From NCBI RefSeq assembly GCF_003113265.1, contig NZ_PUIV01000007.1, positions 62,001-126,000 of the forward strand: a stretch of DNA of 64,000 nt, given 5' to 3'. Positions 1 through 64,000 of the stretch are shown piece after piece (within the stretch, counting starts at the first letter, position 1; each line of letters begins with the position of its first letter). The notes under the pieces were generated by a model. That model searched no databases. It was given only the letters and a program-made list of their open reading frames with translations, and was not told the origin of the DNA. The DNA is from Methylosinus sporium. Lineage in GTDB: Bacteria > Pseudomonadota > Alphaproteobacteria > Rhizobiales > Beijerinckiaceae. The position numbers were made by a program, and so were the translations under genes.

Positions 1-1385
<1,385 letters not shown>

Positions 1386-1386
<1 letters not shown>

Positions 1387-1673
1387 CAGAGCTCCGCTCC
1401 CACCACGCGCTTCCATGGCTTGACCTCGACGCTCGCGAACAGCCCCGCCTTCGCGTAAGGATCCTCGGCGAGCAGAGCCTGCGCCGCGGCGACATCCGCC
1501 GCCTCGACGATCAGCAGTGAGCCGACGGGCTTCTCGGCCGAATCGAGAAACGGCCCGCCGAGCTTCACCTGCGCCGCATTGGCGGCGAGAAAGGCGAGAT
1601 GCGCCTCGCGGGTGGCGAGCCGAAGCTCGACATGGTTCGGCTTGTCCAGGCAGAGGGCGGCGTAGAGCGGCAA
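1386..1673 (-). CDS. YciI-like protein
   Basis: A 95-residue YciI/YCII family protein (ferredoxin-like dimeric alpha+beta barrel). Recognisable features are the N-terminal strand YAALCLDKPNHVELR, the GGPFLD loop, and the C-terminal pattern DPYAKAGLF followed by VEVKPWKRV. The His and Asp of the putative active site (H in REAHLAFL, D in AEDPYAKAG) are present. No ATG lies at the expected place. The TTG at 1671-1673 has GAGG five bases upstream and gives the normal family length, so I use it. It overlaps the EVE gene by one base, a pairing common in this order. Biochemical function is unproven. Confidence 0.8.
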
Positions 1674-1841
1674 AGCGGCCTCGTGAAAAGGGGAAAGCGA
1701 CGGCGGGGCGGTGATTAGCAGATCATGGGAGCGTGGTCGATAGATTCCAAGCGCGCGACTCGTTCTCCGGCGAGCCGGGAGCGAGAGTTGTCGGGCGTAG
1801 CGAGGCAATGTGCGGATTGGAAAATTCAGCAGAATCTGCTG

Positions 1842-2282
1842 CTACTCGCTAATTCGAGCTGTTACAATGGAGATAAGTCGATCAACTACGTCGCTGGCAA
1901 TAATGGAAATGTCAGGAATAGAGGCTCGTCGGTTGTCAGGATACCTCGCATAATGACTAGAGTGAAGCTCCGCTAAGATATCGATGCCTTCTGCAACGTG
2001 TTGATCGGCGGGAAGGCCATGCTGAAGGGCGATGGCATACCATCCTTTCAAGTCATGATTTGGCGCTCTCGCATTCGGCATTCCGTTGGCAACGGCGTGA
2101 TCGCAAAATGCTTTTAGTACGAGTTCGGTTGCATGAAGCAAGAGCGCATACGTTGGCCAATTTACGTCATTGTTCCTGTATGCAGGCAGTCCTAATGCGG
2201 CTTCGCGAAACATTCGCGCCAAATGCATATACTGTTGTGGTTTTGAGCCGGCTGCCGGCGGGGAGAAAATCGGTGGCTTCAT
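1842..2282 (-). CDS. HEPN-like hypothetical protein
   Basis: A 146-residue, mostly helical protein that I do not recognise firmly. The central stretch PTYALLLHATELVLKAFCDH and the following NHDLKGWYAIAL resemble HEPN-type helical bundles (an alpha-helical nucleotide- or RNA-binding fold), but the RNase motif RxxxxH is not evident. Base composition is visibly lower in GC than the neighbours and codon use is relaxed, which suggests recent acquisition. It sits alone between the YciI gene and the rpsB promoter region, with no obvious nucleotidyltransferase (MNT) partner. ATG at 2280-2282; MHLARMF further in is an alternative start. Confidence 0.5.
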   Translation of the reverse strand: MKPPIFSPPAAGSKPQQYMHLARMFREAALGLPAYRNNDVNWPTYALLLHATELVLKAFCDHAVANGMPNARAPNHDLKGWYAIALQHGLPADQHVAEGIDILAELHSSHYARYPDNRRASIPDISIIASDVVDRLISIVTARISE

Positions 2283-2420
2283 GAGTTGATGCGCCTGAAT
2301 TCAAGAAATTCGTGCCTTTAAAATTACCGCTCTTCCGAAGCTTTCGAAAGATCTGAGTTTGGCTGGAATCACAGGCCCGCAATGGCTGGAACCTTTCACG
2401 CCTCTGACCCTCTGGAGTTT

Positions 2421-2472
2421 GCCCTCACGCTTCGGGACGCGCCCTGCAGGCGCTTGCAGCATGAGGGCGAGG
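2421..2472 (-). repeat. Palindromic repeat, family A, copy 1
   Basis: Read on the minus strand this begins CTCGCCCTCATGC and ends GAAGCGTGAGGGC, matching the copies at 39889, 44140 and 44221. The GCCCTCA / TGAGGGC ends are inverted and the centre is a shorter GC-rich hairpin. It is the most diverged of the four copies. Similar palindromes are dispersed in many Rhizobiales genomes. Confidence 0.6.
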
Positions 2473-2497
2473 GCGCCGGCCGTTTCGTGAAGTTCGC

Positions 2498-2526
2498 TTG
2501 CCCCTGCCGCCGTTCTCGCCTATAAG
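2498..2526 (+). promoter_or_regulatory. Probable rpsB promoter
   Basis: TTGCCC (2498-2503), a 17-base spacer and TATAAG (2521-2526) give a well-spaced housekeeping promoter on the plus strand, upstream of rpsB and pointing into it. Inferred from sequence only. Confidence 0.55.
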
Positions 2527-2639
2527 CCGCGCCATCCCACAGGCGAAAGTCTTACGGTTCCTGCTACAAGGCGCCGTTCCGGTGGCCGGTTCTCCGGCTT
2601 CTCCATGCTTTCGCCGAGGCTAGAACCGGAGAAAATACA

Positions 2640-3698
2640 ATGGCGATTCCTGATTTCACGATGCGCGGCCTGCTCGAGTCGGGCGCTCATTTCGGCCACC
2701 AGTCGCATCGCTGGAACCCGAAGATGGCTCCCTATATCTTCGGCGCCCGCAACAATATCCACATCATCGATCTCGCCCAGACGGTGCCGCTGCTGCATCA
2801 GGCGCTGAAGGTCGTGTCCGACACCGTCGCCAAGGGCGGCCGCGTGCTCTTCGTCGGCACCAAGCGCCAGGCCCAGGATCAGATCGCCGACGCCGCCAAG
2901 CGCAGCGCGCAATATTTCATCAATTCCCGTTGGCTGGGCGGCACGCTCACCAATTGGAAGACCATCTCCGGCTCCATTCAGCGCCTGCGCAAGCTCGACG
3001 AGCAGCTCGGCGCCGGCGCGGCGGGCGTCACCAAGAAAGAGCGTCTGCTGCTCACCCGCGAGCGCGACAAGCTCGAGAAGGCGCTGGGCGGCATCAAGGA
3101 CATGGGCGGCACGCCCGATCTGATCTTCGTGATCGACACCAATAAGGAGCAGCTGGCGATCAAGGAGGCCAACCGCCTCAAGATCCCGGTGGTGGCGATC
3201 CTCGACACCAATTGCGATCCGGACGGCATCACCTTCCCGATCCCCGGCAACGACGACGCCGGCCGCGCCATCGCGCTCTATTGCGATCTCGTCGCCCGCG
3301 CGGCGATCGACGGCATCTCGCGCAGCCAGGGCCTGTCGGGCGTCGACATCGGCGCGATGGAGCAGCCGACGGCGGAGCCGGCGCTCGGCCGCGTCCATAC
3401 GGATCTTCGCTCGGCCGACGAGGTCGTCGCCGATGCGGCCTCCGCCGAGGTCGAGATCGCGCTCGAGCCCTTCGAGCTGCTGGCCGCGCCGCGCGGCGCT
3501 CCGGACGATCTCGCCAAGCTGCATGGCGTCGGCCCGCAGCTGGTCAAGAAGCTCAACGATGGCGGCATCTTCCATTATTGGCAGATCGCGGCCATGGCGC
3601 CGGCCGATGTCGAGAAGCTCGATCAGGATCTCAAGCTCAATGGGCGCATCGCCCGCGACGGCTGGGTCGATCAGGCGCGCTCGCTGGCCTCGGCCTGA
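2640..3698 (+). CDS. rpsB: 30S ribosomal protein S2 with C-terminal extension
   Basis: Ribosomal protein S2 of the small subunit. The opening [21 protein letters not shown], the [10 protein letters not shown] motif and the [19 protein letters not shown] region are diagnostic. It is 352 residues, while the core S2 fold ends near residue 225-230. The last 120 or so residues form an acidic linker and a small helical domain containing [19 protein letters not shown], which looks like a helix-hairpin-helix element. Such extensions are known in Rhizobiales S2 proteins. ATG at 2640. It is followed by tsf after 189 bases that hold two hairpins. Confidence 0.97.
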
Positions 3699-3707
3699 TT
3701 TCGCGCC

Positions 3708-3755
3708 AGAGCGCTTTCCGATCGAACGGAATCGTTCGATCGATCAGAATTCGCT
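3708..3755 (+). repeat. AGAGCG-type palindrome, family C
   Basis: Begins AGAGCGCTTTCCGATCG. The core CGATCGAACG / CGTTCGATCG (3719-3728 and 3733-3742) is a perfect ten-base inverted repeat with a four-base loop. It lies just after rpsB, directly upstream of the related hairpin at 3772-3809. Confidence 0.6.
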
Positions 3756-3771
3756 CCCAAATAGAGAAATG

Positions 3772-3809
3772 AGAGCGTCATCCGATCCGATTGGATCGGA
3801 TGACGCTCT
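3772..3809 (+). repeat. Perfect 17-bp hairpin between rpsB and tsf
   Basis: AGAGCGTCATCCGATCC, loop GATT, then its exact reverse complement. No T-run follows, so it is not a canonical terminator. It may attenuate or protect the rpsB-tsf transcript, but the related copies elsewhere (49110-49142 and, degenerate, 53320-53352) mark it as a dispersed element. Confidence 0.75.
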
Positions 3810-3887
3810 AGCGTCACATTCCCGACAGATTATCGCGCCGGCTCCGATAGGGGCCGGCGTCAGCTCTAGCTAGAGGTGTCTAACCCC

Positions 3888-4811
3888 ATGGCCCAGATCA
3901 CCGCCGCTCTCGTCAAGGAACTGCGCGAGAGCACGGGCGCCGGCATGATGGATTGCAAGGCCGCCCTCAATGAGACCAATGGCGATATCGAGGCGGCCGT
4001 CGACTGGCTGCGCAAGAAGGGCCTCTCCAAGGCCGCCAAAAAGTCCGGCCGCGTGGCCGCCGAGGGTCTCGTCGCCGCGATCGTCGAGGACGGCGTCGGC
4101 GTCGTCGTCGAGGTCAATTCCGAGACCGATTTCGTCGCCCGCAACGACGACTTCCAGAAGCTCGTCGGCAATATTGCGAAAGTCGCGCTGGAGACCGGCG
4201 CCGCCAATGCCGAGGATCTCGCCGGCAAGGCCTATCCGGGCGGCGGCACGGTCGCCGACGCGATCACCAGCGGCATCGCCACCATCGGCGAGAATCTGAC
4301 GCTGCGCCGCGTTGCGCCGCTGAAGGTGGAGGGCGCCGTCAATCGCTACGTCCATACGCAGATCGTCGACGGTCTCGGTAAGATCGCGGTGATCGTGGCG
4401 CTCGAGTCCAAGGGCGACAAGGAAGTCCTGTCGACCCTCGCGCGTCAGATCGCCATGCATGTCGCCTCGGCCAATCCGCTGGCGCTCGACGCTTCCGGCC
4501 TCGATCCGGCGACGGTGGAGCGCGAGAAGGCGCTGCTCGCCGAGAAGAACGCCGGCAAGCCGGCCAATGTGCTGGAGAAGATCATCGATTCGGGCCTCAA
4601 GACCTATTACAAGGAAGTCTTGCTGCTCGATCAGGTCTCCAACCATCCCGATCACGCCGGCAAGACCATCACCCAGACGCTCAAGGAGCATGAGGGCAAG
4701 GCCGGCGCGCCGATCACGCTCAAGGGCTTCGTCCGCTATGCGCTCGGCGAGGGCATAGAGAAAGAGACCAGCGATTTCGCCGCGGAAGTGGCGGCGGCCG
4801 CCAAGGGCTGA
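3888..4811 (+). CDS. tsf: Translation elongation factor Ts
   Basis: EF-Ts, the guanine-nucleotide exchange factor of EF-Tu. It is 307 residues, normal length. The N-terminal UBA-like domain runs [20 protein letters not shown] and contains MDCKAAL; the TDFVARN motif of the core contacts EF-Tu's nucleotide pocket. I start at the ATG at 3888. A GTG 12 bases upstream would add MSNP but would sit on the AGAGG ribosome-binding site. It follows rpsB, the near-universal arrangement, and ends before a strong terminator at 4883-4921. Confidence 0.97.
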
Positions 4812-4882
4812 TCGCTTTTCGAGAATTCCCCGGCCGCCGCGGCGGCCGGGAGCCGGTCTCCGGCGCAATTGATCTTCCAAAG

Positions 4883-4921
4883 AAAAAGGCGAAGCGGACC
4901 AATGGTCGCTTCGCCTTTTTT
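4883..4921 (+). terminator. Rho-independent terminator after tsf
   Basis: AAAAAGGCGAAGCG (4883-4896), a ten-base loop, CGCTTCGCCTTTTT (4907-4920) and further T residues. A textbook stem and U-tract closing rpsB-tsf; it also reads as a stem with U-tract for the minus strand. Confidence 0.88.
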
Positions 4922-4989
4922 GTTTTTTGCGCCTGCCGTCCGCCGTCCGCATGGCCCCTGAGAGAGAGAGAGGCCATGCGGCGTTCCGG

Positions 4990-5616
4990 CTAGAACAGGT
5001 TGAAGTGATAGTTGATGCCGGCGCGAACCGTGTGGAACTTGGCGCGCTGCGGGCCGAAGGCGAAGCCGTCATTATTGGTGAGGTCGGTGTAGAGATACTC
5101 GACCTTGGCCGACCAATTCGGCAGGAAGGCGTATTCGAGACCGCCGCCGGCGGTCCAGCCCGTGCGGGTGTCGCTGCCGAAGGGCGTGTTCAGCTCGCCA
5201 TAGGCGAAACCGCCCGTGCCATAGACGAAGAGCTTCGACTCGAGCAGAGCGAAGCCGGCGCGGCCGCGCACCGTGCCGAACCAGGGCAGGCTGGCGTTGC
5301 CGAAGCCATTGTTGGAGCGCAGGCTCGTGCCCTGGAAATCGGTCTCGAGGCCGACGACGAAGAGCGGCGAGATCTGGTAGTTATAGCCGATCTGGCCACC
5401 GCCCACGACGCCGCTGACGTCGCCGCCGAAGCTGTTGTCCGCCTTGAAGCCGCCGCCCACATTGAGGCCGACATAGGCGCCCGTCCAGGAGAAGACCGGC
5501 GGCGGCGGCGCGAACACGGGCGCATCCTTGCGATAGGGCAGATCCGCCGCCTGAGCGGCGCCGGCCGTGAGCACGGCGGCGACCGCGAGAGCGGAAAGGC
5601 TGTTCTTGATATGCAT
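4990..5616 (-). CDS. Outer-membrane beta-barrel porin-like protein (Omp25/31 family)
   Basis: A 208-residue outer-membrane protein. The N-terminal signal peptide is MHIKNSLSALAVAAVLTAGA, cleaved near AQAADLP. The mature part starts with the family hallmark FSWTGAYVGLNVGGGF and then alternates amphipathic strands (YNYQISPLFVVGLETDFQG, AGGGLEYAFLPNWSAKVEY). It ends on the aromatic residue of VRAGINYHFNLF, as beta-barrels do for BAM recognition. The ATG at 5616 has GGAGG seven bases upstream, which decides against the longer reading. Related proteins in Brucella and Rhizobium are abundant surface proteins; a pore function is not proven. Convergent with tsf. Confidence 0.9.
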   Translation of the reverse strand: MHIKNSLSALAVAAVLTAGAAQAADLPYRKDAPVFAPPPPVFSWTGAYVGLNVGGGFKADNSFGGDVSGVVGGGQIGYNYQISPLFVVGLETDFQGTSLRSNNGFGNASLPWFGTVRGRAGFALLESKLFVYGTGGFAYGELNTPFGSDTRTGWTAGGGLEYAFLPNWSAKVEYLYTDLTNNDGFAFGPQRAKFHTVRAGINYHFNLF

Positions 5617-5893
5617 GAGACCCTCCGAGGAACATGAAAGTAGCACTTTAGTCGCCGCCCTCGACTAGAGCGAAACTATGGGGCCGAAAATCATCGAATC
5701 GGCCTGATTTGTCAACCATTGTTGATATCGCCGGTGAACCGGTCGCCGAGCGACGCCGGAGGTCGAGCTCGCGGGTCGCCTCCGCCGGGTTCACCATACG
5801 GATAGCGAACGTGACCTTGGCTAGGAAAGGTTCACATTCCCCTAATGGGCGAATGTGCAAAAATTTCGGCGCCGGAATCCTTTTTGCCGCTGA

Positions 5894-6516
5894 ATGCCGA
5901 TTGACGCCGCGCAGCGCGCGAACAATTCTGCTTCCGGGGAAAGGACTCTGGTGCGGCCGAAGAAATGCGAGAAACGTTCGGGGGAAGCGACGCGGCGACG
6001 CATTCTCGCCGCCGCGGTGAGGCGTTTCGCGCGCGCCTCCTATGAGGAGGTGAAGCTGCGCGATATTGCCGCGGATGTCGGCGTCGACGTGGCGCTGGTG
6101 CACCGGTCCTTCGGCTCCAAGGAGCAGCTCTTCGCCGCCGCCGTCCTCGACGCCTGTCCGGCGGACCTCTTATCGGCGGAGCGCGGCCGCTTGAGCGCGG
6201 TCTTCGCGAATTTCGCGCTCGATCCGCAGCAGGGAGACGGGCTGCAGATTTTCGTCCGCTCGCTGACGAGCCCGCAGGCGCGCAATCTCGTTCGCGCCTG
6301 CTGCAATCGCGATTTCATCGGGCCGCTGGCCGCCAAGCTCGAAGGGCCCGGGGCGCAGCAGCGGGCGGCGCTGTTCGTCTCCTGCCTCATCGGTTTCTCG
6401 CTCTTGCGCGAGGTGCTGCGGGTCGAGCCGCTGCTCGACGATGAGGACAGCGGTCCGATGATGCAGCGGCTGCTCGCCGCCTGTCTCGACGAGGTCGGGC
6501 CGTTTTCGGCGGACGA

Positions 6517-6541
<25 letters not shown>
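5894..6541 (+). CDS. TetR/AcrR family regulator
   Basis: A 215-residue transcription regulator. After about 25 poorly conserved residues comes the helix-turn-helix: TRRRILAAAVRRFARASYEEVKL, then IAADVGVDVALVHRSFGSKEQLF, with the typical F-x-S-K-E-x-L ending. The C-terminal part is a helical ligand-binding domain with no recognisable ligand specificity. The start could be the ATG at 5894 or a GTG at 5951. Its 3' end overlaps the convergent chemoreceptor gene by 25 bases. It is divergent from the porin gene, so the 277-base gap between them should hold both promoters; the target is unknown. Confidence 0.85.
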
Positions 6542-8451
<1,910 letters not shown>

Positions 8452-8549
8452 AGAAAAAACGTCCTTGTGAGCGGGGATCGATTGCGCGCCGGGGCGACGG
8501 TTCGGGCGGAGGGTCGCGCCATCCGCCGTGACAAAGTCTAGCCTAAGCA

Positions 8550-10043
8550 TCAAAAGGTTTCTGAAATCTCTATGCTTTCTGCTTTCACGCGGGCCTGTGC
8601 GCGGCGCTCCGGCGCGCGCCACAGCTCTTCCGCATAGCCGCGCCTTATCCAGCTGCGGAAGCGGTAGCCGCGCGTGAAGCCGTAATCGGGCAACAGCGCT
8701 CCGACCACCGACTGCCGGCCGGAGGAGCCGACCTGGCGATGGGCCTCCTGATTGACGCTGAGCAGCAATGGCGCCCAGCGGCCGATGCGCGCGAAATAGC
8801 CGCGGCAGACGGCGTCGCCCATTTCGGGAAAGGAGTCGCAATTGACGATGATGTCGCTGTCGACGACGGCGTCGTCGTCGATCTCCGGCGCCAGGACGAG
8901 ATCGACGCCGGCGCCGCGCGAGGGCTCCGACGGATCGCGGAATTGCACGGGAATCTCGGGCGCGGCGCGGCGCAGCGCGAAGAATTGCACGGCGGCCACG
9001 GTCGGCAGATCGACGATCGTGTAATGGCGCGCGCCGGCGAGCAGCGCGTAGCGCGCCGCCTTGCCGAAGCCGCCGCCGATCTCGCAAATCTTCGGCCGCG
9101 CGACGCCGCTCGCCTCCATCGCGCGCAGCGCCAGATAGAGCGCCTGAATATCGCGGCCGTGCAGAACGCTCTCGCCGATCTCGAGGCCATAGAGCCCGTC
9201 GAAGACCGCCGGCGGCGCGATGGAGAAGCCGAGCGCCGCCTCGATCTCGGCGACCAGCCGTTGCGATGTGGCGACCAGCGTCTCGCCCTCATAATCCTGC
9301 TCGGCGCATTCCACCCGCGCGACGCCCAAATATTGCGCGAGCGAGGCCAGCATGTCGTGAAAGGGCGCGACGGCGGCGCGGCGGCCCTGTGGCGAGGCGG
9401 CGAGAAAATCCCGATAGGCCTCCTCGCCCTGCTCGATCCCGGTGGCGGCCGCGGATTTCTGCACGCCGACGAGGCATTGCGCGAGCGCTCGCGGATCGCC
9501 GCCGTCCAAAAGGCCGAGCAGCGGCCGATGACGCCGCGAGACGATATCGGTCCACATGGCGCCGCCGCCGCCCAATCGCTGCGTGCCGCGGCCATGGACA
9601 TGCAGCCTCCAGGCGCTCTGCAATTCCGCGGCGATTTCGCTATCGCGCGCATCGGCCTGGCGCAGCGACAGCGTCGGCTCGAGCCGCGGCAGGCCGCGCC
9701 GCGTGGAGTTGATCAGCTCCTCGGCGAAGCTCGGCCGGCTCGCGCCTTCGAGCAGCCAGAAATCCTCTCCGCGCACGCGCGCGGCGAGCGTCTCATCGGG
9801 AAAATCCCCGTCCGGCAAATCGAAATGAAAGCCGTAGCGGCCGTCGCCGAATCCGGCCCGCGCCAGATCGTCGCGCGGCCGCTCGGCGCGGGCGCGCCCG
9901 ATGACCGCGCCGGCGGAGCATATCTCGACCTCGAAGCGATCGCTCGGCCGCAGGCGGTCGTAGACCCAGCCGGAAACGCGGCCGCCGCTCCTCTGATCGA
10001 TATAGCCGAAGAGCTCCCGCCGTCGCCTGCGCGTGAAGAACAT
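8550..10043 (-). CDS. Putative sugar O-methyltransferase
   Basis: A 497-residue two-part protein. Residues about 15-85 (GRVSGWVYDRLRPSDRFEVE to GFGDGRYGFHFDLP) form a small beta domain of the kind fused to many alphaproteobacterial polysaccharide enzymes. The rest resembles the putative sugar O-methyltransferase family, with a methyltransferase-like core KICEIGGGFGKAARYA and YTIVDLPTVAAVQ. It probably methylates a sugar of a surface glycan. The ATG at 10043 has AGGAG eight bases upstream, which settles the start. It is downstream of another methyltransferase (37-base gap) and a glycosyltransferase on the same strand, so it is likely the third gene of that operon. Substrate unknown. Confidence 0.75.
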   Translation of the reverse strand: MFFTRRRRRELFGYIDQRSGGRVSGWVYDRLRPSDRFEVEICSAGAVIGRARAERPRDDLARAGFGDGRYGFHFDLPDGDFPDETLAARVRGEDFWLLEGASRPSFAEELINSTRRGLPRLEPTLSLRQADARDSEIAAELQSAWRLHVHGRGTQRLGGGGAMWTDIVSRRHRPLLGLLDGGDPRALAQCLVGVQKSAAATGIEQGEEAYRDFLAASPQGRRAAVAPFHDMLASLAQYLGVARVECAEQDYEGETLVATSQRLVAEIEAALGFSIAPPAVFDGLYGLEIGESVLHGRDIQALYLALRAMEASGVARPKICEIGGGFGKAARYALLAGARHYTIVDLPTVAAVQFFALRRAAPEIPVQFRDPSEPSRGAGVDLVLAPEIDDDAVVDSDIIVNCDSFPEMGDAVCRGYFARIGRWAPLLLSVNQEAHRQVGSSGRQSVVGALLPDYGFTRGYRFRSWIRRGYAEELWRAPERRAQARVKAESIEISETF

Positions 10044-10080
10044 TCGCCATGCTCCTATGGCGCGCGCAGGCGCCGCGTCG

Positions 10081-10761
10081 TCATTTGCGCGCAAAAATCG
10101 AAAGCGCGGCGGCGGGGCCGCTCTCCGCCTCGCGAATCTTCGAAAATCCGGCGTCGCGCAATGTCTCGATCAGATCGTCGCGGCGTGGGAGAGCGTCGCC
10201 CGCGGCGGGCGCGCCGTCCGCCGCGATCGGCGTATGGATGAACAGCGCGTCGGCGCGGCGCGTGAGAAGCGCCGTCGCCGCGAGCGGATCGGCGAAGCGG
10301 CGCAATGCGTCGCAGGCGACGACGAGATCGTAGCGCTTGTCCGTCTCGCGCAGGAACGCCTCCATATCGCCGAGCCAAAAGCGCGTTCGCTGGAGGCGCA
10401 TCACTTCCTTGGCGACGAGGCAGCGGATGAAGCCGGCGCGGCTCGGCTCGATCGCCTCGACATGCGCGCCGGCGGATTCGAGAAGAAAGCTATGGCCCGC
10501 TTCGCCGGGCGCGAGCTCGAGCACAGAGCGGCCCGCGAGCGAGCCGAAACAATCGATCGCCCAGCAAATGCGCGAATCGTCGAAGGCTTCGATCTCGCCG
10601 GCGCTGACGCCGCATTCGGGCGGAAAGGCGCAGCTCCATCCGCCGATCGCGTCGACGGCGTTCTGCAGGCGCGGAAGGCGAGCCACATAGGAGTCGAAAA
10701 CCTCCGCCGACGTTAGCGACGCCTGGCGTTTCAGCAGCCTGTCTCGCAGCGTCCTCAGCAT
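10081..10761 (-). CDS. Class I SAM-dependent methyltransferase-like protein
   Basis: A 226-residue protein with a Rossmann-type methyltransferase core. The glycine-rich motif is degenerate (SVLELAPGEAGHSFLL), the acidic residue after strand 2 is seen in VEAIEPSRAG, and motif III is in YDLVVACDALRRF. It lies between the GT2 glycosyltransferase and the putative sugar O-methyltransferase, all on the minus strand, suggesting glycan modification. Motif I lacks the usual GxGxG, so catalytic activity is not certain. Confidence 0.7.
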   Translation of the reverse strand: MLRTLRDRLLKRQASLTSAEVFDSYVARLPRLQNAVDAIGGWSCAFPPECGVSAGEIEAFDDSRICWAIDCFGSLAGRSVLELAPGEAGHSFLLESAGAHVEAIEPSRAGFIRCLVAKEVMRLQRTRFWLGDMEAFLRETDKRYDLVVACDALRRFADPLAATALLTRRADALFIHTPIAADGAPAAGDALPRRDDLIETLRDAGFSKIREAESGPAAALSIFARK

Positions 10762-10927
10762 CGATCCGATCGTCCCTCCCCAATGATTCAGACGCGCTTT
10801 TCATCGCGTCGAAAACAAATCCGAGCTCTCATTTTTCGAGCGCGTTGCGCTCGGGCGGCGCAGCGCCCCGCCGTGACGCGGCGCGACGGATTACGCCGTC
10901 GCGCCGCGTTTGGCAATTGCGCGGCGC

Positions 10928-13126
10928 TCACACGCGGAAATGCCTTCCCTGTGGAAGGCTGCTCAGCAATTGCAGGCGAGGCGCCGCATTGTCGCGGCTG
11001 TACCAAGGGTTGAATGCGGGATCCACATAGGCCGCCAGATCATATTTTTTGCGCAGCGCATCCTGTTCGCGGCGGAAGCGCGCGATATTGGCGTCGGTCT
11101 CGTCGCTGCCACGGCTCGCCGATTCATGATGATAGAGCGTTGCGAAAGGCGACCATATGACGCGAAAGCCGGCGCGGCCGGCGCGCATACAATAATCCGT
11201 GTCGTTATAGGCGATCGCGAAATTCTCTTCGTCGAGCTCGCCGATCGCGTCGCGACATGCGCGCGTGACCAACATGCAGGCGCCTGTCACCGCCGCCATG
11301 GATTGGCGCAGGCCGAGCCGGCCCATGGGGCCGGGAAAATCGCCGGGCATTCCGCAGAACCAATGTCCCGCCACCGAGCCGAGACCCATGACGACGCCCG
11401 CATGTTGCACTGTTCCATTGGGATAGAGCAGCCGCGCGCCGACGATTCCTGTCGATGGATAGGCGAGGCAGGAGACCATCTCCTTCAGCCAGCCGGCGTC
11501 GATGACTTGAATGTCGTTGTTGAGCAGCAATAGGCAGTCGCCGCGCGCCGCTCTCAATCCGCGATTGACCTGCCGCGCGAAATTGAACTTCTCCTCGACG
11601 ATATCGACGGAAAAGAAGGAATGAGCGGCTCTCGTCCGCTCATAGAGATCGAGAACGTTCTTGTCCTTCGTGCCATTGTCGACGACGATGATCTCCATGT
11701 TCGGATAGTCGGTCCGGCGCGTCAGATCGTCGAGCAGGCGCGAGACGAGCGCGAAGGAATCGCGGCTCGGCACGATGATGGAGACGAGCGGCCAGGCGTC
11801 CTCTTTCGGCGCGAATCGCACGCGATGAAGATCGGCGTTGCGCGCCGGCTCGATGTGCGCCGGCGCGCCGTCGACGGAATAATGCTCCGAAAGAGCGCGG
11901 CGTGCGCCCGCCGTGGCGCGATCGAGAAAGCTCACGGAATAGCTCTTCCCGTCGCGGCGCCACAAATAGGCCGGATAGGGAAGATGGACGATCTCCTCCG
12001 TCGCGAGGCCGCGCGTGTAGCGCAGCAGCAGATCGTAATCCTGCGAGCCGTCGAAACCCTGCCGCAGGCCGCCGAGCGAAAGCAGCCGCTCGCGGCGATA
12101 GAGCGAGAGATGATTGACGTAATTGACGCCGGAGAGCAGCACCGGGTCGAAGGCCGGCTTGAGCGAATAATGCTTGGGCTGCAGCTGCGCGTCGGCCACG
12201 ATCTCGTCGGTGAAGACGAATTGCGTCTGCGGCGCGCGCTCGATCGTCTCCAGCAGCGCGTCGACGGCGAAGGGCGCGAGCGCGTCGTCGTGATCGATGA
12301 AGCCGACCCAATCGCCGCGCGCTGCGGCGAGCCCGCGATTGGTGGCGGCGGCGATGCCGCCATTCCGCTCGGCGCGCAAAATCGTCACATCGGGCGTCGC
12401 CTCATGGCGCGCGAGCCAGTCGATCGTCTCGCGCGAGGTCGAGCCGTCGTCGGAGAGGATCAGCTCATAGGCCCCGGCTCTTTGAATTCGAAAGGAGTCG
12501 AGCAATTGATCGAGATAGAGCGCGGGCGCGTCATAGACCGGCGTGACGAAGGAGACGGCGGGGCGCTCGCCGGGCCAGGCCGGAGCGCCGGCGAAGCGAT
12601 GATTCGCCATGGCGATCACCTGCTCGAAATGCGGCGTCGCGCCGCGCACCTTTGCGACGCGCGCGCCGACGCCGGAAAGCTCCGCCGCGCCCGGCCGCGC
12701 GATGATCTCGCAGAGCGGCGCCGCGCGCTCGCCCCTCGCCGCAGCGCGCAGGCGTTTGCCGACGAAGGCGCGCACCGATTTCTCGTCATAGGCGATATAG
12801 GTGCGAAAGCGAAACTTCGAAGGGTATGAGGAAGGGTCGAAGCGCACATGGTGCACGCGGCCGAAGCTCCGCAGCGACACGACATAAATGCCGTCGCGCG
12901 TGTGCTTGAGCTCGATCTCCTCATCCGGGACGAAGCCCTTGCCGAAATCGATATAGATGCGCGGGTCGAGCGTCTGATCGGCGTCGGCGACCTCGAGAAT
13001 GATATAGGCCGCGCGAAAAAATCGTGGGGCGAAGACGAAGAGCGGGTCGGGATCGATGGCCTGCCAGCTCTCCCAGCCGAGCCGTCGCAGGCCGGATCGA
13101 CGCAAAGAAGGAATTCTCGGCAACAA
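10928..13126 (-). CDS. Glycosyltransferase with two GT2 domains
   Basis: A large polysaccharide glycosyltransferase of about 732 residues. The first 150 or so residues are beta-rich and unassigned. GT2 domain one starts near residue 189 (AVSFVTPVYDAPALYL) with DDGS and the metal-binding DHDD. Domain two starts near 445 (LVSIIVPSRDS) with VVDNGT and LLNNDIQV. This tandem arrangement resembles rhamnosyl/O-antigen-chain transferases. No in-frame ATG fits. I use the TTG at 13126, because the longer reading runs over the divergent ATPase gene and its promoter, but the start is uncertain by tens of residues. It probably heads the operon with the two methyltransferases. Confidence 0.85.
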   Translation of the reverse strand: MLPRIPSLRRSGLRRLGWESWQAIDPDPLFVFAPRFFRAAYIILEVADADQTLDPRIYIDFGKGFVPDEEIELKHTRDGIYVVSLRSFGRVHHVRFDPSSYPSKFRFRTYIAYDEKSVRAFVGKRLRAAARGERAAPLCEIIARPGAAELSGVGARVAKVRGATPHFEQVIAMANHRFAGAPAWPGERPAVSFVTPVYDAPALYLDQLLDSFRIQRAGAYELILSDDGSTSRETIDWLARHEATPDVTILRAERNGGIAAATNRGLAAARGDWVGFIDHDDALAPFAVDALLETIERAPQTQFVFTDEIVADAQLQPKHYSLKPAFDPVLLSGVNYVNHLSLYRRERLLSLGGLRQGFDGSQDYDLLLRYTRGLATEEIVHLPYPAYLWRRDGKSYSVSFLDRATAGARRALSEHYSVDGAPAHIEPARNADLHRVRFAPKEDAWPLVSIIVPSRDSFALVSRLLDDLTRRTDYPNMEIIVVDNGTKDKNVLDLYERTRAAHSFFSVDIVEEKFNFARQVNRGLRAARGDCLLLLNNDIQVIDAGWLKEMVSCLAYPSTGIVGARLLYPNGTVQHAGVVMGLGSVAGHWFCGMPGDFPGPMGRLGLRQSMAAVTGACMLVTRACRDAIGELDEENFAIAYNDTDYCMRAGRAGFRVIWSPFATLYHHESASRGSDETDANIARFRREQDALRKKYDLAAYVDPAFNPWYSRDNAAPRLQLLSSLPQGRHFRV

Positions 13127-13283
13127 GGCTCTGCTTTCCGCGGATGCGAGTCGGCTCGGGGCTTCGAGCCCGCGTCCTATAGTGGAGCCGCGCCGCCTTG
13201 ACCATAGGTCCGGCGGGCGAGGCCGAAGGGACGCGCTGCGGAGCGAGGGCAAAAGTGGCGGAAAATAGGCCGATCCGCGTGCG

Positions 13284-13312
13284 TGGACGCGGCCGGCGCG
13301 CTGCGCTATAAG
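13284..13312 (+). promoter_or_regulatory. Possible promoter for the export pair
   Basis: TGGACG (13284-13289), 17 bases, TATAAG (13307-13312), about 50 bases before the ATPase start. Reasonable spacing and -10, weak -35. Confidence 0.4.
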
Positions 13313-13364
13313 AGCCGTGGTTCGCGTCGTCGGCGGTTCTGGACGAAACCGGCTCGAAGAGAAG

Positions 13365-14018
13365 ATGATCCAACTTTCAGACGTCTTCAAATTCTATAAG
13401 ACCGAGCGCCACTCGAAGATCATCCTGGACCATGTGTCGATGGTTTTCGACTCGAGCTATTCGTATGGCCTGCTCGGCGTCAACGGCGCCGGCAAATCGA
13501 CGACGCTCAAGATCATCGCCGGCACCGAATTGCCGAATTCCGGCAAGGTGCGCCGCACCGTGCGCGTCTCCTGGCCGCTCGGCTTCAGCGGCGGCTTCCA
13601 TTCGGCGATGACGGGCCGCGAGAATGTGCATTTCGTCGCGCGCATCTATGGCGCCGATCCGCGCAAAGCGGCGATGTTCGTGGAGGAGTTCTCCGAGCTC
13701 GGCGATTATTTCGACGCGCCGGTCAAGACCTATTCGTCGGGCATGGGCGCGCGTCTGGCATTCGGCATGTCGATGGCGATCGAGTTCGAGGTCTATCTCA
13801 TCGACGAGATCACCGGCGTCGGGGATATGAGCTTTCAGAAGCGATGCCAGGAGGCTTTCGATCAGCGGCGCAAGAACGCCAGCGTGATCCTGGTCTCGCA
13901 TTCCATGCAGACGATCGCCGATTATTGCGATCGCGGCGGCGTGCTGGTCGAGGGGCGGCTCTTCATGTTCGACACGGTCGGCAAGGCGATCGAAATGTAC
14001 AACCGCGTGAACAGATAG
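13365..14018 (+). CDS. kpsT: Polysaccharide ABC exporter, ATP-binding subunit (KpsT type)
   Basis: A 217-residue ATPase of the capsule/O-antigen ABC exporter class. It begins MIQLSDVFKFYKTERHSKII. Walker A is GVNGAGKSTTLK, the signature region YSSGMGARLAFG, Walker B VYLIDEITGVGD, and the switch histidine is in SVILVSHSMQ. The short length, without a C-terminal glycan-binding domain, fits KpsT rather than Wzt. It is followed seven bases later by the KpsE-like gene. The permease partner (KpsM) that should form the channel is not in this window, which is unusual because kpsM and kpsT are normally adjacent. Confidence 0.92.
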   Translation: MIQLSDVFKFYKTERHSKIILDHVSMVFDSSYSYGLLGVNGAGKSTTLKIIAGTELPNSGKVRRTVRVSWPLGFSGGFHSAMTGRENVHFVARIYGADPRKAAMFVEEFSELGDYFDAPVKTYSSGMGARLAFGMSMAIEFEVYLIDEITGVGDMSFQKRCQEAFDQRRKNASVILVSHSMQTIADYCDRGGVLVEGRLFMFDTVGKAIEMYNRVNR

Positions 14019-14025
14019 GGCGAGG

Positions 14026-15300
14026 ATGGACGAGCCTCAAAAGTCTCCCGAACTTCGCACCGTCAATGCGCTGGAGCGCGCCGAGGCCGTCCAGCGCTTC
14101 TTGTCGGAGGCGGCGCGGCGGGCGCGCTTTTCGGCGCGCGCGCGCGGCGCCTATCAGAAATCCAGCTTCGCGGAGCGCCGCGGCGCCAGAGCGATGCGCA
14201 TCGCCTTCCTGATTCTCGCCATCGTCATTGTGGCGATCCCCAATGTCGCGGGGGCGCTCTACTATGGGGTGCTCGCCTCCGACCAATATGTCGCCGAGGC
14301 GAAATTCACCGTGAGCAGCGCGGCCATTCCCAAGCTCGACGGCCTCGGCTCCGTGACCGGCCTGCCGCAGATGATGATTTTTCAGGATACGATGATCATC
14401 GCCGATTATATTCAGAGCCGGGCGATGGTGGAGCAGCTCGAGCGGCAGGTCGATCTGCGCGAGCGCTACGGAGCCGAGCGGATCGATTGGTGGGCGCGCT
14501 TCGACAAGTCGAAATCGATCGAGAAATTCACCGATTACTGGAAGAAGATGACCGCCGCGACGATCGGCTTTCCATCGGGAATCGTCACGCTGACGATTCG
14601 CGCCTTCTCGCCGGCCGACGCCAAGGCCATCGGCGACAGGGTGATCGCCGATTGCGAGGCTCTGGTCAACGAGCTCAATGAGCGGATGCGGCAGGACACG
14701 GTCCGGGCGTCGGAGCAGGATCTCGCGCGCGCCGCCAAGCGGCTCGAGGTCGCGCGCGTGAATTTGGAGCGCGCGCGCAATGCGGAAGGGCTGATCGACG
14801 TCCGCCAGACGAGCAAATCGCAGAGCGAGCTGATCTCGTCGATCGAGCACGATCTGCTGAAATATCAGCAGGAATATCTCACGCAGTCGCGTTACGTCGA
14901 CGAGAGCGCGCCGCAGATGCGGGTGATGAAGCGACGCATCGAGGCGCTCGAGAAGCAGATCGTCGAGCGCAAAGCGGAGATCACCAAGCGCGAGGCGCAG
15001 GGGATCGACGCGCTCGCGCGCAAAACGCTCTCCGGCAAGATGACGACATTCGCCAATCTCGATCTCGAACATAAGATCGCCGAGTCGAGCTATGAGATCG
15101 CCACCGCCTCGCTCGATGGCGCCCGTCTGCTCAGCGAGCGCAAGCTGCTCTATCTGCATCAGATCGAGGCTCCGGCGCTGCCGGAGGAGGCCCGCTATCC
15201 GCGGCGCTGGCTCTATTTCGGCGTGCTGTTCGCGATTTCGCTGGCGCTCTATGGAATCATCGTCGGCCTCATCGCCTTCGTGCGCAATCACATGGCCTGA
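14026..15300 (+). CDS. kpsE: Capsule export inner-membrane protein (KpsE/BexC/Wzz-like)
   Basis: A 424-residue polysaccharide co-polymerase/export protein. The cytoplasmic N-terminus of about 55 residues is basic. TM1 is AMRIAFLILAIVIVAIPNVA, followed by the periplasmic start YYGVLASDQYVAEAKFTVSS typical of this family. A long coiled coil (residues about 215-350, rich in Glu/Arg/Lys) is followed by a final TM, LYFGVLFAISLALYGIIVGL. It spans the periplasm to couple the ABC exporter to the outer-membrane channel. Seven bases separate it from kpsT, so they are co-transcribed. The 3' end carries a 17-base tandem repeat. Confidence 0.9.
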   Translation: MDEPQKSPELRTVNALERAEAVQRFLSEAARRARFSARARGAYQKSSFAERRGARAMRIAFLILAIVIVAIPNVAGALYYGVLASDQYVAEAKFTVSSAAIPKLDGLGSVTGLPQMMIFQDTMIIADYIQSRAMVEQLERQVDLRERYGAERIDWWARFDKSKSIEKFTDYWKKMTAATIGFPSGIVTLTIRAFSPADAKAIGDRVIADCEALVNELNERMRQDTVRASEQDLARAAKRLEVARVNLERARNAEGLIDVRQTSKSQSELISSIEHDLLKYQQEYLTQSRYVDESAPQMRVMKRRIEALEKQIVERKAEITKREAQGIDALARKTLSGKMTTFANLDLEHKIAESSYEIATASLDGARLLSERKLLYLHQIEAPALPEEARYPRRWLYFGVLFAISLALYGIIVGLIAFVRNHMA

Positions 15301-15344
15301 GCGGTCATTTGGCCTGAAGAGTCACTCGGCCTGAGCGGTCTCAA
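15294..15344 (+). repeat. Three-copy 17-bp tandem repeat at the end of kpsE
   Basis: GGCCTGAGCGGTC, GGCCTGAAGAGTC and GGCCTGAGCGGTC start at 15294, 15311 and 15328, a period of 17 bases. The first copy contains the kpsE stop codon, so the stop and its flank appear duplicated. It separates kpsE from the convergent rfbA. Confidence 0.65.
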
Positions 15345-16210
15345 CGTTCTCGCGCCACTTGCGTCAGATAGGCGCCATATTGGCTCTTGACCAATTTCTG
15401 CGCGGCGGCGCGCAGCGTGTCGGCGTCGATCCAGCCTTGGCGGAAGGCGATCTCCTCGAGGCAGGCGATGCGCTGCCCCTGCCGCAGCTCTATCGCGCGC
15501 ACATATTCCGCCGCCTCCAGCAGCGAGGCCGGCGTGCCCGTGTCGAGCCAGGCGAAGCCGCGCCCCAATCGCTCGACCGTCAATTCGCCGTGCTGGAGAT
15601 AGATGTTGTTGAGATCGGTGATCTCCAATTCGCCGCGCGACGAAGGTCGCAGCTCCGCCGCGAAATGCGGCGCGCGCTCGTCATAGAAATAGAGGCCCGT
15701 GACCGCCCAATTGGATTTGGGCGCCTTCGGCTTCTCCTCGAGCGACAGCGCGCGGCCATCGGCGTCGAAATCGACGACGCCGTAACGCTCGGGATCGGCG
15801 ACGTGATAGGCGAAGACGGTGGCGCCGCGGCGCGACGCCTTCGCCTTGGTCAGCGATTCGGTGAGGCCATGGCCGTAGAAAATATTGTCGCCGAGCACGA
15901 GCACCGAGCTTCGCCCTTCGACGAAGCTCGCGCCGATGACATAGGCCTGCGCCAGCCCATCCGGGCGCGGCTGCACGGCGTAGGTGAAAGAGACGCCCCA
16001 TTGCGCGCCGGAGCCGAGCAGGCGCCGAAAGGCCGCTTCATCTTCCGGCGTCGTGATCACGAGAATTTCGCGCACGCCGGCGAGCATCAGCGCGCTCAGC
16101 GGATAATAGATCATCGGCTTGTCATAGACCGGCAGCAATTGCTTGGAGACGGCGAGCGTCGCGGGATGAAGTCGCGTTCCGCTGCCGCCGGCGAGAATGA
16201 TTCCACGCAT
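15341..16210 (-). CDS. rfbA: Glucose-1-phosphate thymidylyltransferase
   Basis: RmlA/RfbA, first step of dTDP-L-rhamnose synthesis (glucose-1-P + dTTP to dTDP-glucose). It is 289 residues, normal length. The nucleotide-binding motif is [16 protein letters not shown], with [24 protein letters not shown] and [21 protein letters not shown]. The start at 16210 is the canonical N-terminus. It is the last gene of an rfbB-rfbC-rfbD-rfbA operon; rfbD stops two bases before this ATG. Confidence 0.97.
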
Positions 16211-16212
16211 TT

Positions 16213-17109
16213 TCAGGCTCCTCGGTCTGTGGGGCCGGCGAGCAGCCTGTCGACGCAGGCTGCGAGCGATCGGCGCCAGTCTGGCAGAGCGACGCAATAG
16301 ACATGTGAAAGCTCGGCGTTGTCGAGGCGCGAATTGGCCGGGCGCCGCGCCGGCGTCGGAAAATCGGCCGTCGCGATGCGACGCACGCGCACGGCTCGAC
16401 GGCCATGTTCTGTCGCGCGCGCGAAGATCGCCTCTGCGACATCGGCCCAGCAGGCTTCGCCGGCGCCGGTCATGTGAAACACGCCGCGCAGCTGCGGCGC
16501 GCCGTCCTGCCGCAGGCGGGCCGCGACGGCGAGCGCGGCGTCGGCGAGGTCGAGCGCGCTCGTCGGATTGCCGAGCTGATCGGCGACGACGCCGACCTCC
16601 TCGCGCGTCTCGCCGAGGCGCAACATAGTGCGCACGAAATTCACGCCGAAGGGGCTGTAGACCCAGGCCGTACGGAGAATGACCGAGTTCGGACAGAGCG
16701 CGGCGACGCGCCTTTCGCCTTCGAGCTTGGAGCGGCCATAGGCGCCGAGCGGCGCGGTTGCGTCGTCCTCGCGATAGGGACGCGGCGCGGAGCCGTCGAA
16801 CACATAATCGGTGGAAAAATGGATGAGCGGAACGCCGAGCTCGGCCGCCGCCTCGGCGACATGGCCGGCGCCCTCGCCATTGACGCGAAACGCGAGCTCT
16901 TCTTCCTGCTCGGCCTTGTCGACGGCGGTATAGGCGGCGGCGTTGACGATCACATCGCCGCGCGCGTCGAACAACGCCGCGCGCAGGCCGTCGCGGTTCA
17001 ATAGATCGAGAAGCGGCCGGCCGAGCGCGACAATTTCCGCCGCATCCGTCGCGCGCTCACGCAGAGCGGTGACGAGCTGGCCCTGCGTTCCGGTGACGAT
17101 GATGCGCAT
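16213..17109 (-). CDS. rfbD: dTDP-4-dehydrorhamnose reductase
   Basis: RmlD, the NAD(P)H-dependent last step to dTDP-L-rhamnose. It is 298 residues. The N-terminal Rossmann motif is [37 protein letters not shown] and the catalytic YGRSK are all present. I chose the ATG at 17109. A GTG at 17121 overlaps the rfbC stop (GTGA) and would add MSAP, equally consistent with coupling. Part of the rfbBCDA operon. Confidence 0.96.
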
Positions 17110-17117
17110 GGGCGCGC

Positions 17118-17675
17118 TCACGCGAATGTTTCGGCGAGATCGCGCAGGCGCGGCCAGCGGCGATCCTTCTCCGAAAGAATGGCGCGCTCGGGAGCGATCG
17201 GCCAGGCGATGTCGAGATCGGGATCGTCGAAGGCGAGTCCGCGATCATGCGGCGCCGAATGGAAATTCGTCACCTTGTAGAGGACCTCCGTATCGGGTTC
17301 GAGCGTGCAGAAGCCATGCGCAAAGCCTTTCGGCACGATGAGCTGGCGCCAGTCTTCGGCGGAAAGCTCGACGGCGACATGGCGTCCGTAGCTCGGCGAA
17401 GAGCGGCGAATATCGACCGCCACATCCAAAATTCGGCCGCGCGCCACTCGCACCAGCTTGTCCTGCGCGAAAGGCTCTGTCTGGAAATGCAGCCCGCGAA
17501 TGACGCCGATGTCGCGTGAGAGCGAATGATTGTCCTGGACGAAGCAGAAGGACGGCAGGCCGTGTTCCTCCCATCGCCTTTGATTATAGGTCTCGGAGAA
17601 AAAGCCGCGGGCGTCGCCGAACCGATCCGGCGTGACGATCTTGACGCCTTCGAGCGCCGTGTCTTCGACCTTCAT
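17118..17675 (-). CDS. rfbC: dTDP-4-dehydrorhamnose 3,5-epimerase
   Basis: RmlC, a cupin epimerase of dTDP-4-keto-6-deoxyglucose. It is 185 residues, full length. It shows FSETYNQRRWEEHG, FVQDNHSLS, GVIRGLHFQ with the catalytic His, and FAHGFCTLEPDTEVLYKVTN. The ATG at 17675 is preceded by AGAGGA. Third-step enzyme of the rhamnose operon, 28 bases downstream of rfbB. Confidence 0.96.
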   Translation of the reverse strand: MKVEDTALEGVKIVTPDRFGDARGFFSETYNQRRWEEHGLPSFCFVQDNHSLSRDIGVIRGLHFQTEPFAQDKLVRVARGRILDVAVDIRRSSPSYGRHVAVELSAEDWRQLIVPKGFAHGFCTLEPDTEVLYKVTNFHSAPHDRGLAFDDPDLDIAWPIAPERAILSEKDRRWPRLRDLAETFA

Positions 17676-17703
17676 ACTGTCCTCTTAGGGGCGGCGCCGG
17701 GCG

Positions 17704-18753
17704 TCATAGGGTGGAGCCGAGACGCTCGCCGCGATATTTGCCGGAGCGGATCGCCGACCACCACTTCTCATTGTCGAGATACCAGCGCACGGTTTTGCGC
17801 AGCCCGCTGGCGAAGCTCTCCTTGGCGCGCCAGCCGAGCTCGCGCTCGATCTTGGAGCAATCGATCGCATAGCGCAGATCATGGCCCGGCCGATCCTGCA
17901 CGAAGGCGATCAACTCGCGGTGGGAGCGCACGCGGGGCCTGAGCTCATCGAGACTATCGCAGATCGCCTGCACCACCTCTATATTGCGCATCTCGGAGCG
18001 GCCGCCGACATTATAGGTCTGGCCGACGGCGCCGGCGCGCACGACGGTGAGCAGCGCCTCGGCGTGATCCTCGACATAGAGCCAGTCGCGCACATTCTCG
18101 CCGCGCCCATAGACGGGCAGGGGCTTCTCCTCCAGCGCATTGAGAATGACGAGCGGAATGAGCTTCTCCGGGAAATGATAGGGGCCGTAATTATTGGAGC
18201 AATTGGTGATTATGGTCGGCAGGCCATAGGTCTCGCGCCAGGCGCGGGCGAGATGGTCGGAGCCCGCCTTGGAGGCCGAATAGGGCGAGTTGGGCGAATA
18301 GGGCGTGTCCTCGCGAAACAATCCTTCGGCCCCGAGCGCGCCGAACACTTCATCGGTCGAGACATGCAGGAAGCGAAAATTCGCGGCCTTCGCCGCATCG
18401 AGGCGGCGCCAATAGTCGAGCGCGGCGGACAGCAGAGTGAATGTGCCGACGACATTGGTCTCGATGAAGGCGGCCGGCCCGTCGATGGAGCGATCGACAT
18501 GGCTCTCGGCGGCGAGATGCATCACCGCATCGGGCTGGAAGGCGTCGAAGGCGGCGGCGACGGCGGCGCGGTCGCATATATCGGCGCGACGGAAGGAATA
18601 GCGCGGATCGCCGGCGATCGGCGCGAGCGAATCGAGATTGCCGGCGTAAGTGAGCTTGTCGAAGACGAGCAGCTCATGCGGCGTCGTCTCGATGATGCGG
18701 CGCGAGAGCGCAGAGCCGATGAAGCCGGCCCCGCCGGTGACGAGGATGCGCAT
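17704..18753 (-). CDS. rfbB: dTDP-glucose 4,6-dehydratase
   Basis: RmlB, an extended short-chain dehydrogenase making dTDP-4-keto-6-deoxyglucose. It is 349 residues. It starts [16 protein letters not shown], with the NAD-binding GGAGFIG, the catalytic [11 protein letters not shown] and [17 protein letters not shown]. The ATG at 18753 gives the classic start; an ATG seven codons upstream (18774) is possible, and neither has a strong ribosome-binding site. First gene of the rhamnose operon. Confidence 0.96.
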
Positions 18754-19163
18754 CCTATCGCCCGATCCGTTCATGGCCGGCGGCGTTCGTCGCCAGGGAG
18801 AGAAAGCGAGAGGGAGGGAGAGAGCGAGAGGGAAGAGGCATTTGCGAAAAGCACCCTGTTCCTGGTCTCGAGGATTTGTCGCCCGGCCGTCGATGCTGCA
18901 AGGTCTTTCTTTTCAATCCGCGCCTATTGAAAGATCGCGACGCCGCTGTCAACTCCGGCTCGTCGCGGCGTTCCGGGAAGAGTCGGCGAATTATGTCTTT
19001 TATGCGGCTTTTCTCGTTCGGACGGCGCCCTTTCCCGGACGCCCGGTGGTTGTGGCCGTCGAGTTTGGAGTTGTTCCAGACTCCTTGCGCCGGACGGCGG
19101 TTTCGCGCTATCCCGCGATAAATCGGGCCGCGACGCATCGCCGGCCGTACAGAAGAGTAATCG
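18754..19163. other. Divergent intergenic region, rfbB / MFS gene
   Basis: About 410 bases with no supported gene. At 18797-18838 the plus strand is a run of G and A with few other bases (GAGAGGGAGGGAGAGAGC-like), a polypurine tract. Promoters for the divergent rfb operon and MFS gene should lie here, but I could not assign them. Confidence 0.5.
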
Positions 19164-20390
19164 ATGTTTCAGCGTCCCGGCAAGGCGGCCTTCGCCTTCA
19201 TTCTCGTCACCGTCGCGCTCGACATGCTGGCGCTCGGCGTGATGATTCCGGTGCTTCCCAAGCTCATCGTGGAGTTCGAGGGCGGCGATCTCAAAAGCGC
19301 CGCCGTGGCGACGGGGGTGTTCGGTTTCGCCTGGGCCTTGATGCAATTCCTGTTTCAGCCCGTGCTCGGCGCGCTGTCCGATCGTTTCGGCCGTCGGCCG
19401 GTGGTGCTCTTGTCCAACCTCGGCATGGGACTCGATTACGTGTTCATGGCGCTGGCGCCATCCTTGTCCTTCCTCTTCGTCGGCCGGCTGATATCGGGCG
19501 TGACGGCGGCGAGCGTCTCGACGGCGACGGCCTATATCGCGGACATCACCGAGCCGGAGAAGCGCGCCGGCCGATTCGGCATGATCGGCGCGGCTTTCGG
19601 CGTCGGCTTCATCCTCGGCCCGGCGCTCGGCGGCGTGCTCGGCAATCATGATTTGCGCTATCCCTTCTGGGCGGCGGCGGCGCTGAGCCTGCTCAATGCG
19701 GCCTATGGCTATTTCATCCTGCCGGAATCGCTTGCGCCGGAGAAGCGCGCCGGCGCCGTCCTTTGGCGCAGCGCCAATGTGCTGGGCTCGCTCGATTTTC
19801 TGCGTCGCGACCGCTCGCTGGCTCTGCTCGCCGTCGCGATTTTCCTCTCCTATCTCGCGCATGAATCGCTGCCGAGCCTCTTCGTGCTCTACACCGAATA
19901 TCGCTACCATTGGGACGCCGAGACGACCGGCTGGGCGCTGGCCATCGTCGGCGTGTCGCAGACGGTGGTGTCCGGCGGGCTGGTGCGGCCGGCCGTCAAG
20001 CGCTTCGGCGAGCGCGCGACGCTGGTCGTCGCTCTGGCGGCGGGCGCGCTCGGCTTCGCGGCCTACGCCTTCGCGCCCACGGGCGGGATCTTCATGGCGG
20101 CGCCGCCGCTCATCGCCCTCTGGGCCATGGCCAATCCGGCCTTTCAGGGCCTCGCCACGCGCTTCGCCTCGGCCTCGGAGCAAGGGCGGCTGCAAGGCGC
20201 GCTGTCGAGCCTGCGCGGCGTCTCCGGCATGGTCGGGCCGTTGTTCTTCACGCAGATTCTCTCCCTTTCGATCGGCGCCGGCGGCTTTCCGGGGGCGGGC
20301 TATTTCGTCGCGGCGCTGCTGCTCGCGGCGAGCCTTTTCGTGGCGCGCAGCGCCGTGAGCGCCGCCGTGGCCGATCCCGCTTCCGTCTGA
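19164..20390 (+). CDS. MFS efflux transporter, TetA-like
   Basis: A 408-residue, 12-helix major facilitator. It has the inter-helix 2-3 motif GALSDRFGRRPV and, in helix 5, the antiporter motif FGVGFILGPALGG, typical of drug/proton antiporters of the tetracycline-resistance (TCR/TetA) branch. It opens with the helix FAFILVTVALDMLALGVMIP, including the D-x-x-x-x-G pattern seen in that branch. Homologues in alphaproteobacteria are often annotated as tetracycline efflux, but the substrate cannot be told from sequence. No TetR-like gene is adjacent. Confidence 0.9.
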   Translation: MFQRPGKAAFAFILVTVALDMLALGVMIPVLPKLIVEFEGGDLKSAAVATGVFGFAWALMQFLFQPVLGALSDRFGRRPVVLLSNLGMGLDYVFMALAPSLSFLFVGRLISGVTAASVSTATAYIADITEPEKRAGRFGMIGAAFGVGFILGPALGGVLGNHDLRYPFWAAAALSLLNAAYGYFILPESLAPEKRAGAVLWRSANVLGSLDFLRRDRSLALLAVAIFLSYLAHESLPSLFVLYTEYRYHWDAETTGWALAIVGVSQTVVSGGLVRPAVKRFGERATLVVALAAGALGFAAYAFAPTGGIFMAAPPLIALWAMANPAFQGLATRFASASEQGRLQGALSSLRGVSGMVGPLFFTQILSLSIGAGGFPGAGYFVAALLLAASLFVARSAVSAAVADPASV

Positions 20391-20483
20391 ATCGAGATGG
20401 CGGTTCGACGTCGCAATCCGCCGCGCGGCCGCTTATATTGACGGCGCGCGCGGACCTCTCGGCCGGCGCGTCGGGAGATGTGC

Positions 20484-21722
20484 ATGAGCTTCGTCGCAGC
20501 GGTCGTCTATTTCGCCCTTCTCGCTTCGGCGGGCCTCGGCGTCTATCTGAAAGCGCGCCAGAGCCGCGCCGCCAGCGCCGATCGCGAGACGCCGCCCACT
20601 GAATTCGCCGCCGCCGTCACCATGGAGGAGCATCGCCGCGCCGCCGATTACACGGTCGCGCGGATGCGGCTCTCCGTCGGCGAGACTTTGATCGACGCGG
20701 CGATCTCCGTCGCCTGGCTCGCCCTTATGCTCGGCCCGCTCTATGCGCTGCTCGCGCAATTCATCGCGCCGGGGCTGACGCTCAGCGTCGCCGTCGTCGT
20801 TACGGTGGCGATCGTCGATCATCTGCTGCGCCTGCCATTGTCGCTGGTCGAGACATTCGGCCTCGAGGCGCGCTTCGGCTTCAATCGCACGAAGCCTTCC
20901 ATGTTCCTCCTCGACGAGGCGAAGGGCGCGGCGCTGTGGCTGCTGTTCTTCATTCCCTTGCTCTATGGGCTGTTCTTCGCGGCGCGTTTCTCGCCCGATT
21001 ATTGGTGGCTGGCCGGCTTCGTCGCTGCGATGGCGCTGCTGCTGGCCATGACGGTGATCTACCCTTCCGTCATCGCGCCAATGTTCAACCAGTTCACGCC
21101 GCTCGAGGATGCGGCGCTGAAGGCGCGCATGGAGGAGCTGCTGGCGCGCTGCGGATTTCAGTCGGGCGGGCTCTTTGTGATGGACGCCTCGACGCGCTCC
21201 ACTCATGGCAACGCCTATTTTTCCGGCTTCGGCAAGGCGAAGCGCATCGTCTTCTTCGACACACTGCTGCGCAAGCACAGCGCGGACGAGATACTCGCCA
21301 TTCTCGCTCATGAGCTCGGCCATTATAAATTCGGCCATGTGCGGCAGCGGATTTTCCAGGCGGCGGGCTTTCTCTTCATCGGCTTCGCGGCGCTGCATCT
21401 CGCCTTCGAGCGCGGGCTCGGCGGCGTCTTCGGGCTGCCGAATGATCCGGGGATCATTCTCGTCATCGCGCTGACGGCCGCCGCGCCCATTCTGCATCTT
21501 CTGTCGCCGCTCACCAATTTCCTGTCGCGCCGGGCGGAGTTCGAGGCCGACGGCTTCGCCAAATCCATTTATGGCAAGGAGCCGATGGTGAGCGCGATCA
21601 CCAAGCTCTCGCGCGACAATCTCGCGACGCTGACGCCGGACCGGCTCTATGCGCTGTTCTATTACTCGCATCCGCCGGCGCCGATCCGCATCGCCGCGCT
21701 GCAGGAGGCGAGGGGCGCCTGA
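20484..21722 (+). CDS. M48 family metallopeptidase (Ste24-like)
   Basis: A 412-residue membrane zinc protease of the CAAX prenyl protease 1 (Ste24) type. Several hydrophobic helices precede and surround the zinc site HELGH (in ILAHELGHYKFGHV). The third ligand is the Glu of EFEADGFA, and the family pattern FNQFTPLEDAALK precedes the catalytic domain. In bacteria such enzymes probably act in membrane-protein quality control. The ATG at 20484 has GGGAG six bases upstream; the ATG six bases before it overlaps that site. Runs with the MFS gene but with an 93-base gap. Confidence 0.93.
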   Translation: MSFVAAVVYFALLASAGLGVYLKARQSRAASADRETPPTEFAAAVTMEEHRRAADYTVARMRLSVGETLIDAAISVAWLALMLGPLYALLAQFIAPGLTLSVAVVVTVAIVDHLLRLPLSLVETFGLEARFGFNRTKPSMFLLDEAKGAALWLLFFIPLLYGLFFAARFSPDYWWLAGFVAAMALLLAMTVIYPSVIAPMFNQFTPLEDAALKARMEELLARCGFQSGGLFVMDASTRSTHGNAYFSGFGKAKRIVFFDTLLRKHSADEILAILAHELGHYKFGHVRQRIFQAAGFLFIGFAALHLAFERGLGGVFGLPNDPGIILVIALTAAAPILHLLSPLTNFLSRRAEFEADGFAKSIYGKEPMVSAITKLSRDNLATLTPDRLYALFYYSHPPAPIRIAALQEARGA

Positions 21723-21725
21723 CCG

Positions 21726-22592
21726 TTAGGCGGCGTGCGCCTCGCCGCGAAAATAATGGAAATCGCCGCGCGTGATCAGCGCATCGCCGGGCGCGATCTC
21801 ATGCGGCGCGAGATCGGCCTCTGACCGCAGACTGTCGTAGATGGGGCCGAAATCGCGATAGCAGGCCTCGAGCAGGCGCTCGAATCCATCGACGACGAAA
21901 TAGCACTGCTGAAAATCATCGATGATGTAATTGGTGCGCATCACCCGCTCGAGATCGAAGCCGATGCGATTGGGCGAGAAATCCTCGAGCGAGAAGACCG
22001 TCTCCGCCGGCGAGGAGAGGATGCCGGCGCCGAAGATGCGCAGCCCCGCAGGCGTCGCCAGCAGCCCGAACTCCACCGTATACCAATAGAGCCGCGCCAG
22101 ATTGGCGAGCTGGCCGCGCGCCAGCGCCCGCCGTCCGCCCTCGCCATAGGCCTGCAGAAAGCGCGCATAGACGGGATTCGCCAGCAGCGGCACATGGCCG
22201 AAGATGTCATGGAAGACGTCCGGCTCCTCGAGATAATCGAGCTCCTCCTCCGGGCGAATGAAGGCGCCGGCGGGAAAGCGTCGATTGGCGAGATGCTCGA
22301 AAAAGACGTCGTCGGGAACGAGGCCGGCGACCGGAACGACCCGCCAGCCGGTGAGCGCGGAAAGGCGCGCGCTCAGCACGTCGAAATCGGGAACGCCAGC
22401 GGGCGCGAGCGCGAGCGCGTCCATGGCGGCGAGATATTCGTCGCAGGCGCGGCCGGGCAGAAGCGTGGCCTGGCGGGTGTAGAGCCGGCTCCAGCGATCA
22501 TGCTCGGCTGCGCTATAGGAGGGCCAATTCTGCTCGATCGTCCAATCGTCGCGGCGGGGCGCGTCGGCGTAGCGGTTCTTGCCCTTCTCCAT
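21726..22592 (-). CDS. phhA: Phenylalanine 4-hydroxylase
   Basis: Monomeric bacterial phenylalanine hydroxylase: tetrahydropterin- and Fe(II)-dependent conversion of Phe to Tyr. It is 288 residues. The iron ligands are in FHDIFGHVPLL (two His) and YWYTVEFGL (Glu). The N-terminal region shows WPSYSAAEHDRWSRLYTRQ and the pterin-side PDVFHD. The ATG at 22592 has GGAGG six bases upstream. It lies 70 bases downstream of a beta-eliminating aromatic amino-acid lyase on the same strand, suggesting an aromatic amino-acid catabolic operon. No pterin-recycling gene (phhB) is next to it. Confidence 0.96.
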   Translation of the reverse strand: MEKGKNRYADAPRRDDWTIEQNWPSYSAAEHDRWSRLYTRQATLLPGRACDEYLAAMDALALAPAGVPDFDVLSARLSALTGWRVVPVAGLVPDDVFFEHLANRRFPAGAFIRPEEELDYLEEPDVFHDIFGHVPLLANPVYARFLQAYGEGGRRALARGQLANLARLYWYTVEFGLLATPAGLRIFGAGILSSPAETVFSLEDFSPNRIGFDLERVMRTNYIIDDFQQCYFVVDGFERLLEACYRDFGPIYDSLRSEADLAPHEIAPGDALITRGDFHYFRGEAHAA

Positions 22593-22662
22593 AGCGGCCC
22601 TCCTTCAGCGAAAGCCGGGTTCCCGAAATAGATAGGCGCGCGCCGGCCGCCCGCAAAGCCGC

Positions 22663-24030
22663 TCACCCCGGCGCGAAATGCGCGGTGAAATGGCGCAGGA
22701 AGGGCGCCTGCCGTACGATGCGGAAGGGCGGGATCGCGGCGCGCTCGCGGAATACGTTCTCGATCGCCTCGATCACGTAATCGAAATGGCTCTGCGTGTA
22801 GACGCGGCGCGGAAAGGCGAGGCGCACCAATTCGCGCGGCGCCGGCGTCTCCGTTCCGTCTTCCGCGCAGCGGCCGAACATCACACTGCCCAATTCGACG
22901 CCGCGCACGCCGCCCTCGAGGTAGAGCGCAGTGGTGAGGCCGACGCCCGGAAAATCCTTCGCCGAAAGATGCGGGCAAAAGCCCGCGGCGTCGATGAACA
23001 CCGCATGTCCGCCGGCCGGCCGCACGATCGGAACGCCGCGCGTGATGAGGCGGGAAGCGAGATATTCCACCGTCGCATGACGATAGCGCTGGTATTCCTC
23101 CTCCAGCGCCTCCTCGAGCCCGACGGCGATCGCCTCGAGATCGCGGCCCGCGAGTCCGCCGTAAGTAGGAAATCCCTCCGTCAATATCAGCAGATTACGA
23201 AAATCCTCCGCCCAGCGATCGTCATTGCAGGCGAAGAATCCGCCGATATTGGCGAGCCCGTCCTTCTTGGCGCTCATCGTCGCGCCGTCGCAGAGCGAGA
23301 ACATTTCGCGCGCTATGTCGATGAGCGAATGATCGGCGTAACCTTCTTCCCATAGCTTGATGAAATAGGCGTTCTCGGCGAAGCGGCAGGCGTCGAGCAC
23401 GAGCGGTATTCCTTGCTTTGCGAGCAAGGCCTTTGCGGCGCGAATATTGCCGAGCGAGACGGGCTGTCCGCCGCCGGTGTTGTTGGTCGCGGTGATCATG
23501 CAGAAGGGAATTGTCTTCCTCTCGCGCGCGATGACGCGCTCCAGCGCCGTGAGGTCTATGTCGCCTTTGAAACGCGTCTCCGCATGAATATCGCCGGCTT
23601 TCGGGCTCGGCAGGTCGAGCGCCGTCGCGCCGACATATTCGATATTGGCGCGCGTCGTGTCGAAATGGCTGTTGTTGGGGACGATATCGCCGCGCTTCAG
23701 CCGCGTCGCGGCGAGAATGCGCTCCGCCGCGCGGCCTTGATGCGTAGGAAAAATATGCTTGAAACCCGTGATGTTGCGAATGGTCTTCTCGAAGCGGCGC
23801 CAAGACCTGCTTCCCGCATAGCTCTCGTCGCCCATCATCAGCGCGGCCCATTGCCGATCCGACATGGCGCCTGTGCCGCTGTCGGTCAGAAGATCGATGG
23901 TTATGTCTTCCGCATCGAGCAGAAAAACATTGTAATGCGCGGCCTTCAATCGCTCCTCGCGGTTTTCCCGCGTAGTGATCGGCAGCGCTTCGGTCATTTT
24001 GATGCGGAAGGGCTCGATGATGGTGCGCAT
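22663..24030 (-). CDS. Beta-eliminating lyase: tryptophanase or tyrosine phenol-lyase
   Basis: A 455-residue PLP enzyme of the tryptophanase/tyrosine phenol-lyase family. It begins MRTIIEPFRIKMTEALPI. LLTDSGTGAMSDRQW, THQGRAAERIL and the PLP lysine in TMSAKKDGLANIGG are clear. Two positions that separate the family lean to tryptophanase: an Asp in HFDTTRANIE (Thr in tyrosine phenol-lyase) and a His in LRHFTAHF (Phe there). The length, by contrast, is that of tyrosine phenol-lyase, and phenylalanine hydroxylase follows in the same operon, which would supply tyrosine. Products would be indole or phenol plus pyruvate and ammonia. The ATG at 24030 has GGAGG upstream. Confidence 0.9.
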   Translation of the reverse strand: MRTIIEPFRIKMTEALPITTRENREERLKAAHYNVFLLDAEDITIDLLTDSGTGAMSDRQWAALMMGDESYAGSRSWRRFEKTIRNITGFKHIFPTHQGRAAERILAATRLKRGDIVPNNSHFDTTRANIEYVGATALDLPSPKAGDIHAETRFKGDIDLTALERVIARERKTIPFCMITATNNTGGGQPVSLGNIRAAKALLAKQGIPLVLDACRFAENAYFIKLWEEGYADHSLIDIAREMFSLCDGATMSAKKDGLANIGGFFACNDDRWAEDFRNLLILTEGFPTYGGLAGRDLEAIAVGLEEALEEEYQRYRHATVEYLASRLITRGVPIVRPAGGHAVFIDAAGFCPHLSAKDFPGVGLTTALYLEGGVRGVELGSVMFGRCAEDGTETPAPRELVRLAFPRRVYTQSHFDYVIEAIENVFRERAAIPPFRIVRQAPFLRHFTAHFAPG

Positions 24031-24134
24031 GTTTCCGCCTCCTTCATCGTGCGAAGATAGGGCGCGGCGAGGACGCCGCTTTGCGTAACCTCGCCGGCTG
24101 TGGCAAAAGCGTCGGTGCGACAAGAGGAGACCTC

Positions 24135-24866
24135 ATGGCGGCCGACGTCACTTATCCAGCCGCTGCTGCGGCGGGCGTGCTCTCTTTTCTCAGCCCTTGC
24201 GTGCTGCCATTGGTGCCGCCCTATCTCACCTTCATCGCGGGCGCGAGCCTCGAGGAGCTGACCCACGCCGGCAAATCGCGCGCGCGGCGCGACGTGCTCA
24301 TCGCCTCGCTTCTGTTCGTCGCCGGCTTCTCGACGGTCTTCGTCGCGCTGGGCGCGACGGCGAGCGTGTTCGGCAAGGTGCTGCGCGCCAATCTGGAAAT
24401 TTTGTCGATCGCCGCCGGCGTCGCCATCATCCTCATGGGCCTGCACTTCCTCGGCGTGTTCAAGATCGGCCTGCTCTATCGCGAGAAGCGCCTCGAGGTC
24501 GGCCGTCCGGTCGGGCGCCTCGGCGCCTATGTCATGGGCCTCGCCTTCGCCTTCGGCTGGACGCCCTGCATCGGGCCGATTCTCGCGGCCATTCTCGCCG
24601 TCGCCGGCTCGCAGGAGACGGTCGGCAAAGGCGCCGCTCTGCTCGGCGTCTATTCCGCCGGCCTCGGCCTTCCCTTCCTCGCCGCCGCGGCGGCGATGGG
24701 GCCTTTCATGGGCTTCATGCAGAAGTTCAAGAAGCATTTCGGCAAGGTGGAGAAGGTCGTCGGCGCGCTGCTGGTGCTCACGGGACTCGCCTTCCTCACC
24801 GGCGGGATGCAGAGCTTCTCCTTCTGGCTGCTGCAGACCTTTCCGGGTCTCGCGAATTTCGGGTGA
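24135..24866 (+). CDS. ccdA: Cytochrome c biogenesis protein CcdA
   Basis: A 243-residue, six-helix membrane protein that carries reducing equivalents from cytoplasmic thioredoxin to periplasmic thiol proteins for cytochrome c maturation. The two redox cysteines are in FLSPCVLPLVPPYLTF (helix 1) and FGWTPCIGPIL (helix 4). The ATG at 24135 follows AGAGGAG. Divergent from the lyase gene; a methyltransferase starts five bases after its stop. Confidence 0.94.
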   Translation: MAADVTYPAAAAAGVLSFLSPCVLPLVPPYLTFIAGASLEELTHAGKSRARRDVLIASLLFVAGFSTVFVALGATASVFGKVLRANLEILSIAAGVAIILMGLHFLGVFKIGLLYREKRLEVGRPVGRLGAYVMGLAFAFGWTPCIGPILAAILAVAGSQETVGKGAALLGVYSAGLGLPFLAAAAAMGPFMGFMQKFKKHFGKVEKVVGALLVLTGLAFLTGGMQSFSFWLLQTFPGLANFG

Positions 24867-24871
24867 TCGCT

Positions 24872-25597
24872 ATGTCTCAGCGCATCGATGAAAATCTCTT
24901 CACCGGACCGATCGGCGCCGAATATCGGATGCTCGAGCTCATCTGCCCCAATGCGGCGCTGCTCGCCCGCCGTGTGGCGGAGCGCGTCGCGCATTGGCGC
25001 GAGGGTGAAGCGCTCGAGGTATTGGAGATCGGCTGCGGCACGGGCGTGAGCACGCTTCCCTTGCTCGCGGGACGCGACGATCTCCATGTCACCGCAATCG
25101 ACAGCGCCGCCAAAATGCTGGATCAGGCGCGCTCTCACCTCGCCGATTTCGTCGCCGCCGGCCGCCTGCAATTCGTCGAGGCCGACGCGCTCGCCTATCT
25201 TCGCGGCCTGCCCGAGGCGAGCGTCGACGTCGTCTCCTCCAATTACGCCGTGCATAATTTCCTCGACGATTATCGTCGGGAATTTCTCGCCGAGATTTCC
25301 CGCGTGCTGAAGCCGGGCGGCATTTTCGTCAATGGCGACCGCTATGCGATGGACGACCGCGCCGCGCATCTCTCCGCGACGCAGGCGGAGGTGCGCAGCT
25401 GGTTCCAGAAGTTCGGGACGATCGGCCGCTATGATCTGCTCGAGGATTGGATCGCGCATCTCTTCAGCGACGAATCGCCCGAGCATGTGATGTATCTGGC
25501 GCCGGCGCTGGAGCGCATGACGGCGGCAGGCTTCGCCGATGTTCGCGTCGAATATCGCGAAGGCGTGGACACGCTGCTGACCGCGGTCAAGCCGTAA
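24872..25597 (+). CDS. Class I SAM-dependent methyltransferase
   Basis: A 241-residue methyltransferase. Motif I is VLEIGCGTGVSTLPLLA, motif II lies in LHVTAIDSAAKML, and the post-motif LKPGGIFVNGDRY is present. Residues before the domain (YRMLELICPNAALLARRVAERV) resemble UbiE-like or class I enzymes acting on small molecules. It starts five bases after ccdA, so it is co-transcribed and probably translationally coupled. Substrate unknown; nothing in the neighbourhood identifies it. Confidence 0.88.
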   Translation: MSQRIDENLFTGPIGAEYRMLELICPNAALLARRVAERVAHWREGEALEVLEIGCGTGVSTLPLLAGRDDLHVTAIDSAAKMLDQARSHLADFVAAGRLQFVEADALAYLRGLPEASVDVVSSNYAVHNFLDDYRREFLAEISRVLKPGGIFVNGDRYAMDDRAAHLSATQAEVRSWFQKFGTIGRYDLLEDWIAHLFSDESPEHVMYLAPALERMTAAGFADVRVEYREGVDTLLTAVKP

Positions 25598-25605
25598 CGG
25601 GTCCC

Positions 25606-25636
25606 AGAAAAGAAAAACGCCGGACGTACCTCCGGC
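25606..25636 (-). terminator. Rho-independent terminator (minus strand)
   Basis: GCCGGA, six-base loop, TCCGGC (25619-25636). On the minus strand this is followed by GTTTTTCTTTTCT, a good U-tract. It would end transcripts coming from tRNA-Lys, 227 bases upstream. Confidence 0.65.
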
Positions 25637-25863
25637 CCGGCGTTAGAGCCCGCGACGGCATGTAGCCATCGTTTGCTCTTCGATAGAGCTAGCGCCGCGC
25701 CATGACCAGACAATGACAAGAGCGCGGCAATCCTGTGATTGTCGCGCGCGAGTTCTGCCGTGGTCGGCCAGGGTGAAGCGCGGCCGAGGCGGCTGTGCGC
25801 TGATAATGCAAAGATCACGCTCTTGCGAGTCTGTCGCCAGGCCGATATCGGCTTTGAGTTTAT

Positions 25864-25939
<76 letters not shown>

Positions 25940-26059
25940 GTCCGTCGCTTCGGCTGGCGCCGAATGAGCGGAACGAGGTGGCAAATACCCAATGACGTCG
26001 CTCATGTCCAGCGCTGAAAAGAAAAAATCGTCACATTTCTGTTTCGATCTCTCTTCGCC

Positions 26060-27755
<1,696 letters not shown>

Positions 27756-27780
27756 GGCGGCCGAGTGCGAAAAGAGGCCG

Positions 27781-27816
27781 AAAAATGACGAAGGGGAAGC
27801 GGCGTTCCGCTTCCCC
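27781..27816 (-). terminator. Terminator after rpmA
   Basis: GGGGAAGCGG, loop CGTT, CCGCTTCCCC (27793-27816), a perfect ten-base stem. On the minus strand it is followed by a short T-run (complement of 27781-27785). It ends rplU-rpmA. Confidence 0.75.
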
Positions 27817-27941
27817 TATCGACCCTTTGAGGCCTTTTTCCGGATTTTGCGCCTGGAGCGTCGCCTTTAAATCGCGAAAGCTCGAGGACCAAATCCGCCG
27901 GGGATCGAAACGCCGGCGGAAGGTCCTCGTAGAGCCTCCGC

Positions 27942-28211
27942 CTATTCGGCGGCCGCGGCCGCCGGCTCGACGACCGCTACCGAAGCGCGGCCGCCGCTGG
28001 ATTTGAACAGGACCACGCCGTCGACGAGCGCGAACAGCGTGTGATCCTTGCCCATGCCGACATTGCGGCCAGGATGCCATTTCGTGCCGCGCTGGCGCAC
28101 GATGATGTTGCCGCTGATCACGGCCTCGCCGCCGAACTTCTTCACGCCGAGACGGCGACCGTCGGAGTCGCGACCGTTGCGCGACGAGCCGCCCGCTTTC
28201 TTGTGAGCCAT
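27942..28211 (-). CDS. rpmA: 50S ribosomal protein L27
   Basis: Ribosomal protein L27 of the peptidyl-transferase region. It is 89 residues: [18 protein letters not shown] at the start, then GVKKFGGE and [20 protein letters not shown]. An Ala-rich tail ends it. It is 145 bases downstream of rplU and before a strong hairpin terminator. Confidence 0.97.
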
Positions 28212-28356
28212 TGTTTCCGCTCCTCAAAATTTCACGCCGAGCCGGCGCCCGCCGCTCGGGGGGACCGCGCGAGGCGGCCGCTGAATTGCTGCGCGCGCCG
28301 AACGCGCGGCGCGCATGGGTTCTTCTATACGCCGCCGGGCGGTTTACGCCAAACTC

Positions 28357-28674
28357 TCAGGCGCCGGCCTCGATGCCGGTGATGCGCACGATCGTCAGAT
28401 CCTGGCGATGGCCGCGCTTGCGCTTGGAGTTCTGGCGGCGGCGCTTCTTGAAGGAGAGCGTCTTGGGGCTGCGGGCCTGCTCGGCGATCTCGCCGGTGAC
28501 GCTCGCGCCGGCGACCAGCGGCGCGCCGATCTTGGCGGAGCCTTCGGCCCCGACGAACAGCACCTCGTCGAAGGTGATCTTGTCGCCCGCGGCGCCCTCG
28601 AGGGCCATGACGGTTATCGTGTCTCCGGCGGTGACGCTATATTGCTTCCCGCCGGTCTTGATGACTGCGAACAT
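28357..28674 (-). CDS. rplU: 50S ribosomal protein L21
   Basis: Ribosomal protein L21, 105 residues: MFAVIKTGGKQYSVTAGDTI, followed by DEVLFVG, VTGEIAEQARS and the basic tail FKKRRRQNSKRKRGHRQ. The ATG at 28674 gives the standard N-terminus. The 145 bases upstream may contain a ribosomal-protein leader, but no defined structure was identified. Confidence 0.97.
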   Translation of the reverse strand: MFAVIKTGGKQYSVTAGDTITVMALEGAAGDKITFDEVLFVGAEGSAKIGAPLVAGASVTGEIAEQARSPKTLSFKKRRRQNSKRKRGHRQDLTIVRITGIEAGA

Positions 28675-28819
28675 CTCTTTTTCCTGTGTTCGTTCCGGCT
28701 CTGGCGACGATGCGCCGGCCGGCTTTTTGGCAGTTGACCGGTTTTGCTCCGCTCCTCGCGCCGAAGCGTCGACACAAAAAGAAATCGCGGCGAAACCGCC
28801 GCGACGAAGCGGGAAAGCC

Positions 28820-29209
28820 CTAGACGGGCGCGGCGTCTTTGTCAATCGCCGTTCGGGGCGCCGATTCGGCCGCGGCCTCGATCTTCTGCCGCTCATAGGC
28901 GGAGATGATCGACTGCACCATGGGGCCGAAGCGCTCGGCGAGCTCTGCGCAGCGAGTCGAATTGATCAGCTCCACGCCGCGGCGCTCGCTGCGGATGAGC
29001 CCGGCCTCCCGCAATATGCGGAAATGCTGCGAGAGCGTCGATTTGGCGAGCGGCGCCTGCTCGAGAACATTCAGGAATTGCGAGCAGTTCTGCGCGCATT
29101 CCGACGCCGCCAGCCGGGTGAATATCTGCACCCGCACAGGGTCGGCCAGGGCGTAGAGAATCCCCTCGACTGTGATCTCTTCCGGCCGCGGATGGTGGAG
29201 CTTTCTCAT
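28820..29209 (-). CDS. ArsR family regulator
   Basis: A 129-residue winged-helix repressor. The helix-turn-helix region reads LADPVRVQIFTRL, then KSTLSQHFRILREAGLIRSERRG, as in ArsR/SmtB proteins. A cysteine pair in SECAQNC near the first helix could sense redox or metal, but the usual ELCVCDL motif is missing. It is divergent from an SDR dehydrogenase with an inverted repeat between them. I start it at the ATG 29209; an ATG at 29233 would almost touch that operator. Confidence 0.88.
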   Translation of the reverse strand: MRKLHHPRPEEITVEGILYALADPVRVQIFTRLAASECAQNCSQFLNVLEQAPLAKSTLSQHFRILREAGLIRSERRGVELINSTRCAELAERFGPMVQSIISAYERQKIEAAAESAPRTAIDKDAAPV

Positions 29210-29236
29210 GCGCCACGCTAGCACGATTGACATTCA

Positions 29237-29259
29237 TTCAGTAGTTCCGTATTACTGAA
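29237..29259. promoter_or_regulatory. Probable ArsR operator
   Basis: TTCAGTA, nine bases, TACTGAA: a perfect seven-base inverted repeat in an AT-rich stretch midway between the divergent ArsR and SDR genes. Outer ATTCATT/AATGAAT arms (29232-29268) add dyad character. Position and shape suit an ArsR-type repressor controlling both genes. Confidence 0.55.
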
Positions 29260-29290
29260 CTAATGAATTTAGTGCGAAAGGAGCGCGAGC

Positions 29291-30040
29291 ATGGGTCGTC
29301 TTTCAGGAAAAATCGCGGTCGTCACCGGCGGCAACAGCGGCATAGGCCTCGCCACGGCGGAACTCTTCGCCAAGGAGGGCGCGCAGGTCGTCGTCACCGG
29401 CCGGCGGAAGGCGGAGCTCGACGCGGCGGTCGCTCGCATCGGCACGAGCGCCGTCGGCGTGCAGGGGGATGTTTCGTCGCTCGAAGATCTCGATCGGCTC
29501 TACGCCGAGGTGAAGGAGCGCTTCGGCCGCATCGACATTCTCTTCGCCAATGCCGGAGTCGTCCGTCTCGCGCCGATCGAAGCGGTGAACGAGGCCTTCT
29601 TCGACCACATGTTCGACATCAACGTCAAAGGCCTGCTGTTCACCGTGCAGAAGGCGCTGCCGTTGTTTTCCGAGGGTGGCGCGATCGTGCTCAACTCGTC
29701 GATCGCCAATACGGTGGGCACGCCTGGATTCGGCGTCTATTCGGCGACGAAGGCGGCCGTGCGCTCCTTCGCCCGCACTTGGACGGCCGAGCTGAAAGAC
29801 CGCAAGATTCGCGTCAACGTCGTGAGCCCCGGCCCGATCGAGACGCCGATCTTCGACACAATGGGCCTCTCCGAGCAGCAGCACGATGAATTGGCGGGGC
29901 AGTTGGAGACCAGCGTTCCGCTCGGCCGCTTCGGCAAATCGGAGGAGGTGGCGGAGGCCGTTCTGTTCCTGGCCTCCAGCGCGAGCAGCTATGTCGCCGG
30001 CGTCGATCTCTATGTCGATGGCGGCATGGTGGCCGTCTGA
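29291..30040 (+). CDS. SDR family oxidoreductase
   Basis: A 249-residue classical short-chain dehydrogenase. The cofactor motif is VTGGNSGIGLA, the Asn loop NAGVV, the catalytic Ser in LNSSIAN and YSATK. An Arg in TGRRK after strand 2 favours NADP(H). The ATG at 29291 follows AGGAG. It is controlled most likely by the divergent ArsR gene; substrate unknown. A terminator follows at 30057. Confidence 0.93.
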   Translation: MGRLSGKIAVVTGGNSGIGLATAELFAKEGAQVVVTGRRKAELDAAVARIGTSAVGVQGDVSSLEDLDRLYAEVKERFGRIDILFANAGVVRLAPIEAVNEAFFDHMFDINVKGLLFTVQKALPLFSEGGAIVLNSSIANTVGTPGFGVYSATKAAVRSFARTWTAELKDRKIRVNVVSPGPIETPIFDTMGLSEQQHDELAGQLETSVPLGRFGKSEEVAEAVLFLASSASSYVAGVDLYVDGGMVAV

Positions 30041-30056
30041 TCGATCATGACAATTC

Positions 30057-30095
30057 GCCGCCGCGCGATCGGATCACGATCGGCGGCGGCTTTTT
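30057..30095 (+). terminator. Terminator between the SDR gene and the sigma factor
   Basis: GCCGCCG...CGATCG, loop GATCA, CGATCG...CGGCGGC then TTTTT. Plus-strand orientation serves the SDR gene; the convergent sigma gene ends right beside it. Confidence 0.75.
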
Positions 30096-30098
30096 CGT

Positions 30099-30596
30099 TC
30101 AAAGACCGAAATCGCGCCTTATCTCGTCGATCGCCCTTGCGAGATGACGCTCCACCGTTCGCACCGATACGCCGACGCGCGCCGAAATCTCGGCGCTGGT
30201 CAAATGCTCGAGGCGCTTCAGCAGAAAAATCTCTCGATGCAGCGGCTGCAGGCGCGCGAGCGCGGCGCGCAGCTTCTGATGTTCCATCAGCGTGGCGATG
30301 GCGTCGCCGGACGGGGATTGCTCGGGAGGAGGCGCGGCGTGCGCGGTCTCTTCCACAAAGCGCGAACGAATGCGGTCCCGGCGTATGGCGTCGACCGAGA
30401 GATTGGCGGCGATGCGGAAGAGATACGCGCGCGGACTTTCGAGATTGGCGATATCGACGCGCTCCAGCGCGTGGAGATAAATGTCCTGCACAATGTCTTC
30501 CGACTCTTGCGCGCCGACGCGCCGGCGCGCGAAGCGGCGCAGAGCGGGGGCGTAATCCTGATAGAGCGCGTCCAGCTCTTTCGTCGAGGAGGTCAT
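30099..30596 (-). CDS. ECF RNA polymerase sigma factor (FecI-like)
   Basis: A 165-residue extracytoplasmic-function sigma factor. Region 2: YAPALRRFARRRVGAQESEDIVQDIYLHAL and SPRAYLFRIAANLSVDAIRR. Region 4: LHREIFLLKRLEHLTSAEISARVGVSVRTVERHL. The size and region-2 wording fit the iron-responsive FecI group. No FecR anti-sigma or TonB receptor is adjacent, so its signal is unknown. The ATG at 30596 has GGAGGG upstream and overlaps (ATGA) the stop of a tiny upstream ORF. Confidence 0.92.
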   Translation of the reverse strand: MTSSTKELDALYQDYAPALRRFARRRVGAQESEDIVQDIYLHALERVDIANLESPRAYLFRIAANLSVDAIRRDRIRSRFVEETAHAAPPPEQSPSGDAIATLMEHQKLRAALARLQPLHREIFLLKRLEHLTSAEISARVGVSVRTVERHLARAIDEIRRDFGL

Positions 30597-30667
30597 TTTG
30601 CGCCCTCCTTCGTCTCGATGCGAGAAAGCAGGGCGGCGACGCCCGCGCGAGGCTCCGGTTTCGGCAT
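30593..30667 (-). CDS. Small ORF coupled to the sigma factor
   Basis: A 24-codon ORF (MPKPEPRAGVAALLSRIETK plus four residues). It has its own AGAGG six bases before the ATG and a TGA overlapping the sigma-factor ATG (ATGA). This arrangement is typical of translational coupling. It may be a leader peptide or the end of a longer frame open back to about 30778. I do not recognise the product. Confidence 0.4.
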   Translation of the reverse strand: MPKPEPRAGVAALLSRIETKEGAK

Positions 30668-30864
30668 TTGCAACCTCTTTTTCGAGCTCCTCGGAGCTCC
30701 CGTCGTTTCTTGAAAAAAGGCGAAGTTCGGCGCTGCGCGCGAAAGATCTCGCGCGCGAAAAAATCTCGGAACGCGCATCGGTGTCCGCTGGACGCGACGC
30801 GGACGGCGTCACGTCTCGGCAGGCTGCGGCTCGCGAGGGGAGACGAGAATGTCTTGCGGGAAGA

Positions 30865-31263
30865 TCAGAGCGCGGCGGGCGGACCGCGTGCGACAAAGCC
30901 GAGGCCCGTTACGCGCGGGCGTATCCTCGTTTCGCCGGGCCGGCGCGAGGAGGAGAGCATCGAATGCGGGTAGGAAAGGATGTGTGAGGAGGCTGCCTCG
31001 AGATATGCGGAGCTATGAGCCGAGCAGCCGAGCGCGCAACATTGGAGCGTTCGGCAATGTCGATCGTGAGGCGAGCCGCCGCCCATCTCGCTCGATTGGC
31101 AGAGCGAAGCGACGGAGAGAGTGGGTTCGGCGAAGGCCGAAGCGCCGAGATAGGGCAGGGATTGAAGGATGATGACGCAGAGCAGGAGCGCGAGGCTTCC
31201 CGAAATGCGGCGAGTCACGAATGATCGGCCGAACATCCACTGCATGAAAAGAGGATATAACAT
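30865..31263 (-). CDS. DUF2946-like small exported protein
   Basis: A protein of about 132 residues with an N-terminal hydrophobic segment (SGSLALLLCVIILQSLPYLG). Then comes a cysteine/histidine cluster (C in VASLCQSS, later DRHCRTLQCCALGC) and a C-terminal RGPP motif. This resembles the DUF2946 family, which occurs near metal-uptake and TonB genes, but the match is by eye. It lies upstream of the sigma factor on the same strand. Start uncertain: the ATG at 31263 is used, with Mets at 31245 and 31236 possible. Confidence 0.55.
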   Translation of the reverse strand: MLYPLFMQWMFGRSFVTRRISGSLALLLCVIILQSLPYLGASAFAEPTLSVASLCQSSEMGGGSPHDRHCRTLQCCALGCSAHSSAYLEAASSHILSYPHSMLSSSRRPGETRIRPRVTGLGFVARGPPAAL

Positions 31264-31391
31264 CGGCGCCACCCGTACGCAATCAATACGTGTGTTATGA
31301 TATTTACAAACTACAATCGAATTGCGTCGCCGCTGCGACAATTCCGCCGAAGCTGGCGCCGGCTCGATGAAAATGCGCAACGCGACGTGCG

Positions 31392-32768
31392 TCAGGCGGC
31401 GCGCCAGCGTCCGGAATCGGCGAGGAATTCGCCGATCGACTCCGCGACATAGGCGATATGCGCCTCTGTGAGGCCCGGATAGACGCCCACCCAGAAAGTG
31501 CGGCGCATGATGACATCGGTGGCGGAAAGCGCGCCGGCGACGCGATGCGGGCGGTGCTTCATATAAGGCTGGCGCAAGAGATTGCCGCCGAACAGCAGCC
31601 GCGAGCCGATGCGCCGCTCGGCGAGATGCTGCAGCAGCGCCTCGCGTCCAAAAGGCGCATTCTCACGCAGCGTCAGCGCGAAGCCGAACCAGGACGGATC
31701 GCTGCGCGGCGTCGCCTCGGGCAGCAGGAAAATATCCTCATAGGGGCGCAGCGCCTCTTTCAGCAGCGCGAAATTGCGCTTGCGCGCTTCGATGAAGCCC
31801 GGCAGCCGATCCATCTGCGCCAGCGCGACGGCGGCCTGCATATCGGTGATCTTCAGATTATAGCCGAGATGCTGATAGACATATTTGTGATCATAGCCGA
31901 AGGGCAGATCGCCCGATTGCCACTCATAGCGCTTCTTGCAAGTGTCGTCCTTGCCGGGCGCGCACCAGCAGTCGCGGCCCCAGTCCCGAAAAGATTCGAC
32001 GCTGCGGCGCAGCACGGAGCGCGAGGTGAACACCGCGCCGCCTTCGCCCATCGTAATGTGATGCGCCGGGTAGAAGCTGAGCGTGCCTATGTCGCCGAAT
32101 GTGCCGACCTGGCGCCCGTCATAGAGCGAGCCGAGCGCGTCGCAGCAATCCTCGACCAGCCACAGGCCATATTTTTCGGCGATGCGCGTCACCTCGGCGA
32201 GATCGAACGGATTGCCGAGCGTATGGGCGATCATTATGGCGCGCGTGCGCGGCGAGATCGCCGCCTCTATGAGATCGGCGCGGATATTATAGGTCGGTAT
32301 GTCGACATCCACGAACACCGGCGTCATCCCATTCTGCAAAATGGGATTGAGCGTCGTCGGAAAGCCGGCGGCGACGGTGATGACCTCGTCGCCGGGCTGA
32401 AGCGCGCGCTCCTTCAGCAGCGGCGAGGTCAGCGCGGTGAGCGCCAGAAGATTGGCCGAGGAGCCGGAATTGGCGGTCAACGCATGTCGGACGCCGATGA
32501 ACTCCTCCAGAGCCTTTTCGAAAGCCGCATTGAAGCGCCCGGTGGTGAGCCAGAAATCCAGCGCCGAATCGACGAGCGTCTGCATCTCGCTTGCGCCATA
32601 GACCTTGCCGGAGACCGGAACGGCGGAGGCGCCGGGACGAAACTCCGGCGTCGCATGGGCGATCTCGGCATAGCGGCCGACGAGCGCCAAAATCTGCTCG
32701 CGCAGCGCTTCTTTCTCATCCGCTGTGTCGGCGGCGGCGTGCGAGGCGGCGGCTGCGGGCGGGGTCAT
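31392..32768 (-). CDS. rfbH: CDP-4-keto-6-deoxyglucose 3-dehydrase (E1)
   Basis: RfbH/E1, a PMP-dependent, [2Fe-2S] enzyme removing the C3 hydroxyl in CDP-3,6-dideoxyhexose synthesis. It is 458 residues. In the DegT fold the usual PLP lysine is replaced by His in [14 protein letters not shown], the hallmark of this dehydrase. The iron-sulfur cysteines are in [19 protein letters not shown]. The ATG overlaps the rfbG stop (ATGA). Last gene of rfbF-rfbG-rfbH; it needs a flavin/iron-sulfur reductase partner that is not in the window. Confidence 0.96.
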
Positions 32769-33877
32769 ATCATTGCTCCGGGCGTGCTCGCGCCGTGCTC
32801 GGCGGCGTCCATGCGTCTCTCATAGGCGTCGATCTGGGCGAGCGATGTGGTCGCCACATCCTCGCCGCAACGGCGGCGCGCGTCCCAATCGACGATCGCC
32901 TCCAGCGCCTCGAAGATCGACCATTGCGGGCGCCAGCCGAGCCGGCTGCGCGCCTTGGCGGAATCGAGCTTCAGCAAATGCGCCTCATGCGGCTCGTCGC
33001 CGCCGCTCTTCATCCAGCCGGCGCCGTCGCCATAGGCGCGGCAGAGCGCATCGGCGATCTCTCCCACTGTGCGCTCGCCGGCTGGATCGGGACCAAAATT
33101 CCAGGCTTCCGCGAAGGGTGCGCCATCGTTCCACAGGCGCTCGGCGAGCGTCAGATAGCCGGCGAGCGGCTCCAGCACATGCTGCCAGGGCCGTACCGCG
33201 CGCGGAAAGCGTATGGCTGCCGTCTCGCCGCGCTCCAGCGCGCGCAAAATATCGGGCACGAGCCGATCCGCCGCCCAATCGCCGCCGCCGATGACATTTC
33301 CGGCGCGGGCCGTGGCCAAAGCGGCGCCGCGTGTGGGGTGATCGGGCGTTGCGAAATAGGAATTGCGGAAGGAGGCGGCGACGAGCTCCGCGCAGCCTTT
33401 GCTGGCGCTATAGGGATCGAAGCCGCCCATCGCCTCGTTTTCGCGATAGGCCCAGGGCCATTCGCGATTCTCATAGCATTTGTCGCTGGTGACGATGACG
33501 ATGGCGCGCGCCGACGGCGCGCCGCGCAGCGCTTCGAGCAGATGCGCCGTGCCGAGGGCGTTGACCTCGAAGGTCTCGATCGGATTGGCGTAGGAGTAGC
33601 GCACGAGCGGCTGCGCCGCGAGATGGAAGACGATCTGCGGCTCGAACTCCCGCACGGCGCGCGCGAGCCGCTCGGCGTCGCGAATATCGCCGATGACGCT
33701 CTCCATCTTCTGGTCGAGGCGCGCCAGCGCGAAAAGGCTGGGCTCGGTCGGCGGCGCCAGCGCATAGCCCGCGATATTCGCGCCGAGGCGCGTGAGCCAT
33801 AAGGAGAGCCAGCCGCCCTTGAAGCCGGTGTGTCCGGTGACGAGGACGCGCTTGCCGGCCCAGAGGGAGGCGTTCAC
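32765..33877 (-). CDS. rfbG: CDP-glucose 4,6-dehydratase
   Basis: RfbG, an extended short-chain dehydrogenase making CDP-4-keto-6-deoxyglucose. It is 370 residues. The NAD motif [14 protein letters not shown] is specific to this branch; [20 protein letters not shown] and [13 protein letters not shown] follow. The start is the GTG at 33877, overlapping the rfbF stop as GTGA. Middle gene of the coupled rfbFGH operon. Confidence 0.95.
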
Positions 33878-34647
33878 GCCCAGACCTTCCAGGGCGCTTC
33901 GCCGCCGCTCCACAATTGCTCGAGGAAACGCTTGTCGCGCAGCGTGTCCATGCATTGCCAGAAGCCGTCGTGGCGATAGGCGCGCAGCTGCCCGTCGGCG
34001 GCGATGCGGGTCAGCGGCTGCTGCTCGAGCGCGGTCGAATCGCCGTCGATATAATCGAGCGCCTTCTTCCACATCACGAAGAAGCCGCCGTTGATCCAGC
34101 CGCCGTCGCCGCGCGGCTTTTCATCGAAAGAGCGAATGTCGTCGCCATCCATGGTGACGGCGCCGAAGCGGCCGGGCGGACGCACGACCGTCATGGTCGC
34201 GAGCCGGCCATGGGCGAGGTGATAGTCGATCTCGCCCGCTATATCGATATCGGCGACGCCATCGCCATAGGTGAGGCAGAAGGGCTCGTTGTCCGGCAGA
34301 TAATCGGCGATGCGCTTCAGGCGCCCGCCGGTCATCGTCTCTATGCCCGTGTCGACCAGCGTGATCCGCCAGGGCTCGGCCATCTTGTTGTGGACGATGG
34401 TCTTGTTCTCGGCGAGGTCGAAGGTGACGTCGCTCATATGCAGGAAGTAGTTGGTGAAATAATCCTTGATGAAATAGCCTCTATAGCCGAGGCAGACGAT
34501 GAACTCGTTGACCCCGTGCTGCGAGTAGATTTTCATTATGTGCCACAGGATCGGCTTGCCGCCGATCTCGATCATGGGCTTGGGGCGATTGTCGGTCTCC
34601 TCGCTGAGGCGCGTGCCGAGACCGCCTGCGAATATTACGGCCTTCAC
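33874..34647 (-). CDS. rfbF: Glucose-1-phosphate cytidylyltransferase
   Basis: RfbF, forming CDP-glucose from CTP and glucose-1-phosphate. It is 257 residues, exactly the family length. Motifs: VKAVIFAGGLGTRLSEE, RPKPMIEIGGKPILWHIMK, YGDGVADIDI and GGFFVM. The start is the GTG at 34647 with GGAG seven bases before it. First gene of the CDP-3,6-dideoxyhexose operon. Confidence 0.96.
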   Translation of the reverse strand: MKAVIFAGGLGTRLSEETDNRPKPMIEIGGKPILWHIMKIYSQHGVNEFIVCLGYRGYFIKDYFTNYFLHMSDVTFDLAENKTIVHNKMAEPWRITLVDTGIETMTGGRLKRIADYLPDNEPFCLTYGDGVADIDIAGEIDYHLAHGRLATMTVVRPPGRFGAVTMDGDDIRSFDEKPRGDGGWINGGFFVMWKKALDYIDGDSTALEQQPLTRIAADGQLRAYRHDGFWQCMDTLRDKRFLEQLWSGGEAPWKVWA

Positions 34648-34883
34648 GCGCGGTCTCCTCGAGAATGCGAGGGCGCTCCTCGGCGAATCGGGACGCGCCA
34701 CTCACGCAGTCTAGCCTCGCGCCTTGCGCGAGCCTGTCGCGCGAATGGCGCGCCGCAGCGCGGGAGGCGTCAGGGTTAATCGCCCCTTAACCCCGCCTGC
34801 CTACCCTCGGCCGTCACGTCAGCCGATGAGCCCCTGAGGGCGCTTCGCTGTTTTTTCGATCGTCGCGAGTGGGCTCATTCGTC

Positions 34884-37412
34884 ATGATGCGCAGCAACGC
34901 ATTCCGCCACGTCTCCGAGCCGGTGCGCGAGTTCACGGCGCGGCGAGCGGCGGAGCTCGCCGGCGTGGCGCTGATAGCGGCGTCTTTCGCGGCGGCTCTG
35001 GCGCTCGTCTCCTGGTCGGCGCGCGATCCCTCCTTCAATCATGCGACCACCGGGCGGGTGCGCAATCTGCTCGGCCCCGGCGGCGCTGTCGCCGCAGATA
35101 TATTGATGCAGCTGCTCGGCCTCGCGGCGATCGCGGCGATATTGCCGATCGCCGCGCAGGGCCTGCGGCTCGTCACCCAGCGCGCGCTGCATCGGCCGCT
35201 GCTGCGCTTCGGCTTGTGGATCATCGGCGCGCTCGCGGCCGCCGCCGTCGTCTCGCTTCTACCCGTCACCGACCGCTGGCCGTTGCCCACCGGGCTCGGC
35301 GGCGTGCTCGGCGACGCTGTGCTGGCGCTGCCGCGCCGCTTTTTCGGCGATTCGGCGGCGGCCATGGCGCTGGTCGCGCTCATCGGCGCCGGAACCGCCA
35401 TTCTCGCCCTCACCGGCGCCGCCGGCTTCGGCTTCGAGGCGTCCGCCGGCGCGCATTCGGATGACGATCCCATCGAGCGCCGCGGCCATGACGAAGAGGA
35501 TGACGAGCCCGGCGTCGCCATCGTCTCGCTCGGCGCGCTCATCCATGCGGGGCTGACGATCAAGACGGCGGTCGCGCTTCGCTTCGCCGCTCTGCTCGCG
35601 CGCCGCAACAAGCCGGCCGAGGTCGAGGAGCATTCCGGTCCGCCGCTGCTCTCGGCGCGGCGCGAGCCGGTTTTCGACGCTTTCTCTTTCGTCCCGCCGC
35701 CGGCGCCCGCGCGCGCCGCCGCTCCGGCCGCCGCGCCGCGCGAAGAAGACTATGACGAGCCGCCGCCGGCCTCCGCCCGCGTGATGGAGCCCGCCGGCCC
35801 GCTGAAGCAGGGCAAGCGGGTGATGCGCGAGCGCCAGCCCTCTCTCTTCGAGAGCCGCAACGAATCTCTGCGCTACGAGCTGCCGCCGCTGCTGCTGCTG
35901 AGCGAGCCGAAGAAGCAGGCGGCGGCCGCCAAAATCTCGCAGGACGCGCTCGAGCAGAACGCGCGCCTGCTGGAGGGCGTGCTCGAGGATTTCGGCGTCA
36001 AGGGCGAGATCATCAATGTGCGTCCCGGCCCGGTGGTGACGCTCTATGAGCTGGAGCCCGCGCCGGGGATCAAATCGTCTCGCGTGATCGGCCTCGCCGA
36101 CGATATCGCGCGCTCCATGTCGGCGGTCTCGGCGCGCGTCGCCGTGGTCTCCGGCCGCAACGCCATCGGCATAGAGCTGCCCAACCATCGCCGCGAGACG
36201 GTTTTCCTGCGTGAGCTTCTCGCCTGCGAGGATTTCGAGAAGACCAAGCATCGCCTGGCCATAGCGCTCGGCAAGACGATCGGCGGCGAGCCGGTCATCG
36301 TCGATCTCGCGAGAATGCCGCATCTGCTCGTCGCCGGCACCACCGGCTCCGGCAAATCGGTCGCCATCAACACCATGATTTTGTCGCTGCTCTACCGGAT
36401 GAAGCCGGAAGAGTGCCGCCTCATCATGGTCGATCCGAAAATGCTCGAGCTCTCGGTCTATGACAACATCCCCCATCTGCTGACGCCCGTCGTCACCGAC
36501 CCCAAAAAGGCGGTGGTGGCCCTCAAATGGGCGGTGCGCGAGATGGAGGACCGCTACAAGAAAATGTCCAAGCTCGGCGTGCGCAATATCGAGGGCTTCA
36601 ACCAGCGCGTCGTCGAGGCGCAGGCCAAGGGCGAGGTCATCACCCGCACCGTGCAGACCGGCTTCGATCGCGAGACCGGCGAGGCGATTTTCGAGCGCGA
36701 GGAGATGGAGCTGCATCCTCTTCCCTTCATCGTCGTCATCGTCGACGAGATGGCGGATCTGATGCTCGTCGCCGGCAAGGATATCGAAGGCGCGATTCAG
36801 CGCCTCGCGCAAATGGCGCGCGCGGCCGGCATTCATCTCATAATGGCGACGCAGCGTCCCTCGGTCGATGTCATCACCGGCACGATCAAGGCCAATTTCC
36901 CGACGCGCATCTCCTTCCAGGTGACGTCCAAGATCGACAGCCGCACCATTCTGGGCGAGCAGGGCGCCGAGCAGCTCTTGGGGCAGGGCGACATGCTCTA
37001 TATGGCCGGCGGCGGCCGCATCTCGCGCGTGCACGGGCCTTTCGTCTCGGACAATGAGGTCGAGAAGATCGTCGCGCACTTGAAGACGCAAGGTCAGCCG
37101 CAATATCTCGACGCCATCACCACGGAGGACGAGCCTTCCGAGGAGGCGGCGGAGAGCGCCGCGCCGGGCTCCATGGATGCGGAGGAGGGCGCCGATCTCT
37201 ACGACCGCGCCGTGGCGATCGTGCTGCGCGACCGCAAATGCTCGACGAGCTACATTCAGCGGCGTTTGTCGATCGGCTACAATAAGGCCGCGTCGCTGGT
37301 GGAGCAGATGGAGCGCGAAGGCGTGGTGGGCCAGGCCAATCACGCCGGCAAGCGCGAGATTCTGGTGGGCGGCGGGATCGACCGCGGGGCGTTCGATATT
37401 GACGCTGCGTGA
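34884..37412 (+). CDS. ftsK: DNA translocase FtsK
   Basis: FtsK, the septal DNA pump that completes chromosome segregation. It is about 842 residues. Four TM helices lie in residues 20-190. A Pro/Ala-rich linker to about 320 is much shorter than in E. coli. The motor domain follows, with Walker [13 protein letters not shown], Walker [14 protein letters not shown] and [10 protein letters not shown]. The C-terminal gamma winged helix ([38 protein letters not shown]) reads KOPS DNA. The ATG at 34884 or 34887 is likeliest; a GTG at 34869 is also open. Confidence 0.96.
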
Positions 37413-37797
37413 GGGGGACTCGCGACGCGTCTAAAAAGGAGGGCGCATCCCCTTCTCCCACTTGTGGGTGGCCCGACCATAGGGCGTCCGCGAGGACGCC
37501 CGTCGCAAACAACGGGCTTTGGTCGGGTCGGATGAGGGTCCCGCGGCTTTGGGCGCGGCCTTGCGAAGCGACGTCGGTCGGTCTTGCCAAGCGGCAGGGA
37601 CCCTCATCCGACCCCGCTTCGCAGGGCCACTTCTCCCGCGCGCGGGAGAAGGGACGAGAGTCGGACGGTCGACCGACGTCAGGGCGACGCAATCGTGCTC
37701 CGCGTATATGATCCAACATTAGCCATATCGCCGTCCTAGTGAGGACGGCGGACGGCTCCCGATCAGCCGCGCCGAATCGTCCGGAGCACCAATTCCT
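37413..37797. other. Intergenic region ftsK-lolA with a large REP-like inverted repeat
   Basis: A 385-base stretch without a supported gene; the frames open through it are repeat-derived. It is dominated by the inverted element at 37449-37653. The last 100 bases before lolA hold no clear promoter. Confidence 0.6.
37449..37653. repeat. REP-like inverted element
   Basis: GGGTCGGATGAGGGTCCC (37525-37542) and its exact reverse complement (37597-37614) face each other across 54 bases. Outside them are CCTTCTCCC and GGGAGAAGG arms with ends rich in short hairpins, such as CCCGCGCGCGGG. This layout (CCCTCATCCGACC next to CTTCTCCC) is a dispersed intergenic element type of Rhizobiales. Confidence 0.7.
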
Positions 37798-38688
37798 GTG
37801 AAATCGCCTCTCGCCGCCGCGCTGGTTCTCGCCCTTCTCGCCGCTTCCGGCGCTCAGGCCGTGGAGCCAAAGAAAAAGCCGCATCCGGCGCCAGCCGCCA
37901 AGGCTCAGGCGGGAAATCCGGCGGCCAAGGGCAAGCCGGCCGCCGACGCCAAAGCGAAGCCTAAGCCTGCCGATTCCAAAACGGCGCAGGCCAAGCCGGC
38001 CGATCCGAAAGCCGCCGCGCCCGCCGCCAAGCCGCCGGCCGCGGCCCCGGCGCCCGCGGTTCCGGACCCCGCCAAAGCGGCTGTGGGAGCCGCCGTCGTG
38101 GGCGGAGCGGCGGCCGTCGCGGTCGCGGCCCAGCCGCCGGCGCCGCTCACCCGTGACGAGGCGATCAAGCGCGCCGAGGCCTCGCTCAACTCCTCTCCCG
38201 TCATGACGGCCGATTTCGTGCAGATCGGCGGAGACGGCCGCCGGGCCGAGGGCAAGCTCTATGTGCATAAGGTCGGGCGCATGCGCTTCGAATATGCGCA
38301 GCCGGCCACGATGGAGGTCGTCTCCGACGGCGTGCAGGTCGCCGTGCGCGACCGCAAGCTCAATACGCAGGACCTTTATTTCATCAATCAGACGCCGCTG
38401 AAATTCCTTCTCAACGAGAAGGTCGATCTGCAAAAGGACGTGAAGCTCGTCGATGTCGTGATCGACGACGCCGGCGCCTCCATCTCCATAGAGGACAAGG
38501 CGACCTTCGGAGGCACGTCGAAAATCAAGCTCATCTTCGATTCCAAGACCTTCGACTTGAAGCAGTGGCAGGTCTCCGACCCGCAGGGCTATGAGACCTT
38601 GGTGTCGCTGTTCAACATCGACCGCAGCAGCGCGCCGGACGCCAATCTGTTCAAAATCGACAAGGGCTCGCTGCTCGATTTTCGTTGA
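37798..38688 (+). CDS. lolA: Outer-membrane lipoprotein carrier LolA-like protein
   Basis: A periplasmic lipoprotein chaperone of the LolA family, 296 residues. The signal peptide is MKSPLAAALVLALLAASGA, followed by an unusual Lys/Pro/Ala-rich linker to about residue 115. The LolA half-barrel begins near SLNSSPVMTADFVQIGGDGR and continues with GKLYVHKVGRMRFEYAQP, LNTQDLYFINQTPLKFLL and FDLKQWQVSDPQGYET. The start is the GTG at 37798; GGAG lies rather far upstream. Following ftsK is the standard location for lolA. Confidence 0.93.
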   Translation: MKSPLAAALVLALLAASGAQAVEPKKKPHPAPAAKAQAGNPAAKGKPAADAKAKPKPADSKTAQAKPADPKAAAPAAKPPAAAPAPAVPDPAKAAVGAAVVGGAAAVAVAAQPPAPLTRDEAIKRAEASLNSSPVMTADFVQIGGDGRRAEGKLYVHKVGRMRFEYAQPATMEVVSDGVQVAVRDRKLNTQDLYFINQTPLKFLLNEKVDLQKDVKLVDVVIDDAGASISIEDKATFGGTSKIKLIFDSKTFDLKQWQVSDPQGYETLVSLFNIDRSSAPDANLFKIDKGSLLDFR

Positions 38689-38722
38689 GCAGGCGAGCCC
38701 TCGTGTCGATGCGAGCCTGCGC

Positions 38723-39778
38723 TCACGCGGCTTTCAGCGACGCCATATCGATGACGAAGCGATATTTTACGTCGCTCTTCACCATGCGCGCATAGGCGGT
38801 CTCGATCTCCTGCATGGCGATCGTCTCAATATCGGCGACAATGCCCTTCTCGGCGCAGAAATCGAGCATCTCCTGCGTCTCCTTTATGCCGCCGATCAGC
38901 GAGCCGGCGATCTGCCGCCGCTTGAAGATCAGCCCGCCCGCCGATGGCGAGGGATGCGGCGTCTCCGGCACGCCCACCAGAGTCAGCACGCCGTCGCGCT
39001 TCAGCAGAGTCACATAGGCGTCGAGATCGTGAGAGACGGCGACTGTGTCGAGGATGAAGTCGAGGCTGCCCGCGCGCGCCGCCATGGCTTCCGCATCCTT
39101 GGAGACGACGACCTCATCGGCGCCGAGCGCGAGAGCGGCCTCGCGCTTCGACGGCGAGGTGGTGAAGGCGACGACATGCGCGCCGAGCGCATGGGCGAGC
39201 TTCACGCCCATATGGCCGAGCCCGCCAATGCCGACGACGCCCACTTTCTTGCCCGGCCCGACGCCCCAATGTTTGAGCGGCGACCATGTGGTGATTCCGG
39301 CGCAGAGCAGCGGCGCAACGGCGGCGAGCTGCGCCTCCTCGTGACGAATGGCGAGCACGAAATGCTCGTCGACGACGATCGCCGTCGAATAGCCGCCGTA
39401 AGTGTTCTCGCCGGAGCCGTCGAGCGCGCCGTTGTAGGTGGCGACAAAGCCATGCTCGCAATATTGCTCGAGCCCGTCGTCGCAGGAGAGGCAGCGGCGG
39501 CAGCTGTCGACCATGCAGCCGACGGCGGCGAGATCGCCGGCTTTGAAGCTCGTCACCTCCGCGCCGACGGCGGTCACGCGGCCGACGATCTCATGGCCCG
39601 GCACGCAAGGGTAACGCGTGCCCGGCCATTCGCTGCGCGCCGTGTGCAGATCGGAATGGCAGACGCCGCAAAAGAGAATGTCGATCGCGACATCCTTCGG
39701 CCCCGGCGCGCGGCGCTCGATGGAGAAGGGCGCAAACGGCGCGGTGGCGGATCGGACCGCATAGGCCTTGGTGGGCAT
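38723..39778 (-). CDS. Zinc-dependent NAD(P) alcohol dehydrogenase
   Basis: A 351-residue medium-chain dehydrogenase of the CAD/YahK branch. Catalytic zinc ligands: CGVCHSDLH, PGHEIVG and a later Cys. The structural zinc cysteines are in DSCRRCLSCDDGLEQYC. The nucleotide fold is VGVVGIGGLGHMGVKLAHALG. Members reduce aldehydes with NADPH; the natural substrate is unknown. Convergent with lolA. Confidence 0.95.
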   Translation of the reverse strand: MPTKAYAVRSATAPFAPFSIERRAPGPKDVAIDILFCGVCHSDLHTARSEWPGTRYPCVPGHEIVGRVTAVGAEVTSFKAGDLAAVGCMVDSCRRCLSCDDGLEQYCEHGFVATYNGALDGSGENTYGGYSTAIVVDEHFVLAIRHEEAQLAAVAPLLCAGITTWSPLKHWGVGPGKKVGVVGIGGLGHMGVKLAHALGAHVVAFTTSPSKREAALALGADEVVVSKDAEAMAARAGSLDFILDTVAVSHDLDAYVTLLKRDGVLTLVGVPETPHPSPSAGGLIFKRRQIAGSLIGGIKETQEMLDFCAEKGIVADIETIAMQEIETAYARMVKSDVKYRFVIDMASLKAA

Positions 39779-39888
39779 GGGTGGGCCTCGGGTTTATTCG
39801 AAGGGGGATGTGGGGGCTCGCCTCGGGCGGAGGCGGTTTTCAATAGCATGTTTCGGCGATGGGGTCGAAGATGCGGAAGGCCGTTCCC

Positions 39889-39940
39889 GTCGCCCTCACG
39901 CTGAGGAGGCGGCGAAGCCGCCGTCTCGAAGCGCGAGGGC
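39889..39940 (+). repeat. Palindromic repeat, family A, copy 2
   Basis: Starts CGCCCTCACGCTGAGGAGG, centre GGCGGCGAAGCCGCC, ends GTCTCGAAGCGCGAGGGC. It lies exactly where the N-terminal part of the higA-like gene is missing. Confidence 0.75.
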
Positions 39941-40095
39941 ATCACGGGCTCACGCCGGAAATGGCGCTGCGGCTCGAGCAGGCTTTCGGCGGATCGGCCG
40001 ACGCCTGGATGCGGATGCAGATCGCCTATGATCTCGCGCGAGCGCGGGCGCGGGCGAGCGTTGCCATTGCTAGACTCGCGCCGAAGGTGGCGTAA
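39941..40095 (+). pseudogene. Truncated HigA-type antitoxin
   Basis: The reading frame ending at 40095 encodes GLTPEMALRLEQAFGGSADA and then WMRMQIAYDLARAR, the C-terminal half of a HigA-family XRE antitoxin (helices after the recognition helix). The N-terminal half, including the first helices of the HTH, is absent, and the family A palindrome abuts the break. No HigB toxin gene is nearby. The frame is open upstream through the palindrome (from about 39859), but those residues are repeat-encoded. Most likely a decayed toxin-antitoxin remnant. Confidence 0.7.
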
Positions 40096-40111
40096 TCTCG
40101 CCTGCAGCCGC

Positions 40112-41095
40112 TCACCCCCACAGCTCCCTCTCCGGCGGATACACCAGCGACCCCTCGTACCGCAGCCCCGGCTCGCGGTCCTTCGCCAGCAGCAGCGGTC
40201 CGTCGAGATCGACGAACTCCGCCCCTTGCGCGATGATCAGCGCCGGGGCCATGGCCAGCGAGGTGCCGACCATGCAGCCGGCCATGATCGAGAAGCCGAG
40301 CCGTCTTGCCTCGGCGGCGAGCGCCAGCGCCTCGGTGAGGCCGCCGGTCTTGTCCAGCTTTATGTTCACCGCGTCATAGCGCCCGACCAGAGCCGCGAGC
40401 CCGATGCGGTCGTGCGCGCTCTCATCGGCGCAGATCGGCACGGGGCGGGGGAGGCGCGTGAGCGCTTCATCGGCGTCCGCCGGCAGCGGCTGCTCGATCA
40501 GCTTCACGCCGGCCTTGGCGCAGGCTTCGCTATTGGCTGCGAAATTTTCCTGCGTCCACGCCTCGTTGGCGTCCACGATCAGCGCCGAATCGCTCGCGCC
40601 GGCGCGCACCGCCGCAATGCGCTCGGCGTCGCCATCGCCCGCGAGCTTCACCTTCAGCAGGGGCCGATGCGCGGCCTTGGCCGCAGCCTCGCGCATTTCC
40701 TCCGGCGTTCCGACCGAGATCGTATAGGCGGTGACGAGCGGCTCCATGCGCAGGAGGCCGGCGAGCCGATAGACGGAAACGCCGGTGCGCTTCGCCTCCA
40801 GATCCCAGAGCGCGCAATCGGCGGCGTTGCGGGCCGCGCCCGGCGGCAGCAGGGCGGCGAGCGCGTTGCGATCGGCGCCGGCCTCGAGGAGATCGCGCAC
40901 GCTCTCCAGCTGATCGACGACGCTCTCCACGCTCTCGCCATAGCGGGCGTAGGGCACGCATTCGCCGCGGCCGATGGCGTCGCCGTCGGCGAGCCGCGCC
41001 ACGACGACGACGGCCTCGGTCTTGGCGCCGCGCGAGATGACGAATCGCCCGGCGATGGGGAAACGTTCGACGGAAATGGTCAGTTGGACGCCCAT
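40112..41095 (-). CDS. Dipeptide epimerase / N-acyl amino-acid racemase (enolase superfamily)
   Basis: A 327-residue muconate-lactonizing-subgroup enzyme related to L-Ala-D/L-Glu epimerase (YcjG) and DgcA. Catalytic lysines: LLKVKLAG and, at the far end of the barrel, NIKLDKTGG. The metal ligands are in LIVDANEAW, LIEQPLP and ICADES. It probably recycles murein dipeptides or racemises N-acetyl glutamate; the ligand loop does not settle which. The ATG at 41095 is chosen. Divergent from mlaE. Confidence 0.92.
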   Translation of the reverse strand: MGVQLTISVERFPIAGRFVISRGAKTEAVVVVARLADGDAIGRGECVPYARYGESVESVVDQLESVRDLLEAGADRNALAALLPPGAARNAADCALWDLEAKRTGVSVYRLAGLLRMEPLVTAYTISVGTPEEMREAAAKAAHRPLLKVKLAGDGDAERIAAVRAGASDSALIVDANEAWTQENFAANSEACAKAGVKLIEQPLPADADEALTRLPRPVPICADESAHDRIGLAALVGRYDAVNIKLDKTGGLTEALALAAEARRLGFSIMAGCMVGTSLAMAPALIIAQGAEFVDLDGPLLLAKDREPGLRYEGSLVYPPERELWG

Positions 41096-41231
41096 AGCGA
41101 TTTTTCCAGTTGAAACAGAGAGCCTGCGCGCGCCGCGGCCAGGCTCGCGCTCGACTCTGGCTGCGGCGGAAGTTAAGACGCTGCGGGGCGCGGAGAAAGG
41201 GAGCCGCCGGCCCATAGGGCCGAAAATAGGC

Positions 41232-42377
41232 ATGGCCACGGATCTCGACCATACGGCCCGCCTCTCGTCGCGACGAGAGGGCGAGACCGCGCGCTTCGCG
41301 CTCGGCGGCGAATGGGTGCTCGCCGATTCCGCCGCGCTGGAGAAGGACGCCGCCGGCATGGCCGCCGCCGCCCGCGGCTCCGCTCGCGCCATTGTCGATC
41401 TCGCGCAAATCGTCCGGCTCGACACCGCCGGCGCATGGGTCATCGGCCGCGCCATGGACGAGCTCGCGCGCGCCGGCGTCGTCGTCTCCATGGAGGGCGC
41501 GCGGCCGGAGCACGCGATTTTATTGCAGGAGGCGAAGTTTCGTCCCTTCGAGGCGCCGTCGCGCTGCCGTCGCTTGCTCGTCATCGATATCCTCGCCGAT
41601 CTCGGCAGCTCCGTCGTCTCGGCGGCGCGGGACGCCTATAATGGAATCGGCTTCCTCGGCGAGTTCGTCGCCGCCGCGGGCGCGGCTCTCCTGGCGGCGG
41701 GACGCTTCCGCCTCACCTCGCTCGTCTATCATATGGAGAGCTTCGGCTTTCGCAGCCTGCCGATCATCGCGCTGATCAATCTTCTGGTCGGCGCGATCGT
41801 GGCGCAGCAGGGCATTTTCCAGCTGCGCCGCTTCGGCGCCGGCTCTTATGCCGTCGATCTCATCGGAATTCTCGTGCTGCGCGAGCTCGGCGTGCTGCTC
41901 ACCTCCATCATGATCGCCGGCCGCTCGGGCTCGGCCATCACCGCCGAGCTCGGCTCGATGAAGATGCGCGAGGAGGTCGACGCGCTGCGCGTCATGGGCC
42001 TCTCGCCGATCGAGGTGCTGGTGACGCCGCGCATATTGGCGCTGGTTCTATCGCTGCCGCTGCTCACCTTCGTCGCCGATATGTCGGCGCTGTTCGGCGG
42101 GCTTCTCGTCTGCTGGGTCTATGAGGGCATCAGCCCGGCTGGCTATCTCTCGCTGCTGCAGGCGGCGATCGGCCGCAACACATTCTTCGTCGGCCTCATC
42201 AAGGCCCCTTTCATGGCGCTCATCATCGGCCTCGTCGCCGCCATGGAGGGAATGGCGACCCGGGGCTCGGCCGAATCGCTCGGTCGGCATGTCACGGCTT
42301 CCGTGGTGAAGGCGATCTTCATGGTCATCGTCGTCGACGGCTTCTTCGCCATCTTCTTCGCCGCGATCAAGTATTAG
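41232..42377 (+). CDS. mlaE: MlaE-type lipid ABC transporter permease with STAS domain
   Basis: A 381-residue permease of the Mla phospholipid-trafficking ABC system. Residues 1-110 are a STAS-like domain, fused here rather than encoded by a separate mlaB. The permease part has the family signature around GSAITAELGSMKMREEVDALRVMG and five to six helices. First gene of an mlaE-mlaF-mlaD-lipoprotein operon; mlaF starts four bases after the stop. Confidence 0.94.
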   Translation: MATDLDHTARLSSRREGETARFALGGEWVLADSAALEKDAAGMAAAARGSARAIVDLAQIVRLDTAGAWVIGRAMDELARAGVVVSMEGARPEHAILLQEAKFRPFEAPSRCRRLLVIDILADLGSSVVSAARDAYNGIGFLGEFVAAAGAALLAAGRFRLTSLVYHMESFGFRSLPIIALINLLVGAIVAQQGIFQLRRFGAGSYAVDLIGILVLRELGVLLTSIMIAGRSGSAITAELGSMKMREEVDALRVMGLSPIEVLVTPRILALVLSLPLLTFVADMSALFGGLLVCWVYEGISPAGYLSLLQAAIGRNTFFVGLIKAPFMALIIGLVAAMEGMATRGSAESLGRHVTASVVKAIFMVIVVDGFFAIFFAAIKY

Positions 42378-42381
42378 CGCA

Positions 42382-43221
42382 ATGACAGATCTCGCCTCGC
42401 AGACGATCGAAAAGCCACAGCCGAGCGCGGCGCGCGAGACGGTCATTCGCGTGCGCGATCTCGTCGTCGCCTTCGGGCAGACGCTGGTGATGCGCGGGCT
42501 CGATCTCGACGTCTATCGCGGCGAGGTCCTGGGCTTCGTCGGCGGCTCCGGGCAAGGCAAATCGGTGCTGATGCGCACGATTCTCGGCCTCGTCGAGAAG
42601 CGCTCCGGCCTCATAGAGCTGTTCGGGCAGGATCGCGACAGGCTCTCTTCGGCCGAGCGTCGGCGCGTCGAGCGGCGTTGGGGCGTGCTGTTTCAGAATG
42701 GCGCGCTGTTTTCCAGTCTCACCGTGCGGCAGAATATTCAAATGCCCATGCGCGAGGCCCGGCATATTTCGGCGCGGCTGATGGACGAGCTGGCGATGCT
42801 GAAGCTCGAGCTGGTCGGCCTGCCCGCGAGCGCGGCGGACAAATTTCCGGCCGAATTATCGGGCGGCATGATCAAGCGCGCGGCGCTCGCCCGCGCGCTC
42901 GCTCTCGATCCGGAGCTCGTCTTCCTCGACGAGCCGACCTCCGGCCTCGATCCTATCGGCGCGGCGGAATTCGACGAGCTGATCGCGACGCTGCAACACA
43001 CGCTCGGATTGACCGTCTTCATGGTCACGCATGATCTCGACAGCCTCTATTCCATCTGCGACCGCATCGCCGCCCTCGCCGAGGGCAAGGTGATCGCCAC
43101 GGGGACGATGGAGGAAATGCTCGCTTGCGAGCATCCCTGGCTGCAGGCCTATTTCCATGGCGTGCGGGGCGCGCGCCTCGCCGGCGCGCGCAAACCGAAC
43201 GATATGCGAGGACGAGAGTAG
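42382..43221 (+). CDS. mlaF: MlaF-type lipid ABC transporter ATPase
   Basis: A 279-residue ATPase. Walker A GGSGQGKSVLM, the Q-loop FQNGALFSSLTV, signature ELSGGMIKRAALARA, Walker B LVFLDEPTSGLDP and the switch His in MVTHD are all present. It energises lipid transfer between the MCE protein and the inner membrane. Five bases before mlaD. Confidence 0.96.
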   Translation: MTDLASQTIEKPQPSAARETVIRVRDLVVAFGQTLVMRGLDLDVYRGEVLGFVGGSGQGKSVLMRTILGLVEKRSGLIELFGQDRDRLSSAERRRVERRWGVLFQNGALFSSLTVRQNIQMPMREARHISARLMDELAMLKLELVGLPASAADKFPAELSGGMIKRAALARALALDPELVFLDEPTSGLDPIGAAEFDELIATLQHTLGLTVFMVTHDLDSLYSICDRIAALAEGKVIATGTMEEMLACEHPWLQAYFHGVRGARLAGARKPNDMRGRE

Positions 43222-43226
43222 AGCCC

Positions 43227-44111
43227 ATGGAAACCCGCGCCAATTTCGCCCTCATCGGCGCTTTCGCCCTCGCCGTGGTGTTCGCGGCCTTCGGCTTCGT
43301 CTTCTGGTTCTCCGGGGCGAGCCAGACCGCGCAATACAAGACATTCGAGGTGCATTTCTCCGGCTCGGTCAGCGGGCTGTTGCGCGGCAATGACGTGCGC
43401 TTCAACGGCCTGAAAGTCGGCGAGGTGACGCAGCTCGCCATCTCCGATCAGGACCCGAGCCGGGTGGACGTGCTCATCAGCATAGACCGCAAGACGCCGG
43501 TCAAAACCAACACGCGCGCGCGCCTCGAGCAGACCGGCTTCACCGGCGTCGGCTATGTCTCGCTCACCGGCGGCACGCCGGGCGCCGAGGAGCTGCGCGC
43601 CAAGCAGGGTGACGCCTATCCGATCATAGAAGGCGAGCGCTCCGAGTTTCAGAATATTCTCGAGAATGTGCAGAAGCTGTCGTCGACCGCCACAGACGTT
43701 CTCGAGAAAGTGGGCAAATTGCTCGACGATAATTCGCAGACCATTTCGGACACGCTGCGGAACACCGAGAAATTCACCAAGGCGCTGGCCGATAATTCGG
43801 GCGGAATCGACTCCTTCATTCGCGACATGTCGCAGATCAGCGCTTCGATGAAGCCGCTGCCGGCGCGCATCGACAAGCTTCTCGCGGCGATCGATCCCAA
43901 GAAGCTGAACAGCATCGCGACCGACATCGCCGGCGCCTCGGCCAATCTGCGGAGCTTTTCCGGGGGCGGCTTGAAGCAATATGAGCAGCTCGCCGTCGAC
44001 GCCCGCAAGACGCTGGAGACGGTGGAGCGCGCCGTGCGCTCGCTGGAGAAGAATCCGCAACAGGTGATCTTCGGCGCGAGCCCGTCTCTGCCCGAATATC
44101 GCGGCAAGTGA
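43227..44111 (+). CDS. mlaD: MCE-domain protein MlaD-like
   Basis: A 294-residue substrate-binding subunit. One N-terminal helix anchors it (FALIGAFALAVVFAAFGFVFW), then the MCE domain (VHFSGSVSGLLRGNDVRFNGLKVGEV, GYVSLTGG) and a long helical tail that may form the periplasmic tunnel. Only one MCE domain is present. Third gene of the operon. Confidence 0.94.
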   Translation: METRANFALIGAFALAVVFAAFGFVFWFSGASQTAQYKTFEVHFSGSVSGLLRGNDVRFNGLKVGEVTQLAISDQDPSRVDVLISIDRKTPVKTNTRARLEQTGFTGVGYVSLTGGTPGAEELRAKQGDAYPIIEGERSEFQNILENVQKLSSTATDVLEKVGKLLDDNSQTISDTLRNTEKFTKALADNSGGIDSFIRDMSQISASMKPLPARIDKLLAAIDPKKLNSIATDIAGASANLRSFSGGGLKQYEQLAVDARKTLETVERAVRSLEKNPQQVIFGASPSLPEYRGK

Positions 44112-44139
44112 CCGAGCCGCTCGGGTGAGACGCCACGAT

Positions 44140-44195
44140 CCTCGCCCTCATGCCGAGGAGGCTCCGCAGGAGCCGTCTCGAAGCACGAGGGCGAG
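44140..44195 (+). repeat. Palindromic repeat, family A, copy 3
   Basis: Begins CCTCGCCCTCATGCCGAGG, centre GGCTCCGCAGGAGCC, ends GTCTCGAAGCACGAGGGCG. It lies between mlaD and the lipoprotein gene, facing copy 4. Confidence 0.75.
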
Positions 44196-44220
44196 CCCCA
44201 GAAGGCGGCGCGTGACGCTT

Positions 44221-44267
44221 TCCTCGTCGTTCGAGACGCCGGCTTCGCCGGCTCCTCAGGATGAGGA
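44221..44267 (-). repeat. Palindromic repeat, family A, copy 4
   Basis: On the minus strand: TCCTCATCCTGAGGAGCC, then GGCGAAGCC and GTCTCGAACGACGAGGA. Opposite orientation to copy 3, 25 bases away, so the pair could form one large stem in the mla transcript. Confidence 0.75.
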
Positions 44268-44382
44268 AAGCTTCGTTCAGCCGTTCTCGAGCGGCTTTGA
44301 TGGCCAGCGACGTTCGAGTAAGCTTGGAATCACTGTGGAAAGCGCCGCGGCGTCGCGCGCGATCAGCGGGAAGGATCGGTCC

Positions 44383-44967
44383 ATGACGCCGTCGAGAGCG
44401 TCGCTCTCCCTCATTCTGCTCGCCGCTCTGGCGCTCGCGGCTTGCGGCGGCGCGCCGCGGCGCGAGAGCTTCGATCTCGGCGGTCCCGGCGAGGCTGGGC
44501 GCGCGCTGGCGCGGCCCTTGCGCGGCACGCTCGCAGTCGCCGAGCCGATGGCCGTGCAGCCCATCGACTCCGACCGCATCGTCGTGCGCACCGGGCCGAA
44601 CGAGGTCGCCAATCTTGCCGAGGCGCAATGGGTGGACCGGCTGCCGCGGCTCGTGCAGGCGCGGCTCATCGCCGGCTTCGACATCGGCCGCCGCGCCGGC
44701 TCCGTCGTGCGCGCCGGAATGATCGCGGACCATGTGCTTTCGACCGAGATTCGCCGTTTCGAGATCGATGTGACGACCTCCGAGGCGGTGGTCGAGATCG
44801 CCGCCAGAATGCTCGATTCGCGCGGCGCGCCGGTGGGGCAGGGACGCGTCTTCTCGAGCCGCGCGCCGGCGCCCCATTCCACCGGCGCGGCGGCGACGCA
44901 GGCGCTGGACGAGGCGCTGACCGCGACCGTCGGCCAGATCGTGCGTTGGACCGCGGCGCAAGTCTGA
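44383..44967 (+). CDS. ABC-type transport auxiliary lipoprotein
   Basis: A 194-residue lipoprotein. The signal peptide ends in the lipobox LALAACGG, so Cys21 should be lipidated. The remainder (GTLAVAEPMAVQPIDSDRIV, then a region like PRLVQARLIAGF) resembles the PqiC/DUF330-type auxiliary lipoproteins that accompany MCE transporters. The ATG at 44383 has AAGGA upstream; longer readings begin inside the palindromes. Fourth gene of the mla cluster, separated from mlaD by repeats. Confidence 0.85.
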   Translation: MTPSRASLSLILLAALALAACGGAPRRESFDLGGPGEAGRALARPLRGTLAVAEPMAVQPIDSDRIVVRTGPNEVANLAEAQWVDRLPRLVQARLIAGFDIGRRAGSVVRAGMIADHVLSTEIRRFEIDVTTSEAVVEIAARMLDSRGAPVGQGRVFSSRAPAPHSTGAAATQALDEALTATVGQIVRWTAAQV

Positions 44968-45155
44968 GCAGGCGCCCGCGACATGACGCCGTCGCAGGCT
45001 CGAGGAAAGACTAGCGCGTCCGCCCGGCCGATGATAACTGATCGCGCGATAGGACGAGCGTCGGGCCGAAGCTTCGGGCGAGGGACTTCGGCGGCCCGCC
45101 GAATTTTGCGCCAGCGGCAGGCGCGCCGACACGTCAACGGAAGAGACAGAGCACC

Positions 45156-45545
45156 ATGGTGAAGACCAGCCTCTACGACCAAGCGAACCGCTATGGCGCC
45201 GAGCCCGGCGGCGGCGCTCCGACCAAGGCGAAGATCACTTTCGTCGATTCGCATGGTCAGGCCCGCACGGTCGAGGGCGAGACGGGCTCCACGGTCATGG
45301 AGACGGCGCGCCGCAACGATATCCCCGAGATTCCGGCCGAATGCGGCGGCGCCTGCGCCTGCGCCACCTGCCATGTCTATGTCGACGAGGCTTGGGTCGA
45401 GAAGGTCGGCAAGCCCTCGCAGATGGAAGAGGACATGCTGGACTTCGCCTTCGATGTGAAGCCCAATTCGCGCCTCAGCTGCCAGATCACCGTGCGGCCG
45501 GAGCTCGACGGCCTCGTGGTGACGACGCCCTCCCAGCAGGGCTGA
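45156..45545 (+). CDS. [2Fe-2S] ferredoxin, adrenodoxin type
   Basis: A 129-residue ferredoxin. The cluster cysteines follow the adrenodoxin pattern, in [15 protein letters not shown] with the fourth in RLSCQI; DEAW and EEDMLDFA are typical. A 25-residue N-terminal extension precedes the fold ([20 protein letters not shown]). It ends at a strong terminator and lies 280 bases before a ferredoxin-NADP reductase on the same strand, a likely redox partner. Electron acceptor unknown; P450 or iron-sulfur assembly are possibilities for this class. Confidence 0.93.
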
Positions 45546-45576
45546 GGGCTCCGAAGCCGCCGATAATTCGACGGAC

Positions 45577-45605
45577 AAAACGCCGCCCCGCGCGGCGTTT
45601 TTTTT
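45577..45605 (+). terminator. Terminator after the ferredoxin gene
   Basis: AAAACGCCGC (45577-45586), five-base loop, GCGGCGTTTT and further T residues. A strong stem with U-tract. Confidence 0.9.
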
Positions 45606-45671
45606 CGCGTCCGTTTCGATCTCCCGAAGACATTTGCATGACGGCGCGGATGCTATAGACCATGGCCGTGA

Positions 45672-46859
<1,188 letters not shown>

Positions 46860-46904
46860 TCGCCGAGTCTCTCGCACTGGTCGGCGCGCGAGAGGAGTGG
46901 GCCC

Positions 46905-47576
46905 ATGTCATCGGAAGCTTCGAGCGCCTGGGGCGAGGTCGACGCCTATATCGCCGATCGGCTGATCGGCGCCGACGCCGATCTCGACTCTGCCCTCGCC
47001 GCCAACGCGGCGGCCGGCCTGCCGGCGATCGACGTCTCGCCGCCGCAGGGCAAGCTGCTGCATCTGCTGGCGCGCTCCATTGGGGCGAAGCGGATTCTCG
47101 AGGTGGGCGCGCTCGGCGGCTATAGCACCATATGGCTGGCGCGCGCTCTGCCCGAGGGCGGCCGGCTGGTCACGTTGGAGCTCGAGCAGAAGCACGCGGA
47201 TGTCGCCGCCGTCAATCTGGCCCGCGCCGGTCTCGCGAGCCGTGTCGAGATTCGCGTCGGCGCGGCGCTGGACACTCTGCCGAAGCTCGCGGCGGAGTCG
47301 GCCGGCCCCTTCGACTTCGCCTTCATCGACGCCGACAAGCCCAATAACGCCAATTATTTCGCCTGGGCGCTGAAGCTCGCGCGGCCGGGGAGCCTCATCA
47401 TTGTCGATAATGTGGTGCGGGAGGGCTCGGTGCTCGCGGGGATGGACGCCGACGCCGCCGGCGCGCGCGCTTTATTCGAGGCGATCGCCGCCGAGCCTCG
47501 GGTGACGGCGACCGCCATTCAGACGGTCGGCTCCAAAGGCTGGGACGGCTTCGCCATCGCGATCGTGAACGGCTGA
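46905..47576 (+). CDS. O-methyltransferase family 3
   Basis: A 223-residue SAM-dependent O-methyltransferase of the caffeoyl-CoA/catechol type. Motif I ILEVGALGGYSTIWLARAL, LVTLELEQKHADVA, the metal-binding DFAFIDADKPNN and IVDNVVREG are in place. The ATG at 46905 follows AGAGGAG. It overlaps the convergent Hint-protein gene by 58 bases. Substrate unknown. Confidence 0.93.
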   Translation: MSSEASSAWGEVDAYIADRLIGADADLDSALAANAAAGLPAIDVSPPQGKLLHLLARSIGAKRILEVGALGGYSTIWLARALPEGGRLVTLELEQKHADVAAVNLARAGLASRVEIRVGAALDTLPKLAAESAGPFDFAFIDADKPNNANYFAWALKLARPGSLIIVDNVVREGSVLAGMDADAAGARALFEAIAAEPRVTATAIQTVGSKGWDGFAIAIVNG

Positions 47577-48973
47577 CGCGCGAGCGTCTCTCGGCTCGCC
47601 GGGGCGATCCATCGCGCCACGGGCGGACCGCACAGCTCCACGCGGAGGAAGGCGCCGTCGGGCCAATCCCTCAGATATTCGGCTGGCAGGATCGTCTGCG
47701 CCGACGTCCAGCGCCGGGCTCCCTCCTCGAGCGCATGAAAGCCGCAGTGATCGAGCCGCGGATCGGAGAGATCGATCTGTCGATCCGCGCCGAAGCCGTC
47801 GCAGAGCGTCAGGCTGGAGACGCAGACGCCGAGCTCGCGGGGGTCGCTCTGGCCCACGTCCACCGGCCGCGCGATGGAGGAGGCGAGGCGAGCCTCCCGC
47901 GCTCCCGCCGGAATCTGGAAGCGGCAGGCCGAGCCGCGCACGATCGGCTCGATCCGCACGCCGTCGACGAGGAGATGCAGGTCGAGCGCCGGCGTCTCGT
48001 CCAGCGTCCAGCCGAGCGCTTCCGCCCGCGCGCGGAGCTGCGCCCGCAGCGCCTCGACGAGGGGGCCGCTGGCGTGGAACGGGCGGCAGAAGCCGGCATG
48101 GGTGCGTGCGACGGCCTCCGCGCCGAACGACACGACGTCGCTCTCGACGAAGAAAGCGCGGTTGCCCGTGTCGATATAGCTTTCGGCCGGCTGGTTCTCC
48201 GCGAGGAGAATGTCGTGCCCCTCGAGCTCCACATGCCAGTAGGAGACGCGGTCCATCTCGGGCTGGGTGATCGTCGCGCCATTGACGAGAGCGCCGGCCG
48301 GGACGAGCGCGTCGCCCAGAATATCGAAGCAGAGCGCGTGGTCGGGGGAGACGAGGAGGTCTCGCGCCGGCCGGTCGGGGCCGAGGGCGTAGGCGGAAAT
48401 GCGCACGGGGCGAATCTTGGCGGAAGCGTTCCGGCAGTCGATCTCGCGATGGCCGAGCCAGCGGATGGGCCTGGTCGCGCCGGATGCGGTGACGACGAGA
48501 TCGCCGACGGCGAGCGCCTCGACAGGGATATTGCCGCGCGTCGTGAGGATATGCGTGCCGGAGCAAAAGCAGGCGACCGCCGAAGCGGCCGGCAAGTCAT
48601 TGTTCGGAGCGTAATAATTGCTGGAGGTCGCTCCGGTGTCGAAACTGCGGCCATTGGCCGACTGGTAGATGATGCGGCCGAGGGCGGTGGGGTTCTGGCC
48701 CGTGAAATACATGACGAAATTATAGTCGGAACCAAGGTTCGTCATGCCGACATTGTAGGTGCCGTCTTCATTGTCGCTGAAAGTGCCGATGTTCCCCCCG
48801 CTGCCGCCGACAGCGCTCAGAGCGTCCACGCCGTCGATCGTCAGCGACGACGCCAATACCTTATTGTTTGTGAAGTCGATCGTGAATTGACCGGAAACGG
48901 TGTCGGTATTGCCGGCGTTGGAGCCGGTCCCCGGAACCGCCAGATTGGCGAAGGAGAGCGTATATGTCGTCAT
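47519..48973 (-). CDS. Hint (hedgehog/intein) domain protein
   Basis: A 484-residue protein in two parts. Residues 1-130 are a Gly/Ser/Thr/Asn-rich beta region (MTTYTLSFANLAVPGTG onward) with no conventional signal peptide, similar to passenger parts of type-I-secreted proteins. From about 135 there is a Hint_2 domain beginning with ACFCSGTHILTTRGNIPVEA, then VVTASGATRPIRWLG and SPDHALCFD. Hint domains can cleave at a Cys. The position of the first Cys and the absence of a flanking calcium-repeat region are notable. Converges on the O-methyltransferase; the ATG at 48973 is likeliest. Confidence 0.82.
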   Translation of the reverse strand: MTTYTLSFANLAVPGTGSNAGNTDTVSGQFTIDFTNNKVLASSLTIDGVDALSAVGGSGGNIGTFSDNEDGTYNVGMTNLGSDYNFVMYFTGQNPTALGRIIYQSANGRSFDTGATSSNYYAPNNDLPAASAVACFCSGTHILTTRGNIPVEALAVGDLVVTASGATRPIRWLGHREIDCRNASAKIRPVRISAYALGPDRPARDLLVSPDHALCFDILGDALVPAGALVNGATITQPEMDRVSYWHVELEGHDILLAENQPAESYIDTGNRAFFVESDVVSFGAEAVARTHAGFCRPFHASGPLVEALRAQLRARAEALGWTLDETPALDLHLLVDGVRIEPIVRGSACRFQIPAGAREARLASSIARPVDVGQSDPRELGVCVSSLTLCDGFGADRQIDLSDPRLDHCGFHALEEGARRWTSAQTILPAEYLRDWPDGAFLRVELCGPPVARWIAPASRETLARQPFTIAMAKPSQPLEPTV

Positions 48974-49100
48974 GTCCACAATCCGCGGCGAAATAAAATT
49001 ATTATTTCAACGCTAAATTGCGGGGTTGCGGCTGTCAACGCTCGCTCTATGGCTCTCCGGGCGCTACGTCTCCGCGATCGGAAATTGGAAATCGTCCTCG

Positions 49101-49142
49101 AAAAAAGCGAGAGCGCTATCCGATTCGATCAGATAGCGCTCT
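49101..49142 (-). terminator. Hairpin/terminator of the AGAGCG family
   Basis: AGAGCGCTATC (49110-49120) and GATAGCGCTCT (49132-49142) are perfect inverted arms. On the minus strand they are followed by CGCTTTTTT. It acts well as a terminator for the repeat-protein gene, and its sequence matches the hairpin after rpsB. Confidence 0.7.
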
Positions 49143-49187
49143 GAGAGCCCGGGCGGCTCGCGGCCGCCCGGCGTCGCAAAAGGGCTG

Positions 49188-49571
49188 TCAGGCGTCGGCG
49201 AGCGCCCGGACGCGGGCTGCGGCGCCTTTCTGGACCGGCTCGCCGGCGGCGTCGAAGAAGGAGGCGTCGATCTGCCGACCCCTCTCGTCATAGCGCCAGG
49301 CGATTTTGGCGACGCCGAGGCCCTTGCGCAGGGTCGGCTTGCCGTCGGCGTTGAAATAGGCCTCTTCGACCTTGTTGCCGCGCTCGTCATAGTGACGGGC
49401 GACGCGCGCCGCGCCAATGCTCTTGCGCTTCACCGGACGGCCGTCGGCGCCGAAATAGGTCTCCAGCACCTCGACGCGCCGGCGCGTCGGCATCATCGAC
49501 TGATCGCGAGCGGGCGCAGCCGCGCTTCGCGTGGAACGCCGCCCTTCTCGGGGGGGAATATCATAATCCAT
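49188..49571 (-). CDS. YDERG-repeat hypothetical protein
   Basis: A 127-residue protein with no known name. Two or three imperfect repeats of about 30 residues read (R/K)VARHYDERGNKVEEAYFNA, then KIAWRYDERGRQIDASFFDA, preceded by a weaker unit near TYFGADGRPV. They resemble short YD-type repeats. The N-terminal 30 residues are basic and possibly disordered; no signal peptide or membrane segment. It is followed by a terminator hairpin. Function unknown. Confidence 0.6.
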   Translation of the reverse strand: MDYDIPPREGRRSTRSAAAPARDQSMMPTRRRVEVLETYFGADGRPVKRKSIGAARVARHYDERGNKVEEAYFNADGKPTLRKGLGVAKIAWRYDERGRQIDASFFDAAGEPVQKGAAARVRALADA

Positions 49572-49732
49572 TGTCTCGACTCGGCCTCTCGGGCGATTTT
49601 CGAATCGATCCCCGAGCGCGCTGCGGCTTGCGGAATCGATTTGCGAATTCGCTTTGTCTTCTGGGAGATGCGCCTTTCCTCCGCCGGGACGGAGCGGAAA
49701 AGCGCGCCAGCGGCGCAGCCTTCGGGCTGCGG

Positions 49733-50128
49733 TCAGACGACGAGGACGGGCGGAGCGCGCGCTCCGACGGGAAGTTGCGCGAGACGTTTATGGCCGCCAG
49801 ATTCATGCAGCGGCTGGAGAACGCTCGCCTTCGGCGAAGGCGGCGCATCGAGTTCGGCGAATCCGCCGAGGACTCCGCCATCGAGCCCCGTGCAATGCTG
49901 GACGCAGCAGGCGTCCATGCCATGGGCGGGGGCGCGCGGCCCTTGAGAGCCGTCGTCGACAGAGGCCGATCTGGCGGTGACGCAGATCGTGCTGCCGAGG
50001 ACGGTCTGTCCAGCGCGCGCGCCGACGACGATCCCCGCGGCGAGACCCTGCAGGACGAGCAGATAGGCGACGAGCATCGTCGCCGCCGTCTGTCCATACT
50101 GCCAGGATTTTTCATTCTGCTGGGTCAC
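49733..50128 (-). CDS. Second DUF2946-like protein
   Basis: About 131 residues, assuming a GTG start at 50128 (no ATG near). One hydrophobic segment is MLVAYLLVLQGLAAGIVVGA. It is followed by a Cys near ICVTAR, then MDACCVQHC, and a C-terminal ARAPP motif. The CC-x-x-x-C cluster and ending resemble the DUF2946-like protein at 30865-31263. Divergent from the S24 repressor. The start and the family assignment are both tentative. Confidence 0.45.
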   Translation of the reverse strand: MTQQNEKSWQYGQTAATMLVAYLLVLQGLAAGIVVGARAGQTVLGSTICVTARSASVDDGSQGPRAPAHGMDACCVQHCTGLDGGVLGGFAELDAPPSPKASVLQPLHESGGHKRLAQLPVGARAPPVLVV

Positions 50129-50301
50129 GATCGGTCGAAGATAGGCGGCCCGGCCGACATGGTCAATGGAGCCTCCTGGGCCGATTTTCGGAATTTGCTG
50201 AAAATACGCCGTTTTCGGTCCAAAAAAAGACCAATGGCGGGGCGCGCCCGCAATTCGGGCGGCGGGCAAATCTCGAATTGCGAAGCGGAGGCGACTGTTC
50301 T

Positions 50302-50319
50302 ATTCCTAGCGCTAGGAAT
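50302..50319. promoter_or_regulatory. Perfect palindrome before the S24 repressor
   Basis: ATTCCTAGCGCTAGGAAT is an exact 18-base palindrome, centred 20 bases before the ATG of the S24-type regulator, and in an AT-rich patch. Most likely the autoregulatory operator. Confidence 0.7.
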
Positions 50320-50330
50320 GAGGTCCGCCA

Positions 50331-50972
50331 ATGGCTGAGATCCTGACGCATTCGCAAATCTGGGCGGCGCTGGACGCGCTCGGCGAGCGCTATGGGCTCA
50401 CCGCGTCCGGCCTCGCCCGCAAGGCCGGGCTGGATCCGACCACGTTCAACCGTTCCAAGCGGCAGACCGCCGATGGGCGGCTGCGCTGGCCCTCGACCGA
50501 ATCGATCGCCAAGGTTCTGCAGGCGACGGGGGCGAGCCTCGATGATTTCATGACCCTGGTCATGGCCAAGGGGCAGCGGCCGCCGCGCGGCGGACGTCCG
50601 CTCATCGGCCTCGCCCAGGCCGGGGTCGGCGGCTTTTTCGACGACGCCGGCTTCGCTACCGGCACGGGCTGGGACGAGATCGACGTCTTCGCCGACGCCG
50701 ACGAGCACTCTTACGCGCTCGAGATTTCCGGCGACTCCATGGCCCCGCTCTATCGCGACGGCGACATCGTGATCGTCTCGCCGGCCGCCCCGGTGCGGCG
50801 CGGCGACCGGGTGGTCGTGAAAACCACCGCCGGCGAGGTTCTCGCCAAGGAGCTGAAGCGCCAGACGGCGCGCACGGTGGAGTTGAAATCCTTCAATCCC
50901 GCTTATCCCGACCGCGTGCTGCCTAAGGAGGAGGTGAGCTGGATCGCCCGCATCCTCTGGGCGAGCCAGTAG
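50331..50972 (+). CDS. XRE/S24 peptidase-type transcriptional repressor
   Basis: A 213-residue repressor. An N-terminal helix-turn-helix (ERYGLTASGLARKAGLDPTT, RWPSTESIAKVLQATG) is followed by an S24/LexA-like latch domain. The Ser of ISGDSMAPLYRDGDIV and the Lys of VLAKELKR would form the catalytic dyad. No clear Ala-Gly cleavage bond is visible in the linker (LAQAGVGGFF is a candidate). It may respond to DNA damage or be a non-cleaving relative. The 18-base palindrome in front of it suggests autoregulation; no prophage is adjacent. Confidence 0.88.
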   Translation: MAEILTHSQIWAALDALGERYGLTASGLARKAGLDPTTFNRSKRQTADGRLRWPSTESIAKVLQATGASLDDFMTLVMAKGQRPPRGGRPLIGLAQAGVGGFFDDAGFATGTGWDEIDVFADADEHSYALEISGDSMAPLYRDGDIVIVSPAAPVRRGDRVVVKTTAGEVLAKELKRQTARTVELKSFNPAYPDRVLPKEEVSWIARILWASQ

Positions 50973-51001
50973 CGAATTTGCGCACGCCTGGAGTCATTCA
51001 C

Positions 51002-51043
51002 GCGTTTCCAACCGAACCGGTGTCCCACTTCGGCTGGAAACGC
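51002..51043 (+). repeat. Palindromic repeat, family B, copy 1
   Basis: Begins GCGTTTCCAACCGAACC and ends CACTTCGGCTGGAAACGC; the ends are inverted (GCGTTTCCA / TGGAAACGC) and the CCGAA/TTCGG arms nest inside. GGAGTC and GACTCC flank it. It lies between the S24 gene and the small membrane protein gene. Confidence 0.75.
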
Positions 51044-51071
51044 CAGCGTGACTCCTCGAAAGGCGAACTTC

Positions 51072-51383
51072 ATGAATAAATATGTGTGCGCCACAATATT
51101 CATGCTGATGGCCGTATATCTCCTCTCGCTCATTATCGGCGAGGTTTATGACTACCGAGAGATCGAGCGATCGATCTCAGATCGGCGTCTTGTCGAATGG
51201 GGAGTGTGCTACGCGGATATGCCGACATATTTGGCATGTGGCGTCGGCTATGCGATCTCGCCCGTCGCGATCGTCGCCGTGTCGCTCTATCGGAAATTCG
51301 ATGTCGACATTCGCGTTTCCGTGTCGATGCTCGCGTTATTCATGTCGGCGCATGGCGTGGGTTTTGTCATGATGAACGACTAG
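51072..51383 (+). CDS. Small membrane protein, unknown
   Basis: A 103-residue protein with about three hydrophobic segments (VCATIFMLMAVYLLSLIIG; YLACGVGYAISPVAIVAVSL; VSVSMLALFMSAHGVGFVMM). I do not recognise it. Base composition is lower in GC than its neighbours, hinting at foreign origin. AAAGG precedes the ATG at 51072. It starts just after a family B palindrome and before bdhA. Confidence 0.5.
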   Translation: MNKYVCATIFMLMAVYLLSLIIGEVYDYREIERSISDRRLVEWGVCYADMPTYLACGVGYAISPVAIVAVSLYRKFDVDIRVSVSMLALFMSAHGVGFVMMND

Positions 51384-51511
51384 GCTCCTTCGCCGCGGAG
51401 CCGAGCGACGCGGAATATCCCGTCGTTATTTTCACGCGGTCGAGATACGCTAGATTGCCATTCGACAGGATGAGCCGCTGGCGCTCATCCTCCAGCATCA
51501 GAGGAGCGCGA

Positions 51512-52297
51512 ATGTCTCTCGCCAAACGCAATGCCGTCGTCACCGGCTCGACCAGCGGCATCGGGCTCGCCGTCGTCCGCGCTCTCGCCAAGGAGGGAGC
51601 CAATGTCGTCCTCAACGGTTTCGGCGACGCCGCCGAAATCGAGAAGGAGCGCGCCGCCATAGAGACCGAGTTCGGCGTCACCGCCATTTACGACAGCGCC
51701 GACATGACTAGGCCGGAAGAAATCGAGGCCATGATCCACAATGCCGAGGCGAAGCTCGGCTCGGTCGACATTCTCGTCAACAATGCCGGGATCCAATTCG
51801 TCTCGCCGATCGAGGATTTCCCGATCGAAAAATGGAATCAGATCATTGCGATCGATCTCTCCTCGGCCTTTCACACCATTCGCGCGGCGACTCCGGGCAT
51901 GAAGAAGCGGCGCTGGGGCCGCATCGTCAACACCGCCTCGGCCCATTCGCTGGTCGCCTCGCCCTTCAAGGCCGCCTATGTCGCCGCCAAGCACGGCATA
52001 GCCGGGCTCAACAAGGTGGTGGCGCTGGAGCTCGCCACTTTCGGCGTCACGGCGAATTGCATCTCGCCCGGCTATGTGTGGACGCCGCTGGTCGAGAAGC
52101 AAATTCCCGACACGATGAAGGCCCGCAATCTCACCCGCGAGCAGGTCATCGACGACGTGCTGCTGCAGGCGCAGCCGACCAAGGAATTCGTGACCGTCGA
52201 TCAGATCGCAGCGCTGGTCCTGTTCCTGTGCTCGGACGCCGCGGCGCAGATCACCGGCTCGAATATTTCCATCGACGGCGGCTGGACCGCGGGATGA
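51512..52297 (+). CDS. bdhA: 3-hydroxybutyrate dehydrogenase
   Basis: NAD-dependent D-3-hydroxybutyrate dehydrogenase, 261 residues, oxidising 3-hydroxybutyrate to acetoacetate in polyhydroxybutyrate breakdown. VTGSTSGIGLAVVRALAKEG, NNAGIQFVSPIEDFP, NTASAHSLVAS and YVAAKHG are the dehydrogenase and substrate signatures. AGAGGAG precedes the ATG. Its stop overlaps the patatin gene start (ATGA), so the two are coupled. Confidence 0.95.
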   Translation: MSLAKRNAVVTGSTSGIGLAVVRALAKEGANVVLNGFGDAAEIEKERAAIETEFGVTAIYDSADMTRPEEIEAMIHNAEAKLGSVDILVNNAGIQFVSPIEDFPIEKWNQIIAIDLSSAFHTIRAATPGMKKRRWGRIVNTASAHSLVASPFKAAYVAAKHGIAGLNKVVALELATFGVTANCISPGYVWTPLVEKQIPDTMKARNLTREQVIDDVLLQAQPTKEFVTVDQIAALVLFLCSDAAAQITGSNISIDGGWTAG

Positions 52298-53310
52298 CGG
52301 ACCAAAAGAAGAAGGTCACTCTGGCCTTGCAGGGCGGGGGCGCACACGGCGCCTTCACCTGGGGCGTGCTCGACGCTTTTCTCGAGGATGGGCGGCTCGA
52401 TGTCGTCGGCGTCAGCGGCGCCAGCGCCGGCGCGATGAACGCTGTCGTCTATGCGGATGGATTGCGCGAGGGCGGGCCGGCGCGCGCCCGTGCGCAACTT
52501 CAGGAGTTCTGGCGCACGGTGAGCGTCGACGGCGATCTCAGCAAGGCGCAGCGCGATCTCTGCGACATGGTGTTCGGCTTCTGGGACCCGTTGAAGCTAC
52601 GCAAATCCTTCACCCATAATGCGGCCAGTTATTTCTCGCCCTATGAGTTCAATCCGCTCGACATCAACCCGCTGCGCGATCTCATCGACAGCCTCATCGA
52701 CTTTCGGGCGCTGCGCGCCACGGATGATCTGAAGCTGTTCGTCTCGGCCACCAATGTGCGCACCGGCAAGGTGCGCATCTTCCGCCGGCCGGAGATGACG
52801 ATCGACATGCTGATGGCTTCCGCCTGCCTGCCGACTCTGTTCCAGGCCGTCGAGGTCGAGGGCGAGGCTTATTGGGACGGCGGCTATATGGGCAATCCGG
52901 CGCTGTTCCCGCTCTATACCGAGACCGATTGCCGCGACATTATTCTGGTGCAGATCAATCCCGTCGAGCGCGACGAAATCCCGCGCACCGCGCAGGACAT
53001 AATGGATCGGCTGAACGAGATCACCTTCAACGCCTCCCTCCTGCACGAGTTTCGCGCCATCGACTTCGTCGCGCGCCTCATCGACGCCGGACGGTTGAAA
53101 GGCACGCATTATAAGAAGGTGCTGCTGCATCTCGTCGAAGGCGGCGCGGCGATGCAGCGCTTCGGCGCGGACACCAAGCTCGACGCCGATTATGGTTTCC
53201 TGCGCTCTCTGTTCGACATCGGCCACGAGGCCGGCAAGGCTTTTCTCGACGAGCATTATGACGCGATCGGCGTCGCGGGAACGCTGCAATTGAAGGAGCA
53301 GCTGGTCTGA
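52294..53310 (+). CDS. Patatin-like phospholipase/esterase
   Basis: A 338-residue patatin-family serine hydrolase. The oxyanion motif is LQGGGAHGAFTWG, the nucleophile elbow VSGASAGAM, and the Asp of the dyad is in WDGGYMGNP. It follows bdhA with an ATGA overlap, an arrangement seen in other Rhizobiales. A role in polyhydroxybutyrate or lipid mobilisation is inferred, not shown. No signal peptide, so cytoplasmic. Confidence 0.93.
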   Translation: MTDQKKKVTLALQGGGAHGAFTWGVLDAFLEDGRLDVVGVSGASAGAMNAVVYADGLREGGPARARAQLQEFWRTVSVDGDLSKAQRDLCDMVFGFWDPLKLRKSFTHNAASYFSPYEFNPLDINPLRDLIDSLIDFRALRATDDLKLFVSATNVRTGKVRIFRRPEMTIDMLMASACLPTLFQAVEVEGEAYWDGGYMGNPALFPLYTETDCRDIILVQINPVERDEIPRTAQDIMDRLNEITFNASLLHEFRAIDFVARLIDAGRLKGTHYKKVLLHLVEGGAAMQRFGADTKLDADYGFLRSLFDIGHEAGKAFLDEHYDAIGVAGTLQLKEQLV

Positions 53311-53319
53311 GCGAGCCGG

Positions 53320-53352
53320 CGCTTTCTGATCCGATTGGATCGGATGAGGCTC
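53320..53352 (+). repeat. Degenerate AGAGCG-family palindrome
   Basis: GCGCTTTCTGATCCGATTGG and ATCGGATGAGGCTC: the ATCCGATTGGATCGGAT core matches the hairpin after rpsB, but the outer arms no longer pair fully. Confidence 0.5.
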
Positions 53353-53552
53353 CAAAGGGAAGGCGCCGCAGCAAAGATCGGCCACATTTCTCTCTATTGC
53401 TGCGGAGAGTGGCGGAGGCCGCCCGAGAAATGGCCCGCCGACAGAGGTGTTTCGCGAATATTCGCGGAGGCCGGGATCGGCGAAAATCGCGAATGATGGC
53501 GGCGGGCGTCGGAGTTTCGGCCGGCGCGCCGACGCAATCGGAGGACTGGAAG

Positions 53553-54617
53553 ATGAACGCCCCCGCCGACAAGAAGCTCATCGCCGAGTTCGAGGAGTTC
53601 AAGGAGCTGTTGCGTCACGCCGACCCGCCGCAGGAAAGCGACGAGTCTCTCGCCCGGCCGGCCCATGGCGACGCGCAGCGCGAAGCCTTCGCCGAGCCGC
53701 GGCGGGCCGCCGAGGCCGTGCGCGCGCCGAGCGAGGTCGACCGGCAGCTGCGCGCGCGGCGCAAGCCGAAGCCGGACGAATCGCGGTCCGCGCGCGTCGA
53801 GCCTCGCCGCCGGCGTGGGCGCGGATGGCTGATCGTCGCGGCCGTGGTCGTTCTGGCCGTCGGCGCAGGCGCCATGGCGACCATGTTCCTGCCTGCCGAG
53901 GAGGAGGAGCCCGTCGCCTCGGCGCTGCAGCGCGAGACCATCGATCCCGCCGCCAACGCCGCAGCCGCAGAGAATGCGGAGGCCGTCGGCCGTGACGCAA
54001 TGGCCGCCGAGTCCGCCCCTGCCGCCGAGGAGCCGGTCGCCGCCGCCGCGCCCGAAGGCGAGGCGCCCGCCGCTGTCGCCAAGGAGGCTCCTGTCGCCGT
54101 CGAAACGCCATCCCCGCTGCCGGCGGGCGCATTGAGTCCGCCCGACGCCGAGGCCGCGCCGTTGACGACGCCCACGGCCGCGCCCATCCGCATTATTCCG
54201 ACGCCCAAGGCGCCGCCGGCCGAACCCGTCGCCGCCGCGCCTCCGCCGGTCGAGATCGCCCCGGCGCCCGAGCCGGTCGTCGCCGCGCCTCCGCCCGCGG
54301 CCAAGGCGCCGCACGCCGCCAAGCCCAAGACGACGACCGCCGCCGAGAAGCCGCAGCCGGTCAAGCCGGTGGCGCCCGCCCAGACCGCGCCCGCCAAGCC
54401 GACGGCGCAGCAGGCGAAGCCGGCCAAGCCCAAGCCCTTTCCGGCGCCGACGGCCGCCGCTCCTGTCGCGCCGCCGCCCGCTCCGGTCGCCGTGGCTCCG
54501 GCCGCGCCGCCGCCGCCCGCTCCCGCCGAGCAGCCGGGCTTCATGCAGCGCGCGGTCGATTCCGTCACCGGCGCGGTCGGCGATCTCGGCCGCATGGCGA
54601 CGGGCGTCATTCCCTGA
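53553..54617 (+). CDS. Ala/Pro-rich single-span membrane protein
   Basis: A 354-residue protein of unknown function. A charged cytoplasmic part (MNAPADKKLIAEFEEFKELL, then basic RRKPKPDESR and RRRRGRG) precedes one TM helix near residue 90 (WLIVAAVVVLAVGAGAMATM). About 230 residues of Ala/Pro/Val/Glu-rich low-complexity sequence follow, ending GFMQRAVDSVTGAVGDLG. The ATG at 53553 follows GGAGG. The long reverse-strand reading is only compositional. Confidence 0.7.
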   Translation: MNAPADKKLIAEFEEFKELLRHADPPQESDESLARPAHGDAQREAFAEPRRAAEAVRAPSEVDRQLRARRKPKPDESRSARVEPRRRRGRGWLIVAAVVVLAVGAGAMATMFLPAEEEEPVASALQRETIDPAANAAAAENAEAVGRDAMAAESAPAAEEPVAAAAPEGEAPAAVAKEAPVAVETPSPLPAGALSPPDAEAAPLTTPTAAPIRIIPTPKAPPAEPVAAAPPPVEIAPAPEPVVAAPPPAAKAPHAAKPKTTTAAEKPQPVKPVAPAQTAPAKPTAQQAKPAKPKPFPAPTAAAPVAPPPAPVAVAPAAPPPPAPAEQPGFMQRAVDSVTGAVGDLGRMATGVIP

Positions 54618-54646
54618 TGTCGGACGAACAGGCCGCGTAGCTTTTA

Positions 54647-54689
54647 GCGTTTCCAGCCGAAGTGGGCGCCGGTTCGGCGTTGGAAACGC
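54647..54689 (-). repeat. Palindromic repeat, family B, copy 2
   Basis: The same sequence as at 51002 but inverted: GCGTTTCCAGCCGAAGTGGG to CGTTGGAAACGC on the plus strand. A GCCTGGAGTC box (54702-) also recurs beside copy 1. Confidence 0.75.
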
Positions 54690-54741
54690 GTCAAAACAAA
54701 AGCCTGGAGTCTGCCGTGTTTCAATGAAACCCGGCAAGACA

Positions 54742-56871
54742 CTAGGCCACACGGCGATCGGCGCGTCGGCGGCGCAGCAGCTTGGAGGCTTCGGCGATGG
54801 GCGTCGCCTTGCCGAAATAAAAGCCCTGGCCGATCTCGCAGCCATTTTCGGCGAGCCGGCGCAGCACCTGCGCCGTCTCGATCCCTTCGGCGACCGTCGT
54901 CACGCCGAGATGCTTCAGCAGGCTCAAAATGGCGTCGACGATTCTGCCGCTCTCCTCGTCATGCTGCATGGCGAGCACGAAGGAGCGGTCGATTTTCACC
55001 TTGTCGAAATGGAAGGCGCGCAAATGATAGAGGCTCGAATAGCCCGCGCCGAAATCATCGAGCGAGATGCGCATTCCTTCGGCCTGCAGCGCGGCCAGCG
55101 TCGCGCGGGCGGTGTCGACGTCGTCGATGAGGGCGCTCTCCGTGATCTCGACGTCGAGACGCGAGGGCGGGAATTTCTCCTCCTCCAGCGTCGCCAGCAG
55201 GCGTGAGGCGAGCAGCGGATCCTTGAGCTGCATCGGCGACACATTGACGGACAGGCGCACTTGCGCGCCCCATTGCAGCGTCTCACGACAGGCGCGTCGC
55301 ACCACCGACCAGGTGAGATCGGCGATGACGCCGATCTGTTCCGCGAGTGGAATGAAGACGTCCGGCGGAATGGCGCCGAGCTTCTCATCCGTCCAGCGCG
55401 ACAGCACTTCGAAGCCATAGACGCGATTGTCGCGCAGATCGACGAGCGGCTGATAGAAGGGGTGAATGTCGCCGGCGGCCACGGCCTTTTTCAATGCGGA
55501 TTCGAGCTCGGCGCGCCGACGCAGCTCTTCGTCCATGCTCTGCTCGAAGAAGCGGAACAGGCCGCGACCGTCGCGCTTGGCGTGATACATCGCTATATCC
55601 GCCGCGCGCAGCAGCGAGCTGACGTCGAGACCATCCTCGGGGCAGAGCGATACGCCGACGCTGGCGCTGAGTTCGACGCGCCGATCGCCGATCTCGATCG
55701 GCTCGGCGATGGCGGCGAGCGCCCGGCCGGCGACGCTGGTCGCCTGATCCATATGGGTGGCGGGAGTCATCTCGATCAAAATCGCGAATTCGTCGCCGCC
55801 GAGACGCGCGACGATATCGCTCTTGCGCGAGACGTGGCGCAGGCGGCGCGCCACTTCGCAGAGCACGGCGTCGCCGAAGCGATGCCCTTCGAGATCATTG
55901 ATCGGCTTGAAGCGATCGAGATCGACGAAGAGCAGAGCGCAGGCGGCGGCGCCGTCCTCGACACGCTCGATCGCCGCGTGCAGATCGGCGACCAGCATAC
56001 GCCGATTGGGGAGGCCGGTGAGCGAATCCTGGCGCGCGAGAATCTGCGCATGTTCCTGCGCCGCGCGCGTCGCCTCATGCGCGCGCTCCAGCGCCTGCGC
56101 ATTGGCGCGGAAGACGTCCAGAGATTTGGCCATGGCGCCGATTTCGTCGTCGCGCCCGATCTCGGGAACCTCGACATAGCGGTTGCCGGCCGCGAGCTGG
56201 GCGAGCGCAGCGGTGATCGCGGCGAGCGGCCGCGTGATCTGCTCCCTGACGCGAAAGAGCAGCCAGATCGCGAATGCGACGGCGAGCGCCGAGGCGAGCA
56301 GACTGGTTTTCAGCGCGCCTTCGGTGACTCGCGCCGCCGTTTCGGCCTCGGCGCGCGCCGACCACTCGAGCCGATCTATCGCGGCGTCCGCAGCTTCGTC
56401 GGTCGTCCGGTAGAGCCCGTGCAGAGCGTTCACGCCATGGCCGGCCCTGATCGCCGCAACGTCCGGCTCCCGCGCCATCCAGTCGTCATGGGCGGCGAAA
56501 TAGGCGGCGAGCGCATCGCGAAATTTGGCGAGGTCCGGCCGCTGCTCGGCGTCGAACAGCAGCTCATAGTCGTGTCGCAGCTCTTCGATGACGACGCGAT
56601 GTTCGGCCGCGCGCTGTTCCGCAGCGATCCGCTCTTCTTCGGCTTCCGCCAGAGCGCGATAGGTCTCCGCGATTCGGAACTCGGAAATACGATCGGTCAA
56701 TTCGCCGAGAATGCGCGTTCCGTCGATCCATTTCGACGCGAGCGCTTCGGTTTTGCCCTCGACGACGCGCAGGCTCTGCGTCGAGAGCAGCGCCAAGCCG
56801 AGGACAATCGCCAGAAAAGCGCCGATGAACAGCGCCAATTGGGCTTGCAGCGTGAAGCGAAAGCTCGTCAT
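54742..56871 (-). CDS. GGDEF-EAL c-di-GMP enzyme with HAMP
   Basis: A 709-residue inner-membrane signalling protein: TM1 near 8-30, a helical periplasmic sensor, TM2 near 190-210, HAMP, a GGDEF domain (LTGLPNRRML; intact motif RLGGDEFAIL) and an EAL domain (YGFEVLSRW in place of EAL; SVNVSPMQL; DDFGAGYSSL; VAEGIE). Both active sites look intact apart from EVL for EAL, a tolerated variant, so it may make or degrade c-di-GMP. The ATG at 56871 is chosen over an upstream TTG. No companion effector gene nearby. Confidence 0.93.
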   Translation of the reverse strand: MTSFRFTLQAQLALFIGAFLAIVLGLALLSTQSLRVVEGKTEALASKWIDGTRILGELTDRISEFRIAETYRALAEAEEERIAAEQRAAEHRVVIEELRHDYELLFDAEQRPDLAKFRDALAAYFAAHDDWMAREPDVAAIRAGHGVNALHGLYRTTDEAADAAIDRLEWSARAEAETAARVTEGALKTSLLASALAVAFAIWLLFRVREQITRPLAAITAALAQLAAGNRYVEVPEIGRDDEIGAMAKSLDVFRANAQALERAHEATRAAQEHAQILARQDSLTGLPNRRMLVADLHAAIERVEDGAAACALLFVDLDRFKPINDLEGHRFGDAVLCEVARRLRHVSRKSDIVARLGGDEFAILIEMTPATHMDQATSVAGRALAAIAEPIEIGDRRVELSASVGVSLCPEDGLDVSSLLRAADIAMYHAKRDGRGLFRFFEQSMDEELRRRAELESALKKAVAAGDIHPFYQPLVDLRDNRVYGFEVLSRWTDEKLGAIPPDVFIPLAEQIGVIADLTWSVVRRACRETLQWGAQVRLSVNVSPMQLKDPLLASRLLATLEEEKFPPSRLDVEITESALIDDVDTARATLAALQAEGMRISLDDFGAGYSSLYHLRAFHFDKVKIDRSFVLAMQHDEESGRIVDAILSLLKHLGVTTVAEGIETAQVLRRLAENGCEIGQGFYFGKATPIAEASKLLRRRRADRRVA

Positions 56872-56965
56872 GGAGCGCGCCAGGGACGGTGAAAATGTCT
56901 CATCGACCAAGATAATTGTAATTTGAATGGCGACTTTCCAGTTGCGCCGGGCGCTATCTCCAGCG

Positions 56966-57208
56966 CTAATTGTCGCGGGGCGCGTCGTCGGCGGTCGCCG
57001 GCAGAAGCGTCGCCGCAGGATAGGCGCGACGGGCTTTCGCCTGTGTCAGATAAAAGCGCTCGCCCGCCCGATAGGCCGCGTTTCCGCTCACCACCTCGAA
57101 TTCGCAGAAAGCCAGAGGCTCGGCCGGCGCGGTCAGCAGCCGCACGCAGCGCGGCAAAAGGGCGAAGCCCGCGCCATCGTCCTTCTCGAATATCGTCAGC
57201 GGTTCCAT
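56966..57208 (-). CDS. Small hypothetical protein
   Basis: An 80-residue reading frame (MEPLTIFEKDDGAGFALLPR, then RLLTAPAEPLAFCEFEVVSG) with protein-like composition. It is divergent from the LysR gene. No ribosome-binding site is clear and no family is recognised; it could be spurious. The reverse-strand frames over it look compositional. Confidence 0.4.
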   Translation of the reverse strand: MEPLTIFEKDDGAGFALLPRCVRLLTAPAEPLAFCEFEVVSGNAAYRAGERFYLTQAKARRAYPAATLLPATADDAPRDN

Positions 57209-57306
57209 TCGCTCAACCCCGAGAAATCGTCACAGCGACGCATATGGCGCGGCGTTGCGGCTCGATCCAATTGTCATTTGCGATAGGACGATGCATTTCT
57301 CGCATC

Positions 57307-58131
57307 ATGGAGCTGCAGTGGATCGACGATTTCCTGGCGCTCTGCCAGACGCGCAATTTCACGCGCGCGGCGCAGGCGCGCTGCACGACGCAATCCGCCT
57401 ATAGCCGCCGAATGCAGCGGCTGGAGGAATGGCTCGGCGCGTCGCTGTTCGATCGCGAGCGGCGCCCGGTGACTTTGACGCCCGCCGGCGAAGAGTTCCT
57501 CTCGCGGGCGCATCGGCTGCGCGACGACATCTATGATGCGCGCCGCGCGGTTCTCTCCGTGTCGAGCCATTTGGAAAAGGCGCTGCGCATCTATGCGACC
57601 AACACGCTCGCCGCGACCTTTCTGTCGCCATGGTTGACGAAGCGTGAATTGCGCAATTACTCGGTCGTCGTCGCCTCCGTCTCCGGCTGCATAGAGGCGG
57701 TCAAGCGCGGCCACGCCGATCTCGCCATGATTCCCGATTTCGGCGACGCCGAGCATCTCGTCGGGCTCGAGCTCGAGACGATCGGCGAGGATCGCCTGAT
57801 CCTCGCGCAGCGCCGCGGCGCCGCGCGCCTCGCCGCGCTCGAGGACGATATGCTGATCGGGCGGCTGATGGTCTATGCGCCGGGCACGCATTATGGGGCG
57901 CGCATCGGAGCCATGCTCGCCGCGCATGGCGTTCGCCTGCGCGATCCGCCGGTCTGCGAGAGCGCCTCGGCCGAAGCTCTGCTGGCGCAGGTGGAGGCCG
58001 GCCTCGGCGCCGCCTTCATTCCGGCGATCCTCATGCGCGGCGACAAAGCGGTCCGCTGCGCGGTCCCCGATTATTTCGACATTCGTTACAAAATTCTGCT
58101 GGCGCGCGCGCCGAAGCGGAAGGATGCGTGA
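57307..58131 (+). CDS. LysR family regulator
   Basis: A 274-residue LysR-type regulator. The helix-turn-helix at the N-terminus is MELQWIDDFLALCQTRNFTR, with RAAQARCTTQSAYSRRMQRLEEWLG. The C-terminal effector domain shows the alternating alpha/beta pattern (LEKALRIYATNTLAATFL onward). The ATG at 57307 is canonical. It converges on acetoacetate decarboxylase (seven-base gap), so any control of that gene is not through a shared divergent promoter; target unknown. Confidence 0.92.
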   Translation: MELQWIDDFLALCQTRNFTRAAQARCTTQSAYSRRMQRLEEWLGASLFDRERRPVTLTPAGEEFLSRAHRLRDDIYDARRAVLSVSSHLEKALRIYATNTLAATFLSPWLTKRELRNYSVVVASVSGCIEAVKRGHADLAMIPDFGDAEHLVGLELETIGEDRLILAQRRGAARLAALEDDMLIGRLMVYAPGTHYGARIGAMLAAHGVRLRDPPVCESASAEALLAQVEAGLGAAFIPAILMRGDKAVRCAVPDYFDIRYKILLARAPKRKDA

Positions 58132-58137
58132 GCGGCG

Positions 58138-58881
58138 CTATTTCTGATCCAGATAATCGAACACGACCTCGCCGAGAGCGAGCGTGAGATCGGCGGTGAA
58201 ATGCGTTGCCGAGATGATTTCCCGCACCGGAAGGCGGGCGACGTCGCAGGCGACATGCGGATGCAGCGCGAGCGCCGCCGGCGAAGCCCAGGCGCCTTTC
58301 ATCACGACGTCCGTCATATGGTAGCGCACCAGCTCCAGCACGCGCGGCGAGCCGTCGACATGGGGGATGATCTTCAAAAGAAAATTCGGTTGCTGGATCG
58401 CCTCGGCGATCGGAGCCGTCTCCAATATGCGATGCTTGTAGCCGACCGACGCCTCGACGCAGAGCGCCGGGCCATATTTCAGCGTGCAGAGAATGACGTC
58501 GCCGTCATGCTCGATCTTGGGCGAGGCGAGCTTTTTGGGAAAGCCCCACAGCTCGCGGCCGCCGGCGATGGGCGCGTCATCGTCGAGATACATGGCGTGG
58601 ACATAGGCGCCCTTCTGCCCGTTGAAGCGCACCGGGATCACCTGGCCGCTCTCGGTATAGTCGCCGAAGCCGGTCGAATCCGGCATTCGGATGAACTCAT
58701 ATTTGACGATGGGCTCGTCCACCTCGAGCGGCTCCGGCACGACGGCGCGCAGCGCGTCGATGTCGGTGCGATAGGCGATGACGATGAATTCGCGATCATA
58801 GAAACGATAGGGTCCGCGCGGATAGGCGGGATTGGTCAGCGGCATCGCAAATGCCGTCTCGAGCACCTCGTCGATCTTCAT
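58138..58881 (-). CDS. adc: Acetoacetate decarboxylase
   Basis: Adc, converting acetoacetate to acetone and CO2 through a lysine Schiff base. It is 247 residues. The catalytic lysine pair lies in [13 protein letters not shown]. The ATG at 58881 follows AGGAG. It is close to acetoacetyl-CoA synthetase on the same strand, with only a damaged VOC gene between. With bdhA nearby, three genes of this window act on acetoacetate. Acetone formation in this organism is an inference. Confidence 0.95.
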
Positions 58882-58968
58882 CTTCGCGGCTCCTATCGAT
58901 CACATTCGTGGCAATGAGGCGGATAGATAGCGCGCTTTCGTGACGATCCGACGCTCGCGCGCCGTCGA

Positions 58969-59353
58969 TCAGAGCGCCGAAGCATTCAATTGCACGAGCA
59001 CCCATTGGTTGCCGTAGAGGTCATGGAAACGAAAATGGAACGATCCTTCGTCGCTCTGGACCGTTTCCGCGACCTTCACGCCCTTGTCGGCAAGCCGTGC
59101 GAAATCGCCATGAATGTCGTCGGTATAGACCACCCCGACGGGCTGACCTCCGGTCTGGTTTCCGACTCGCGCGCGCCTCGGCGTTGTCGGCGAGAAGCAG
59201 CCAGACGCCGCCCTGACCGAAACCGAGATGCAGGAAGCGCCGGGCGCCTTCGCCAGCGTCGAAGAGCGTGTCGAGGCCGAGCTTGTCCCGATAGAAATCG
59301 GCGGCCTCGTCATAGTCGTTCACCAGAATGACGATGCGTCCCAAAGTCTGCAT
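58969..59353 (-). pseudogene. VOC/glyoxalase-family gene with a frameshift
   Basis: A protein of about 125 residues split across two frames. The first frame starts MQTLGRIVILVNDYDEAADF (ATG at 59353) and reads through GGVWLLLADNAEAR. The second continues VGVVYTDDIHGDFARL to FHDLYGNQWVLVQL. They join at a CG dinucleotide run (59168-59176): one lost CG unit (or one extra base) explains the shift. Either a real pseudogene or a sequencing error. The family is extradiol/glyoxalase-like; substrate unknown. Confidence 0.8.
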
Positions 59354-59360
59354 CACGGTC

Positions 59361-61322
59361 CTATCGGCCTTTGTCCGCGAGCTGCGGAAGATTTGCGAAA
59401 AACGCGAGCGATTCGGGATTGGAGAGCGCGCCGACATTCTTCACCGGCCGTCCATGCACGATCTCCTTCACCGCGAGCTCGACGAGCTTGCCGGAGCGCG
59501 TATGCGGCAGATCGGGCGCCGCGATGATGACCGACGGCACATGGCGCGGCGACGCTTTCTCGAACAATTCGCGCTTGATCCGCGCGGCGAGCGCGTCGTC
59601 CAGCTCGGCGCTTTCGCGTGTCTTCACGAACAGCACGATGCGCGTCGTGCCTTCCCACTCTTGATCGATGGCGAGCGATTCGAGAATCTCCGGCAGGCGC
59701 TCGACGATATTGTAGATATCCGCCGTGCCGATGCGCACGCCTTGCGGATTGAGCGTCGCGTCCGAGCGGCCATGGATGAGGAATCCCTTGTGCTCCGTCT
59801 CTGTGGCGAAATCGCCATGGCGCCAAATGCCGGGATGTTCGGAAAAGTAAGCCTTGCGATATTTCTCGCCGTCGGCGTCGTTCCAGAAATAGATCGGCAT
59901 GGAGGGGAAGGGCTGCGTGCAGACGAGCTCGCCCTCATGGCCGGTGACGCGCTTGCCCTCCTCGTCCCACACTTGCACGGCCATGCCGAGGCCCGCGCAT
60001 TGAATCTCGCCGCGATAGACCGGGCTCCATGGATTGCCGCCGACGAAGCAGGAGACGATGTCGGTGCCGCCGCTTATCGAGGCGAGCTGCACATCTTCCT
60101 TGAAGTCGCGATAGACATAATCGAAGCTGTCGGGCAGCAGCGGCGAGCCGGTGGAGGCAATGCTGCGCACGGCGGAGAGATCATGGCTCTCGCGCGGCTT
60201 CAGCCCTTGCTTCTCGATCTGCTTCAGATAGCCGGCCGAGGTGCCGAAGAAGGTCGCCTTCTCCTCGGCGGCGAAGTCGAGAAGGATCGCGCCATCCTCG
60301 CCGGCGTTGAAGAAGCCGTCATAGAGCAGCAGCGTCGCCTCGCTGGCGAGGCCGCTCGCCAGCCAGTTCCACATCATCCAGCCGGTGGAGGTGGCGTAGA
60401 AGAAGCGGTCGCCGGGCTTGATGTCGCTTTGTAGGCGATGCTCCTTCAAATGCTGCAGCAGCGTTCCGCCGGCGCCATGCACGATGCATTTGGGCGCGCC
60501 CGTCGTGCCGGAGGAGAACATGATGTAGAGCGGATGGTCGAAAGGCAGGCGCTCATAGCGCAGCGCCGCGCCCTCATGCGCGACGATCGCTTGCGGCCAG
60601 AGCTGCGCGTCGGCGAGTCCGTCGAGCGAGGGCGATGCGCTCGTGTAAGGGACCAGCAGGATTTTCTGCACGCTCGGCAGCTTGCCGGCGATCTCGCGAA
60701 TATTATCGGCGCGGTCGAGCGTTTTGCCCTTGTAGAAATAGCCGTTCACCGCGATGAGGATGCGCGGCGCGATCTGGCCGAAGCGATCGAGCACGCTCTG
60801 CACGCCGAACTCCGGCGCGCAGGAGGACCAGACGGCGCCGAGCGAAGCGGCCGCCAACATGCCGATGATCGCCTCCGGCCCATTGTGGATATAGGCGGCG
60901 ATGCGGTCGCCGGGCGCGACGCCCTGCGCGCGGAAATAAGCGGCGAGCGCGGCCGCCTCAGCGACGATCTCGCCGAAGGAGAGCCGGCGCTCGACCTTGT
61001 CCTCGCCCCGGAAGACGATGGCCTCGGTCTCGGCTGGGCGCGGGCGCAGCAGATTTTCCGCGAAATTCAGCCGGGCGTCGGGAAACCAGCGCGCGCCGGG
61101 CATTTTGTCGGCGTCGATGAGAATGCGCTCGCCCTTCTCGCCGATAACGCCGCAGAAGTCCCAGATCGCCGACCAGAATTGCGGCGAGCTCGCGAGGCTC
61201 CAGCAGTAGAGCCCGTCATAGTCGAAGCTTTCGGCGAAGGGCTTCGTCGCTTCGATGGATCGCGCGAAGCGGGTAAGAATGGCGTTATTCTGGCGATCGA
61301 AATCTGGCTTCCAGATCGGCAT
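59361..61322 (-). CDS. aacS: Acetoacetyl-CoA synthetase
   Basis: Acetoacetate-CoA ligase, 653 residues, activating acetoacetate with ATP and CoA. AMP-binding motif MFSSGTTGAPKCIVHG, SISGGTDIVSCFVGG (characteristic of this ligase), HGDFATETEHKGFLIHGRSDATLNPQG and a C-terminal lysine in RSGKLVELAVK. The ATG at 61322 gives the family start MPIWKPDFDRQN. It lies upstream of the VOC gene and adc in one direction, so adc-aacS may be one ketone-body unit. Seven bases separate its stop from the VOC start. Confidence 0.96.
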   Translation of the reverse strand: MPIWKPDFDRQNNAILTRFARSIEATKPFAESFDYDGLYCWSLASSPQFWSAIWDFCGVIGEKGERILIDADKMPGARWFPDARLNFAENLLRPRPAETEAIVFRGEDKVERRLSFGEIVAEAAALAAYFRAQGVAPGDRIAAYIHNGPEAIIGMLAAASLGAVWSSCAPEFGVQSVLDRFGQIAPRILIAVNGYFYKGKTLDRADNIREIAGKLPSVQKILLVPYTSASPSLDGLADAQLWPQAIVAHEGAALRYERLPFDHPLYIMFSSGTTGAPKCIVHGAGGTLLQHLKEHRLQSDIKPGDRFFYATSTGWMMWNWLASGLASEATLLLYDGFFNAGEDGAILLDFAAEEKATFFGTSAGYLKQIEKQGLKPRESHDLSAVRSIASTGSPLLPDSFDYVYRDFKEDVQLASISGGTDIVSCFVGGNPWSPVYRGEIQCAGLGMAVQVWDEEGKRVTGHEGELVCTQPFPSMPIYFWNDADGEKYRKAYFSEHPGIWRHGDFATETEHKGFLIHGRSDATLNPQGVRIGTADIYNIVERLPEILESLAIDQEWEGTTRIVLFVKTRESAELDDALAARIKRELFEKASPRHVPSVIIAAPDLPHTRSGKLVELAVKEIVHGRPVKNVGALSNPESLAFFANLPQLADKGR

Positions 61323-61563
61323 CGACTTGTCCTTCGGGCGCGCGGCGTGGAGCGTCCGCCAATTCATAGAGGCTCGCAAATCCGCGCGATAGGGGCTCGG
61401 CCTGCGTATTTTGGGCCGGGGGCCGGCGTGACGACAAGCTTTGGTTTCGGGCTTCGGCGCCGCTATGTTGGGCGCCGCGGCGGCTCATTCGGCATTTATT
61501 CATCTTGGCCGCGGCATTGTTCGAGCGCGTCGCCCCGACGCCTCGGCATGTAGAGGACAGATC

Positions 61564-61707
61564 ATGACCAAAAAGTTGATCGCGACTTTGGCTCTCGGCC
61601 TCGCCGTCGCCCTGGCTCCGCTGGCCGCCTCGGCCCATCCGCGGCCCCATCGGCACCACCATCAACATCATCACCATCACCACCACCATCATCATCACCA
61701 CCGTTGA
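61564..61707 (+). CDS. Secreted poly-histidine peptide
   Basis: A 47-residue precursor. The signal peptide is MTKKLIATLALGLAVALAPL, cleaved after ASA. The mature part is about 23 residues: HPRPHRHHHQ, a run of twelve His, then Arg; 17 of 23 are His. Such a peptide would bind Ni, Co, Zn or Cu in the periplasm. AGGAC precedes the ATG at 61564. No metal-transport gene is adjacent. The His codons alternate CAT and CAC, so the tract is not a simple triplet slippage run. It is too short to compare with a family. Confidence 0.7.
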   Translation: MTKKLIATLALGLAVALAPLAASAHPRPHRHHHQHHHHHHHHHHHHR

Positions 61708-61771
61708 CGATGGGCGACGCCGGGCCGCGCGCATTTTCGCGCCGCTCGGCGTCGGCGTTCATCACGCTTCG

Positions 61772-62134
61772 CTACTGCTGCGCTAGCGCCAATATGCGCG
61801 AGGTCAGCTCGTCCTGGTCATAGGGCTTGGCGAGGAAGGGCGCGCCGCAGAGCGGCTCCGGCAATTGCCGTTGCAGATAGCCCGACAAAACGAAGAAGGG
61901 CAGCTTTTTGGCGCGCAGCGCGTCGGCGACGCTGGCGCTGCTGGAGCCGCGCAGATTGGCGTCGAGGATCACGCCGTCTATCTCCTCGTCCTCGATCAGC
62001 TTCAACGCTTCGTCGACCGAGCTCGCGGTGCCGCCGATCTCATAACCGACCTCCTCGACGACGAAGCAGAGATCGGCCGCGATCGCCGGCTCGTCTTCGA
62101 CGACGAGAATGCGGATGGGTTCGTTACCGCTCAT
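61772..62134 (-). CDS. Single-domain response regulator
   Basis: A 120-residue receiver domain alone: RILVVEDEPAIAADL gives the acidic pocket, VILDANLRG the phosphoacceptor Asp, FVLSGYL the Thr/Ser position and FLAKPYD the lysine. No output domain, so it may act by phosphotransfer or protein binding. Its ATG directly abuts the stop of the HWE histidine kinase gene (no spacer), so they form one unit. Confidence 0.94.
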   Translation of the reverse strand: MSGNEPIRILVVEDEPAIAADLCFVVEEVGYEIGGTASSVDEALKLIEDEEIDGVILDANLRGSSSASVADALRAKKLPFFVLSGYLQRQLPEPLCGAPFLAKPYDQDELTSRILALAQQ

Positions 62135-64000
62135 CTAATCCTCTCCTTGCGCGGGCTCGATCACATTGTCGAGCGGCGCGCTCACCTTCCAGACGACGCC
62201 GCTCGGCGCATAATCGAGCGTCACCCGGCCGCCGAGCGCATGTTTGGCCATTTGCAGAATCACCATATGGCCGAAGCCGTGGCGCTTGGGCGCGACGACC
62301 GTCGGCCCGCCGCTCTCGCGCCATTCCATCTCGAAATGCGGCGCGCCGCCCTCGCTGCTCACGCCGAAGGCGATGCCGACCACGCCTTTGTCGTTGGAGA
62401 GCGCGCCATATTTGCCGGCGTTGGTGGCGAGCTCGTGCAGCGCCATGCCGATCGCCTGGCTCGCCGCCGGCTTCACCACCGTATCCGGCCCTTCGATACG
62501 AATGCGCGAGCCGAACAGATCGCGGAAGTGCGCGAGCTGCGAACGCGTCAGCGCGCGCAGCTCGACGCCGCGCCATTCGTTCTGCACCAGAAGATCATGG
62601 CTCGCGCCGAGCGCCGCTATGCGCTGGTCGAAATGCTGCGCGAAGGCGTGCGGAGAATCGCGCCGCGCCGTCTGTCGCGCTACGGCGCGCACGACGGTGA
62701 GGAGATTTTTGGCGCGATGCGTCACCTCGCGCAGCAGCAGCTCGACGCGCTCCTGCGCCTCCTTGCGCTCGGTGATGTCCTGAATCGTGCTGCGCAATCC
62801 GACGATGGCGCCGCGCTCGTCGCGCACCGCCTCGCCGCGAATGGTGACATGAATTGCGGCGCCGTCGGCGCGATGCGCGGGAAGATCGAACTCGAAGCCT
62901 TCGCCGGTGCGCAAGGTCTCGCGCGTCGCGGCGTCGAGCTTCTCCCAATCGCGCGGGGCGTAGAGCAGTCCCTTCTGCTCGGCGAAGCTCGGCGGCGGCG
63001 CATCGGGATCGAAGCCGAAGATGCGCGCGATATAGGGCGAGGCGCCGCCGCGATCGTCATGGCGGCCGCTCCAGCGCCAGCTGCCGATGCGGCCGAGCCG
63101 CTGCGCCTCGCGCAGCTCCGCCTCGGTGCGCCGCAGCGCCAGCTCGCGCACGCGGATCTCCTCGGCTCGCTCGCGCTCGGCCGCATAGGCGCGCGCGTCG
63201 GTCATGGAGGAGGCGATTTTGGCGGCGACGCGGTCGAGGAAATAGGCATAGGCCGCGTCGAGCCGCTTGAACGGATTGACGGCGGCGATCAGCGCCGCCG
63301 CGGCGCGGTCCTGGCCGAGCAGCACGATGGGAAACAGCACGGCCTCGTCCGCAGCGGCGGACCAGGGGCCGTAGGGCGTTTCCTCGCCGAAGCGCCCATC
63401 GACCGCGCGAATGGCGACGCGGCCGGGCGTGAGCCGCGCGACCTCGGCGAGACCCCAAATATCGCCGCGGACAGGATCGGGATCGCCGAGTCCGATGCGC
63501 AGCGGCGCGACGCGCCCGCCAGGACGCACGCCTGTCGCCGCCATCAGCTCCGCCTCGCCGCGGTCGTGGTCGAAGCGATAAATGGCCGAGAAGGGCAGGT
63601 CATAGCCATTCATGGCGAGCACGCTGGCGGCGAGGCGGCAGGCCTCGCCCTCGTCCTCGGCGCGGCTCAGCGCGGCGAGATCGCGCAAAGTGCGCAGCCG
63701 GCGCTCGCCGATCACCCGGTCGGTGGTCTCCACCACCGGGCAGAAGACGCCGCCCATGCCGCCGTCGTCGTCGTGGATCGGACTGTAGGAGAAGGTGAAA
63801 TAGCCCTCGTCGCGGCGGCCGTTGCGCATCATGTGCAGCTGCAGATCTTCCGAACGGGTCGGCAGTCCGTCGACGAGCGCGCCTTGCAGCATGGGGCCGA
63901 TCACGTCCCAGATTTCCGGCCACACCTCGCGCGCCGGCCGGCCGAGCGCGCGCGGATGCTTGTCGGCCAGCAGGCTGTGATAGGCGTCGTTATAGAGAAG
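62135..64000 (-). CDS. PAS/GAF-containing HWE histidine kinase (N-terminus outside window)
   Basis: A sensor kinase of at least 620 residues; the frame is open to the window edge and the visible start (LLYNDAYHSLLADKHPRALG) is already inside a PAS domain. It then has PAS (GYFTFSYSPIHDDDGG), GAF-like (about residues 110-260), a coiled coil, a second PAS-PAC (GRIGSWRW to STIQDITERKEAQ) and an HWE kinase core: phosphoacceptor His in REVTHRAKNLL, HELATNAGKYGALS and the WRE of MEWRESGGP. No membrane segment is visible. Partner of the response regulator that follows. Confidence 0.93.
   Translation of the reverse strand, partial: LLYNDAYHSLLADKHPRALGRPAREVWPEIWDVIGPMLQGALVDGLPTRSEDLQLHMMRNGRRDEGYFTFSYSPIHDDDGGMGGVFCPVVETTDRVIGERRLRTLRDLAALSRAEDEGEACRLAASVLAMNGYDLPFSAIYRFDHDRGEAELMAATGVRPGGRVAPLRIGLGDPDPVRGDIWGLAEVARLTPGRVAIRAVDGRFGEETPYGPWSAAADEAVLFPIVLLGQDRAAAALIAAVNPFKRLDAAYAYFLDRVAAKIASSMTDARAYAAERERAEEIRVRELALRRTEAELREAQRLGRIGSWRWSGRHDDRGGASPYIARIFGFDPDAPPPSFAEQKGLLYAPRDWEKLDAATRETLRTGEGFEFDLPAHRADGAAIHVTIRGEAVRDERGAIVGLRSTIQDITERKEAQERVELLLREVTHRAKNLLTVVRAVARQTARRDSPHAFAQHFDQRIAALGASHDLLVQNEWRGVELRALTRSQLAHFRDLFGSRIRIEGPDTVVKPAASQAIGMALHELATNAGKYGALSNDKGVVGIAFGVSSEGGAPHFEMEWRESGGPTVVAPKRHGFGHMVILQMAKHALGGRVTLDYAPSGVVWKVSAPLDNVIEPAQGED

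Follow-up and report, generated by a model that had tools for sequence, protein, structure and literature searches.

A conserved gene for a predicted exported histidine-rich peptide in a genus of alphaproteobacterial methanotrophs

We have found that a short open reading frame of the window (the whole 64 kb stretch of DNA that we have analyzed) is a real, conserved gene. Its product would be a small exported peptide whose mature part consists mainly of histidine, and which may well act as a buffer of transition metals in the cell envelope. Natural free-standing exported poly-His peptides have been little studied: the cases which can be compared, as far as the accessible parts of their sources describe them, are intracellular, form part of a larger protein, or are animal peptides. 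If methane oxidisers, which depend on copper, have such a peptide throughout a genus, it would offer a simple and testable element of metal handling in their envelope. The combination of synteny and codon evidence used here is also a way of telling a low-complexity mini-gene from junk.

The gene and its predicted product

The open reading frame is found on the forward strand at 61564-61707, stop codon included, and its 47 amino acid translation is MTKKLIATLALGLAVALAPLAASAHPRPHRHHHQHHHHHHHHHHHHR. Its first 24 residues (61564-61635) have the features of a Sec-type signal peptide, also seen in the orthologue alignment: a K-K n-region, then a hydrophobic core, with a hydropathy maximum of 2.62 over a 10-residue span, and ASA ahead of the predicted cut, which we have placed between ASA and HP by the -3,-1 rule for signal-peptide cleavage. 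Cysteine, the mark of lipoproteins, and twin arginine are both absent from the signal peptide sequence. These features point to export and to cleavage after ASA.

The predicted mature chain has 23 amino acids, 17 of which are His (74%). It would begin with His-Pro (61636-61641), identical in the nine orthologues described below, and its longest run has 12 His codons (61666-61701). The first His is coded by CAT, and the codons which follow the first His-Pro are evenly mixed, 8 CAC and 8 CAT. A preliminary description of this DNA had proposed a signal peptide and a mature chain of about 23 residues with 17 His, 12 of them consecutive, coded by alternating codons; we have reproduced every one of these figures from the sequence of the open reading frame, as well as the use of both codons. 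In other putative exported proteins, the residue after AxA is His in 0/9 cases, a small and crude baseline.

The purine-rich AGAGGA at 61552-61557, 7-12 bases 5' of the ATG, is a likely ribosome-binding site. Two other frames cover the tract, an antisense one (61285-61734, reverse strand) and an upstream-extended one (61441-61707, forward strand). We consider both of them mechanical, because the common feature of the orthologues is the leader which starts at 61564.

Upstream of the gene, a possible promoter, TTGGTT-17-TATGTT (61441-61469, forward strand), may be recognized by eye inside a block conserved in orthologues, but the absence of any site in a promoter consensus scan, at the stricter of its thresholds, argues against this reading. 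Between the possible promoter and the start, the orthologue alignment includes a conserved 22-base element, TTCATCTTGGCCGCGGCATTGT (61499-61520, forward strand). The genome contains one exact match to it and two matches with 2 mismatches; with so few copies, it is not detectable as a regulon motif in this genome. The divergent intergenic region also contains GGCGCC-N9-GGCGCC around TATGTT (61456-61476), kept in orthologues. Inspection of the alignment by eye has not revealed any known metal-regulator site upstream of the gene.

The gene is flanked on one side by a divergent acetoacetate-CoA ligase-like AMP-binding enzyme (59361-61322, reverse strand; Pfam AMP-binding and ACAS_N). This open reading frame is listed to 61379, and its conserved start is probably the ATG at 61322. 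On the other side come a convergent single-domain response regulator (61772-62134, reverse strand) and then an HWE histidine kinase (62135-63925, reverse strand), both assigned by Pfam. Since the next gene is convergent, the peptide gene is probably monocistronic. According to the Pfam scan of its neighbours, the adjoining genes include no metal transporter, metal sensor or metalloenzyme. An acetoacetate decarboxylase-family gene (58138-58881, reverse strand) lies close to the ligase-like gene, the two being separated by a small frame of the glyoxalase family. The decarboxylase and ligase-like genes possibly form an acetoacetate module beside the peptide gene.

Distribution of the gene

To find orthologues in ten genomes of the genus, we used the neighbouring response regulator and a CAY pattern as queries, and then read the matching stretches. 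A search for syntenic orthologues had been suggested in the preliminary description, and it was successful: the peptide gene is found in nine genomes (G000, G001, G002, G003, G004, G005, G006, G008 and G009), divergent from the same ligase-like gene in all of them. The response regulator and the HWE kinase are tail to tail with it in seven of these nine; in G008 and G009 the pair is located elsewhere. The remaining genome, G007 (2.8 Mb, 99% complete), has no His-rich frame beside its ligase (69% identical), no close response regulator, no CAY run and no match to a profile of the nine orthologues.

The pMMO/AMO subunit A family is found above cut-off in all ten genus genomes and in none of 14 control genomes. 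Together with the nearest named relative of the response regulator, which belongs to Methylocystaceae, this identifies the genus as an alphaproteobacterial methanotroph, perhaps Methylosinus. G007 keeps pMMO as well as the ligase without having the peptide gene, which therefore is not needed for pMMO.

Outside the genus, the nine-orthologue profile allowed us to search related genomes. At E 1e-3, it matches 17 of 149 genomes of the family. Five of them belong to the genus and have the orthologue, the 12 others have lower scores and often correspond to a different His-tract protein. Closer reading covered all of these matches except L169, L171 and L172. The closest look-alikes read are two short exported poly-His peptides from genus g18 of the same family (L161, L166), while L162 and L163 are of more mixed composition. 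No ligase, regulator or kinase was detected in these four loci (tblastn, 1e-8), and we have seen no metal genes near the look-alikes of G096, G065, G069 and G149 in neighbour lists inspected by eye. At the order level, at least six of 397 genomes match at 1e-5, the window genome included; this count is a lower bound, with 17 candidates scored per genome. The five other matches (L174-L178) correspond to longer proteins or to proteins of a different type, among which L175 is the most similar.

The ligase has a match at 1e-20 in 12 of 60 family genomes, and the ligase locus contains a comparable exported poly-His frame in 0/10 genomes outside the genus; two frames with scattered His in L197 were judged to be due to chance. 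A search for the response regulator among named relatives only gave distant homologues, the best one in a Methylocystaceae MAG (58% identity), and a His-rich frame is absent from its locus. The peptide orthologue is thus essentially genus-restricted.

Selection on the leader and on the histidine tract

According to a first-order Markov model based on the dinucleotides of the window itself, 12 consecutive CAY codons have a probability of 5.7e-20 per position. For the 3.79 Mb genome, both strands included, this corresponds to about 4e-13 expected runs, so the tract is not explained by chance. The peptide gene is in fact the only His-rich frame (>=7 His per 20 residues) in both strands of the whole window.

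Purifying selection acts on the signal peptide. The 24-codon stretch which runs from KK to HP has a pN/pS between 0 and 0.51 in the 36 pairs of orthologues; the value is 0 in six pairs, and the median of the other 30 is 0.215. If the first His is excluded, the eight orthologues with a poly-His tail have 66 CAC and 70 CAT codons in it altogether, and from the first HHH onwards the tract is interrupted by only two other codons, one for Gln in G000 and one for Gly in G008. The third codon position is free while the first two are held as CA, so slippage alone is not a sufficient explanation. The preliminary description had considered the tract to be under protein-level selection or old, and both the constrained leader and this codon pattern agree with it.

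The length of the tract does slip, ranging from 12 to 19 His among orthologues. For example, the run has 15 His in G002 and 13 in G005, and the order of CAC and CAT is not the same, despite a synonymous difference of 5% in the leader. The most diverged orthologue is that of G003, whose tract is made of HHG/HHGG units and whose mature chain has 23 His among 43 residues. His density has thus been kept, rather than the homopolymer. The mature chains of the nine orthologues have 19-43 residues, including 15-23 His, and the residues which follow His-Pro vary. His-Pro is the only part outside the His tract to be identical in 9/9 orthologues; a requirement of the signal peptidase could be an alternative cause of this invariance.

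The preliminary description had named His codons varying as in a slipping repeat as an argument against its reading. Such variation is found for the number and order of codons, as G002 and G005 differ in both, but not for the first two codon positions. The gene might also be a nearly neutral remnant, in which the exported leader is conserved and the tail, a slipping CAY repeat, drifts and has no function itself. The differences between close species and the lack of a copy in G007 fit this explanation, which has difficulty with the CA almost always kept next to a 66:70 mixture at position three, with the frame and stop intact in all nine orthologues, and with the His retained by G003 without a homopolymer. 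We consider it unlikely.

Possible function

The interpretation which we favour, with slightly better than even confidence, is a disordered exported peptide which buffers transition metals in the envelope with low specificity; the preliminary description had likewise suggested a possible periplasmic metal buffer. Export by the Sec system and cleavage would release a free, intrinsically disordered peptide, either into the periplasm or to the exterior, and the metals bound there would be Cu(II), Zn(II) and Ni(II). Disorder of the mature chain is suggested by its composition and metal binding by the chemistry of poly-His, while we infer the periplasmic location and the buffering role. This reading is supported by conservation in nine of ten genomes, the constrained leader, the number of His kept and the HHG form found in G003, and also by the short exported poly-His look-alikes of another genus (L161, L166), which are unlinked. 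Against it, no metal gene adjoins the peptide gene, whose constant neighbour codes for an acyl-CoA ligase, the length of the tract is unstable, and the gene is missing from G007, which has pMMO.

Copper would be the most attractive metal in a methanotroph with pMMO, but no feature of the locus points to copper or to any other metal. In a copper-specific version of the periplasmic peptide, the exposed N-terminal His-Pro would chelate Cu(II) through the free amine and the imidazole of His, as in histidine-brace proteins, and the poly-His tail would be a reservoir which hands copper on. The idea is based on the chelation of copper by N-terminal His in the histidine brace, as outlined in the available part of PMC10952591, and we regard it as an unlikely one.

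The role of His in the envelope might have nothing to do with metals: it could be proton buffering, or the binding of a polyanion such as LPS, exopolysaccharide or polyphosphate. Such bulk chemistry would suit a lone unstructured chain whose tail conserves only its His density. Nevertheless, no acid-stress or polysaccharide genes are found among the scanned neighbours, and pH buffering by a 23-residue peptide would demand a very high abundance, which makes this explanation rather improbable. A secreted antimicrobial or membrane-active peptide similar to histatins, active when its His are protonated or metal-loaded, seems to us decidedly improbable. The peptide is indeed small, exported, genus-restricted and cationic at acid pH, and it has a sub-threshold Pfam match to the YxzE putative bacteriocin family (E 0.028, 15.8 bits, cut-off 40). 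This match, far below the cut-off, covers the leader and the low-complexity tract, no recognizable immunity or maturation gene adjoins the peptide gene, the signal peptide is an ordinary Sec one and the constant neighbour is metabolic. Finally, a run of His codons within a short open reading frame might recall the leader peptide of a his operon attenuator, which senses histidine supply, but this is highly improbable: it is contradicted by the gene order, with a convergent gene and no same-strand gene following, there is no terminator-like hairpin in a scan of 61330-61800 and no Rfam match over 61000-62200, and attenuation needs no constrained signal peptide.

Other histidine-rich exported proteins

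The genus has a second, different exported His-rich protein (ARGHHHHGHHHH...), whose gene is directly downstream of an Nramp-family metal transporter gene on the same strand. This arrangement is found in the four loci checked (L002, L036, L037, L039). In the genome of the window, the pair is on contig C7 (L183:9287-9616 and L183:9758-11083, reverse strand), and it is also present in three related genomes (L036, L037, L039). The gene order suggests that the transporter and its His-rich partner possibly form a unit. Such proteins can accompany metal uptake, which is not evidence on the gene at 61564-61707.

Two other cases may be mentioned. Contig C21 of the same genome (L004, around 8685-8722) codes for a longer exported-looking protein whose Gly/Val-rich body is followed, at the end, by about 10 His in a row, as a natural His tag. 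In G009, an exported-looking protein (L043) has about 18 consecutive His within a Tyr/Gly-rich tail, and a similar protein is found in another genus (L165).

Comparison with known systems

Three of the nine orthologues were scanned with Pfam and NCBIfam profiles, and no family is found over its curated cut-off: the best NCBIfam match has 16.5 bits (cut-off 95), the best Pfam match 15.8 (cut-off 40). We have rejected the sub-threshold matches, which are driven by the signal peptide or by the His tract. This is the case of Csp1 (copper storage), ZrgA (zinc uptake), Metal_resist and DmeF, all of them far below their cut-offs, and none of whose domains are present. 'HHHH-motif protein', which we take to be a product name in use, does not correspond to any model among the NCBIfam matches and did not appear in our literature search. 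As far as titles and the beginning of abstracts indicate, none of the open-licence papers found by our search describes this peptide. Known methanotroph copper proteins include PmoD (PMC6189053, partial text); no protein of this kind is linked to the peptide gene.

According to the portions available of the papers cited, nickel and metal functions are over-represented among prokaryotic proteins with His-rich low-complexity regions, which is in favour of an envelope metal buffer, and free peptides with His runs in the venom of Atheris vipers bind Zn, Ni and Cu (PMC6821194). The venom peptides are animal and unrelated, similar to the HHG orthologue of G003 in composition only. The part available of a paper on nickel in cable bacteria deals with a cytoplasmic loop of RcnA (PMC11247825).

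Hpn of Helicobacter has 60 amino acids, 28 of them His, as well as Cys pairs; it sequesters nickel inside the cell, in intracellular storage and trafficking, and Hpn and Hpn-2 are lineage-specific and often missed by annotation (PMC4671568, partial text). Our peptide is also a very small protein with dense His, 17 of 23 mature residues, and the comparison concerns His content only. Hpn is described as intracellular, while a signal peptide is conserved in the nine orthologues, whose mature parts have no Cys. To our knowledge, Hpn has no export signal. A peptide which is predicted to be exported and has no Cys in its mature part does not belong to the Hpn family.

The periplasmic His-rich N-terminal domain of CopI is disordered, and in work with peptides its affinity was higher for Cu(II) than for Zn(II) (PMC13308877, partial text). 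This is a further argument for the metal reading. Our peptide, presumably periplasmic and disordered, resembles this domain. Nevertheless, CopI is described as a large cupredoxin-like protein, while the His chain is here the whole mature product. We have rejected membership of this family, in view of the 23 amino acid mature chain with no Pfam domain over cut-off. In summary, the peptide works at most like Hpn or like the His-rich part of CopI, and is a member of neither family.
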